The notes under the pieces: generated by a model
Database searches by the model: none
What the model was told of the DNA's origin: nothing
The model's input: only the letters and a program-made list of their open reading frames with translations
From: an uncultured Flavobacteriaceae bacterium
GTDB lineage: Bacteria; Bacteroidota; Bacteroidia; Flavobacteriales; Flavobacteriaceae
Direction of reading: 5' to 3'
DNA length: 43,132 nt
Assembly (NCBI GenBank): GCA_905479095.1
Contig: CAJQLD010000085.1
Location: forward strand, 1 to 43,132
Part shown: positions 1 through 43,132 of the stretch, piece after piece
How the letters are laid out: each line of letters begins with the position of its first letter
How positions within the stretch are numbered: position 1 is the first letter of the stretch
Program-made: the position numbers and the translations under genes

Positions 1-2
1 AT

Positions 3-176
3 GGAATCTGGTCTGGAAATAATAGTGCTACAGGAAAACCATTTTCGTTAGATGCGTATCATTACTTTAATGTAAAAGAGGGTAAAATCATAGCTTCTGG
101 CGATTATTTTGATGCCACTGGTATGGTAATGGCGATTCAACCAGATCCAGTAGTTGAAGATGTTTCTGTCGAATAG
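3..176 (+). CDS. C-terminal fragment of an NTF2/SnoaL-like protein
   Basis: The window opens inside a reading frame that begins upstream; 57 residues and a TAG stop are visible. The visible part has an aromatic/His run (LDAYHYFNVKEGKI) followed by a second strand ending in SGDYFDATGM. This strand pattern is what one sees at the C-terminal end of the cone-shaped NTF2/SnoaL fold, for example ketosteroid-isomerase-like proteins. The N-terminal half is missing, so ligand or activity cannot be judged. An intrinsic terminator follows 23 bases after the stop, so this is the last gene of its transcript. The family assignment is an inference from a short fragment. Confidence 0.55.
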   Translation, partial: GIWSGNNSATGKPFSLDAYHYFNVKEGKIIASGDYFDATGMVMAIQPDPVVEDVSVE

Positions 177-199
177 AACTTTTAAATTTTTACGTTTAA

Positions 200-225
200 A
201 ACCTTCCTAAATGGAGGGTTTTTTT
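200..225 (+). terminator. intrinsic terminator after the NTF2-like gene
   Basis: AACCTTCC pairs with GGAGGGTT (one G-T pair) around the loop TAAAT, followed by a run of T at 219-225. It sits 23 bases after the stop codon at 176 and before a gene on the opposite strand. Confidence 0.8.
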
Positions 226-285
226 ATGGCGTTGGTTTTTTGTTTGCGGAATTTTAACACGAATCAAAGCGATACTAAAACGATC

Positions 286-939
286 TTACTCTCTAAGTAC
301 GATCAAACTGGCCTTATAACCTGTTGTTAATAACCATTCCCCAGAACCAATAATGGAGTCATTTTCATTATAAACCTTTAGTTGAGCCGTATTTGGACTC
401 GAGCTCCCTTCATTAAGCGCATAAAATTCAATTGTATTGAGGCCTACTTTTAATTCAACTTCAATAATGTAAGCTGAATTTCTTAGGGTAATATTAGGGT
501 GAACAATGGCTTTGTTAAGTATTAATTTTATACGATCGCCGTCTTCATACTCATGATCTCGACACAAGATGCGAATGTATTTGGAAGTCGTTTTAATATC
601 TCCTAAATAATAATCCCGATCAAACTTAGATACATTTTTTCGGTTTTCATTAAACTGTTGTTTAATTTCCCAAGTAGGATCGACCACATCTCGGGTTTCG
701 GTAATTCCATATTTCTTTTTTGCAAACCCATCAATCGGCTTGATTCCCATGGTAATGGTCACCCCTTTATCTGTTAATCCCATAATTGGGGATACCGTTA
801 ATGGATATTGCTCAGAGGCTTCACTTTTCTCTAAGGCTAAGGCTTTGATTCGAAACGTTTCTTGAGTCGTCTCTAACTGGGAAAACGCAGTATTTTGCAT
901 TCCGACAACGAGCAGTAAAAGTATCAAATATCGATTCAT
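286..939 (-). CDS. secreted protein of unknown function
   Basis: About 217 residues. The N-terminus is a clear Sec signal peptide: basic start (MNRYL), hydrophobic core (ILLLLVVG) and a small-residue cleavage site before SQLETT. The mature part has no transmembrane segment. Its C-terminal half alternates short strands rich in I, V and Y and carries an acidic EYEDGDRI stretch, consistent with a beta-sandwich. I recognise no catalytic motif. I chose the ATG at 939 over the in-frame ATG at 954. A -7-like box at 966-973 would put the RNA start near 962, giving a leader of about 22 bases from 939 but only about 7 from 954. It looks monocistronic. Function unknown; periplasmic or surface location is inferred from the signal peptide. 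Confidence 0.7.
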   Translation of the reverse strand: MNRYLILLLLVVGMQNTAFSQLETTQETFRIKALALEKSEASEQYPLTVSPIMGLTDKGVTITMGIKPIDGFAKKKYGITETRDVVDPTWEIKQQFNENRKNVSKFDRDYYLGDIKTTSKYIRILCRDHEYEDGDRIKLILNKAIVHPNITLRNSAYIIEVELKVGLNTIEFYALNEGSSSPNTAQLKVYNENDSIIGSGEWLLTTGYKASLIVLRE

Positions 940-965
940 AAAGCGTATTGGCATATCTTAGATTG

Positions 966-973
966 TAAATATA
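966..973 (-). promoter_or_regulatory. candidate -7 box of the secreted-protein gene
   Basis: On the minus strand this reads TATATTTA, one base off the Bacteroidota consensus TAnnTTTG, 26 bases before the chosen ATG. No good -33 TTTG is visible at the usual distance, so this is tentative. Confidence 0.35.
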
Positions 974-1067
974 TTAATTTGATTGTTCTTATCCTTTCAA
1001 AAAATGTTCCAAATTTTTTCGAATCAATTTAAAATCCATGAATCAAAATAACAAGCTCAATTTTTTA

Positions 1068-1075
1068 TACCTTTA
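1068..1075 (+). promoter_or_regulatory. candidate -7 box of the FAD/Fe-S dehydrogenase gene
   Basis: TACCTTTA matches TAnnTTTG at seven of eight positions and lies 21 bases before the TTG start at 1097. That distance is close to the others found in this window. Confidence 0.45.
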
Positions 1076-1096
1076 AACTTTATATAATTAAATGTA

Positions 1097-4003
1097 TTGC
1101 AAACACATCTTACAACTTTAAAACAACAGCTTTCAGGCGAACTTTACGACAGTGATCTTGTAAAAACCTTGTATGCTACAGATGCCTCTGTGTATCGAGA
1201 ATTGCCCTATGCGGTGGCCATTCCAAAAACAACGACGGATATTAAACGGTTGATTGAATTTGCGAATTCAAATGCGCTCTCAATTATTCCGCGTGCGGCA
1301 GGCACTTCTTTAGCAGGCCAATGTGTGGGCGATGGCATTGTGGTTGATGTATCTAAGTATCTAAATGATATTTTGGAAATTAATACGCAAGAACAATGGG
1401 TGCGTGTGCAGCCAGGCGTGGTTCGTGATCATTTAAATACATTTTTAAAACCCTATGGTTTCTTTTTTGGTCCCAACACTTCGACTGCCAATCGTTGCAC
1501 GATGGGAGGCATGGTTGGAAATAATTCTTGTGGGTCTACTTCTATTGAATATGGTTCGACTCGCGATCATACCCTTGCGATCAAAGCACTTTTGAGTGAT
1601 GGGAGTGAAGTCACCTTTTCAGCACTATCCAAAGAAGAATTTAAATCAAAAACAAAAGGCGATACTTTAGAAGCCTCTTTATATAAACAGCTATTTTCGG
1701 AGTTGGATAATCCCATGATTCGAGATCAAATAGAAGCGGGCTATCCAAAAGCGACCATTAGCCGAAGAAATACGGGCTATGCTGTGGATGCGCTCATGCA
1801 TAGCAGTCCCTTCAACGCGTCTGGAGAAGCCTTTAATTTCTCGAAATTAGTATGTGGTTCCGAAGGAACTTTAGCGTTTATTACAGAATTAAAACTTCAA
1901 ATTGTACCGTTGCCAAAACCATTTCAAGTGGTTTTAAATGCTCATTTTAATTCCATTAACGAGAGTCTTCAAGCGACTTTGGTTGCTATGAAACAGGCAC
2001 CGTCTGCATGTGAATTGATGGATAAAACTATTTTGGATTGTACAAAAGATAATAGTACCCAGCAAAAAAATCGATTTTTTGTAGAAGGCGATCCCGAAGC
2101 TATTTTAATGGTAGAGTTTAGGGGCGATACGTTAGAAGCTGCAAAAGAACAAGCAGCACTGCTAGAGCAACGGCTCAAAGATTTAAATTTAGGCTATGCG
2201 TATCCTTTGGTGGAAGGCGATGCATGTGATAACGTTTGGGATTTAAGAAAAGCGGGGTTGGGTCTTTTGGCAAATATTCCGGGCGATGCCAAAGCGGTTG
2301 CTTGTATTGAAGATACAGCGGTGGCCATTGAAGATTTGCCTCTCTATATTGAAGCATTTACTGCGCTTATGAAATCCTACGATCAAAAAGCAGTGTATTA
2401 TGCCCATGCTGGGGCGGGGGAATTACACCTTCGGCCGATCTTAAATTTAAAAACATCGACCGATGTCGCATTGTTTCGTACCATCAGTGAAGCCTCTGCA
2501 AAATTAGTCAAATCGTATCGGGGTGCCCTCAGTGGCGAACATGGTGATGGGCGTGTCCGGTCGGAATTTATTCCGTTGGTTTTAGGCGAAGAAAACTACC
2601 AACTCCTCAAACGAATTAAATCGACTTGGGATCCGTTTTCGCGCTTCAATCCAGGGAAAATAGTTGATGCGGTTCCTATGGACAGTTCATTACGATACGA
2701 AGCAGATCAAAAAACTTCTAAAATAGAGACACTTTATAATTTTGAATCCACGGGGGGTATCTTATCCACCGTCGAAAAATGTAATGGTTCCGGCGATTGT
2801 CGAAAATTAAGTTTTGCAGGCGGTACCATGTGTCCAAGTTATCGGGCGACTTTAGATGAAAAGGATTCGACACGGGGTCGTGCCAATGTATTAAGAGAGT
2901 TTTTAACTCAAAACACCAAAGACAATCCATTTGATCATCCCGAGATTAAAGAAGCAATGGACCTCTGTGTGTCATGCAAAGCGTGTCAATCAGAATGCCC
3001 CTCCAATGTTGATATGGCCACCTTGAAAGCTGAATTCTTGTATCAATATAACAAATCAAATCCAGTGTCTCTCCGAACAAAACTCATTGCTCATAATGCC
3101 AAAATCAATGCTGTAGCGCATCGATTTGCAGGGGTCTATAATTTTTTCGGAAACAATTCTTGGTTCAAAACCTTCATTGGAATCCACCCAAAACGATCGC
3201 TTCCTCAATTACACACCACCACTTTTAGACAGTGGTTTGAGGGCTTTCAGCAGGGGAACTATTTAAAAAAAGTGTATTTGTTTTGTGATGAATATACCAA
3301 TCATTACGATCTTGAAATTGGTAAAAAATCGGTCAAACTATTAAATGCATTGGGTTACAAAGTGTTCATGCCAAATCATCTAGAGAGTGCTCGAGCCTAT
3401 ATTTCAAAAGGATTTTTAAAGGAAGCAAAAGCCATTGCGACCGAAAATATACACATTTTTAGTTCATTGATTACAAAAGAAACGCCATTGGTAGGTATTG
3501 AGCCCTCTGCCATTTTAGGGTTTCGAGATGAGTATCCGAATTTAGTGGAGTCAGACTTAAAGGCTTCTTCTGAAACTCTAGCCAAAAATGTACTTACTAT
3601 TGAAGAATTTCTATCCAATGAAATGACCCTTAATAAGATTGATGTTTCAAATTTCACAACAACACCCAAAACCGTTTATTACCATGGGCACTGCCATCAG
3701 AAAGCAATGTCCTCTAATGTGCATGCAGTGACTATTTTAAGTATTCCCAAGAATTTCAAAGTGCATTCAATCGATTCTGGTTGTTGTGGTATGGCAGGTT
3801 CATTTGGATATGAAAACGAACATTATGAGCTAAGTCAACAGATAGGAGAGGACCGTTTATATCCTGCACTGCGAACCATAGAAACAACAGCGATCGTGTC
3901 GGCATCAGGAACAAGTTGCAGGCATCAAATTAAAGATGGTGTTCAAAAAACAGCACTTCATCCCATCGAAGTACTTTATAATGCCTTAAATTCGTCAACA
4001 TGA
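1097..4003 (+). CDS. FAD-linked oxidase/Fe-S D-2-hydroxyacid dehydrogenase (D-lactate or D-2-hydroxyglutarate type)
   Basis: A 968-residue fusion of three parts. Residues about 35-270 are a PCMH-type FAD domain, with PRAAGTSLAGQ and GNNSCGSTSIEYGSTRDH. A FAD-oxidase C-domain follows, with YAHAGAGELHLRP and LSGEHGDGRVRSEF. The C-terminal third holds ferredoxin-type cysteine clusters (around residues 561-575 and CVSCKACQSECP near 623-635) and a CCG domain (HGHCHQKA and SGCCGMAGSFG near 895). This is the architecture of YdiJ and of fused GlcD/GlpC-type enzymes. These oxidise D-2-hydroxyacids and pass electrons through Fe-S centres to the quinone pool at the inner membrane. The start is TTG: the frame is stopped at 1085-1087 and no ATG lies between. 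The stop overlaps the next ATG (ATGA), so the permease gene is translationally coupled. The substrate cannot be decided from sequence; D-lactate and D-2-hydroxyglutarate are the best candidates. Confidence 0.88.
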   Translation: MQTHLTTLKQQLSGELYDSDLVKTLYATDASVYRELPYAVAIPKTTTDIKRLIEFANSNALSIIPRAAGTSLAGQCVGDGIVVDVSKYLNDILEINTQEQWVRVQPGVVRDHLNTFLKPYGFFFGPNTSTANRCTMGGMVGNNSCGSTSIEYGSTRDHTLAIKALLSDGSEVTFSALSKEEFKSKTKGDTLEASLYKQLFSELDNPMIRDQIEAGYPKATISRRNTGYAVDALMHSSPFNASGEAFNFSKLVCGSEGTLAFITELKLQIVPLPKPFQVVLNAHFNSINESLQATLVAMKQAPSACELMDKTILDCTKDNSTQQKNRFFVEGDPEAILMVEFRGDTLEAAKEQAALLEQRLKDLNLGYAYPLVEGDACDNVWDLRKAGLGLLANIPGDAKAVACIEDTAVAIEDLPLYIEAFTALMKSYDQKAVYYAHAGAGELHLRPILNLKTSTDVALFRTISEASAKLVKSYRGALSGEHGDGRVRSEFIPLVLGEENYQLLKRIKSTWDPFSRFNPGKIVDAVPMDSSLRYEADQKTSKIETLYNFESTGGILSTVEKCNGSGDCRKLSFAGGTMCPSYRATLDEKDSTRGRANVLREFLTQNTKDNPFDHPEIKEAMDLCVSCKACQSECPSNVDMATLKAEFLYQYNKSNPVSLRTKLIAHNAKINAVAHRFAGVYNFFGNNSWFKTFIGIHPKRSLPQLHTTTFRQWFEGFQQGNYLKKVYLFCDEYTNHYDLEIGKKSVKLLNALGYKVFMPNHLESARAYISKGFLKEAKAIATENIHIFSSLITKETPLVGIEPSAILGFRDEYPNLVESDLKASSETLAKNVLTIEEFLSNEMTLNKIDVSNFTTTPKTVYYHGHCHQKAMSSNVHAVTILSIPKNFKVHSIDSGCCGMAGSFGYENEHYELSQQIGEDRLYPALRTIETTAIVSASGTSCRHQIKDGVQKTALHPIEVLYNALNSST

Positions 4004-4800
4004 ATTATTTAGAATTGATTGGGTTTTTTGGGGCCTTTGTCACCGGAATAATTATTGGTCTTTTTGGGGGCGGTGGTTCTATTTTAGCCGTGCCTATATT
4101 TGTATATTTATTTCAATTGAACCCCATTTTAGCTACGAGTTATTCCATGTTTGTGGTTGGGTTTTCGGCGGCCATTGGGACCCTTATTAATATTAGAAAA
4201 AAATTAATTGAATATAAAACAGCCTTCATATTTACACTGCCGGCATTAGTGTCGGTATTTCTTACCCGACGGTTTATAATTCCAAACCTCCCTGATGTTA
4301 TAATGTCAATGGGAGGTTTTACCATTACCAAAGAAATGGCATTGATGTTATTTTTTAGCCTTATTATTATTTTGTCCTCTGTTTTTATGATAAAAAAACC
4401 TAGGACTGCAGCCTCCTCTAAATCAGATTCTAAAAGAAAGGATCTGTTTTTACTAATTATTGGATTGGGGGTTGGGCTTCTCACAGGTTTAGTAGGGGCT
4501 GGTGGCGGATTTATTATAGTACCGGCCTTGGTGTTGTTTGCCAAATTATCAATCAAACAAGCGGTTGCAACCTCATTAATCATTATTACATTTAATTCCC
4601 TTATTGGATTTACTGCCGATTTATCCTTATTACAAATTGAATGGCGATTTTTGAGTCTTTTTACAGCACTCTCAGTTTTAGGTATTTTTGTTGGAACCTA
4701 TTTTTCAAATTTCGTTCAAGAATCGACCTTAAAAACCAATTTTGCACGCTTTATGATCGTCATGGCTGCGGTGATTATTTTTAAGGAATTCAATTCTTAA
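4000..4800 (+). CDS. TSUP (TauE/SafE) family permease
   Basis: A 266-residue protein with two homologous halves, each starting with a glycine-rich membrane motif (GLFGGGGSILAVPIFVYL near 20-37 and GLLTGLVGAGGGFIIVPALV near 157-176). About eight hydrophobic segments are visible. This inverted repeat defines the TSUP family of inner-membrane anion transporters, whose known substrates are sulfite, sulfoacetate and other small organic or sulfur anions. It overlaps the upstream dehydrogenase by four bases (ATGA). An organic acid used by that enzyme is therefore a reasonable guess for the cargo, but this is inference. The family assignment is firm, the substrate unknown. Confidence 0.88.
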   Translation: MNYLELIGFFGAFVTGIIIGLFGGGGSILAVPIFVYLFQLNPILATSYSMFVVGFSAAIGTLINIRKKLIEYKTAFIFTLPALVSVFLTRRFIIPNLPDVIMSMGGFTITKEMALMLFFSLIIILSSVFMIKKPRTAASSKSDSKRKDLFLLIIGLGVGLLTGLVGAGGGFIIVPALVLFAKLSIKQAVATSLIIITFNSLIGFTADLSLLQIEWRFLSLFTALSVLGIFVGTYFSNFVQESTLKTNFARFMIVMAAVIIFKEFNS

Positions 4801-4819
4801 TTTGTAACAAATCAGGTAT

Positions 4820-4831
4820 TTAGACGTCTAA
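4820..4831. promoter_or_regulatory. 12-bp perfect palindrome before the DUF4870 gene
   Basis: TTAGACGTCTAA is self-complementary and sits 18 bases before the ATG at 4850, next to the shorter palindrome TTTGTAACAAA at 4801-4811. It could be an operator. A palindrome of this size also occurs by chance about ten times in 43 kb. Confidence 0.25.
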
Positions 4832-4849
4832 TAATTAAACCTATTTATC

Positions 4850-5185
4850 ATGAAACAAGACAATCAAACCATTGTGCTGATGCATCTTTCTCAACTTGTT
4901 ACTTTAGCTTTAAGTTTTGGAAGTATCCTTATCCCGCTTTATCTTTGGATGACCAAAAAGGAAGCCATCAAAGACTTAGATGCCCATGGAAAAAACATTC
5001 TTAACTTTCAATTTAGTTTATTAATTTACAGTTTAATTTGTGTCCCTTTAGTGTTTATTGGAGTCGGTATCATAGGGCTGATTTTGATTTTAATTGCATC
5101 GATTGTTTATCCTATTAAAAATGCCATCAAAGCAAGTCATGGTCTTATGCCGAATTATCCTTTCAGTATTTCGTTTTTAAAATAG
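4850..5185 (+). CDS. DUF4870 (Tic20-like) membrane protein
   Basis: A 111-residue protein with three hydrophobic segments (about 12-33, 52-75 and 76-92). The conserved polar stretch KDLDAHGKNILNFQFSL between the first and second is characteristic of DUF4870. Members resemble the Tic20 family of small helical membrane proteins, and their role in bacteria is unknown. The gene stands alone: 49 bases after the permease gene, with the pyrR promoter downstream. The length is normal for the family, and the ATG start is preceded by an AT-rich leader. Confidence 0.8.
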   Translation: MKQDNQTIVLMHLSQLVTLALSFGSILIPLYLWMTKKEAIKDLDAHGKNILNFQFSLLIYSLICVPLVFIGVGIIGLILILIASIVYPIKNAIKASHGLMPNYPFSISFLK

Positions 5186-5252
5186 CGGACTGCACTGAAT
5201 GGGCTAGATGTCATTAAATGAAGAAGCCGTGATGTTATTTTAATTTTTTCAT

Positions 5253-5260
5253 TACCTTTG
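5253..5260 (+). promoter_or_regulatory. -7 box of the pyrR-pyrB operon
   Basis: TACCTTTG is a perfect match to TAnnTTTG and lies 23 bases before the pyrR ATG. The predicted leader of about 20 bases is too short to hold a PyrR-type attenuator. Confidence 0.65.
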
Positions 5261-5283
5261 TACTTCGAATACGTTGAACCACT

Positions 5284-5823
5284 ATGAGTCAAAAAGTTTT
5301 ACTTAACAACAAAGAAGTAAACATCATTCTACATCGATTGGCTTGTCAACTCATTGAAAAACATACCGATTTTTCTGAAACCGTTTTAATAGGACTTCAA
5401 CCAAGAGGTATTTTTTTAGCGAAGCGAATCAAACAACTATTAGCAGAAGAGTATCACATTTCTGATGTCAAATTAGGACTTTTAGACATTACTTTTTATA
5501 GAGATGATTTTAGACGATCGGCTAAAGTACTCGAGGCAAATTCAACCGAAATAGATTTTTTAATTGAAAATAAGCGCGTTGTATTTATTGATGATGTTTT
5601 GTACACAGGTAGAAGCATTCGTGCTGCTTTGACAGCCATTCAATCCTTTGGTCGTCCGAGTGAGATTGAACTTTTAACCCTTATAGACCGTCGTTTTAGT
5701 CGACATTTACCCATTCAGCCCGATTATAGAGGCCGACAAGTCGATGCTATTAATGACGAAAAAGTGTTGGTAAACTGGAAAGAAACCAGCGGTGAAGACA
5801 CCGTTTATTTAATAAATAATTAG
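5284..5823 (+). CDS. pyrR: PyrR-type phosphoribosyltransferase
   Basis: A 179-residue type I phosphoribosyltransferase with the PRPP-binding signature VVFIDDVLYTGRSIRAAL at about 99-116 and the early LIGLQPRGIFLAKRI loop at 35-50. In Bacillus, PyrR binds pyr mRNA to attenuate transcription and also has uracil phosphoribosyltransferase activity. Here pyrB follows after three bases, which supports the pyrimidine assignment. The predicted 5' leader is too short to contain a Bacillus-like antiterminator/terminator pair, and I see none. Control in this organism may therefore work differently, or the protein may act mainly as an enzyme. Length and motifs are typical. Confidence 0.9.
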   Translation: MSQKVLLNNKEVNIILHRLACQLIEKHTDFSETVLIGLQPRGIFLAKRIKQLLAEEYHISDVKLGLLDITFYRDDFRRSAKVLEANSTEIDFLIENKRVVFIDDVLYTGRSIRAALTAIQSFGRPSEIELLTLIDRRFSRHLPIQPDYRGRQVDAINDEKVLVNWKETSGEDTVYLINN

Positions 5824-5826
5824 ACC

Positions 5827-6753
5827 ATGAGCGAACTGAGTGTAGATCATTTATTAGGAATAAAATATCTCAACAATGACGATGTTAACCTTATTTTTGA
5901 AACTGCCGATCATTTTAAAGAAGTGATCAATCGTCCCATAAAAAAAGTACCCTCGCTTAGAGATATAACAATCGCCAATCTTTTTTTTGAAAATTCAACG
6001 CGCACCAAATTATCTTTTGAGTTAGCTCAAAAACGACTGTCTGCCGATGTAATTAACTTCTCTTCAGGGCAATCATCGGTTCACAAGGGGGAAACGCTTA
6101 TTGATACCGTTAATAATATTCTGTCGATGAAAGTTGATATGGTTGTCATGCGGCATCCAAATCCAGGGGCAGCTGCATTTTTATCGAAACATGTTGATGC
6201 ACAAATAATCAATGCAGGCGACGGAACCCACGAACATCCAACACAAGCTCTTTTAGATACCTATTCGATTCGTGAAAAATATGGGGAAGTAAAAGGAAAA
6301 AAAGTAGTCATTGTTGGCGATATATTACACAGTAGAGTTGCCTTGTCAAATATATTTGCTCTACAATTACAAGGGGCTGAAGTGATGGTTTGCGGGCCAA
6401 AAACACTCATTCCAAAGTACATTGACAAACTAGGAGTTAAAGTAGAAACAAACTTACAAAAAGCATTAAAATGGTGTGATGTGGCTAATATGTTGCGCGT
6501 CCAAAATGAACGTATGGAAATTAGTTACTTTCCATCCACAAGAGAATATACACAACAGTACGGCGTGACTAAAAATCTGTTAGAATCGTTGGATAAAGAA
6601 ATTTCTATCATGCACCCAGGACCCATTAATAGAGGTGTAGAAATCACCAGCGAAGTCGCTGATTCTAACCAATCAATAATTCTTAATCAGGTAGAAAATG
6701 GGGTCGCCATTCGAATGGCTGTGATTTATCTCTTAGCTCTAAAAATCAAGTAA
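5827..6753 (+). CDS. pyrB: aspartate carbamoyltransferase catalytic subunit
   Basis: A 308-residue enzyme that condenses carbamoyl phosphate and aspartate in the first committed step of pyrimidine synthesis. The carbamoyl-phosphate motif FFENSTRTKLSFE is at 53-65 (S57-T-R-T60), and the HEHPTQALLD motif lies near residues 138-147. The C-terminal domain has the IMHPGPINRGVEI loop, where the HPGPxNR motif of this family closes over substrate. It is the second gene after pyrR. No regulatory subunit gene (pyrI) is visible, as is common when pyrR accompanies pyrB. The ATG start is four bases after the pyrR stop. Confidence 0.95.
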   Translation: MSELSVDHLLGIKYLNNDDVNLIFETADHFKEVINRPIKKVPSLRDITIANLFFENSTRTKLSFELAQKRLSADVINFSSGQSSVHKGETLIDTVNNILSMKVDMVVMRHPNPGAAAFLSKHVDAQIINAGDGTHEHPTQALLDTYSIREKYGEVKGKKVVIVGDILHSRVALSNIFALQLQGAEVMVCGPKTLIPKYIDKLGVKVETNLQKALKWCDVANMLRVQNERMEISYFPSTREYTQQYGVTKNLLESLDKEISIMHPGPINRGVEITSEVADSNQSIILNQVENGVAIRMAVIYLLALKIK

Positions 6754-6757
6754 AATT

Positions 6758-7081
6758 ATGATTATTGAACACCACAATTCGATCGCCGTTATTACCCAAA
6801 AGAAGACAAGTTTGACAGAATTTTCAACGAAATTCTCGCTGCTTTACGAACGTTTTAAAGTGGATGATATTGTTTTAAATTTGAACGATACTTCTACAGG
6901 ACCGTTAGACTTATTAATCGCTATTTCAAAAAAACATCGTCTTTTAAATCATTCTTTTGTGATTGTTAGTCCACACTTAAATCAAAATGATTTCGAAGAT
7001 GATTTTATCATTGTTCCAACCCTTCAAGAGGCCTATGATTTTATAGAAATGGACCTTTTATCTCGCGATTTAGGAATTTAA
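6758..7081 (+). CDS. small conserved protein between pyrB and rnz, unknown function
   Basis: A 107-residue soluble protein that starts four bases after pyrB and ends 11 bases before rnz. The pattern is strand (NSIAVITQKK), helix, strand (DDIVLNLND), helix, strand (SFVIVSP), then PTLQEAYDFIEMDLLSRDLGI at the end. This alternation recalls the STAS fold of anti-sigma-factor antagonists and SpoIIAA-like proteins, but I see no confident phosphoacceptor serine. Related flavobacterial proteins are, as I recall, often labelled ribonuclease Z. That label must be a carry-over from the neighbour, since no metal-binding histidine motif is present. Conservation of position beside rnz suggests co-expression; the function is unknown. 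Confidence 0.7.
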   Translation: MIIEHHNSIAVITQKKTSLTEFSTKFSLLYERFKVDDIVLNLNDTSTGPLDLLIAISKKHRLLNHSFVIVSPHLNQNDFEDDFIIVPTLQEAYDFIEMDLLSRDLGI

Positions 7082-7092
7082 AACCAACGCTT

Positions 7093-7998
7093 TTGAAACT
7101 TTCTATTCTTGGTTGTTACAGTGCAACCCCCCGAATTATAGCACATACTACCTCTCAGGTTTTGGAGATGCGAGGGCATCTATTTTTAATTGATTGTGGC
7201 GAAGGAACACAAGTCGAATTAAGACGCCATAAAATCAAGTTCAATCAAATCAAACATGTTTTCATTTCCCATTTACATGGCGATCATTATTTTGGATTGG
7301 TCGGATTAATCTCCACCTTTCGATTGCTCACCCGTGAAACAGATTTACATATATATGGTCCAAAAGGGTTAAAGGAGCTAATAACACTTCAAATGAAACT
7401 CGCCGATTCATGGACAAATTATAAATTGATTTTTCATGTACTGTCTTCCAAATCTTCGGAACTTATTTATGAAGATGAGAAAGTCTCTGTTCACACCGTT
7501 CCTCTCGATCACCGTATCTATACCAATGGATTTTTATTTAAAGAAAAACCATTTGAGCGGAAGTTAGACATCGATAGAGCGGAAGAACTTCAGATTGACA
7601 AGGCGTATTATAGAAAACTCAAACAAGGCGATGATGTGTTGAATGAACAGGGCGAATTAATTTCTAATGCTGACGTCACTTTTGAGGGACATCACCCTAA
7701 AAGTTATGCTTTTTGTAGCGATACCGCTTATAAGGAAGCGATTGTCCCAATGATAAAAGATGTGGATGTGTTGTATCATGAATCCACCTTTTTGGAGGCG
7801 CATGAGCATTTGTGTGAAAGAACCAAGCATTCGACCGCCAAACAAGCGGCTACAATCGCGTTGAAGGCAAATGTTAAAACCTTAATTTTAGGTCATTATT
7901 CGACCCGTTATGGTGGGCTTGAAGGTTTTAAAACAGAAGCTGAGACCGTATTTAAGGACGTGATGTTGGCCGATGATGGTAAAGTGTTTACCTTCTAG
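7093..7998 (+). CDS. rnz: ribonuclease Z
   Basis: A 301-residue metallo-beta-lactamase-fold endonuclease that trims tRNA 3' trailers. The zinc motif HxHxDH appears as FISHLHGDHYFGLVGL near 59-74. Later ligands lie in YAFCSDTAY, VLYHESTF, ERTKHSTA and LILGHYSTRY, the last being the RNase Z C-terminal signature. The start is TTG, 11 bases after the upstream stop; the protein then begins MKLSILGCYSATPR, as expected for the family, and no in-frame ATG fits. The stop TAG shares the four bases CTAG at 7995-7998 with the stop of the convergent gene. Confidence 0.93.
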   Translation: MKLSILGCYSATPRIIAHTTSQVLEMRGHLFLIDCGEGTQVELRRHKIKFNQIKHVFISHLHGDHYFGLVGLISTFRLLTRETDLHIYGPKGLKELITLQMKLADSWTNYKLIFHVLSSKSSELIYEDEKVSVHTVPLDHRIYTNGFLFKEKPFERKLDIDRAEELQIDKAYYRKLKQGDDVLNEQGELISNADVTFEGHHPKSYAFCSDTAYKEAIVPMIKDVDVLYHESTFLEAHEHLCERTKHSTAKQAATIALKANVKTLILGHYSTRYGGLEGFKTEAETVFKDVMLADDGKVFTF

Positions 7999-8768
7999 AA
8001 TTTCTCAAAAACACCCAAACCAAATAACGCAAAATCATATTTCACAGGATCTTTAGGATCTAATTGACGAAGAGCTTCGTCTAGTTGTGCTAAGGCCTTT
8101 CCATCATTTTGTGTGCGTTTTAGAAGCCCTAGTTTACGTGCTACATTTCCAGAATGAACATCGAGAGGGCAGGAGAGTTGTGAAGGCGATAACTGGGTCC
8201 ATAATCCAAAATCAACTTTGGTATCATTGGAACGTACCATCCATCTCAAAAACATATTAATTCGTTTTGCAGCCGATTTTTTTAAGGGATCACTAATGTG
8301 TTTTTGGGTACGTTGGAGATGATCTATTTCAAAAAAATGGTGTTTTAAATGATGAATTGCCAGTTGTAAACTATCGACTTCCGCATATGTATTAAAAATG
8401 CCTTCTAAACCATTATGATGTGTATAGATATGTTTGAGACTTTTCATAAACTGAATACAATCGGAGCCATTAAAGGTGCGATGTACAAATGGCGTCAGGG
8501 TTTCTAAGTCTTTTGGTTGATGCTGCATGACAAATTCATACGGGGCATCGTCCATTAGAGCCATCAATTGTTTGGCATTATTGATAATACTTTTTCGGTT
8601 GCCCCAAGCGATGGTCGCCGTTAGGAAGCCAGAAATTTCAATATCTTCTTTTAATGAATAGCGGTGTGGGATTTGAAGGGGATCGGAGTTTATAAAATCA
8701 GGATTGTTATACTGAATGACTTTAGCATCCAGAAATTCCTTAAGTTCAGAATTGTTTAGTTGTTGCAC
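7995..8768 (-). CDS. TIGR02757 (DUF2400) family protein
   Basis: A 257-residue soluble protein recognisable as the TIGR02757 family by the N-terminal DPLQIPHRYSLKEDIEISGF, the WGNRKSIINNAKQLM segment, and the central RINMFLRWMVRSNDTKVDFG followed by PLDVHSGNVARKLGLL. The tryptophan- and arginine-rich helical core is reminiscent of helix-hairpin-helix DNA glycosylase folds, but no biochemical role is established that I know of. It starts one base after the stop of the LolD-like ATPase gene, so the two are one transcript. Its stop codon interlocks with that of rnz. Confidence 0.85.
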   Translation of the reverse strand: MQQLNNSELKEFLDAKVIQYNNPDFINSDPLQIPHRYSLKEDIEISGFLTATIAWGNRKSIINNAKQLMALMDDAPYEFVMQHQPKDLETLTPFVHRTFNGSDCIQFMKSLKHIYTHHNGLEGIFNTYAEVDSLQLAIHHLKHHFFEIDHLQRTQKHISDPLKKSAAKRINMFLRWMVRSNDTKVDFGLWTQLSPSQLSCPLDVHSGNVARKLGLLKRTQNDGKALAQLDEALRQLDPKDPVKYDFALFGLGVFEKF

Positions 8769-8769
8769 C

Positions 8770-9435
8770 TTAGACCGTTTTTACTAGACCATCAACCATG
8801 GTGATTTTACGATCGGCCATCTCTGCTAATTCACGATTATGAGTCACGATGACAAAGGTTTGTCCAAAACGATCTCGTAACTTAAAAAACAATTGATGGA
8901 GTTGTTCAGCCGATTCACTGTCTAAATTCCCCGAAGGTTCATCTGCAAAAACAACCGCTGGGTTATTAATTAATGCACGGGCCACGGCAACGCGTTGTTG
9001 TTCACCGCCAGAGAGTTCGTTGGGTTTATGATTGATACGGTCTTCTAAACCTAAAAAACGCAATAATTCAGTTGCTTTTTGGATGGCTTCTTTTTGAGAA
9101 ATTCCTTTTATAAACGCAGGAATACATACATTTTCAACAGCCGTAAATTCAGGTAACAACTGGTGAAATTGAAAAATAAAGCCCAATTGTTCATTTCTAA
9201 ATTTTGCTAAAGAGGTATCGGAAAGCGTTGTAATATCTACGCCATTGATCTGCAATTGACTGTCTGAATGTTTCGAATAAGAATCTAAGGTTCCTAAGAT
9301 CTGTAGCAAGGTCGTTTTTCCAGCTCCTGAAGCGCCAACAATCGATACGATTTCCTCTTTTTTTATGTCTAAATCAATCCCTTTAAGAACATGAAGTTGA
9401 TCGTAATATTTATGTATGTGCTTCGCAATTATCAT
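8770..9435 (-). CDS. LolD/MacB-like ABC transporter ATP-binding protein
   Basis: A 221-residue ATPase with Walker [10 protein letters not shown] (34-42), a Q-loop near [12 protein letters not shown], the signature [15 protein letters not shown], Walker [14 protein letters not shown] and the switch histidine in [10 protein letters not shown]. The short length, the EFTAVENV segment and the SGNLDSE ending of Walker B place it in the LolD/MacB/FtsE branch. These ATPases act with FtsX-type permeases on lipoproteins or exported substrates at the inner membrane. No permease gene is adjacent, so the partner is encoded elsewhere; lipoprotein release is likely but unproven. It is the first gene of a two-gene minus-strand unit. 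Confidence 0.88.
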
Positions 9436-9501
9436 AGTGTGAAATTAAGTTTTATAGTTTTTATGTGCAATAATTCGAGCTAATTTTAATTATTTGTTTA
9501 C

Positions 9502-9509
9502 TAACTTTG
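9502..9509 (+). promoter_or_regulatory. -7 box of msrA
   Basis: TAACTTTG matches TAnnTTTG perfectly and lies 19 bases before the msrA ATG, in the gap divergent from the ABC ATPase gene. A -33 TTTG at the ideal distance is not evident. Confidence 0.6.
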
Positions 9510-9528
9510 AAGTCAAAATTAATTTGAT

Positions 9529-10056
9529 ATGAAACGAGCTATATTTGCTGGAGGGTGTTTTTGGTGTACCGAAGCGGTTTTTAATCGCCTAATAGGAGTT
9601 CAGGATGTCAAATCTGGATATACAGGCGGATTTATAAAAAATCCGGCTTACCGTGAAGTTTGCCAAGGTCGTACGGGCCATACAGAAGGCATTCGACTCG
9701 ATTATGATGAAACATTGATTTCGTATGTGGAGTTATTGGAAGTTTTTTTTGCAACCCATGATCCAACAACACTTAATCGTCAAGCAAATGATGTGGGGAC
9801 CCAATACCGGTCGGCTATTTTTTATACAGATTCAGAGCAGTATGAAACGGCGAATCAGTACATGAAGTCTCTCGACGCTGCCAAGGTTTTTGAAAACCCA
9901 ATTGTCACCGAACTCTCGCCTTTGGAGGTGTTTTATGATGCCGAGGACGATCACGATAGTTATTACGATCTAAACAGGGAACAGCCGTATTGTACGTATT
10001 TAATTGACCCAAAAATTAAAAAACTAACGACTCATTTTAATGAAATTTTAAAATAA
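9529..10056 (+). CDS. msrA: peptide-methionine (S)-S-oxide reductase
   Basis: A 175-residue cytoplasmic repair enzyme that reduces the S-epimer of methionine sulfoxide in proteins. The catalytic cysteine is in GGCFWCTEAVF (C10, with a second cysteine at 13). The family blocks GYTGG, YREVCQGRTGHTEGIRLDYD, FFATHDPTTLNRQANDVGTQYRSAIFY and YYDLNREQPYC are all present. There is no fused MsrB domain and no msrB neighbour. No signal peptide is seen, so it acts in the cytoplasm. A perfect -7 box lies just upstream. A small membrane protein gene follows after 24 bases and may share the transcript. Confidence 0.95.
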   Translation: MKRAIFAGGCFWCTEAVFNRLIGVQDVKSGYTGGFIKNPAYREVCQGRTGHTEGIRLDYDETLISYVELLEVFFATHDPTTLNRQANDVGTQYRSAIFYTDSEQYETANQYMKSLDAAKVFENPIVTELSPLEVFYDAEDDHDSYYDLNREQPYCTYLIDPKIKKLTTHFNEILK

Positions 10057-10080
10057 AATCCACTCCCAAATCTGATTGTA

Positions 10081-10371
10081 ATGAACCTAAAAAACAAATC
10101 CAAAACATCAAAATTATTTTTCAGTCTATGCTTTGATGCGTTAGGCTATGTTTCTCTTCTTTTTCCGTTTTTCGATATTTTATGGGCGCCATTGTCGGGA
10201 TATTTAATGACCCAACTTTATGAAGGTAAAAAAGGAAAAATAGCGGGAATACTCGTTTTTATAGAAGAAGCCCTCCCGATATTAGATGTGGTTCCAACAT
10301 TTACGATTATGTGGGTTTACACCTATTATTTTGATAAATCGCCTAAAGTTTCAAGCGAAGTGTCCAATTAA
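10081..10371 (+). CDS. small conserved membrane protein, unknown function
   Basis: A 96-residue protein with a basic N-terminus (KNKSKTSK) and two hydrophobic stretches: about 12-45 (CFDALGYVSLLFPFFDILWAPLSGYLM) and 55-85 (IAGILVFIEEALPILDVVPTFTIMWVYTYYF). The second contains buried acidic residues (EE, D). This resembles small inner-membrane proteins that I have seen in other flavobacteria, usually left unnamed. It follows msrA by 24 bases on the same strand and may be co-transcribed, but nothing in the sequence ties it to sulfoxide repair. It converges on the DUF6787 gene with only 13 bases between stops and no obvious terminator hairpin. Confidence 0.65.
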   Translation: MNLKNKSKTSKLFFSLCFDALGYVSLLFPFFDILWAPLSGYLMTQLYEGKKGKIAGILVFIEEALPILDVVPTFTIMWVYTYYFDKSPKVSSEVSN

Positions 10372-10384
10372 ATTTTAAAAGGGT

Positions 10385-10882
10385 TTAGGACTCATTTAAA
10401 AGTTTTCCCAATCCAAAACGGCGAATCATTTTCTTTTCAAAATTCCAGAAAAACTGAAATTGTCCAAAAACCCAGCCTAATAAAACCAATAAAATTTGAT
10501 AAAAAATTAAGCTAACCGTTACAAATAAAATCCAATAAAATAGGGGATGTAAATTTTCTTTTGTGATTCCAATCAATTGAATAAAGGGACGCCCTACAAC
10601 AACAGAAGAGGATCCTGTAATTGCAAAGACAATAAAAATCCTGATGAGTTCCCAACGTTGATTGACAACCCATCGAGATTCTACTTTATTGATAGCAAAA
10701 AGCACTACTTTTAATAAGATATAAAAGACAACCACAAAAGCAGGGATCGTAATATAAAGCGCATCAAAAGGCAGTGTTTTAGCCAATTTAAATGAACTAT
10801 ATCCGAGAGAAAACAGCCCAAGAATTGGAAACAATAGTTGCCAATTTTGTTTGATTTCCCACCTTGCTTTAAATGTCTTCAT
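10385..10882 (-). CDS. DUF6787-like membrane protein
   Basis: A 165-residue protein with about four transmembrane segments. Two RWE motifs (KARWEIKQNWQLLFPI near 6-20 and NQRWELIRIFIVFAITGSSS near 73-92) introduce similar halves, suggesting an internal duplication. The RWE...IFIVFAITGS pattern is what I associate with the DUF6787 family of Bacteroidota. No catalytic residues are apparent and the function is unknown. The ATG is preceded at once by a 17-base inverted repeat and a perfect minus-strand -7 box, so it has its own promoter despite lying downstream of the DUF937 gene. Confidence 0.7.
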   Translation of the reverse strand: MKTFKARWEIKQNWQLLFPILGLFSLGYSSFKLAKTLPFDALYITIPAFVVVFYILLKVVLFAINKVESRWVVNQRWELIRIFIVFAITGSSSVVVGRPFIQLIGITKENLHPLFYWILFVTVSLIFYQILLVLLGWVFGQFQFFWNFEKKMIRRFGLGKLLNES

Positions 10883-10906
10883 GCTTCAAATTTTGAAGCA
10901 AATATA
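10883..10906 (-). promoter_or_regulatory. promoter and leader hairpin of the DUF6787-like gene
   Basis: On the minus strand TATATTTG (10906-10899) is a perfect -7 box. It overlaps by one base an inverted repeat, GCTTCAAAATTTGAAGC (10899-10883), which runs right up to the ATG at 10882. The 7-bp arms with a 3-base loop would occupy the whole predicted 5' leader. Confidence 0.5.
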
Positions 10907-10926
10907 CTACATCTTAAGGTAAAAAA

Positions 10927-11562
10927 TTACTTTTTACCAAACAGTCCACCTAGTAAACCACCGAGGCCGCTTTTACCCTTTTTGCCTCCAAGAACCATTC
11001 CAGCTACATCATCAATTACAGAACCATCCCCATCGGCATCGAGCATAGATTCTAAGAAACTTTGATTTTGATCTGGGGCGTTATTTCCAATCAAACCTCC
11101 AAGAAGGCCTTGTATTCCACTAGAAGAGTTGACGTTGTTTTGACGTTGTTGTTTGCCTAGGACTCCCATTAAAATAGGAGCTGCGACTTTTAAAATCTGT
11201 CCAACTGAACCGGCATCTATTCCAGATTTTTGACTTAAAGCATTTTGTACGTTACTTTGTTTATTTCCTAGTAAATGCCCTAAGATTTTACCGCCATCAT
11301 CCGAAACAGCATTAATGTTTCCACCAGAAAATAAGCCGCCAAGGTTGTCTAAGATACTTCCATCGTGTTTTTGAAGCGCCCCCATAATTCCTGAAGCGCC
11401 TTCACTCGAGTTGGCATTTCGTTTCATGGCTTGCATCAATACGGGCATTGCCATGGTAAGTAAATTAGAAGTTTTTGATTTTGATTGTCCTGTGTGACCG
11501 GACACGCCATTAATTAGTGATTTTCCGATATCACTGTTTAGTAGGTCTAGAATTCCTGACAT
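10927..11562 (-). CDS. DUF937 domain protein with an EF-hand-like loop
   Basis: A 211-residue protein with the DUF937 pattern: N-terminal GILDLLNSDIGKSLINGVSG, then helices rich in small residues ending APILMGVLGKQQRQ (128-141). This domain is also found in YidB-like proteins. No signal peptide or membrane segment is present. Residues 175-185 (DADGDGSVIDD) resemble a calcium-binding EF-hand or dockerin-type loop, although the usual acidic residue at loop position 12 is shifted. The tail is glycine-rich with lysines (GLGGLLGGLFGKK). Function is unknown, possibly self-associating given the low-complexity tail. It is transcribed alone, separated from serA upstream by a terminator. Confidence 0.8.
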   Translation of the reverse strand: MSGILDLLNSDIGKSLINGVSGHTGQSKSKTSNLLTMAMPVLMQAMKRNANSSEGASGIMGALQKHDGSILDNLGGLFSGGNINAVSDDGGKILGHLLGNKQSNVQNALSQKSGIDAGSVGQILKVAAPILMGVLGKQQRQNNVNSSSGIQGLLGGLIGNNAPDQNQSFLESMLDADGDGSVIDDVAGMVLGGKKGKSGLGGLLGGLFGKK

Positions 11563-11600
11563 GTAAATAGATTTTTTAAGGGGTTAAAGCGTCAATCTAC

Positions 11601-11632
11601 AAAAAAAACCTTAACAAATATGTTAAGGTTTT
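11601..11632 (-). terminator. intrinsic terminator of the serC-serA transcript
   Basis: A 12-bp perfect stem (AAAACCTTAACA with TGTTAAGGTTTT, loop of four) ends in eight T on the minus strand, 26 bases after the serA stop. Confidence 0.9.
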
Positions 11633-11657
11633 AATAATCAGTAATATTTGGTGATAA

Positions 11658-12608
11658 TTATTTCAGTATTGAAATAATTTGAGACGCTAATTCAGATCCA
11701 ATTCGATCTTGCGCTTGGTTGGTAGCGGCACCAATATGTGGTGTTAAAGATATTTTTGGATTCATTAATATTTGAACTGCTGGAGATGGTTCGTTTTCAA
11801 AGGTATCTAATCCGGCAAATGATAATTTATTGGAATCTAGAGCTTCTACAAGTGCCACTTCATTGACGACACCTCCACGGGCCGCATTGACGAGAGCAGC
11901 TCCGTCTTTCATAAGATCAAATTCTGGTTTACCAATTACAAAATCTTTTTGAGCAGGCACATGTAAAGTGATAAAATCTGACTCTTTTAAAACGGCTTCT
12001 TTAGAAACTGTTTTGATTTCAAAATCAACAGTTTGACCATCATAAAAAGATAGTGATAGGGTTGTTTTTTCTAAAAATGGATCAAAAGCAATGACTTTCA
12101 TTCCTAAGCCTAAGGCCATTTTTGCGGTGGCTTGACCAATTCTACCAAAGCCAATCACTCCCAAAGTTTTGCCCCGTAACTCAGTTCCTTTTGCGTAGGC
12201 TTTTTTTAGGTTTTTAAATTTTGATTCTCCTTCTAAAGGCATGGTTTTGTTTGAGTCGTATAAGAAACGAACTCCAGAAAATAAATGAGCGAATACCAAT
12301 TCGGCAACTGACTCAGATGAAGCAGCTGGCGTATTAATAACACTTAATCCTTTTTCACGAGCGTACTCAACATCAATATTATCCATTCCAACACCACCTC
12401 TTCCAATGATTTTTAGACCTGGACAAGCATCAATAAGATCCTGTCTTACAGTGGTTGCGCTTCTAACTAGAAGTGCAACGATGTTTTCGGCGTTGATGAA
12501 ATTTTCTAATTGTTCTTGTGCTACAGTGGTCGTTAAGACTTCAAATCCTGCAGCGGTTAAATCGTCTATTCCACTTTGTGAAATACCGTCATTTGCTAAT
12601 ATTTTCAT
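11658..12608 (-). CDS. serA: D-3-phosphoglycerate dehydrogenase, short form
   Basis: A 316-residue D-2-hydroxyacid dehydrogenase. The Rossmann motif GFGRIG is at 153-158, and catalytic elements are in NAARGGVVNE (Arg), FENEP (Glu) and LTPHIGAAT (His). GRGGVGMDNIDV (69-80) is the usual substrate-side loop. It oxidises 3-phosphoglycerate with NAD in the first step of serine synthesis. The identification rests on its coupling to serC, whose stop lies upstream by four bases. It lacks the C-terminal ACT domain of long SerA proteins, so the ACT-mediated serine feedback of the E. coli enzyme is not expected. A strong terminator follows. Confidence 0.9.
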   Translation of the reverse strand: MKILANDGISQSGIDDLTAAGFEVLTTTVAQEQLENFINAENIVALLVRSATTVRQDLIDACPGLKIIGRGGVGMDNIDVEYAREKGLSVINTPAASSESVAELVFAHLFSGVRFLYDSNKTMPLEGESKFKNLKKAYAKGTELRGKTLGVIGFGRIGQATAKMALGLGMKVIAFDPFLEKTTLSLSFYDGQTVDFEIKTVSKEAVLKESDFITLHVPAQKDFVIGKPEFDLMKDGAALVNAARGGVVNEVALVEALDSNKLSFAGLDTFENEPSPAVQILMNPKISLTPHIGAATNQAQDRIGSELASQIISILK

Positions 12609-12612
12609 TTTT

Positions 12613-13674
12613 TTATGCTTTTCGTTCTAATTCACTCATAACGTCTACTAAGGTTGCGACGCTTTCTAATGGCAATGCGTTGTACATGGAAGCTCTATAG
12701 CCTCCGACACTTCTATGGCCATTTAAGCCGTTAATACCAGCTTCTTTCCACATGGCATCAAAAGTGTCTTTTAATTTATCATCTGTCAAAGAAAATGTGG
12801 CATTCATTGTAGATCGATCTGCTGTGGCAGCAAAACCTTTAAATAAAGGGTTTAAATCAATTTCAGAATACATTAAACGCGCCTTTTTAAAGTTTTCTTT
12901 TTCAATGGCTTCAATTCCACCAAGACTTTTTAACCACTCAAGTGTAAGCATCGACGTGTAAACGGCGAATACAGGCGGTGTATTGAACATGCTCTCCTTA
13001 TCAATCTGTACCTTATAATCCATCATGGATGGAATTTTTCGGGATACTTTTCCAAGGATAGCTTCTTTAACAACCACAAGTGTTGTGCCTGCAGGTCCCA
13101 TGTTTTTTTGAGCCCCCGCATAAATTAAATCAAATTTTGAAAAATCGAGGGTTCGAGAAAAAATATCGCTACTCATATCACAAACTAATGGAACTTCTAA
13201 TTTGGGAAACTCTTTTATTTGCGTTCCAAAAATGGTATTGTTTGAAGTACAATGGAAATAATCAAGATCCGAAGGCACTTTATAACCTTTGGGAATATAA
13301 TTGAAATTCGCCTCCTTAGAAGAAGCGACCTCAAGAACGTCTCCATAGAGCTTCGCCTCTTTAATTGCTTTATCGCTCCAAGTTCCTGTATTTAAATAGG
13401 CAGCACGATTTTCTAATAAGTTTAATGCGGTTGCTAAAAACTGCATGCTTGCACCCCCTTGAAGAAAGAGTGCTTTGTAGCCTTTTCCTTCCAATCCTAA
13501 AAGTTCGAGAGCCAGAGCGCTCGCATTTTCCATCACATCAATAAAAGCTTTGCTACGGTGGGATATTTCAATTAATGAAAGTCCATCATCAAAACTTAGG
13601 ACTGCTTGGGCTGATTTTTCTAAAACTTCTTGAGGGAGGACACAAGGTCCTGCGCTAAAATTGTGTTTTTTCAT
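12613..13674 (-). CDS. serC: phosphoserine aminotransferase
   Basis: A 353-residue class V PLP aminotransferase. The N-terminus KKHNFSAGPCVLPQEVLEK is diagnostic for SerC, and the PLP lysine is K190 in LIYAGAQKNMGPAGTT. HRSKAF (39-44), TSNNTIFGTQ and the C-terminal GHRSVGGYRASMYNA loop bind the phosphate-bearing substrate. It converts 3-phosphohydroxypyruvate and glutamate to phosphoserine. serA follows after four bases. A -7-like box lies 27 bases upstream of the ATG, so the ser pair can be expressed apart from the acyl-CoA reductase gene 104 bases upstream. Confidence 0.95.
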   Translation of the reverse strand: MKKHNFSAGPCVLPQEVLEKSAQAVLSFDDGLSLIEISHRSKAFIDVMENASALALELLGLEGKGYKALFLQGGASMQFLATALNLLENRAAYLNTGTWSDKAIKEAKLYGDVLEVASSKEANFNYIPKGYKVPSDLDYFHCTSNNTIFGTQIKEFPKLEVPLVCDMSSDIFSRTLDFSKFDLIYAGAQKNMGPAGTTLVVVKEAILGKVSRKIPSMMDYKVQIDKESMFNTPPVFAVYTSMLTLEWLKSLGGIEAIEKENFKKARLMYSEIDLNPLFKGFAATADRSTMNATFSLTDDKLKDTFDAMWKEAGINGLNGHRSVGGYRASMYNALPLESVATLVDVMSELERKA

Positions 13675-13700
13675 TTGAATTATAATGTCTGTGATGGTTG

Positions 13701-13708
13701 CAAATTAA
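13701..13708 (-). promoter_or_regulatory. candidate -7 box of serC-serA
   Basis: On the minus strand this is TTAATTTG, seven of eight matches to TAnnTTTG, in the 104-base gap between the acyl-CoA reductase and serC genes. The predicted leader is about 23 bases. Confidence 0.4.
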
Positions 13709-13778
13709 TGTTAATTTTTGAAGCTGTAAAGGTCTGAATTTATTAAAGATAATTAAATATCAAAATGCTAATATTATG

Positions 13779-14840
13779 TTATATTTTTAACAAAAATTCA
13801 ACAGTATCAACGCCATCCGCATAATCTTCTAATTGCGGGGTTTGTGTGCTTCCAAATGGAAGGTGGTGCGCTGATAAGTTATTTGAAACAATGCACTGGA
13901 TTTTATCGGCATCGTCATTTAATTTAGTGGACAACGATTCTAAGGTTTCATAATGTTCATAAAAAAGGGTGGCGATAGGAGAGGCGTAGCTAGGATCTTC
14001 CTTGATCATTAAAAACCCATTTTCAAGCATTTTAAATTCACTCATCAAATAAACGGCTTTGTTGTAATCGTAATTATTGGCATATTTTGCGCCATTGATA
14101 ATCGGGTGCCAGTGATACATCGCTTCAAAAAAGGCGTCAAAGTTATAGTCTTTTGGAACCAACAGTTTAGAGACACTTCGGCAGCCCAAACCATAATATT
14201 GAAAAATATCATTGGACAGTTGCATTAAATCTTCTTTAGATTCTTCGCCAGTTAAGATCGCTAACGAATTTCTGTTTTTCCGAATGATCGATGGTTTGTC
14301 CTTAAAATAGTATTCAAAATAACGCGCTGTATTGTTGCTACCAGTAGCAATTACGGCATCAAATCCTTCTAGTTTTTGTTCTAAGAAAGACACCTTATCT
14401 TTAAGTTCTGGAGCGACTTTGGTTAAATAAAGGACTAAAAACGGTAAAAGATGTTTGTCATTGGAGGATTGTTTGATGATAATTTTATGGTTGCAAATCA
14501 ACGCACATAAAAAATCATGAAATCCGACAAGGGGAATATTTCCTGCCATAATGATGGCTACTTTTTTTGGGGAAGCAGATTCAAAAGTATAGTTAGACAC
14601 CCAATTAGTTAACGGTTCTGTTTGCAATAATTTTGCCCAACTTTCAATGGCAAACATCATATTTGAGGTTGAAAACCATCCGTTATGTTCTTTTGATACT
14701 TTTATTTGATGCAAAAATCCATCAAAAAATAAATCGTTGAAACGTACAGAATCGTTTTTTTTGGTTGATTCTGTTGAGAATTGACTTAAAAAACGCCCTA
14801 ATTCATTTAATGCCGTAATTGTACTTGTTTTGTGATCCAT
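13779..14840 (-). CDS. LuxC-like acyl-CoA reductase
   Basis: A 353-residue protein of the LuxC/acyl-CoA reductase family, related to aldehyde dehydrogenases. KVAIIMAGNIPLVGFHDFL (93-111) is the nucleotide-binding start, IKQSSNDK lies at 122-129 and VIATGSNNTARYFEYYF at 163-179. The likely acyl-accepting cysteine is C220 in YYGLGCRSVSKLLVP. LuxC makes aldehyde for bacterial luciferase, but no other lux gene is present here. In Bacteroidota I recall this gene beside a ferredoxin and serC-serA. That suggests a separate, uncharacterised reduction of an acyl-CoA or acyl-phosphate. It is divergent from the ferredoxin gene, with overlapping promoters. Confidence 0.85.
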   Translation of the reverse strand: MDHKTSTITALNELGRFLSQFSTESTKKNDSVRFNDLFFDGFLHQIKVSKEHNGWFSTSNMMFAIESWAKLLQTEPLTNWVSNYTFESASPKKVAIIMAGNIPLVGFHDFLCALICNHKIIIKQSSNDKHLLPFLVLYLTKVAPELKDKVSFLEQKLEGFDAVIATGSNNTARYFEYYFKDKPSIIRKNRNSLAILTGEESKEDLMQLSNDIFQYYGLGCRSVSKLLVPKDYNFDAFFEAMYHWHPIINGAKYANNYDYNKAVYLMSEFKMLENGFLMIKEDPSYASPIATLFYEHYETLESLSTKLNDDADKIQCIVSNNLSAHHLPFGSTQTPQLEDYADGVDTVEFLLKI

Positions 14841-14842
14841 TA

Positions 14843-14874
14843 TTTGTGTAACCGCTTTTTTGGAGTTATTTTTG
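14843..14874 (+). promoter_or_regulatory. full -33/-7 promoter of the ferredoxin gene
   Basis: TTTG at 14843-14846, a 20-base spacer and TATTTTTG at 14867-14874 fit the Bacteroidota consensus TTTG-N19/21-TAnnTTTG exactly. This is the best-formed promoter seen in the window. Confidence 0.7.
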
Positions 14875-14878
14875 CATG

Positions 14879-14886
14879 CAAATTTA
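14879..14886 (-). promoter_or_regulatory. candidate -7 box of the acyl-CoA reductase gene
   Basis: On the minus strand this reads TAAATTTG, a perfect -7 match. It lies only four bases from the opposing ferredoxin box, with the palindrome TTTGCATGCAAA (14871-14882) spanning both. The two promoters should compete. No -33 match is visible for this one. Confidence 0.5.
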
Positions 14887-14891
14887 AGTAA

Positions 14892-15260
<369 letters not shown>

Positions 15261-15279
15261 TTTTATAATTTTTATATAA

Positions 15280-15308
15280 AAAAAGCCACGCAATTTGCGT
15301 GGCTTTTT
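15280..15308. terminator. bidirectional intrinsic terminator
   Basis: A 13-bp perfect stem (AAAAAGCCACGCA with TGCGTGGCTTTTT, loop of three) lies between the convergent ferredoxin and TonB-receptor genes. It has T runs in both directions and can serve both. Confidence 0.9.
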
Positions 15309-15331
15309 ATTTGTATTTATTTAGCTATCGA

Positions 15332-17998
15332 CTAGAACTTGTAGTTTAAAGATAAATTAAACATGGTTCCTAATTGGCTAAAGTGTGAACCATCATATGT
15401 CATTTGAGAATAACGTTGGTTAAACGTAATGGCATTAGATTCGTTCTGGAGTTGTGTTAACCCTGAAGACGTAAGTCTTGTGTCATTAATAATTGCTTGT
15501 CCAGCAATGTTTTCTGCTTTAAATTCCCATTCAGGTAATATGTTAAACAGGTTATTTACATTAAAAGCAATGGTTAATTTATCAGTCGCATTAAAATTGA
15601 TTGCTAAATCTGTAATTACTTTAGGTATAAACTCAGTTCTTAAGTTCTCACTCATAAACTTTTGCTTGAACGTTGTTTTACCGAAATACGTGTTGTTTAA
15701 AGAAACACCAAACTTATCTAAATCGTAATTAGCGCCTAAGATCCATTTTGTTTTTGGTCTAGAAGTAAACATTAATGCTAAATTAGATCTGTCAAGAACA
15801 TCATATTCTGCACCTTCAACAATAATTGTAGGAACATCTTCTGTGTTTTTGTTTTCAATCGTATAATTTCCAGAAAGGTTTAATGCTAATTTACCAGCTC
15901 CCAATTCAATATTTGAAATCCCTGAAACAAAATCAATCCCAGAAGTAGTGGTATCAAAACCATTGATGAAAAACTGATTTTTCCCAATTTGGTTTGTGTA
16001 GATAACACGGTCTTTAACATCAATTTTATAGTAATCAACAGTGAAGCTTACGTTTTTGGATAATTTACCACCCAAACCAACTGTAAAGTTTGTTGATTTT
16101 TCTGGCGTTAATTTAGGAATTCCTAACTCTCTCGCTTTCGGAGATACGTTATTAACTAAACCAACCACATCAATTCCTCCACCATCAGCAAAAGAATATT
16201 GAGATTTCTCAGTATATATTTGGTGTAAGCTAGGCGCTCTAAATCCAGAAGAAACAGAACCTCTCATTGTGATTTTGTCTGATAATTTGTAACGAGAGCT
16301 AAGCTTGTAAACAAACGTGTCTCCAAAATCAGAGTAATTCTCACTACGTATGGTACCGCTTAATAAAAAATCTTCAGATACAACATAATCTAAACTGAAA
16401 TATGCACCTAAATTATATCTATTAAATATCCCCGAGTTTTTAATATCATTTCCTGAAAAGGAATCCGATCCACCACCTTCATAAGAAGATACTTTTCCTG
16501 CGATGACTTCAAAGTTTTCATTTCTAAACTCTGCACCCATACCTATACTAACTTTATCAGAAAGAAGTTTAGAGACATCTAAATTTCCAACGACATGACT
16601 AAAAGCAGTTCCACCCGGATCAAAACTTGTTGGGCTTAATGCTTGGTAATCTTCACTAGCGTTATGAGAATTGTTTACTTTATAGGTTTGTTTGTTACCA
16701 CCAAAAGTAATACTTCCGTCCACATTCCATTCGTTAACCGTTTTTCTAATTCCTACAGTTGCATTATAATCATTTAATACCCCTTCGAAAGTTGGAACAT
16801 ACCCGTCAAATCCACCTGCTTCATCAGAAGGAAATAAATCTGTTAAATAAGCTAAATCGCCTGTAGCAACTTTCCAATACGGTGTTCTGTAATTTGCAAA
16901 ACTATTTACTTTTTTAAATACGTAAGCAGCATTAAAATATAATTCTGCTTCATCAGATAAATCATAACCACCGTTAATTAAGAATTTAGAAGCAACGGTT
17001 TCTGGAGATCCATTAATATTTCCTGCATCTGGTTTTCTTGATAAGAATTCGTTTACATCTGCTATATTAGCTCCAAATCCAGTTCCACCATCAGCTTCTC
17101 CCAATGCACTTACAGTACCGGGTCTGTTTGCTAATCCAACTTTAGAAAAGTCAATCGTATAATTAATATACCCTTTATCGTCACCAATAGAAGATCCATT
17201 ATTGATACTTACGCCGATCATGTCGCCATCGCCTTCAGAAGTCGTTCCTGCTCTTAAAGTTGCAGAACCTTCACTAGCATTATCTTTTAAGATAATATTG
17301 ATTACACCTGCGATGGCATCAGAACCATATTGTGCAGATGCGCCATCTCTTAATACCTGTATGCTTTTAATTGCATCAATTGGAATTGCAGAGATATCTG
17401 TTCCTGTTTCACCACGTCCTGGAGAATCTTGTGTGTACAGTAATGCACTCACGTTTTTACGTTTTCCATTAATAAGGATCAACGTTCTACTAGGTCCCAT
17501 GTTTCTGATTTCATACGGATCTAATAAAGAAGTCGCATCGTTCACTGGTGTTTGCACCGTGTTAAATGATGGAATTCTAAACTGTAATGCTTTGTCAAAG
17601 GTCGCTTGACCTGTTCTAGTAAGCTCTTTCGCTTGTAGAACATCCACTGGAAGTGGTGAATTCGCATTACTACGAGGCGCTGTACGCGAACCTACTAGGA
17701 TTACTTCATCAAGTGAAGATCCATCTTGTAATGTTGCATTTACAACAGATTGGTTTCCAACTGCAATTTCTAACGTTTCAAATCCAACATAACTAAATAC
17801 TAAAGTAGCATTTGAGCCTGCGTTAATTTGATAGTTTCCATCAAAGTCAGAGATTGCTCCATTACTCGTGCCTTTTTCAATGACATTAACCCCTGTAATA
17901 GGCGTGCCATCGGTACCCAAAACCTTACCAGTAATGCTTTGAGCAGTTGCAAAATTGATGCTAACGAACGCTAGCAACAGAATGTAATAATTTTTCAT
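15332..17998 (-). CDS. TonB-dependent receptor, CarboxypepD_reg-type
   Basis: An 888-residue outer-membrane receptor. A signal peptide (1-19, ending FATAQ) is followed by a carboxypeptidase-regulatory-like beta domain (SITGKVLGTDGTPITGVNVIEKGT onward, 20-93). Next comes a plug domain (about 105-240, with SRTLILINGKRK and IKSIQVLRDGASAQYGSDAIAGVINIIL) and a long beta-barrel ending in the aromatic-terminated strand FNLSLNYKF. It imports a substrate using TonB/ExbBD energy. No SusD-like gene, peptidase or metal gene is adjacent, so the ligand is unknown. The plug TGTDISAIP segment is common in receptors of this large group. It is monocistronic, with a promoter box upstream and a shared terminator downstream. 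Confidence 0.92.
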   Translation of the reverse strand: MKNYYILLLAFVSINFATAQSITGKVLGTDGTPITGVNVIEKGTSNGAISDFDGNYQINAGSNATLVFSYVGFETLEIAVGNQSVVNATLQDGSSLDEVILVGSRTAPRSNANSPLPVDVLQAKELTRTGQATFDKALQFRIPSFNTVQTPVNDATSLLDPYEIRNMGPSRTLILINGKRKNVSALLYTQDSPGRGETGTDISAIPIDAIKSIQVLRDGASAQYGSDAIAGVINIILKDNASEGSATLRAGTTSEGDGDMIGVSINNGSSIGDDKGYINYTIDFSKVGLANRPGTVSALGEADGGTGFGANIADVNEFLSRKPDAGNINGSPETVASKFLINGGYDLSDEAELYFNAAYVFKKVNSFANYRTPYWKVATGDLAYLTDLFPSDEAGGFDGYVPTFEGVLNDYNATVGIRKTVNEWNVDGSITFGGNKQTYKVNNSHNASEDYQALSPTSFDPGGTAFSHVVGNLDVSKLLSDKVSIGMGAEFRNENFEVIAGKVSSYEGGGSDSFSGNDIKNSGIFNRYNLGAYFSLDYVVSEDFLLSGTIRSENYSDFGDTFVYKLSSRYKLSDKITMRGSVSSGFRAPSLHQIYTEKSQYSFADGGGIDVVGLVNNVSPKARELGIPKLTPEKSTNFTVGLGGKLSKNVSFTVDYYKIDVKDRVIYTNQIGKNQFFINGFDTTTSGIDFVSGISNIELGAGKLALNLSGNYTIENKNTEDVPTIIVEGAEYDVLDRSNLALMFTSRPKTKWILGANYDLDKFGVSLNNTYFGKTTFKQKFMSENLRTEFIPKVITDLAINFNATDKLTIAFNVNNLFNILPEWEFKAENIAGQAIINDTRLTSSGLTQLQNESNAITFNQRYSQMTYDGSHFSQLGTMFNLSLNYKF

Positions 17999-18027
17999 TT
18001 GTGTTAATTATTTAAAAATTAGTTAAA

Positions 18028-18035
18028 CAAATATA
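18028..18035 (-). promoter_or_regulatory. -7 box of the 888-residue TonB receptor gene
   Basis: On the minus strand TATATTTG is a perfect match, 29 bases before the ATG. Confidence 0.55.
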
Positions 18036-18337
18036 CTTTATTTTAATTAACAATTCTTTAAGAAATACATGTATAGTTTACAAAACCGATACTATTTAAA
18101 CCTTAAAACAACTTACAACAGAAGGTAAGTATATTTGAATTTATTTTATAACAATGTTTTGTAAATTGTATTTTAAGTTAGATAAATAAAATTTAATTCA
18201 ATTATCGGTCGTAAAATTAGATTTAAAAATGAGGACATAGTCATTAGGCATAAGAAACAGCTATTAGCAAGAATATAAATAAAGAATTCAGATTTTAAGA
18301 AATTGAAACGGAGGGATTGAATGTTGATTTAAATAAT

Positions 18338-18345
18338 TACATTTG
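18338..18345 (+). promoter_or_regulatory. -7 box of ychF
   Basis: TACATTTG is a perfect match, 18 bases before the ATG. An ATTG at 18316-18319 is a possible -33 element, with a slightly short 18-base spacer. Confidence 0.6.
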
Positions 18346-18363
18346 CATTCAAATTTTTAAGAA

Positions 18364-19458
18364 ATGAAAGCAGGTATTGTTGGATTACCAAATGTTGGAA
18401 AATCGACCCTTTTTAATTGTTTATCAAACGCAAAAGCGCAAAGTGCAAATTTTCCTTTTTGTACCATTGAACCTAATATAGGAGTGGTTAACGTTCCCGA
18501 TCCACGGTTATCAAAACTTGAGGAACTCGTTGTTCCTGAGCGTGTCGTCCCTGCAACTGTAGAGATTGTGGATATTGCAGGTCTTGTAAAAGGGGCAAGT
18601 AAAGGGGAAGGACTTGGAAATCAATTTCTTGGAAATATCCGTGAAACGGATGCGATCCTTCATGTATTGCGTTGTTTTGACGATACGAACATCATACATG
18701 TAGATGAAACGGTTGATCCTATTAGAGACAAAGAAACCATTGATATGGAGCTCCAATTGAAAGATTTGGAGACCACAGAAAAAAAACTAGAGAAAGTAAA
18801 ACGTGCTTCAAGAACAGGCAATAAAGAGGCTCAAAAAGAAGAAGTTGTTTTAATAAAAATTAAAGATAATTTAGAAGCCGGTATTTCGATTCGTGCGTTG
18901 GAGTTTTCAGAAGATGATTATTTAGAATTCGTAAAACCACTCCAATTTATTACCGATAAACCAGTAATGTATGTCTGTAATGTCGATGAAGCCTCTGCTG
19001 TTTCAGGAAATGCGTACGTCGATTTAGTAAAAGAAACTGTTGCCAATGAAAATGCAGAAGTATTGGTGCTTGCTGTCGGAACAGAAGCCGATATTAATGA
19101 ATTAGAGGATTTTGAAGAACGTCAACTATTTCTTCAAGATATAGGATTGGACGAACCGGGTTCTGCCAAACTCATTCGATCTGCTTATAAGCTATTAACA
19201 CTTCAAACGTATTTTACTGCGGGCGTTAAAGAAGTTCGCGCATGGACCATCAACATTGGTAGTACTGCACCCCAAGCAGCAGGGGTGATCCATACCGATT
19301 TTGAAAAAGGATTCATACGAGCCGAAGTTATTGCCTATGAAGATTTTGAAAGTTTAGGATCCGAAGCAAAAGTAAAAGAAGCGGGAAAAATGCGGGTAGA
19401 GGGAAAAAACTATACCGTCAAAGATGGCGATGTCATGCATTTCCTTTTTAATGTATAG
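18364..19458 (+). CDS. ychF: YchF/Obg-family P-loop ATPase
   Basis: A 364-residue P-loop protein with G1 GLPNVGKSTLFN (7-18), G3 VDIAGLVKGASKGEGLGNQFL (68-88), a central coiled-coil insertion (about 120-165) and the C-terminal TGS/ACT-like domain ending RVEGKNYTVKDGDVMHFLFNV. The eukaryotic OLA1 and bacterial YchF proteins prefer ATP over GTP because the G4 motif is altered; here the corresponding segment reads YVCNVDEA. YchF binds ribosomes and dampens the oxidative-stress response in E. coli. It is monocistronic, with its own promoter and a strong terminator. The length is standard. Confidence 0.95.
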   Translation: MKAGIVGLPNVGKSTLFNCLSNAKAQSANFPFCTIEPNIGVVNVPDPRLSKLEELVVPERVVPATVEIVDIAGLVKGASKGEGLGNQFLGNIRETDAILHVLRCFDDTNIIHVDETVDPIRDKETIDMELQLKDLETTEKKLEKVKRASRTGNKEAQKEEVVLIKIKDNLEAGISIRALEFSEDDYLEFVKPLQFITDKPVMYVCNVDEASAVSGNAYVDLVKETVANENAEVLVLAVGTEADINELEDFEERQLFLQDIGLDEPGSAKLIRSAYKLLTLQTYFTAGVKEVRAWTINIGSTAPQAAGVIHTDFEKGFIRAEVIAYEDFESLGSEAKVKEAGKMRVEGKNYTVKDGDVMHFLFNV

Positions 19459-19485
19459 AAAAAATATCAACTAATAAATTGAAAG

Positions 19486-19516
19486 CCAATGTTCTCAACA
19501 ACATTGGTTTTTTTTT
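19486..19516 (+). terminator. intrinsic terminator of ychF
   Basis: CCAATGTT pairs with AACATTGG around a six-base loop, followed by nine T, 27 bases after the ychF stop. Confidence 0.9.
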
Positions 19517-19563
19517 GTTAATTAATTTGTGTTTTAAAGGTTTTATTTTTTATGCTGATGTGC

Positions 19564-19571
19564 TATATTAG
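19564..19571 (+). promoter_or_regulatory. candidate -7 box of parE-parC
   Basis: TATATTAG is close to TAnnTTTG (one base off) and lies 21 bases before the parE ATG, matching the spacing of the other promoters here. Confidence 0.35.
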
Positions 19572-19592
19572 CGTCCTGTCGCGAAACACTTT

Positions 19593-21452
19593 ATGAGCCA
19601 AAATTCAGATTACACAGAAGATAATATTAGATCCCTCGATTGGAAGGAGCATATTCGTATGCGTCCTGGTATGTATATTGGGAAACTTGGCGATGGTTCT
19701 TCGGCCGATGATGGTATCTATATTCTATTAAAAGAAGTTTTAGACAACTCGATTGATGAGTTTGTGATGGGGGCTGGAAAAACAATTGAAATTTCCATTC
19801 AAGGAACAAAAGTCATTGTGCGCGATTATGGACGTGGAATTCCTTTAGGTAAAGTGGTCGATGTGGTTTCTAAGATGAACACCGGAGGTAAATACGATTC
19901 TCGCGCCTTTAAAAAATCGGTTGGACTCAATGGGGTTGGAACCAAAGCAGTTAATGCCTTGTCCTCCTTTTTTAGAGTGGAGTCAACCAGAGATGGAAAA
20001 TCAGCTTCTGCAGAATTTTCATCGGGAGTTTTAAATCATCAAGATTTATTAGATGACACCACCCGTCGCAAAGGAACGAAAGTCTCCTTTGTGCCCGACG
20101 AAGCCATTTTTAAAAATTATAAATACAGAAATGAATATGTAGCACGGATGCTTAAATACTACGTGTATTTAAATCCAGGTCTGACTATATTATTTAATGG
20201 TGAAAAATATTTTAGTGAAAATGGTTTAAAAGATCTTTTAGAAGATAACACCAATGCTACAGATATGACCTATCCAATCATACATCTGAGAGCTGAAGAT
20301 ATAGAAGTTGCTATTACACACAGTAAAACCCAATACAGCGAGGAGTACCATTCGTTTGTCAATGGACAAAACACCACGCAAGGAGGGACGCATTTAGCAG
20401 CCTTTAGAGAAGCTTTGGTGAAAACAATTCGTGAGTTTTATGGAAAAAACTACGATGCGTCCGACATTCGAAAATCAATTATATCGGCCATTGCGATCAA
20501 AGTCATGGAGCCTGTATTTGAAAGTCAAACAAAAACCAAATTGGGATCTACCGATATGGGTGGCGAACTTCCAACAGTTCGAACCTTTATCAATGACTTT
20601 TTAAAAACGAAGTTAGATAATTATCTGCATAAAAATCCCGATACGGCGGAAGCCATCCAACGAAAAATTTTGCAAGCCGAACGCGAGCGAAAAGAATTAT
20701 CGGGCATTCGAAAAATCGCAAGAGATCGCGCAAAAAAATCAAGCTTACACAATAAAAAACTAAGAGACTGTCGTGTACATTTTGGAGATATCAAAAATGG
20801 ACGTAATCTGGAATCAACTCTTTTTATAACAGAGGGTGACTCTGCATCTGGTAGTATTACCAAATCAAGAGACGTGAATACACAAGCCGTTTTTAGTTTG
20901 AAAGGAAAGCCGTTGAATTGTTACGGGTTGACCAAGAAAATTGTGTACGAAAATGAAGAGTTTAATTTACTTCAGGCCGCATTAAATATTGAAGAATCCA
21001 TTGAGGATTTAAGGTATAACAACATTGTGATTGCGACCGATGCCGATGTCGATGGAATGCACATTCGTTTGCTGTTGATTACCTTTTTCCTTCAATTTTT
21101 CCCAGAAATTATTAAAGAAGGCCATCTCTATATATTACAAACCCCATTATTCAGAGTGCGTAATAAAAAAGAAACGATTTATTGCTATTCGGAACAAGAA
21201 CGAAGAGATGCAGTACAAAAATTAAAACCTAAACCAGAAATCACACGATTTAAGGGATTAGGAGAAATCTCACCAAACGAATTTAAATATTTTATTGGGG
21301 AAGATATTCGACTCGATCCTGTGATGCTGGATGCTGACATGACCATTGATTCAATGCTTCAGTTTTATATGGGTAAAAACACGCCAGACCGTCAAAAATT
21401 TATTATTGAAAATCTAAAAGTAGAATTAGATATTATCGAAGAAGAGGTATGA
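19593..21452 (+). CDS. parE: DNA topoisomerase IV subunit B
   Basis: A 619-residue type IIA topoisomerase ATPase subunit. The GHKL ATP site has the catalytic Glu48 and Asn52 in [11 protein letters not shown], with DYGRGIP as the next motif and [14 protein letters not shown] as the lid. The TOPRIM domain contains [10 protein letters not shown] and [10 protein letters not shown]. The absence of the long insertion found in many GyrB proteins, the [10 protein letters not shown] start and the downstream partner point to ParE rather than GyrB. With ParC it decatenates daughter chromosomes using ATP. Its TGA stop overlaps the parC ATG (ATGA), so the two subunits are made in coupled fashion. Confidence 0.88.
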
Positions 21453-24157
21453 TAGAAGAAAACGATGATCTAATCCATGAGAATACGGACAATCAAGAAA
21501 CAATTACTCGCGTTACGGGGATGTTTAAAGATTGGTTTTTAGACTATGCGTCCTATGTTATTTTAGAACGTGCAGTCCCTGCGATTGAAGACGGATTTAA
21601 ACCAGTTCAGCGTCGGATTTTACATTCCATGAAAGACTTGGATGATGGCCGCTATAATAAAGTTGCAAATATTGTTGGGCATACCATGCAGTACCACCCA
21701 CATGGCGATGCCAGTATTGCAGATGCCATGGTTCAGATTGGTCAAAAAGATTTACTAATTGATGCCCAAGGAAACTGGGGAAACGTCCTTACAGGCGATA
21801 GAGCAGCGGCCTCAAGATATATTGAAGCGCGGCTTTCTAAATTTGCATTAGACGTTGTGTTTAACCCAAAGATCACCGAATGGCAATCGTCTTATGATGG
21901 CCGTCGTAAAGAACCTGTAAACCTTCCTGTCATGTTCCCGTTATTACTAGCGCAAGGGGCGGAGGGAATTGCGGTTGGACTTTCAACAAAAGTATTACCT
22001 CATAATTTCATCGAACTTATTGAGGCTTCAATAAAGCACCTTCAAGGAAAACGATTTACGATCCTTCCAGATTTTGCAACCGGAGGTGTGGCCGATTTTA
22101 CTAATTATAACGACGGGTTAAGAGGTGGACGTGTGCGGTGTCGAGCCAAAATCTCGCAGCTTAACAAAAATACGTTGGTGATTACCGAAGTACCCTTTGG
22201 AACCACAACGTCTTCATTGATCGATTCTATTCTTAAAGCCAATGAGAAAAGTAAAATTAGAATTAAGAAAATTGAAGATAATACTGCTGCTGAAGTTGAA
22301 ATATTAGTGCATTTACCAGCAGGGATTTCACCAGATAAAACGATCGATGCTTTATTTGCGTTTACGTCTTGTGAAACCGCTATTTCTCCATTGGGGTGTG
22401 TAATTGAAGATAACAAGCCTTTATTTGTTGGAGTGACTGAAATGTTACGACATTCTACAGATCATACGGTCGAATTATTAAAACAAGAATTAGAAATTAA
22501 GTTAGGTGAGTTTGAAGAGCAATGGCATTTTGCATCTTTAGAACGCATTTTTATACAAAACAGAATCTATCGTGATATAGAGGAAGAAGAGACTTGGCCA
22601 GGCGTGATCAGCGCTATTGACAAAGGGCTTCAGCCGCATATCAAACATTTAAAGCGTGCCATTACCGAAGAAGACATCACTAGGTTAACTGAAATTCGAA
22701 TTAAGAGAATTTCTAAGTTTGATATTGATAAAGCCCAACAAAAAATTGATGCTCTCGAAGATCAAATTGCAGAAACCAAGGGCTATTTAGCAAATCTGAT
22801 TACCTATGCGATTGATTATTTTAAACGCTTAAAATCAGAGTATGGCGCTGGAAAAGAACGTAAAACTGAAATCAAAACATTTGGTGATGTAGATGCGACG
22901 AAGGTTATTATTAGAAACACAAAACTTTATGTTAATAGAGAAGAAGGGTTTGTTGGTACAGGCTTAAAGCGCGATGAATATGTTGGTGACTGTAGTGATA
23001 TTGACGACATCATCGTTTTTACAAAAGAAGGTAAGTTGATGATTACAAAGGTTGATAGCAAAACCTTTATTGGAAAAGACATCATTCATGTGGCTGTTTT
23101 CAAAAAGAAAGACAAGCGGACCATTTATAATATGATTTATAAAGATGGAAAGGGCGGTGCGTCTTATATTAAACGTTTTGCGGTGACCGGGGTCACTCGA
23201 GATCGCGAATATGATTTGACGAATGGAAAAGCAGGGTCTGATCTGTGGTATTTTTCTGCCAATCCAAATGGAGAAGGTGAAGTTGTTTCGGTGCTATTGC
23301 GCCAAGTTGGAAGTGTAAAAAAACTAAAATGGGACATCGATTTTGCCGATGTCATTATAAAAGGACGGGTGTCCAAAGGAAATTTAGTCACCAAACACGC
23401 TATCAAGCGTATTGAACTCAAAGAAAAGGGAGTCAGTACACTTAAACCGCGAAAAATATGGTTTGATGATACCATTCAGCGCATCAATGTCGATGGACGT
23501 GGTGAATTAGTGGGGGAGTTTAGAGGTGAAGACCGTATTTTGGTGATCACTCAATCGGGGATTGTAAAAACGATTATTCCAGAAATTACAGCTCATTTTG
23601 AAGATGATATGATTGTATTGGAAAAATGGATTCCTAATAAACCGATATCTGCTATTTACTTCGACGGTGATAAAGAAAAATATTATGTAAAGCGTTTTTT
23701 AATTGAAAACGAAAGCCGAGAAGATTCGTTTATTTCTGAGCATGCGTCGAGCACTCTAGAAATTGTCTCTACCGATTGGCGCCCTGTTGCCAAAGTATCG
23801 TTTGCTAAAGATCGAGGTAAAGACCGTCGTGAAGATCAAATCATCGACTTTGAGCAGTTTATTAGTGTGAAGGGAATGTCGGCTTTAGGAAATCAACTGA
23901 CTAAATTAAAGGTCAATCAAATTGATCTCTTAGATCCCTTGCCTTATGAGGAGCCTATTAATACACCTGCCGAAGAAATAGATGTTGTTGGGGAGGAATT
24001 AGTGCCTCAATCAAGCACTCCATCGGATGCGATTGTTTCCGAGTCATCCGCTACTGATTCAGAGCAAACTACTCAGAAAAGTGATGCTACTGTAAAACCG
24101 AAAGCATCAGAGCCAGAAAACGACATAAGCGATGAAGGACAGATCACAATGTTTTAA
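21449..24157 (+). CDS. parC: DNA topoisomerase IV subunit A
   Basis: A 902-residue DNA-cleaving subunit. The winged-helix region holds [13 protein letters not shown] (83-95) and the catalytic tyrosine Y124 in [13 protein letters not shown] coiled-coil tower lies around 400-450, and the C-terminal half is a beta-pinwheel-like region (repeats such as [15 protein letters not shown]). A disordered tail of about 60 residues, rich in S, T, E and P, ends the protein ([15 protein letters not shown] onward). The position equivalent to E. coli GyrA Ser83 is Ala88. To my recollection this is usual in flavobacterial ParC, so it is not a resistance mutation in itself. The stop interlocks with that of the convergent lipoprotein gene (TTAA). 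Confidence 0.88.
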
Positions 24158-24525
24158 TCGATCCGTTTTGCGTCTCCAATCTGTTTGTTAGTATCTCCAA
24201 CATAGCCATATTCAAATTTATAGCCCTTTGATGTGGTGGTTAATATTTTAAGGTGAATGTCTTTTTTCTCCGCACGATTTTTAGGATGAATCGTTTTAAA
24301 AACCATCTCACAATCATTGATCCAACGGACGTAAGAAGAGTCTTTAACGCCGTTAAATTCTTCTATTTGTAGTTTAGAAGTTCTAGAAAAAGTAGACTTA
24401 TAAAGCGTTCCGTCAATTGTGATTTCGCTTTCAAAGTTTCCGGTTTTAAAATCATTACAGTTTCTCTCAATGTTATAACAACTTTGAAGCAGTAACAGCG
24501 CACTACATAGGATTAAATGTTTCAT
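24154..24525 (-). CDS. small predicted lipoprotein, unknown function
   Basis: About 123 residues from the preferred ATG at 24525. The N-terminus MKHLILCSALLLLQSC is a lipoprotein signal, with the lipobox ending LQSC just before YNIERNCND. The remainder is a small strand-rich domain (FKTGNFESEITIDGTLYKSTF and so on), reminiscent of flavobacterial proteins that appear as short secreted hypotheticals. The alternative ATG at 24540 adds five residues that weaken the signal peptide. A minus-strand -7-like box TATGTTTG (24537-24530) also lies between the two. From that box the transcript would be nearly leaderless. Function unknown; membrane-anchored in the cell envelope by inference. Confidence 0.7.
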   Translation of the reverse strand: MKHLILCSALLLLQSCYNIERNCNDFKTGNFESEITIDGTLYKSTFSRTSKLQIEEFNGVKDSSYVRWINDCEMVFKTIHPKNRAEKKDIHLKILTTTSKGYKFEYGYVGDTNKQIGDAKRID

Positions 24526-24560
24526 ACGACAAACATACAAAAGAGATATAGTAATTTAAA

Positions 24561-24947
24561 TTATTTGGACGGATTCATCGCATAATTTTTAAAGCTACCA
24601 TCTTTATAAAATATAACGATTCGTTCAATTAGTTCATCGCCACTCGAAATTGTTGCTAAAGGATTCGCAGGTTTTGCTAATTCTTGAGCTTTTTCGGTTT
24701 TGGGAAGTGGGGGCGTGGTGTTTCTAGGGAAATCACCTACGCCGCTTAAAAGCCATAGGAGATCAATTTCGGGAAAGGCATTTAGAACTTTGGAGATAAA
24801 GTCTAAGCTTGGTTTGTTTCGTCCACTCAATATGTGAGAAATACTAGAGCGTTGAACCGTGATGACTTCCGCAAAAGCAGAAGCCGATAATCCATAATAA
24901 TCAAGGATTTTTTTGAGTCGAGTATTGAATTCTGAGGTGTTTATCAT
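24561..24947 (-). CDS. XRE-family HTH transcriptional regulator
   Basis: A 128-residue regulator. The N-terminal helix-turn-helix spans about 6-60, with the recognition region SASAFAEVITVQRSSISHIL followed by SGRNKPSLDFISKVLNAFPEI, the classic lambda-repressor-like HTH_3 pattern. The C-terminal half has a Pro-rich linker (NTTPPLPKTEKAQELAKP) and a short strand-rich end (ERIVIFYKDGSFKNYAM) that could dimerise. It is divergent from the M14 peptidase gene. Two palindromes TTTACA-N2-TGTARM-like lie in its promoter and leader, and two more sit in front of the peptidase gene. One of its own copies contains a perfect minus-strand -7 box. Autorepression plus control of the peptidase is the obvious model, inferred from position only. 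Confidence 0.85.
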   Translation of the reverse strand: MINTSEFNTRLKKILDYYGLSASAFAEVITVQRSSISHILSGRNKPSLDFISKVLNAFPEIDLLWLLSGVGDFPRNTTPPLPKTEKAQELAKPANPLATISSGDELIERIVIFYKDGSFKNYAMNPSK

Positions 24948-24949
24948 TG

Positions 24950-24963
24950 TTTACATTTGTAGA
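24950..24963. promoter_or_regulatory. operator copy 1 of TTTACANNTGTAAA (XRE leader)
   Basis: TTTACATTTGTAGA, one mismatch from the perfect palindrome. It lies immediately before the XRE start codon, inside the predicted leader of that gene. Confidence 0.6.
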
Positions 24964-24975
24964 ACTAGAAAGGCG

Positions 24976-24989
24976 TTTACAAATGTAAC
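24976..24989. promoter_or_regulatory. operator copy 2, overlapping the XRE promoter
   Basis: TTTACAAATGTAAC, one mismatch. Its minus strand contains TACATTTG (24987-24980), a perfect -7 box, placed 33 bases before the XRE start. A protein bound here would block that promoter. It is 26 bp from copy 1. Confidence 0.65.
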
Positions 24990-25157
24990 ACATTGTTGTG
25001 AATTATACAAACATCACAGTAAAATAGATGCATATAAACATAAATAATCACTTTAATTAATCGATGCAAAACATTGATTTTCAATTAAATGTGGTTTAAT
25101 GAAATTAAAAGATTTATTTACTTGACTATCTACTGAAATTAGACCATCTGGGCTGTA

Positions 25158-25165
25158 TACTTTTG
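25158..25165 (+). promoter_or_regulatory. candidate upstream -7 box of the M14 peptidase gene
   Basis: TACTTTTG is a perfect match. A transcript from here would carry operator copies 3 and 4 in its leader. It competes with a second perfect box inside copy 4. Confidence 0.4.
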
Positions 25166-25188
25166 TGAAATATATTTAAAAATATTTG

Positions 25189-25202
25189 TTTACAGATGTA
25201 AA
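25189..25202. promoter_or_regulatory. operator copy 3 (M14 side)
   Basis: TTTACAGATGTAAA, a perfect palindrome with a two-base centre. It lies upstream of copy 4 by 24 bp, roughly at the -33 region of the promoter embedded there. Confidence 0.65.
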
Positions 25203-25212
25203 TTTAAGAATG

Positions 25213-25226
25213 TTTACATTTGTAAA
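25213..25226. promoter_or_regulatory. operator copy 4, overlapping the M14 promoter
   Basis: TTTACATTTGTAAA, a perfect palindrome. It contains TACATTTG (25215-25222), a perfect plus-strand -7 box, 17 bases before the ATG at 25240. Confidence 0.7.
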
Positions 25227-25239
25227 ATTAAAATTAATC

Positions 25240-26406
25240 ATGTTAGATATATCTTCCTTTTTATCGCAGTATCAATCCTTAAAAGCCATTGCTTTAAGAA
25301 ATCGATATGTAACAAATTCTCATATTGAGCCTTTGTTAAAATCGTTGTCAAATCAATTTAGTCAAACGGTTTTAGGGACTTCAGAAGCTGGACTTCCAAT
25401 TCATGGACTTCAAATTGGGACGGGTTCTAAACGTATCTTGATTTGGTCCCAAATGCACGGAAACGAAAGCACGACCACAAAAGCACTCTTTGATTTGTTT
25501 AATTACTTGGAATTAGACACTTGTAAGCCTCTCTTAGACGCTTGCACACTCTTTGTGATCCCAATACTCAATCCGGATGGAGCGCAAGCCTATACGCGGG
25601 TCAATGCGAATCAGGTCGATCTAAACAGAGATGCCAAAAAGGTAAGTCAATGTGAAAGCAAAATTTTAAGAAACGTATTTGAGGATTTTAATCCGCATTT
25701 CTGTTTCAATATGCATGGACAACGTACTATTTTTAGTGCTGGAAAAACCAATAGCTCTGCAGTAGTGAGTTTTCTATCGCCTTCAGAAGATGAAGAACGC
25801 TCATTAACGAGTACGCGTCAAAAGGCTATGGAGGTGATCCAGGTCATGAATCAGGCGTTGCAATCGTTTTTACCGAATCAAATTGGGCGCTATGATGATG
25901 GGTTTAATTCAAACTGTGTAGGCGATTCCTTTCAGAGTGATGGCGTGCCAACAGTGTTGTTTGAGGCGGGACATTACCCAACGGATTACAACAGAGAAGA
26001 AACGCGAAAATACCTTGCCTTAGCCCTTATGAGTAGCCTCGATTATATTTCGAATCATGAGATTACTGGCGAAAACTTTAAGCCATACTTTGATATTCCA
26101 GAAAACGAAAAATTGTTTCACGATGTTATTATTAGAAATGCGATCCTTAATTTAGAGACTCCCAAAAAGAGTTGCGACATCGCCGTTCAGTACACAGAAG
26201 TGTTAGAAAACAGTCAAATTAAATTCAAACCAAAAATTGTTCTTATTGGGGATTTGAATGAAAAATACGGTCATTTAGAGATTAATGCTCATTTTAAGCA
26301 AGTATCCCACCCCAATTTTGACGTGTTATCAGAAAGTTACGAAATCGATTTCTTATTGATAGATTTAATAGAAACATCACTTTTTGTTAATGATAATTTA
26401 ACATAA
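25240..26406 (+). CDS. M14-family zinc carboxypeptidase-like protein
   Basis: A 388-residue metallopeptidase. Zinc ligands are H73 and E76 in SQMHGNES and H159 in CFNMHGQRT. Substrate-binding motifs are NPDGAQAYTR (111-120) and VDLNRD (126-131), and the probable catalytic glutamate is E242 in VLFEAGHYPTDY. No signal peptide is present, so it should act in the cytoplasm on small peptides or peptidoglycan-derived substrates; the substrate is unknown. About 130 residues at the C-terminus form an extra domain with no motif I know. I start at the ATG 25240. An in-frame TTG at 25186 would run translation through both operator palindromes and the -7 box. It is divergent from, and probably controlled by, the XRE regulator. 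Confidence 0.85.
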   Translation: MLDISSFLSQYQSLKAIALRNRYVTNSHIEPLLKSLSNQFSQTVLGTSEAGLPIHGLQIGTGSKRILIWSQMHGNESTTTKALFDLFNYLELDTCKPLLDACTLFVIPILNPDGAQAYTRVNANQVDLNRDAKKVSQCESKILRNVFEDFNPHFCFNMHGQRTIFSAGKTNSSAVVSFLSPSEDEERSLTSTRQKAMEVIQVMNQALQSFLPNQIGRYDDGFNSNCVGDSFQSDGVPTVLFEAGHYPTDYNREETRKYLALALMSSLDYISNHEITGENFKPYFDIPENEKLFHDVIIRNAILNLETPKKSCDIAVQYTEVLENSQIKFKPKIVLIGDLNEKYGHLEINAHFKQVSHPNFDVLSESYEIDFLLIDLIETSLFVNDNLT

Positions 26407-26432
26407 GAGGCATTTAATTATATAAAATTTAG

Positions 26433-26440
26433 TAAATTTG
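26433..26440 (+). promoter_or_regulatory. -7 box of the Lrp/AsnC gene
   Basis: TAAATTTG is a perfect match, 37 bases before the GTG start, in the gap after the M14 gene. The regulator therefore likely has its own promoter. Confidence 0.5.
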
Positions 26441-26477
26441 CTGAAACATTGTAAATTAACCAATAAATTCAATCAAA

Positions 26478-26957
26478 GTGGCTAAAGTAAAACTAGACGA
26501 AATCGATCATCAAATATTAGATATGCTGATTGACAACACCCGTGTTCCATTCACAGATATCGCAAAAAAATTATTAATATCTGCAGGTACTGTTCATGTT
26601 AGAGTAAAAAAAATGGAAGATGCCAAAATAATTAAAGGGTCCTCTTTAACCATAGATTATCAGAAATTAGGATATTCTTTCATTGCCTATGTAGGTGTTT
26701 TTTTACAAAACACATCTCAAACAAAATTTGTATTAGAGCGAATTTATGAAATTCCTCATGTAACCGTTGCGCACATTACAACAGGAAAATTCAATATTTT
26801 CTGTAAAATCCGTGCAAAAAGCACCACACATGCTAAGGAAATTATCTTTAAGTTAGATGAAATTGAAGGGGTGTACAGAACAGAAACGATGATTTCATTA
26901 GAAGAAAGTATCAACGACAAGAAACGTTTGATGCATTCGATCTTTAATGATATGTAA
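26478..26957 (+). CDS. Lrp/AsnC-family transcriptional regulator
   Basis: A 159-residue protein with an N-terminal winged helix-turn-helix (LDEIDHQILDMLIDN, then VPFTDIAKKLLISAGTVHVRVKKME, residues 5-53) and a C-terminal RAM/AsnC ligand-binding domain (YSFIAYVGVFL, then VTVAHITTGKFNIFCKI). Such proteins form octamers that sense amino acids or other small effectors. The start is GTG, giving MAKVKLDEID, which fits the family alignment; no in-frame ATG is available. The target and effector are not indicated by context. It lies 71 bases after the M14 peptidase gene on the same strand and converges on aroB with 11 bases between stops. Confidence 0.9.
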   Translation: MAKVKLDEIDHQILDMLIDNTRVPFTDIAKKLLISAGTVHVRVKKMEDAKIIKGSSLTIDYQKLGYSFIAYVGVFLQNTSQTKFVLERIYEIPHVTVAHITTGKFNIFCKIRAKSTTHAKEIIFKLDEIEGVYRTETMISLEESINDKKRLMHSIFNDM

Positions 26958-26968
26958 TTAGTGGCTTA

Positions 26969-28036
26969 TTAGGATGCGTAGTATTTAAATGCTTCGTCTA
27001 TTAAATAATCTTCAACAATTACATCAACGAGACACGATCCAATAGATTCTAACAGCGCATATTTAATTTGCCCGTGAGAATTCTTTTTATCATATTTCAA
27101 AAGCTCAAATATTGAGCTTTTGTCGTTTTCAGAAAAATCGACTGAACCATAAATGGTTTTAAAAGTGTTTTTTATTTGGATAAGTTCTGTTTCCGACAAT
27201 CCACAAGTTTTATGAGATAGATAGCCTTCCATAATCATTCCAGCGGCAATTGCCTCACCGTGTAACAATGTTTTAAGTTGGTCATTGTCCAAGCAATATG
27301 ATTCGATCGCATGCCCTAAGGTATGTCCGTAATTTAGTTGTTTTCGTTCGCCTTGTTCATTCGGATCTCGTTTTACGACTTCATTTTTTAGGGTAATCGA
27401 TTCGTGAATCAAGCCTTCTAAATCTGAGATATTCAGCTCTTTTAAATCACAGAGTCGGTTCCAATAATCGGCATTTTTAATCAATCCATGCTTTAACATT
27501 TCAGCCAATCCAGATCGCATTTCTTCTTTAGGGAGCGTTTCTAGAAATGAAGGATCTACAAGCACCATATCACTGAAATTAATAACTCCGATTTGATTTT
27601 TAATCGTTCCTAAATCAACCCCAGTTTTTCCGCCAACAGAAGCATCAACCATCGCTAGGAGCGAGGTAGGAACATTGACAAATGATACGCCTCGTTTGAA
27701 TGTAGACGCTACAAATCCGCCTAAATCGGTCACAACACCACCACCCAAATTGATGATAAGCGATTTTCGGTCGCCATCTAAATCCGACAAACTGTGCCAG
27801 ATTTGAGTACACGTATCTAAAGTTTTATGTATTTCACCGGCCTCCATTTCAATGATTTCTAAAGCCATTTCAACCTGTATATTTGCTAAAAACTTAGGCA
27901 AACAATGGATGTGTGTATTGGAATCAACCAATATAAATATCTTAGAAAAATTAGAAGTTTCTAAATACGTATTCAACTCTTTGTAACAACGGTCGTTAAA
28001 ATGAATTGAATAGGATGTGGATGGTATCGAGTTCAT
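26969..28036 (-). CDS. aroB: 3-dehydroquinate synthase
   Basis: A 355-residue NAD- and zinc-dependent enzyme that converts DAHP to 3-dehydroquinate in the shikimate pathway. The glycine-rich NAD loop is LGGGVVTDLGGFVASTFKRGV (about 97-117), followed by PTSLLAMVDASVGGKTGVD. KNQIGVI and the metal-ligand stretches NYGHTLGHAIE and LLHGEAIAAGM are all intact. There is no pathway neighbour here. The gene is divergent from the copper-receptor cassette. I see no confident -7 box before its ATG; TACATTTT on the minus strand near 28057 is the nearest. Confidence 0.95.
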   Translation of the reverse strand: MNSIPSTSYSIHFNDRCYKELNTYLETSNFSKIFILVDSNTHIHCLPKFLANIQVEMALEIIEMEAGEIHKTLDTCTQIWHSLSDLDGDRKSLIINLGGGVVTDLGGFVASTFKRGVSFVNVPTSLLAMVDASVGGKTGVDLGTIKNQIGVINFSDMVLVDPSFLETLPKEEMRSGLAEMLKHGLIKNADYWNRLCDLKELNISDLEGLIHESITLKNEVVKRDPNEQGERKQLNYGHTLGHAIESYCLDNDQLKTLLHGEAIAAGMIMEGYLSHKTCGLSETELIQIKNTFKTIYGSVDFSENDKSSIFELLKYDKKNSHGQIKYALLESIGSCLVDVIVEDYLIDEAFKYYAS

Positions 28037-28098
28037 GAGCTATTGTATCAAAATGTAAAGCGTAAAATTAAGTAGAAATTTATAAATATTATAATAAA

Positions 28099-28263
28099 TA
28101 TATTTGTTTAGTATATTTAAATATTAAGTGCAAAAGTTAGCAACTACAAACAAGGCCGTGTATCCTGTAAAAAAAACTTATAAAGACAGTATTTGCCTTA
28201 AAAATAAATTTATAAAATTATTAGATCATAACAACTCCTATTGATTTTTTTTAGTTAATTTTG
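28099..28263 (+). promoter_or_regulatory. candidate -7 boxes upstream of the copper-receptor cassette
   Basis: Two perfect plus-strand matches lie in this intergenic region: TATATTTG at 28099-28106 and TAATTTTG at 28256-28263. The second is 31 bases before the GTG start of the small Cys-rich protein, the usual distance here. The region is very AT-rich, so chance matches are likely. Neither has a clean -33 TTTG. An ATATTTAAATAT palindrome follows the first at 28113-28124. Confidence 0.35.
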
Positions 28264-28294
28264 ATACGTCAGTTGTACCTAAATCATATAACTT

Positions 28295-28669
28295 GTGAAA
28301 AACTGGAAATTTCTCTTATCTCTGATTTTATGCAGCCTTATAATGTATAATACTCTAAGAGTGTCTATTACTTATATGTACTACAATATCGACCCTGTTG
28401 GTTTTATTGAGGCACTGTGTGAAAACAAAGACAAACCAGAACTTCAATGTAATGGAAAGTGTCATTTAAAGAAAGTAATTGAATCCAATCAAAATCAAGA
28501 GAAAGCACCAGTTAAAATTATAGATTTTAAATATTTACTCTGTTATGGAAGCCTTATTACAAATTATAATTTTACCATAAATACAATCCTAAATCCTTCT
28601 GTTTTTAGGTATTTTAATCATTATAAATACCTAATTATAAATTATAATTTTCGCCCACCAGTTGCTTAA
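28295..28669 (+). CDS. small membrane-anchored Cys/His-cluster protein, possibly metal-binding
   Basis: A 124-residue protein. The N-terminus MKNWKFLLSLILCSLIMYNT is a signal anchor or transmembrane helix (about 5-22). It is followed by ALCENKDKPELQCNGKCHLKK, with C42, C52, C56 and H57 in a C-x9-C-x3-C-H arrangement that looks like a metal site. The C-terminal half has a second hydrophobic stretch (about 77-92) and ends in aromatic-rich NYNFRPPVA. The start is GTG. I recall similar short hypothetical proteins beside TonB receptors in Bacteroidota, but no established function. The gene precedes the copper-type receptor by 63 bases and probably shares its transcript. A periplasm-facing metal chaperone or sensor role is inference. 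Confidence 0.65.
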   Translation: MKNWKFLLSLILCSLIMYNTLRVSITYMYYNIDPVGFIEALCENKDKPELQCNGKCHLKKVIESNQNQEKAPVKIIDFKYLLCYGSLITNYNFTINTILNPSVFRYFNHYKYLIINYNFRPPVA

Positions 28670-28721
28670 TTCTTATTATACAACATTTATTATTTCATAA
28701 TAAAAATAAATTAAGAATTAA
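28666..28721. repeat. nested inverted repeats between the two cassette genes
   Basis: Outer arms TTAATTCTTA (28666-28675) and TAAGAATTAA (28712-28721) are perfectly complementary. Inside them TTATTA (28687-28692) and TAATAA (28698-28703) pair around TTTCA. The structure includes the stop codon of the small protein gene and ends 11 bases before the receptor ATG. Confidence 0.5.
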
Positions 28722-28732
28722 AAATATTAAAA

Positions 28733-30820
28733 ATGAAAATAATTTTTAGTGTGCTTATATGCACCCTTATTTCTACGTCGTCTTTTTCCCAAGAAAAAAA
28801 TGAAACAAAAAATGACTCCATAAAAAAAGTAAAGTTAGATGAAGTCATTATCAACGGAAAATTAAAAACCGACCCCATTCACACAATTATTTCTAACAAA
28901 CATGACAAAAATGTAGTACAACCTAAAAACGTTGCCGATTTATTTAACAATATCAATGGTTTTTCGGTTATAAAAAGAGGTAATTACGCTATTGATCCAT
29001 CTTTTAGAGGAAGTAAATATGAACAATTAAACGTACAATACGACGGTGGCACAAAGGCTATGCACGCATGCCCTAATAGAATGGATCCAATTACAACACA
29101 TATTATTCCCGAAGAAATTGAAAAAATTGAAATTATAAAAGGCCCTTATTCTATGCGCTATGGGGCAACCTTTGGCGGAATTATAAATATGGTTAGTAAA
29201 AAAATAAATTATTTAGAGAACGGATTTCACGGAAAATTTTCAACGAGCTTTGAATCAAATGGAAATTCATTAGTAAATATGCTGCAATTGCAATATACAG
29301 AAGACAGGTATGATGCAGTTGGGAATTTTGGGTATCGAAATTTTGGAAACTATCAAGATGGTTCTAAAGCAGAGATACCATCATCTTTTTTAAGTACGGA
29401 TTATGGGGTGAAAATGGGTTTCAATATTTCAGATTATGAACGTGTTCAGTTCCATTGGAGACAATCTTTTGGCCGTAATGTACTACATGCTGGATTGCCA
29501 ATGGACACAGATTATGACAACAGTAGTATACTTTCTTTAGATTATAAAAAATCTAATTTAAAAGGCATTCTTAAAAATATTTCTGGAAAAGCCTATTACA
29601 GTTATGTTGATCATTTAATGACAAATAGAAAGAGGCCTTCATTTATGAGAACTGAAGCTTCGTCTTCAGTAGATGCTAACACTGTTGGAGGTAAATTTGA
29701 ATTGAATTGGCAACCGTTTGAAAATTTAGATATTTTTACTGGCATTGATGCAATACTTGTTAGTAGAGATGGTACAAGAAGACGAGTTATAAAAATAATG
29801 AAAGGTAATCCATTACCAACTCCAAAAGAGTTCAATGATAAAGTTTGGCAAGATTCTTATGTAAATGATTATGGAGTATTTACAGAACTCAAATGGTTAT
29901 TTGCAGAAAAAACGTTGTTAACAGCAGGGTTAAGATATGATTTAGTAGTTTCTGACATACAAGACCCTGAAGCTGATTTTGCTGTAATGTATGATTTAAA
30001 GAAAAGAATGGAAAATAATATAAGCGCAACAATATCAATGAAAAGAGTTTTATCAAAAAAATTAACATTAGAAGCCGCTTTTGGACGAGGTGTTCGTTCA
30101 GCAAATATGATTGAGCGTTTTATAAATCATTTTAATGTTGGTCAAGATCCATTTGAATATATAGGAAATCCAGATTTAAAGGCAGAAGTTAACAATCAGT
30201 TTGAAGTAGGTTTTAAAGCAAAAAACAATAAGAAAAATAGTTTAAAATATAGTGCATCTGTATTTTATTCTGATTTAAATAATTTCATTGTTGGTGTCGT
30301 TGATCCGAGTTTAAAAAGAAAATTTATGCCAACAGTTAAACCTGAAAACCCTAAAGTTTTTCAGAATCTAAAAAAGGCTTACAGAACAGGTTTTGAAGCT
30401 TCTTTTGAAATCAATATTTTTAAAGACTATTTCTTTAAATCTGAGATGGCATATGTGTATGCAAAAAATAAAGATTTAGAAGAATCTTTACCGTTAACGC
30501 CCCCTTTTAATACACGGCTTACACTGGGTCTTAAAAAGCTCAAATACTGGGCAAACATGCAGTATCATATAACAAGTGAACAAAATGAGATTGCTGCAAG
30601 TTTTGGTGAAACAAAAACGGATGGCTACCAAACGTTAGATATTCGTTTTGGATTTAAACCATTTAAAAATGCGAGTTTAGGGGTTGCAGCTATAAATGTT
30701 TTTAATAATACTTATACGAATCATTTAAATTTCAGTTTCACCAATCAAGAAAATTTTGGAAGGGTTCCTATAAATGACCCAGGAAGAAATTTAACTCTTT
30801 TTTTTCAATATAAATTCTAA
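28733..30820 (+). CDS. TonB-dependent copper receptor, OprC/NosA-like
   Basis: A 695-residue outer-membrane receptor with a signal peptide (1-19, ending SSFSQ). The TonB box region is near VKLDEVIING, the plug domain spans about 55-160 (IEKIEIIKGPYSMRYGATFGGIINMV), and the barrel ends NLTLFFQYKF. The plug carries MHACPNRMDP (110-119), so C113xxxM117, and the barrel loop YVDHLMTNR has H294xM296. As I recall the Pseudomonas OprC structure, copper is held by C143xxxM147 and H323xM325. The C-to-H spacing is 180 there and 181 here. NosA, which supplies copper for nitrous oxide reductase, shares the CPNRMDP signature. Copper import is therefore a strong prediction. It has no carboxypeptidase-like N-domain, unlike the other receptor in this window. 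Base composition is visibly AT-richer than its neighbours. Confidence 0.85.
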   Translation: MKIIFSVLICTLISTSSFSQEKNETKNDSIKKVKLDEVIINGKLKTDPIHTIISNKHDKNVVQPKNVADLFNNINGFSVIKRGNYAIDPSFRGSKYEQLNVQYDGGTKAMHACPNRMDPITTHIIPEEIEKIEIIKGPYSMRYGATFGGIINMVSKKINYLENGFHGKFSTSFESNGNSLVNMLQLQYTEDRYDAVGNFGYRNFGNYQDGSKAEIPSSFLSTDYGVKMGFNISDYERVQFHWRQSFGRNVLHAGLPMDTDYDNSSILSLDYKKSNLKGILKNISGKAYYSYVDHLMTNRKRPSFMRTEASSSVDANTVGGKFELNWQPFENLDIFTGIDAILVSRDGTRRRVIKIMKGNPLPTPKEFNDKVWQDSYVNDYGVFTELKWLFAEKTLLTAGLRYDLVVSDIQDPEADFAVMYDLKKRMENNISATISMKRVLSKKLTLEAAFGRGVRSANMIERFINHFNVGQDPFEYIGNPDLKAEVNNQFEVGFKAKNNKKNSLKYSASVFYSDLNNFIVGVVDPSLKRKFMPTVKPENPKVFQNLKKAYRTGFEASFEINIFKDYFFKSEMAYVYAKNKDLEESLPLTPPFNTRLTLGLKKLKYWANMQYHITSEQNEIAASFGETKTDGYQTLDIRFGFKPFKNASLGVAAINVFNNTYTNHLNFSFTNQENFGRVPINDPGRNLTLFFQYKF

Positions 30821-30830
30821 AATATAAATA

Positions 30831-30960
30831 AGGCTGTATGAAAAGTCTTTTTTCTTGTCAAGCTGAACTCGTTTCAGATTCTCATAATTACTGATTTCCA
30901 ATGTTTTGAGATTCTGAAACGAGTTCAGAATGACTTTTTTATTTACTTTTCAGACAGCCT
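30831..30960. repeat. 130-bp imperfect inverted-repeat element (REP/MITE-like), also a terminator
   Basis: Outer arms AGGCTGTATGAAAAGT (30831-30846) and ACTTTTCAGACAGCCT (30945-30960) match with one mismatch. Inner arms of 28 bases (30857-30884, containing CTGAACTCGTTTCAGA; 30907-30934, containing TCTGAAACGAGTTCAG) match with three mismatches. A T6 run follows the inner hairpin on the plus strand, so it can end the receptor transcript. The core resembles the GTCATnCTGAACTnGTTTCAG repeats I recall from flavobacterial intergenic regions. It contains no coding frame. Mobility is inferred. Confidence 0.75.
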
Positions 30961-30994
30961 CATTTTTAAATGATTAGTCTACTTAATAATTTAA

Positions 30995-31002
30995 TATATT
31001 TG
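30995..31002 (+). promoter_or_regulatory. -7 box of the proline dehydrogenase gene
   Basis: TATATTTG is a perfect match. It places the RNA start near 31006, so the in-frame TTG at 31004 cannot be the start codon and the ATG at 31025 is preferred. Confidence 0.65.
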
Positions 31003-31024
31003 TTTGAAACTAAAACCAATTTAT

Positions 31025-32191
31025 ATGAGTATCGATTTTAATAATACAGAAATAGCGTTCCATTTAAAATCGGACTCAGATTTAGAACGTGCCTACTTTC
31101 TATTTAAAATGATTTCCATAGAGCCATTGGTACGAATAGGAACTGCTGCTACGAATTTTGCAATAAAGGCCCATCTCCCTGTTGAGGGGTTGATTCGATC
31201 GACTGTTTTTGATCATTTTTGTGGGGGCGTTAATGAGCAGGATTGTATTCCAACAATCGATAAAATGTACACCAGTGGCGTTTATAGTGTGTTAGATTAT
31301 TCTGTTGAAGGAAAAGGAGAGGAGAATCAATTTGATTTCGCCCTAGAAACGATCTTAAATCTTATTGAATTTTCGAAAAACAAAGACGCCATGCCTATTG
31401 CGGTATTTAAACCCAGTGCTTTTGGAAGGTTTGACCTTTATCAGAAAATTAGTGATGGAAAACTATTGTCAACTTCTGAATCTAAAGAATGGGATCGGGT
31501 GATCGCTCGTTTCAATAAAGTTTGTGAATCCGGAAAATTAAACAACGTTAAAATTCTTATTGATGCTGAAGAAAGTTGGATTCAAAACACTGTAGATGAT
31601 TTGGTTTTAGAATTAATGCAAACCTACAATACCGATGCAATGATTGTATATAGCACTTTGCAAACTTACCGTTGGGATCGACTGGATTATCTTAAAAAAA
31701 TTCACACCAAAGCAAAAGAATTGAATTTTAAACTAGGGTTTAAAATTGTGCGTGGTGCTTATATGGAAAAGGAGCGCCTAAGAGCTACAGAGATGGGGTA
31801 TCAATCGCCAATTTGTGAAACGAAAGCATTGACAGATACACTTTTTAACGACACTCTAACTTATATGTTTTCTAACTTGGACACCATTCAAGTGTTTATT
31901 GGAACTCATAATGAAGAAAGTTCTCATTTGGCCGTTGATTTAATGGCAGAATCAAACATTTCAAATAACGACCCTCGAGTTTGGTTTGGACAGCTTTATG
32001 GAATGAGTGACCATATTAGTTATAATTTGGCAAATCATGGTTACAACGTGGCAAAATACGTTCCTTTTGGACCTGTAAGAGATGTGATGCCCTACCTAAT
32101 TAGACGGGCGGAAGAGAATACTTCGGTGGCTGGACAAACGACCAGAGAATTATCTCTTATTAAAAAAGAAAGAAAGCGACGTAAAATCTAA
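31025..32191 (+). CDS. proline dehydrogenase
   Basis: A 388-residue monofunctional FAD enzyme that oxidises proline to delta-1-pyrroline-5-carboxylate and feeds electrons to the quinone pool. The beta-alpha barrel carries the signature GFKIVRGAYMEKERLRA (about 237-253) and the late GTHNEESS and PFGPVRDVMPYLIRRAEEN motifs; the two arginines of YLIRRAEEN bind the substrate carboxylate. It lacks the P5C dehydrogenase domain of PutA. I start at ATG 31025 (MSIDFNNTEIAFHLKS); the TTG seven codons upstream overlaps the promoter region. The stop interlocks by four bases with the convergent small gene. Confidence 0.93.
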   Translation: MSIDFNNTEIAFHLKSDSDLERAYFLFKMISIEPLVRIGTAATNFAIKAHLPVEGLIRSTVFDHFCGGVNEQDCIPTIDKMYTSGVYSVLDYSVEGKGEENQFDFALETILNLIEFSKNKDAMPIAVFKPSAFGRFDLYQKISDGKLLSTSESKEWDRVIARFNKVCESGKLNNVKILIDAEESWIQNTVDDLVLELMQTYNTDAMIVYSTLQTYRWDRLDYLKKIHTKAKELNFKLGFKIVRGAYMEKERLRATEMGYQSPICETKALTDTLFNDTLTYMFSNLDTIQVFIGTHNEESSHLAVDLMAESNISNNDPRVWFGQLYGMSDHISYNLANHGYNVAKYVPFGPVRDVMPYLIRRAEENTSVAGQTTRELSLIKKERKRRKI

Positions 32192-32547
32192 TGGATGATA
32201 AGTGTTTTGAAACGCGCGTATCGCTCACAGTTTTCAACAATCAAATCGTACTTTTTATTTTCAACGTAATAGGTTCTGCAAGGGACTGACTTGGTGTCAC
32301 TTTTCCCAAAATTGATATCTGCGCCTTTAAAGATAGAATTCAGCGTTAACGTATCAATTTTATTAGAATTTAGCTGCTCTTGAACGGATTCAGAGTATTG
32401 AATACTTTTGGTTTGAATATTTTTCAAAACCCGTGCATCGGGCCCATAAGCACAGCTTGTTTTTTTTCCACTCAAAAAAAACATTAAAAAGACTAAGCCT
32501 ATTGAAAAGCCTCCTAAGTAGAAGCCAAAACGGTGAACAATTTTCAT
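32188..32547 (-). CDS. small membrane-anchored protein, possibly DUF4258-like
   Basis: A 119-residue protein with one N-terminal transmembrane helix (FGFYLGGFSIGLVFLMFFLSG, about 7-27), followed by a small soluble domain with KKTSCAYGPDARVLKNIQTKS. The domain also holds a central ADINFGKSDTKSVPCRTYYVE stretch and ends ENCERYARFKTLIIH. Three cysteines (in TSC, VPC, ENC) are present. Flavobacterial relatives are, as I recall, named DUF4258 proteins. Position suggests the last gene of the porX-tsaE-ald run, nine bases after ald. Function unknown. Its TAG stop overlaps the stop of the convergent proline dehydrogenase gene. Confidence 0.65.
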   Translation of the reverse strand: MKIVHRFGFYLGGFSIGLVFLMFFLSGKKTSCAYGPDARVLKNIQTKSIQYSESVQEQLNSNKIDTLTLNSIFKGADINFGKSDTKSVPCRTYYVENKKYDLIVENCERYARFKTLIIH

Positions 32548-32556
32548 GTACTAATT

Positions 32557-33756
32557 TTAAAAGATTAAAAGATTGACATCACTGTAGTCTAAATCAAACC
32601 AATCGGCCACAGATTTATTCGTTAAAATGCCGTGGTAAAAGTACAATCCATTTTTTAATCCCTTATCAAATCGAAGAGAATTTTCTATACCCCCATCTTC
32701 AGCAATTTTTAAAAGGTAAGGGGTGAATATATTACTAATTGATACTGAGGAGGTTCGAGCGTATCTCGCAGGGATATTAGGTACACAATAATGAATCACA
32801 TCGTGCTTCACAAAGGTTGGTTTGTCATGAGATGTGACTTCACTTGTTTCAAAACAGCCGCCCATGTCAATACTAACGTCTATGATGATGGCGCCCGTTT
32901 TCATTTGTTCAACCAATGCTTCGTTCACCAATATAGGCGCTCTATTTTTTCCTTTTGCGGCGCCAATAGCAACATCGCATCGCATGAGTGCTTTTTGAAG
33001 ATTTTTTGGCTGCATGGTAGAGGTGTATATGGTACGACCAATATTGGCTTGAAGGCTGCGAAGTTTTGTAATTGAATTGTCAAACACACGCACATTAGCT
33101 CCTAATCCTATCGCAGATCGCGCCGCAAATTCACCAACGGTTCCAGCGCCAATAATAACGACTTCAGTCGGAGGAACCCCGCTAATATTTCCAAACATAA
33201 GCCCGTTACCTTCATTGGTGATCGACATGATTTCGGACGCAATTAAAATAGAGGCAGAACCCGCAATTTCACTCAATTGTCGAACTGCTGGCACATCGCC
33301 ATCTTGATCTCTAATAAACTCAAAACCTAAGGCTGTGATGCGTTTTTCGGCAAGCTTTTTAAAATAGTCCTTATCCTGCATCTTTAACTGAAGCGCAGAA
33401 ATTAAAAGTGTTTGTGGATTTAACATTGAGATTTCCTCTAGGGTAGGGGGTTCAACCTTTAGGATTGTTGGACATGCAAAGACCTTTGCTCGATCTCTGG
33501 AAATTTCAGCGCCCGCTTCGCTGTATTCATGATCTTCAAAACAGGCATTTTCTCCGGCCCCTGATTCAATCAATACCCGATGTCCATTACTTGTCAATGC
33601 AGATACCGCATCGGGTGTTAGACAAACTCTTTTTTCTTGAAAAGATGTTTCTTTTGGGATTCCAATAAACAACGCTCCTTTTTCTTTAGAAATCTCTAAA
33701 GTTTCTTCTTTTGGGAGCAGTTGTTCTCTAGTAAATGGTGAAATTGGTTCATGCAT
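32557..33756 (-). CDS. ald: alanine dehydrogenase
   Basis: A 399-residue NAD-dependent enzyme interconverting alanine and pyruvate plus ammonia. IGIPKETSFQEKRVCLTPDAV (about 32-52) is the family start, with the substrate-binding Arg and Lys (K75-type) region following. The Rossmann motif VVIIGAGTVGEFAARSA lies near 198-214, and IIIDVSIDMGGCFETS and VPNIPARYARTSS lie near 290-340. An N-terminal extension of about 28 residues precedes the catalytic core compared with the roughly 370-residue enzymes of Gram-positive bacteria. It follows tsaE by 30 bases and is likely co-transcribed. A separate promoter in the gap is possible but weak. Confidence 0.88.
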   Translation of the reverse strand: MHEPISPFTREQLLPKEETLEISKEKGALFIGIPKETSFQEKRVCLTPDAVSALTSNGHRVLIESGAGENACFEDHEYSEAGAEISRDRAKVFACPTILKVEPPTLEEISMLNPQTLLISALQLKMQDKDYFKKLAEKRITALGFEFIRDQDGDVPAVRQLSEIAGSASILIASEIMSITNEGNGLMFGNISGVPPTEVVIIGAGTVGEFAARSAIGLGANVRVFDNSITKLRSLQANIGRTIYTSTMQPKNLQKALMRCDVAIGAAKGKNRAPILVNEALVEQMKTGAIIIDVSIDMGGCFETSEVTSHDKPTFVKHDVIHYCVPNIPARYARTSSVSISNIFTPYLLKIAEDGGIENSLRFDKGLKNGLYFYHGILTNKSVADWFDLDYSDVNLLIF

Positions 33757-33786
33757 GACTTTATGTATAAAGTAACTAATTTACAA

Positions 33787-34230
33787 CTATATTTTTGATC
33801 TTTCATCAGAAAGTATCTTTTCTGATAGTTTGAGAATCCTCGTCCCATCGTCAGCAACCGATAATTCTAAAATAGATATATTTGGAGGCAGTAAGTCATG
33901 AATTTTATTGGGCCATTCAAGAAAATTCCAAGATCCAGAACAAAAATAATCTTCAATTCCCATGTCCAACGCTTCATATTGATTTTTGAGCCTATAGAAG
34001 TCAAAATGATAAACGCTGTCGTTTTTTACTTTATATTCATTTACAATTGAAAATGTGGGGCTAGACGTTTTGTCAATGCCACCTAATTCTTTAACAATTG
34101 CACTGATAAGCGTGGTTTTTCCAGCACCCATATCGCCATAAAATAAAAGCGTTTTTGATTGCACATTTTTTAGAACTGTTTGTGCTACATCAGATAGTTC
34201 ATTGAGATTGAATCGTAATTCTTGAGTCAT
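33787..34230 (-). CDS. tsaE: tRNA threonylcarbamoyladenosine biosynthesis ATPase TsaE
   Basis: A 147-residue P-loop protein with Walker A GDMGAGKTTLISAIVKELG (32-50), SSPTFSIVNEY as the switch-like motif and VYHFDFYRL with the conserved DxYR-type ending. ALDMGIEDYFCSGSWNFLEWP is the usual C-terminal signature. TsaE drives the TsaB-TsaD complex that attaches threonylcarbamoyl to A37 of ANN-decoding tRNAs. It lies one base after porX and 30 before ald. No other tsa gene is present. The porX-tsaE-ald order is one I recall from flavobacteria generally. Confidence 0.93.
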   Translation of the reverse strand: MTQELRFNLNELSDVAQTVLKNVQSKTLLFYGDMGAGKTTLISAIVKELGGIDKTSSPTFSIVNEYKVKNDSVYHFDFYRLKNQYEALDMGIEDYFCSGSWNFLEWPNKIHDLLPPNISILELSVADDGTRILKLSEKILSDERSKI

Positions 34231-34231
34231 A

Positions 34232-35782
34232 TTATCGAGGATTTAAAACGACGAAAGGAATGATGACTTCTTCCAAAGATATCCCGCCATGCTGATAGGT
34301 GTTTCTGAAATAATTTACATAATAATTGTAATTATTTGGATACGCAAAAAACAAATTATCTTTTGCAAAAATAAATGAGCTATTCATAGCCAAAGAGGGG
34401 AGGTGAATTGATTTTGGATCTTTTACAGCCAAAACATCTTTGTCTTGATATGATAAACTTCGCCCTGTTTTGTAGCGAAGGTTAAGGCTGGTGTCTTTAT
34501 TTCCGACCACCTTAGAAGGGTTTTTAACATTGATAGTCCCGTGATCGGTGGTAATGATGAGTTTAAAATTAAGTTCTTTGGCTTGTTTTATAATTTCTAA
34601 TAGGGGTGAGTTTTGAAACCAACTTTTAGTCAACGATCTATAGCCTTTATCATTAGAAGCAAGTTCTTTAAGAACTTCCATTTCGGTTTTAGCATGCGAC
34701 AACATATCCACAAAATTATACACCAAAACAGTTAAGTCGTTTTTGGCTTTGGTCTTAAAGTTCTCCGATAATTTTTGCCCCCCTTTTAAGTTTGTAATTT
34801 TTATATATTCATGGGTCAAATGCGATAATCCCAAGCGTTTTAATTGTGCTTCTAAAAACTCGGCTTCAAATAAATTTTTCCCACCTTCATCGGTATCATT
34901 TTTCCAATATTGTGGAAATAATTTTTGCATTTCACTGGGCATAAGTCCAGAAAACAGGGCGTTTCTAGCATACTGTGTAGCCGTTGGTAGGATACTAAAA
35001 TACAGACTTTCTTCTTGTGTTTTGTAATAGGTGTTAACGGTTGGCTCGAGAGTTTTCCATTGGTCGTACCTTAAATTATCAATCACAATAAGTAAGGTTG
35101 GTTGATTGGTGCTTAGTTCGTTCGCTATTTTCTCTTTAAATAGAGTGTGCGACATGATTGGTGCCTGGTGATCTTCGAACCATGTCGGGTAATATTTTTC
35201 AATAAATCGACCAAATTGATGATTCGCTTCAGTTTTCTGAGCGTCTAATATTTCAGGCATCGCAGCATCATTGGAAGCTTCCAATTCCAATTCCCAAAAC
35301 ACAATTTTTTTATACAATTGTTCCCATTCTTCAAATGAATTTACATCATTTAAATTCATAGAAATTTTACGAAATTCTTGTAAGTAATTAGACGATGTTT
35401 TTTCTGAAACTAATCGGGTATGATCCAAATTCTTTTTTAGTGATAATAAAATTTGATTCGGATTTACAGGTTTGATCAAATAATCAGCAATCTTATTACC
35501 GATCGCATCTTCCATAATATATTCTTCTTCACTTTTGGTAATCATAACCACTGGAAGGGTCGCTTTTATTTCTTTGAGTTCAGACAGCGTTTCCAACCCA
35601 GATAATCCAGGCATGTTTTCATCTAAAAAGACAATGTCAAAATCATGTTCTCTAATAAGGTTAAGCGCTTCCGTTCCGCTTTGACAAGGGGTCACATTGT
35701 AGTTTTTTTGTTCTAAGAATATGATATGAGGTTTTAAGAACTCAATTTCATCATCGACCCATAAAATATTAATAGTACTCAT
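34232..35782 (-). CDS. porX: PorX-type response regulator with PglZ domain
   Basis: A 516-residue two-domain regulator. The receiver domain (1-120) has acidic DD near 10-11, the phosphoacceptor D54 in IVFLDENMPGL, TK near 83-84 and the IKPVNPNQILLSL end. The C-terminal PglZ domain (about 220-516, alkaline phosphatase fold) shows LIVIDNLRYDQWK, ILPTATQYARNALFSGLMP, LVYNFVDMLSHAKTE, LIITTDHGTI and QHGGISLEEVIIPF. PorX controls the type IX secretion system with the PorY kinase and SigP in Porphyromonas. Its PglZ part has been shown there to bind zinc and hydrolyse nucleotide phosphodiesters. No kinase gene is adjacent. It leads the run porX-tsaE-ald and is divergent from an HD phosphohydrolase. 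Confidence 0.92.
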   Translation of the reverse strand: MSTINILWVDDEIEFLKPHIIFLEQKNYNVTPCQSGTEALNLIREHDFDIVFLDENMPGLSGLETLSELKEIKATLPVVMITKSEEEYIMEDAIGNKIADYLIKPVNPNQILLSLKKNLDHTRLVSEKTSSNYLQEFRKISMNLNDVNSFEEWEQLYKKIVFWELELEASNDAAMPEILDAQKTEANHQFGRFIEKYYPTWFEDHQAPIMSHTLFKEKIANELSTNQPTLLIVIDNLRYDQWKTLEPTVNTYYKTQEESLYFSILPTATQYARNALFSGLMPSEMQKLFPQYWKNDTDEGGKNLFEAEFLEAQLKRLGLSHLTHEYIKITNLKGGQKLSENFKTKAKNDLTVLVYNFVDMLSHAKTEMEVLKELASNDKGYRSLTKSWFQNSPLLEIIKQAKELNFKLIITTDHGTINVKNPSKVVGNKDTSLNLRYKTGRSLSYQDKDVLAVKDPKSIHLPSLAMNSSFIFAKDNLFFAYPNNYNYYVNYFRNTYQHGGISLEEVIIPFVVLNPR

Positions 35783-35824
35783 GTATTATATGTTTAGTTA
35801 AGAATAGAAGTCCTTTCATTTTAG

Positions 35825-35832
35825 TACTTTTA
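35825..35832 (+). promoter_or_regulatory. candidate -7 box of the HD-domain gene
   Basis: TACTTTTA matches seven of eight positions. The leader to the TTG start would be about 49 bases, longer than others here. Confidence 0.35.
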
Positions 35833-35884
35833 CATCGTGAGGCTTTCAAAGAAAGTTTAAAATGTAAATTTAACACTATAAAGT

Positions 35885-37114
35885 TTGAATACGAACAACA
35901 AGCTTAAAATATTTAACGATCCAATTTACGGATTTATTACAATCCCGAACACATTAATTTTTGATTTAATTGCTCATAAGTATTTTCAGCGATTGCGTCG
36001 CATCTCTCAGATGGGATTATCCTACTTGGTATACCCTGGGGCCCATCACACACGATTTCATCATGCTTTAGGGTGCTTACATTTAATGCAAAATGCAGTT
36101 CGAATCTTAAGGTTTAAAGGGGTTCAAATTTCTAACACTGAAGAAAACGGCTTATATATCGCCATTTTATTGCATGATATTGGTCATGGGCCGTTTAGTC
36201 ATGCCATGGAACATAGCATTGTAGAAAATATTAGTCATGAGTCCATTTCATTAAAATTTATGGAAGCTTTAAATGTAGAATTTAAAGGGGCGCTTGAAAC
36301 CGCTATTTCAATGTTTAAAGGCGAGTATAGTCGTACGTTTTTTGGACAACTTATTTCTGGGCAGTTAGATATTGATCGTTCCGATTACCTTAAAAGAGAT
36401 AGTTTTTATACAGGGGTTTCAGAAGGAAACATTAATAGTGAACGCCTTATCTCTATGATGAATGTTGTGGATGATGAATTGGTTATTGAAGAAAAAGGCA
36501 TTTATTCAATTGAAAAATTTTTAACTGCCAGACGCCTTATGTACTGGCAAGTATATCTTCATAAAACAAGTTTAGTGGCCGAACAAATGCTAATGGGTAT
36601 TTTGAGGCGCGCAAAAGAATTAACCCAAAACGATGTGCAATTAGAAGCGAGTACTGCACTAAGCTTCTTTTTACGTTCGGCCTCAAATCAAGCTAATTTT
36701 GATGAAACGGCTTTGAATCAATTTTCATTACTGGATGATTATGATTTAATGTCGGCTTTAAAATCTTGGCAATTTCACGATGATTTTGTGTTAAGTCATC
36801 TTTCTAAAATGATCTTAAATAGAACCTTATTAAAAATAAAATTTAAAAACAACCCTGTTTCTGAATCTAAAGTGGAAGCATTGAAACAAGATCTAGCCTT
36901 AAAATATACGTTAAACGCCAATGAAGCCTCTTATTTTGTGTTTCATGGCCGTGTTGATAATTTGGCGTACAACCCCGAACAGGGAGGACTTAAAATCTTA
37001 TATAAAAACGGAAAAATTAAAGATATCTTAAAAGCATCCGACCACCTCTCATCGAAAGTGCTGTCTAAAACAGTTTCAAAGTATTATATATGCTTTCCAA
37101 AGGATGTTCTTTGA
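35885..37114 (+). CDS. HD-domain phosphohydrolase (dNTPase/SAMHD1-like)
   Basis: A 409-residue protein. KIFNDPIYGFITIP at the start and RLRRISQMGLSYLVYPGAHHTRFHHALGCLHL (about 39-70) lead to the HD motif in ILLHDIGHGPFSHAMEH (about 95-111). The later aspartate lies in GQLDIDRSDYLKRDSFYTG. Together these form the H...HD...D metal site of the superfamily. The closest well-known relatives are dNTP triphosphohydrolases such as SAMHD1, but the nucleotide substrate is not certain. The start is TTG (MNTNNKLKIFND); no upstream in-frame ATG fits. It is divergent from porX and runs into the lpx block after 24 bases. Confidence 0.85.
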   Translation: MNTNNKLKIFNDPIYGFITIPNTLIFDLIAHKYFQRLRRISQMGLSYLVYPGAHHTRFHHALGCLHLMQNAVRILRFKGVQISNTEENGLYIAILLHDIGHGPFSHAMEHSIVENISHESISLKFMEALNVEFKGALETAISMFKGEYSRTFFGQLISGQLDIDRSDYLKRDSFYTGVSEGNINSERLISMMNVVDDELVIEEKGIYSIEKFLTARRLMYWQVYLHKTSLVAEQMLMGILRRAKELTQNDVQLEASTALSFFLRSASNQANFDETALNQFSLLDDYDLMSALKSWQFHDDFVLSHLSKMILNRTLLKIKFKNNPVSESKVEALKQDLALKYTLNANEASYFVFHGRVDNLAYNPEQGGLKILYKNGKIKDILKASDHLSSKVLSKTVSKYYICFPKDVL

Positions 37115-37124
37115 TAATTTTTTT

Positions 37125-37132
37125 TACTTTTG
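37125..37132 (+). promoter_or_regulatory. candidate -7 box just before lpxD
   Basis: TACTTTTG is a perfect match, but the RNA would start about three bases before the ATG at 37139, giving an essentially leaderless message. It may be a chance match, with lpxD read from the HD gene instead. It does show why the TTG at 37130 is a doubtful start. Confidence 0.35.
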
Positions 37133-37138
37133 CAAGTA

Positions 37139-38167
37139 ATGAAATTCACAGCCAGTCAAATAGCAGAGATATTAAATGGAGAAATTGTAGGGAATCCGGA
37201 TGTTGAAGTCCACACGCTTTCTAAAATTGAAGAAGGCATTCCAGGGTCACTTACATTTTTATCAAATCCAAAATACACCTCATTCATATATACAACCGAA
37301 GCTTCTATTGCGATTGTTAATCATGATTTTGTATCTGAAAATGAGATCAAACCAACATTAATTAAGGTAGAAAATGCTTACAGTGCATTTACAAAACTCC
37401 TAGAGTATTATAATTTTGCCAAAAACAACAAAGTAGGCATTGAATCGCCTGTCTATATTTCACAAACGGCGTCTTATGGTAAAGAAGTCTATATTGGGGC
37501 GTTTTCTCATATAGGAGAAAATGTGGTGATTGGCGATCATGTAAAAATTCATCCCAATACGTTTATTGGAGATAATGTCAAAATAAAGTCCAATACGACC
37601 TTGTTTGCGGGCGTTAAAGTCTATTCCGATTGTGAGATTGGATCACACTGTTATATAAATTCAGGTGCCATTATTGGTGCGGATGGATTTGGGTTTTCAC
37701 CGGATGAAAATGGTGAATATAAAAAAATACCTCAAATTGGAAATGTCATTTTAGAAGATGGTGTTGATATCGGTGCGGCGACGACCATTGATCGTGCAAC
37801 CTTAGGTTCTACTATTATCAGAAAAGGCGTGAAGCTCGATAATCAAATTCAGGTTGCCCATAATGTAGTCATTGGAGAAAACACCGTTATTGCCGCTCAA
37901 ACAGGCATTGCTGGATCAACAAAAATCGGCGCAAATTGCCAAATTGGCGGTCAAGTCGGAATTGCTGGGCATATCACTATCGGAGATAATGTTAAAATAG
38001 TAGGGCAAGCAGGAGTTACAAAAAGTATAAAATCTAATGAAATTATCAATGGAACCCCCGCTTTTAGTAATTTAGACTACAATAAGTCGTATGTTCATTT
38101 CAAAAATCTCCCTAAGCTAGTAAACGATATAAAATCACTACAAAAAAACCTTAAAAATGATCTTTAA
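37139..38167 (+). CDS. lpxD: UDP-3-O-acylglucosamine N-acyltransferase (LpxD)
   Basis: A 342-residue left-handed beta-helix acyltransferase, the third step of lipid A synthesis. The N-terminal uridine-binding domain (1-95) starts MKFTASQIAEILNGEIVGNP. Hexapeptide repeats run from about 115 to 305, and the catalytic histidine is H241 in LDNQIQVAHNVVIGENT. I use ATG 37139 rather than a TTG three codons upstream, which lies in a promoter-like TACTTTTG and adds non-family residues. It overlaps lpxC-fabZ by 11 bases. A second LpxD-like protein lies at 40950-41891. This copy, next to lpxC and lpxA and with standard length, is the likelier housekeeping enzyme. Confidence 0.93.
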   Translation: MKFTASQIAEILNGEIVGNPDVEVHTLSKIEEGIPGSLTFLSNPKYTSFIYTTEASIAIVNHDFVSENEIKPTLIKVENAYSAFTKLLEYYNFAKNNKVGIESPVYISQTASYGKEVYIGAFSHIGENVVIGDHVKIHPNTFIGDNVKIKSNTTLFAGVKVYSDCEIGSHCYINSGAIIGADGFGFSPDENGEYKKIPQIGNVILEDGVDIGAATTIDRATLGSTIIRKGVKLDNQIQVAHNVVIGENTVIAAQTGIAGSTKIGANCQIGGQVGIAGHITIGDNVKIVGQAGVTKSIKSNEIINGTPAFSNLDYNKSYVHFKNLPKLVNDIKSLQKNLKNDL

Positions 38168-39560
38168 ATCCGAATCCAAACAAACCACCATTTCTAAAAA
38201 AGTATCTTTAAAAGGGGTTGGGCTTCATACAGGTTTAGACGTTGAACTAAATTTTCTACCAGCTGAAGTTAATAGTGGCTATTCTTTTAGACGAATAGAT
38301 TTAGAAGGCGCTCCTATTATAAAAGCCGATGCCAATCTTGTAACAAATACTCAACGAGGTACCTGTTTAGAAAAAAACGGAGTCACGATCCAAACATGTG
38401 AACATGTGCTTGCAGCCCTAGTCGGTTTAGAAATAGATAATGTCATTATTGAATTAAGTACTTCTGAACCTCCAATTATGGATGGGTCTTCGAAGTATTT
38501 TATTGAGGCCCTAGAAACCGCTGGAATTAAGGAACTTGATGCTTTTAGAGAAGTGTTTGTTGTCAAAGATGTGATTTCTTATGTCGACGAAGAGACAGGT
38601 AGTGAAATCACCATCATTCCTTCCGATGAATACCAGGTTACCACAATGGTCGATTTTGGAACCAAAGTCCTTGGGACTCAAAATGCAACTTTACAACATC
38701 TTTCAAATTTTAAAAAAGATATTTCAGATTCTCGAACATTTAGTTTTTTACACGAACTTGAAATGCTCCTAGAAAATGGATTGATAAAAGGAGGCGATTT
38801 AAACAATGCCATTGTATATGTTGACAAGCCCTTGTCTGAAGAAACCATGCAACGTTTAAAAGTAGCGTTTAATAAAGATTCTATTAAAGTGAAATCAAAT
38901 GGAATTTTAGACAACCTTACCTTACATTATCCGAACGAAGCGGCCCGTCACAAATTATTAGATGTGATTGGCGATTTGGCACTGATAGGAACTCGAATTC
39001 AAGGCAAAGTTATTGCGAATAAACCCGGTCATTTTGTAAACACCCAATTCGCAAAAAAAATATCTAAAATAATTAAATTGGAACGTCGTAATAACGTTCC
39101 AAATATAGATTTGAATCAAGCACCATTAATGGATGTGAATGCTATTATGGACATGCTTCCGCACCGACCGCCATTTTTATTCCTAGATAAGGTCTATGAG
39201 TTATCGCCAAATCATGTTATCGGGTCTAAGAATGTTACAATGAATGAGTCTTTTTTTGTTGGACATTTTCCGGGGGCTCCCGTCATGCCAGGTGTTTTAA
39301 TTGTAGAAGCAATGGCCCAAACAGGAGGAATCCTAGTTTTAAACACCGTTCCAGATCCAGAAAATTATTTAACGTTTTTCATGAAAATGGATAATGTGAA
39401 GTTTAAACAAAAAGTCGTCCCTGGCGATACCTTAATATTTAGTTGTTCCTTAATATCCCCAATAAGAAGAGGGATTTGTCACATGCAAGGCTATGCCTAT
39501 GCCAATGGGAAATTATGTGCAGAAGCTGAATTAATGGCACAAATATCTAAAGTTAAATAA
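38157..39560 (+). CDS. lpxC-fabZ: bifunctional UDP-3-O-acyl-N-acetylglucosamine deacetylase/3-hydroxyacyl-ACP dehydratase (LpxC-FabZ)
   Basis: A 467-residue fusion typical of Bacteroidota. Residues about 8-305 are LpxC: KGVGLHTG, the zinc ligand H83 in [22 protein letters not shown], and the second zinc motif [16 protein letters not shown] near 262-277. LpxC performs the committed deacetylation of lipid A synthesis. Residues about 320-467 are Fab[21 protein letters not shown] and the active-site helix [25 protein letters not shown], with catalytic His and Glu. FabZ dehydrates 3-hydroxyacyl-ACP, the same substrate pool that LpxA and LpxD use, so the fusion ties the two competing pathways in fixed ratio. 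It overlaps lpxD by 11 bases. Confidence 0.96.
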
Positions 39561-39588
39561 CACGAGTTTACATTAAAAAAAATACAAA

Positions 39589-40374
39589 ATGAATCAACCG
39601 TTAGCATACGTACATCCCGGAGCAAAAATCGCCAAAAATGTGGTCATCGAGCCGTTTACGACGATTAATAATAATGTCGTTATTGGCGAAGGCACTTGGA
39701 TTGGATCTAATGTGACCATTATGGAAGGCGCGCGTATTGGTAAAAATTGTAGTATTTTTCCTGGCTCTGTTATTTCAGCCATGCCGCAAGATCTTAAATA
39801 TGACGATGAAGACACCACAGTCGTCATAGGAAATAACGTCACAATCAGAGAATGCGTCACCATTAACCGTGGGACTACTGATAAAATGAAAACAGTCATC
39901 GGCGATAACTGTTTGATTATGGCGTATTGCCATATTGCTCACGATTGTACCGTGGGAAAAAACTGTATTTTCTCAAACAATAGTACCTTAGCAGGGCATA
40001 CTACAGTAGGTGACCATGTTGTTCTAGCTGGAATGACTGCTGTGCACCAATTTTGTTCTATCGGAAACCATGCCTTTGTGACTGGTGGATCTTTAGTTCG
40101 AAAAGATGTTCCTCCTTTTGTAAAGGCAGCCCGTGAGCCTTTGTCTTATGTAGGAATAAACTCAGTTGGTCTGAGACGTCGCGGATTTGCTTCTGAAAAG
40201 ATTAGAGAAATTCAAAACATTTATAGATTACTCTACCAAAAAAACTATAACAACTCACAAGCTTCAGAAATTATTGAAGCTGAAATGGAAGCCACGCCTG
40301 AACGTGATGAAATTTTACAATTCATCAAGAATTCGCATCGTGGAATTATGAAAGGATATTTTAAATCAAACTAA
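39589..40374 (+). CDS. lpxA: acyl-ACP--UDP-N-acetylglucosamine O-acyltransferase
   Basis: A 261-residue left-handed beta-helix trimer enzyme that starts lipid A synthesis. Hexapeptide repeats fill residues 8-190. MAYCHIAHDCTVGKNC contains the catalytic histidine (H118, corresponding to E. coli His125), and the C-terminal alpha region follows SYVGINSVGLRRRGF. Length is standard. It lies 28 bases after lpxC-fabZ and seven before efp, so it belongs to the same transcript. The chain-length ruler residue cannot be assigned by eye, so I make no claim about acyl length. Confidence 0.96.
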   Translation: MNQPLAYVHPGAKIAKNVVIEPFTTINNNVVIGEGTWIGSNVTIMEGARIGKNCSIFPGSVISAMPQDLKYDDEDTTVVIGNNVTIRECVTINRGTTDKMKTVIGDNCLIMAYCHIAHDCTVGKNCIFSNNSTLAGHTTVGDHVVLAGMTAVHQFCSIGNHAFVTGGSLVRKDVPPFVKAAREPLSYVGINSVGLRRRGFASEKIREIQNIYRLLYQKNYNNSQASEIIEAEMEATPERDEILQFIKNSHRGIMKGYFKSN

Positions 40375-40381
40375 ACAAACT

Positions 40382-40948
40382 ATGGCAAGTACATCAGATA
40401 TTAGAAATGGATTATGTATTAATTACAACCACGATATTTTTAAAGTGATTGAGTTTTTACACGTTAAACCTGGAAAAGGCCCAGCGTTTGTTAGAACCAA
40501 AATGAAAAGTGTGACCAATGGAAAAGTCATTGATAACACCTTTTCTGCGGGACATAAAATTGAAGAAGTTCGTGTGGAAACGCATAAATTTCAATTTTTA
40601 TACAATGACGGCGAAACCTTTCATTTTATGAATACGGCTGATTATTCTCAAATTGAATTACAAAAAGCCGTTTTAGATAATCCCGATTTAATGAAAGAAG
40701 GTGAAGTGGTGACCGTATTAATCAATACAGAAGACAACGCACCGCTTTCAGTCGATTTACCAGCTAGTGTGGTTTTGGAAGTAACAGCGACCGAACCAGG
40801 GATTAAAGGCAATACAGCTACTAATGCAACCAAACCAGCAACTGTTGAGACAGGTGCAACTGTGATGGTTCCTTTATTTATTAATGAAGGGGATAAAATT
40901 AAAATAGAGACCGCAAAAGGATCGTATAAAGAAAGAGTCAAAGAATAA
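40382..40948 (+). CDS. efp: elongation factor P
   Basis: A 188-residue three-domain tRNA mimic that rescues ribosomes stalled at consecutive prolines. The N-terminal KOW domain has the loop HVKPGKGPAFVRTK with K32 at the tip, the position modified in E. coli (Lys34). The OB domains follow, and the C-terminal ATEPGIKGNTA and GDKIKIETAKGSYKERVKE are diagnostic. No modification gene (epmA, epmB or earP) is nearby, and the loop proline after GKG is compatible with an unmodified or otherwise modified lysine. It sits inside the lpx operon, one base before the second lpxD-like gene. Confidence 0.96.
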   Translation: MASTSDIRNGLCINYNHDIFKVIEFLHVKPGKGPAFVRTKMKSVTNGKVIDNTFSAGHKIEEVRVETHKFQFLYNDGETFHFMNTADYSQIELQKAVLDNPDLMKEGEVVTVLINTEDNAPLSVDLPASVVLEVTATEPGIKGNTATNATKPATVETGATVMVPLFINEGDKIKIETAKGSYKERVKE

Positions 40949-40949
40949 T

Positions 40950-41891
40950 ATGAAATTTATTCAGCCGCATACCCTTAAAGAGATTGCCTCGCTGATTGAT
41001 TGCGAATATGTTGGTGACTCTTCTTTTGAAGTGCTTGGTATGAACGAAATTCATGTCGTGACCGCCGGAGATATTGTTTTTGTGGACCATCCAAAATATT
41101 ATGACAAAGCGCTTTCTTCGAAAGCAACCGTGGTACTTATTAACAAAAAAGTGGATTGTCCAGAAGGGAAAGCCTTATTAATTTCTGACGATCCTTTTAG
41201 AGATTTTAATAAACTGACCACGCATTTCAAGCCTTTTCAATCATCTTCCAAAGCGATTTCTGAGTCTGCTAAGATCGGTGAAGGGACGATTATTCAACCC
41301 AACTGTTTTATTGGAAACAATGTAGTAATCGGTCAAAACTCGCTGATACACGCCAATGTGAGTATTTTTGATGATACCATTATTGGTGATAATGTGGTCA
41401 TTCAATCGGGGACTGTATTAGGTGGAAACGCCTTTTATTATAAAAAACGTCCTGAAGGCTATGATCAATTACTTTCCAGTGGACGCGTAGTAATTAAAAA
41501 TGACGTTCATATTGGGGCTTCATGCACAATTGATCGTGGGGTTACTGGCGATACCACCATTGGTGCTGGTTCTAAATTGGATAACTTGATTCAAGTGGGG
41601 CATGACACCATCATAGGAAAAAAATGTCTTATCGCGTCCCAGTCAGGAATTGCGGGGTGTTGTATCCTAGAAGATGAGGTGACGATTTGGGGACAAGTCG
41701 GAACCAATAGTGGAATTACCATTGGAGCCAAAGCAATAATTTTAGGGCAAACAGGCGTGACCAAATCAGTAGAAGGTGGAAAAACTTATTTTGGAACGCC
41801 TATAGAAGAGTCGCGCGCAAAACTCAAAGAATTAGCGTTGCTTCGAAAATTACCAGCGATTATTAAGGATTTAAAAGAAAACGAATCTTGA
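40950..41891 (+). CDS. second LpxD-like N-acyltransferase
   Basis: A 313-residue left-handed beta-helix protein, shorter than the lpxD product in the same operon (313 versus 342). The N-terminal domain (MKFIQPHTLKEIASLIDCEYVGD) resembles the uridine-binding domain of LpxD. The hexapeptide region has H218 in LDNLIQVGHDTIIGKKC, aligned with the catalytic histidine of LpxD. So both folds and the key residue are kept, and it is probably active. It carries an insertion GGNAFYYKKRPEGYDQLLSSG and diverges strongly around it. It could acylate a different nucleotide sugar or use another acyl chain. The gene starts one base after efp. Confidence 0.85.
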   Translation: MKFIQPHTLKEIASLIDCEYVGDSSFEVLGMNEIHVVTAGDIVFVDHPKYYDKALSSKATVVLINKKVDCPEGKALLISDDPFRDFNKLTTHFKPFQSSSKAISESAKIGEGTIIQPNCFIGNNVVIGQNSLIHANVSIFDDTIIGDNVVIQSGTVLGGNAFYYKKRPEGYDQLLSSGRVVIKNDVHIGASCTIDRGVTGDTTIGAGSKLDNLIQVGHDTIIGKKCLIASQSGIAGCCILEDEVTIWGQVGTNSGITIGAKAIILGQTGVTKSVEGGKTYFGTPIEESRAKLKELALLRKLPAIIKDLKENES

Positions 41892-41936
41892 TTTAAATTT
41901 TAGCTATAAAATCGTTAAGATTCCCATTCAAAAAAT

Positions 41937-41944
41937 TACATTTG
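41937..41944 (+). promoter_or_regulatory. -7 box of sucD
   Basis: TACATTTG is a perfect match, 35 bases before the ATG, in the 88-base gap after the second lpxD-like gene. sucD can therefore be transcribed independently of the lpx block. Confidence 0.6.
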
Positions 41945-41979
41945 CAGCAGTAAAAATTAAATAATAAAATAATAACCAA

Positions 41980-42852
41980 ATGAGTGTTTTAGTAAATAAA
42001 GATTCAAAAATAATTGTTCAAGGATTCACAGGAAGTGAGGGAACGTTTCATGCCTCTCAAATGATTGATTATGGAACCAATGTGGTTGGTGGTGTGACGC
42101 CTGGAAAAGGGGGACAAACACATTTAGAGAAACCGGTATTTAACACGGTTAAGGAAGCTGTTGATCAAGTTGGTGCGAATACAACCATTATTTTTGTACC
42201 GCCTGCATTTGCTGCAGATGCCATTATGGAAGCAGCTGATGCTGGAATAAAAGTAATCATTACAATAACAGAAGGTATTCCTGTTGCCGATATGATTAAA
42301 GCGTCTAATTACATCCGTACAAAAGACTGTCGTTTAGTGGGCCCTAACTGTCCCGGAGTGATCACTCCAGGTGAAGCCAAAGTAGGCATCATGCCAGGGT
42401 TTGTTTTCAAAAAAGGAACGGTAGGCGTGGTGTCTAAATCAGGGACTTTAACGTATGAAGCTGCGGATCAAGTCGTGAAACAAGGATTAGGAATTACCAC
42501 AGCCATTGGTATTGGCGGTGATCCCATCATTGGAACGACGACTAAAGAAGCTTTAGAAATGCTCATCAACGACCCAGAAACAGAATGTGTGGTGGTCATT
42601 GGTGAAATAGGTGGCCAACTGGAAGGGGATGCCGCAAAATGGTATAAAGAGAGTGGCAGTAAAAAACCAGTGGTTGGATTTATTGCGGGTGAAACGGCTC
42701 CTGCCGGACGTACCATGGGCCATGCTGGTGCTATTGTAGGCGGTAGTGATGATACTGCACAAGCTAAAAAACAAATCATGAGAGAATGTGGCATTCACGT
42801 TGTAGAATCTCCTGCTGAAATAGGAAAAAAAGTGGCTGAAGTACTCGCGTAA
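41980..42852 (+). CDS. sucD: succinyl-CoA synthetase alpha subunit
   Basis: A 290-residue TCA-cycle subunit that forms succinate and ATP or GTP from succinyl-CoA. The CoA-binding Rossmann domain opens with VQGFTGSEGTFHASQMIDYGT (13-33), followed by GVTPGKGGQTH and GPNCPGVITPGEAKVGIMP. The phosphohistidine is H248 in TMGHAGAIVGG. The beta subunit gene (sucC) is not adjacent, so the two subunits are encoded apart. The gene has its own promoter and a strong terminator 22 bases after the stop, which closes the lpx-efp-sucD region. Confidence 0.95.
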   Translation: MSVLVNKDSKIIVQGFTGSEGTFHASQMIDYGTNVVGGVTPGKGGQTHLEKPVFNTVKEAVDQVGANTTIIFVPPAFAADAIMEAADAGIKVIITITEGIPVADMIKASNYIRTKDCRLVGPNCPGVITPGEAKVGIMPGFVFKKGTVGVVSKSGTLTYEAADQVVKQGLGITTAIGIGGDPIIGTTTKEALEMLINDPETECVVVIGEIGGQLEGDAAKWYKESGSKKPVVGFIAGETAPAGRTMGHAGAIVGGSDDTAQAKKQIMRECGIHVVESPAEIGKKVAEVLA

Positions 42853-42874
42853 CATATTTTTCCATATTCATATC

Positions 42875-42907
42875 AACCTCCTAATTTTAGTATTAGGAGG
42901 TTTTTTT
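42875..42907 (+). terminator. intrinsic terminator of sucD
   Basis: AACCTCCTAA pairs perfectly with TTAGGAGGTT around an eight-base loop, followed by a run of T to 42907. Confidence 0.9.
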
Positions 42908-43132
42908 ATGCGCTTATTTTTACAAAATACGTTCCGCATAAAAGTTAATAGAATAGTTGTCATAAATATTGACAGCTAAATTCTACTCATGATAAAATCA
43001 TAAAAAACAAAAATATAGTTGAAAATTATTTTAATTTAATTAATCATTGACTACATAAGTTAAACGTTATCAAATATTTATGTTAAAATTTCATGATTTT
43101 TTTTGTTTTATATAAACTATTTTTTAAGTTTA
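42908..43132. other. AT-rich right end of the window, no gene seen
   Basis: No coding frame of note. TGTCA-N7-TGACA at 42958-42974, flanked by AGAAT (42950-42954) and ATTCT (42980-42984), forms an imperfect dyad that could be a regulator site for a gene beyond the window. The rest is low-complexity A/T. Confidence 0.35.

Follow-up and report, generated by a model that had tools for sequence, protein, structure and literature searches.

Helically phased palindrome clusters between divergent XRE regulator and M14 peptidase genes point to a probable looping autorepressor in Flavobacteriales

The DNA analysed here (the window, 43,132 nucleotides from an uncultured Flavobacteriaceae bacterium) contains a gene for an XRE-family regulator and, in divergent orientation, a gene for an M14 zinc carboxypeptidase. 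The neighbouring genes in the window include a topoisomerase gene, an Lrp/AsnC gene and an aroB-like gene, with names partly read from the open frames. A prophage origin was considered and discarded, as no phage context is seen at the locus. The genes closest to the intergenic gap are:

24154..24525, minus strand: gene for a small putative lipoprotein, located after the XRE gene and kept in 74 of 80 loci
24561..24947, minus strand: XRE/HTH_3 regulator gene, 128 aa (Pfam HTH_3, E 5.5e-8)
25240..26406, plus strand: M14 zinc carboxypeptidase gene, 388 aa (Pfam Peptidase_M14, E 2e-12)
26478..26957, plus strand: Lrp/AsnC regulator gene, directly after the M14 gene, which it accompanies in 79 of 80 loci

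The M14 protein reaches 47.8 bits against a cut-off of 21.6, and Peptidase_M14 is the sole Pfam family above its cut-off, so the protein does not belong to M78/COG2856. The motifs H73-x-x-E76 and N129-R130 and the residues H159 and E242, which presumably have the catalytic roles of their counterparts in M14 enzymes, are invariant among 36 aligned sequences. The best Foldseek matches of the structural model (pLDDT 92) are carboxypeptidases (best E 9.5e-13, TM about 0.5), while the score against the NCBIfam MpaA equivalog, 27.3 bits, is far below the cut-off of 157. The start codon at 25240 is a predicted one, with an in-frame ATG at 25210 and a TTG at 25186 further upstream. The small protein encoded after the XRE gene has no Pfam or NCBIfam match, and the name lipoprotein reflects our own reading of its sequence.

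The XRE protein passes the curated HTH_3 cut-off (33.2 bits vs 23). Its model, of moderate confidence (pLDDT 72, pTM 0.50), consists of five helices forming the HTH domain, a disordered linker and a C-terminal β-hairpin. Pfam detects no S24/LexA-like C-terminal oligomerisation domain, and the model contains the hairpin without any large oligomerisation domain; a ligand domain is not seen in it either. The hairpin is present in all 14 of the class-level relatives L206-L219, which have no adjoining M14 gene in the fetched stretches. The initial annotation had speculated that a peptide might be both the ligand of the regulator and the substrate of the peptidase; this idea finds no footing in a protein modelled as only HTH, linker and hairpin, the last of which occurs also without an M14 neighbour. 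Some of the other class-level HTH relatives (L233, L236, L237 and L239-L245) lack the hairpin and have helical-looking tails instead; the hairpin-less proteins are probably paralogues.

The gap between both genes contains four copies of the palindrome TTTACA-N2-TGTAAA, and a pattern scan of the window confirmed their positions and mismatches as described in the initial annotation, together with the paired spacings of 26 bp on the regulator side and 24 bp on the peptidase side. A degenerate fifth site (P0) and a conserved central block had both been overlooked. The features of the gap are:

24950..24963, no strand: R1, regulator-side palindrome, one mismatch, at +3 from the XRE ATG
24976..24989, no strand: R2, regulator-side palindrome of the 'R28' class, one mismatch, overlapping the predicted XRE -7 box
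24980..24987, minus strand: predicted XRE -7 box (TAnnTTTG), TACATTTG, facing the regulator gene
25038..25095 (approximate limits), no strand: central conserved block, 58 bp, AT-rich
25155..25168, no strand: P0, degenerate distal palindrome, three mismatches, 34 bp before P1
25189..25202, no strand: P1, peptidase-side palindrome, perfect
25213..25226, no strand: P2, peptidase-side palindrome, perfect, overlapping the predicted M14 -7 box
25215..25222, plus strand: predicted M14 -7 box (TAnnTTTG), TACATTTG, facing the peptidase gene

As had been noted before, TACATTTG overlaps one site at each end and is oriented toward the respective gene; it fits TAnnTTTG, the -7 consensus used here, which is taken from PMC2483708. 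A possible -33 box of the XRE promoter, TTTG on the minus strand at 25008-25011, is located 20 bp upstream of the -7 box but is not clearly conserved, and the M14 promoter has no clear -33 box at the usual spacing. In the own genome of the window (an assembly of 2.23 Mb, 90% complete), the palindrome occurs with at most one mismatch at 40 places, including the four in the gap, as compared to 24 for a reversed control pattern. At this density, 0.005 sites would be expected in 292 bp, and the four palindromes are therefore considered real (Poisson P about 3e-11). The statement that the window holds no other copy has to be corrected: one more copy with a single mismatch is located at 34040-34053, and there are eight copies with two mismatches.

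Among 149 relatives, an XRE match occurs in 117 and an M14 match in 115, counts that run up to an E of 0.001 and include paralogues. All 170 XRE-M14 pairs that could be assembled from the fetched loci are divergent. The XRE gene is present in 77 of 80 fetched M14 loci; of the remaining three, two run into a contig end and L121 does not. The 170 pairs yield 161 distinct gaps, in which matches to the palindrome profile are far more frequent than in flanking DNA (on average 4.6 matches above a score of 8 per gap vs 0.018 per 300 bp). The profiles for the palindrome and the central block were fitted to the same loci that are reported, so that the scores lean toward these loci, and a scan with the exact pattern gives the same picture of conservation. 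Sites occur at both ends in 141 of the 147 distinct gaps of up to 420 bp, with at least two sites at each end in 109, while one side is missing in six. The expected conservation of the sites with the gene pair is thus borne out by the gaps of the relatives; several long gaps in other families contain few sites or none (none in L188).

The arrangement of the sites is highly regular. On the regulator side, most genera have one site at -7, covering the XRE start codon, and one at about +28, whereas the sites are at +3 and +28/29 in the genus of the window. The peptidase-side sites P1 and P2 are spaced by 24 bp and are often preceded by P0, 34-35 bp before P1; the position of P0 is conserved in relatives, and some close ones, e.g. 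L020 and L022, have copies with a single mismatch. Of 380 spacings below 60 bp between neighbouring sites, 322 fall into two classes, 23-26 bp (155 spacings) and 34-36 bp (167), which differ by approximately one helical turn. The central dinucleotide is fixed as AA in R28 (101 of 104 loci) and as TT in P2 (103 of 104), while P1 is free in this position (AA 38, AT 34, TT 27) and the centre of P0 is likewise not fixed. Fixation in R28 and P2 together with freedom in P1 is the pattern expected if the operator overlaps a TAnnTTTG box. In the -7 site over the start codon, the centre is also fixed (AT in 91 of 95 loci), presumably due to the start codon within it.

Loci in which one of the two genes is absent allow the array to be assigned to its probable owner. 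Nine M14 loci come from genomes without an XRE match, three from the family of the window (G050, G067, G081), four from other families of the order (L200-L203) and two from other families of the class (L220, L221). Seven of them have no site and two have one weak site each, about 680 bp from the M14 start in G050 (locus L193) and about 400 bp from the M14 match in L202. Conversely, G039, which has the XRE and Lrp/AsnC genes but no M14 gene and no convincing remnant of one, keeps sites at -7, +27, +204, +238 and +262. In G042, about 1.3 kb of extra DNA (L161:1140-2474) with a lipoprotein-like gene lies between the far cluster and the M14 gene, and the array is located beside the XRE gene. G096 and G109, also of this order, match the XRE protein and not M14; each keeps a near site together with a second site at a distance of about 190-200 bp, the latter weak in G096. 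Two genomes without a good M14 match (G052, G072) have near sites only.

Loci beyond the order were also examined. XRE relatives were detected in 52 of 198 class genomes (E 1e-8) and M14 relatives in 15 (E 1e-20), and each count includes six or seven genomes from the order of the window. From the 46 XRE-matching class genomes outside the order, 34 loci were fetched, of which 13 have both near sites (up to 90 bp from the start) and far sites (140-290 bp) and 21 do not. All eight loci of the families f48 (5/5) and f25 (3/3), in which M14 has no match at E 1e-20, are among the 13, together with five of 26 others, three of which (L233, L240, L242) are relatives without the hairpin. Every f48 locus offers at least one near-far combination at 214-226 bp; as these were picked among several possible pairs, they are weak evidence for a conserved phase. 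Among the f48 loci, three have divergent genes, which differ from locus to locus and begin over 80 bp beyond the last site, the next gene of L209 is in tandem, and no gene of at least 100 aa is seen in L206.

Because M14 loci without the XRE gene lack the array while XRE loci without the M14 gene can keep it, the array follows the XRE gene. From this co-loss we infer that the XRE protein binds the palindromes. The initial annotation had described the array as shared by the XRE-M14 pair, with which it is indeed conserved, but XRE orthologues without an M14 neighbour can retain it; comparison of these loci suggests that the array is probably older than its M14 neighbour and separable from it.

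The distance between the two clusters varies among genera, but not freely. Across 94 loci, R28 and P1 are separated by 202-203, 210-215, 221-225 or 232-235 bp, commonly by about 213 or 224 bp, with single outliers at 190 and 248 bp. When independent changes are taken on a quick FastTree tree of both proteins, 15 of 16 changes of at least 4 bp correspond to whole helical turns (thirteen of 9-12 bp, one of 20 and one of 21), the other being 24 bp, and this periodicity is matched by none of 20,000 random draws. As a control, the distance between P1 and the M14 start codon in 102 loci shows a whole-turn step in only one of 12 changes (4, 4, 4, 5, 5, 5, 5, 7, 8, 11, 13 and 25 bp). Gaps of more than 330 bp, mostly from Aquimarina and other families, were excluded from this test, since P1 cannot be singly assigned in them; when they are kept (106 loci), 20 independent pairs comprise 14 changes of 9-12 bp, two of 20-21, two of 24, and one each of 36 and 37. 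Both versions leave aside loci without a far pair 23-25 bp apart or a near site at 17-45. When any difference is counted, 22 of 33 independent ones amount to 1-3 bp, and the phase is kept loosely rather than to the base.

Whole-turn steps between distant sites are a classic sign of looping, and the changes of the inter-cluster distance by whole turns thus point to DNA looping. Based on this comparison of relatives, the DNA between the clusters is probably looped. The initial annotation had proposed that both promoters are repressed by direct occlusion. This view is upheld in so far as both predicted -7 boxes are overlapped by a site, but the whole-turn spacing suggests a loop and not occlusion alone. 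Alternatively, the clusters could be independent operators that act by occlusion at either promoter, with another cause for the whole-turn steps. The overlap with both -7 boxes would suffice for such a mode of action, and the variation of gap length among genera is in agreement with it, but the contrast between 15 of 16 whole-turn changes and one of 12 in the control is difficult to reconcile with it, as are far clusters that are kept without a nearby divergent promoter (L209, where the array adjoins a tandem gene at its end; G039; G042). Independent operators are therefore regarded as unlikely.

The central block provides a second reference point within the gap. In 99 of 102 loci, its start is 59-63 bp away from R28, a near-constant position that does not depend on the fitting of the profile. 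In a test limited to loci with a block score above 12, only three changes of at least 4 bp are found between R28 and the block (4, 10 and 12 bp), while 16 of 19 independent changes between the block and P1 are 9-12 or 22 bp, the others being 17, 25 and 46 bp. Several explanations for the block were examined and rejected. A wedge model averaged over 124 loci shows no curvature peak, which speaks against a static bend. A search of the gap for RNA elements gave no Rfam match near the gathering score, and a likeness of the block to the region before the AsnC gene of the window, as would be expected for an Lrp/AsnC site, failed in a 78-locus alignment.

These distances raise the possibility that the phasing serves a second protein, either an architectural one or Lrp/AsnC, which would bind the central block and contact the XRE protein or RNA polymerase at the P cluster. 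The near-constant distance of the block from R28 and its mostly whole-turn distance from P1 would fit such a role, and an Lrp/AsnC gene adjoins in 79 of 80 loci. In contrast, the region before the AsnC gene lacks the block when the 78 loci are inspected by eye, and no known protein motif was recognised in the block. Furthermore, a second protein adds a part to the system and would be compatible with a loop. The idea is considered improbable.

The extent of the regulon was examined by pattern scans. The implied restriction of the array to this locus holds for paired sites with at most one mismatch, all of which lie beside the XRE gene in the genomes with a known XRE position. With up to three mismatches, the 24-bp paired pattern is found at 16 places away from the XRE gene in 80 genomes by our count, 14 of them with three and two with two mismatches; G050, a genome without an XRE match, accounts for one of the 16. 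Two further three-mismatch places occur in G155, a genome outside those with a known XRE position. The corresponding control gives 31 matches at unlisted places, some of which are perhaps at the locus itself. The 35-bp paired pattern is found in 20 of 80 genomes, with four places away from the XRE gene by our count and three control matches; it has no match in the window's own genome, where 26 bp separate the near sites.

Single sites give no indication of a wider regulon. In 13 genomes of one or two contigs, we count 33 perfect palindromes, 13 of which are in the XRE-M14 gap; the remaining 20 compare with 16 matches for the control pattern, and a wider regulon was rejected on the grounds that perfect single sites outside the gap roughly equal the control in frequency. 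Weak single targets may nevertheless be present elsewhere in the genomes. The own genome of the window has three further perfect palindromes outside the window. One is within a long open frame (contig C22), one is near a cytochrome-c-like frame (C76), and the third (C32; L002:1501-1514) ends 13 bp upstream of the start codon (ATG) of a phosphosugar-mutase-like frame, both names being our reading of open frames. The last palindrome also contains TACATTTG and may possibly be just a -7 box.

Taken together, the XRE protein is probably a looping autorepressor with essentially one target region, and in Flavobacteriales it would repress the M14 gene as well; binding, repression, cooperativity and the loop itself are deduced from sequence comparison. 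XRE dimers would bind the palindromes of both clusters, cooperatively via sites spaced by about 24-25 or 35 bp. The near cluster would cover the -7 box of the XRE gene and also, in most genera but not in that of the window, the start codon, while the far cluster would cover the M14 -7 box and the DNA just upstream. Oligomers on both clusters would touch each other and loop out the DNA between R28 and P1, mostly 202-235 bp or about 20 helical turns, which would explain why larger changes of this distance are nearly always whole turns. In Flavobacteriales, the predicted M14 promoter lies within the far cluster and would hence be co-repressed.

The linkage of an XRE repressor to a metallopeptidase resembles the pairs DdrO-IrrE and ImmR-ImmA. 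By analogy, the M14 enzyme could trim the hairpin of its own repressor and thereby relieve repression. The hairpin ends only a few residues short of the XRE C-terminus and M14 enzymes are often carboxypeptidases; moreover, DdrO is among the nearest solved structures to the XRE protein, albeit with weak E-values, and the XRE-M14 pair is widespread in the order. However, the known antirepressor pairs use an M78/COG2856 peptidase instead of M14, the hairpin is present in the 14 relatives without M14 next door, and several genomes keep M14 without an XRE match. Cleavage of the repressor is only conjectural here, and an antirepressor role of M14 appears very unlikely. An equally far-fetched extension would combine these elements into a vertically inherited one-locus switch of Bacteroidia, in which the XRE protein, a central-block protein and the loop form one complex that is broken in Flavobacteriales when M14 trims the hairpin. 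If true, the XRE-M14 locus would represent a chromosomal bistable switch with a built-in antirepressor.

For the looping autorepressor favoured here, several known systems offer a comparison. To our knowledge, looped autorepressors are known mainly from phages, plasmids and sugar operons. The AraC loop of about 210 bp and the GalR loop of 114 bp, the latter with a central HU site, both depend on helical phase, but these regulators belong to other protein families with sugar-sensing domains, whereas no ligand domain is seen here. MpaA is a cytoplasmic M14 enzyme and PgrR a LysR regulator; the former is a distant sequence relative of the M14 protein described here, the latter belongs to another regulator family than XRE, and the titles and abstract openings on MpaA/PgrR contain nothing on an XRE-M14 locus. 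The paired operators of phage lambda are spaced by about 24 bp, comparable to the 23-26 bp class of the present sites. Lambda CI forms an octamer loop between OL and OR, with pairwise cooperativity and autoregulation, and loops DNA between single operators five or six turns apart (PMC8053113, PMC4207663). The whole-turn steps at the present locus resemble this tolerance for whole turns. In contrast, the loop proposed here would have about one tenth of the length of the 2.3-kb lambda loop, and the locus is chromosomal and conserved across genera. Neither a CI-type C-terminal domain nor a phage context is seen here.

The closest described system found is RcoLS20, an XRE-family regulator of plasmid pLS20. 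It represses the main promoter, both activates and represses its own divergent promoter, and acts via two operator clusters and a DNA loop; a 5-bp insertion destroys proper regulation (PMC4207663). The present clusters are likewise arranged around divergent promoters and, by comparison of relatives, helically phased. RcoLS20, as described there, differs in being a plasmid conjugation switch with CAGTGAAA repeats as operators instead of the TTTACA palindrome, and in its statically bent 75-bp spacer, as compared to an R28-P1 distance of about 200 bp without a predicted bend. The locus is filed as an XRE regulator that works like CI/Rco without belonging to either family; it differs from them in the protein architecture, the operator sequence, the chromosomal setting, the conserved inter-cluster block and the M14 target. 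Literature searches on the gene pair, its sites or an XRE loop in Bacteroidetes gave no paper on this locus as judged by titles and abstract openings, with subscription journals largely outside their reach. Evolution appears to have run the helical-phasing experiment repeatedly at an ordinary chromosomal locus and across a whole order. With a regulator that has one clear target region, the locus could serve as a compact model of how promoters are controlled in Bacteroidota. What induces the M14 enzyme may reveal its role.

Two genes related to the locus deserve mention in their own right. The Lrp/AsnC protein encoded next to M14 is unusually constant, with 81-100% identity across genera. A second, longer M14 relative (frame of about 490-540 aa) is encoded away from the XRE locus in G030, G035, G042, G047 and others.
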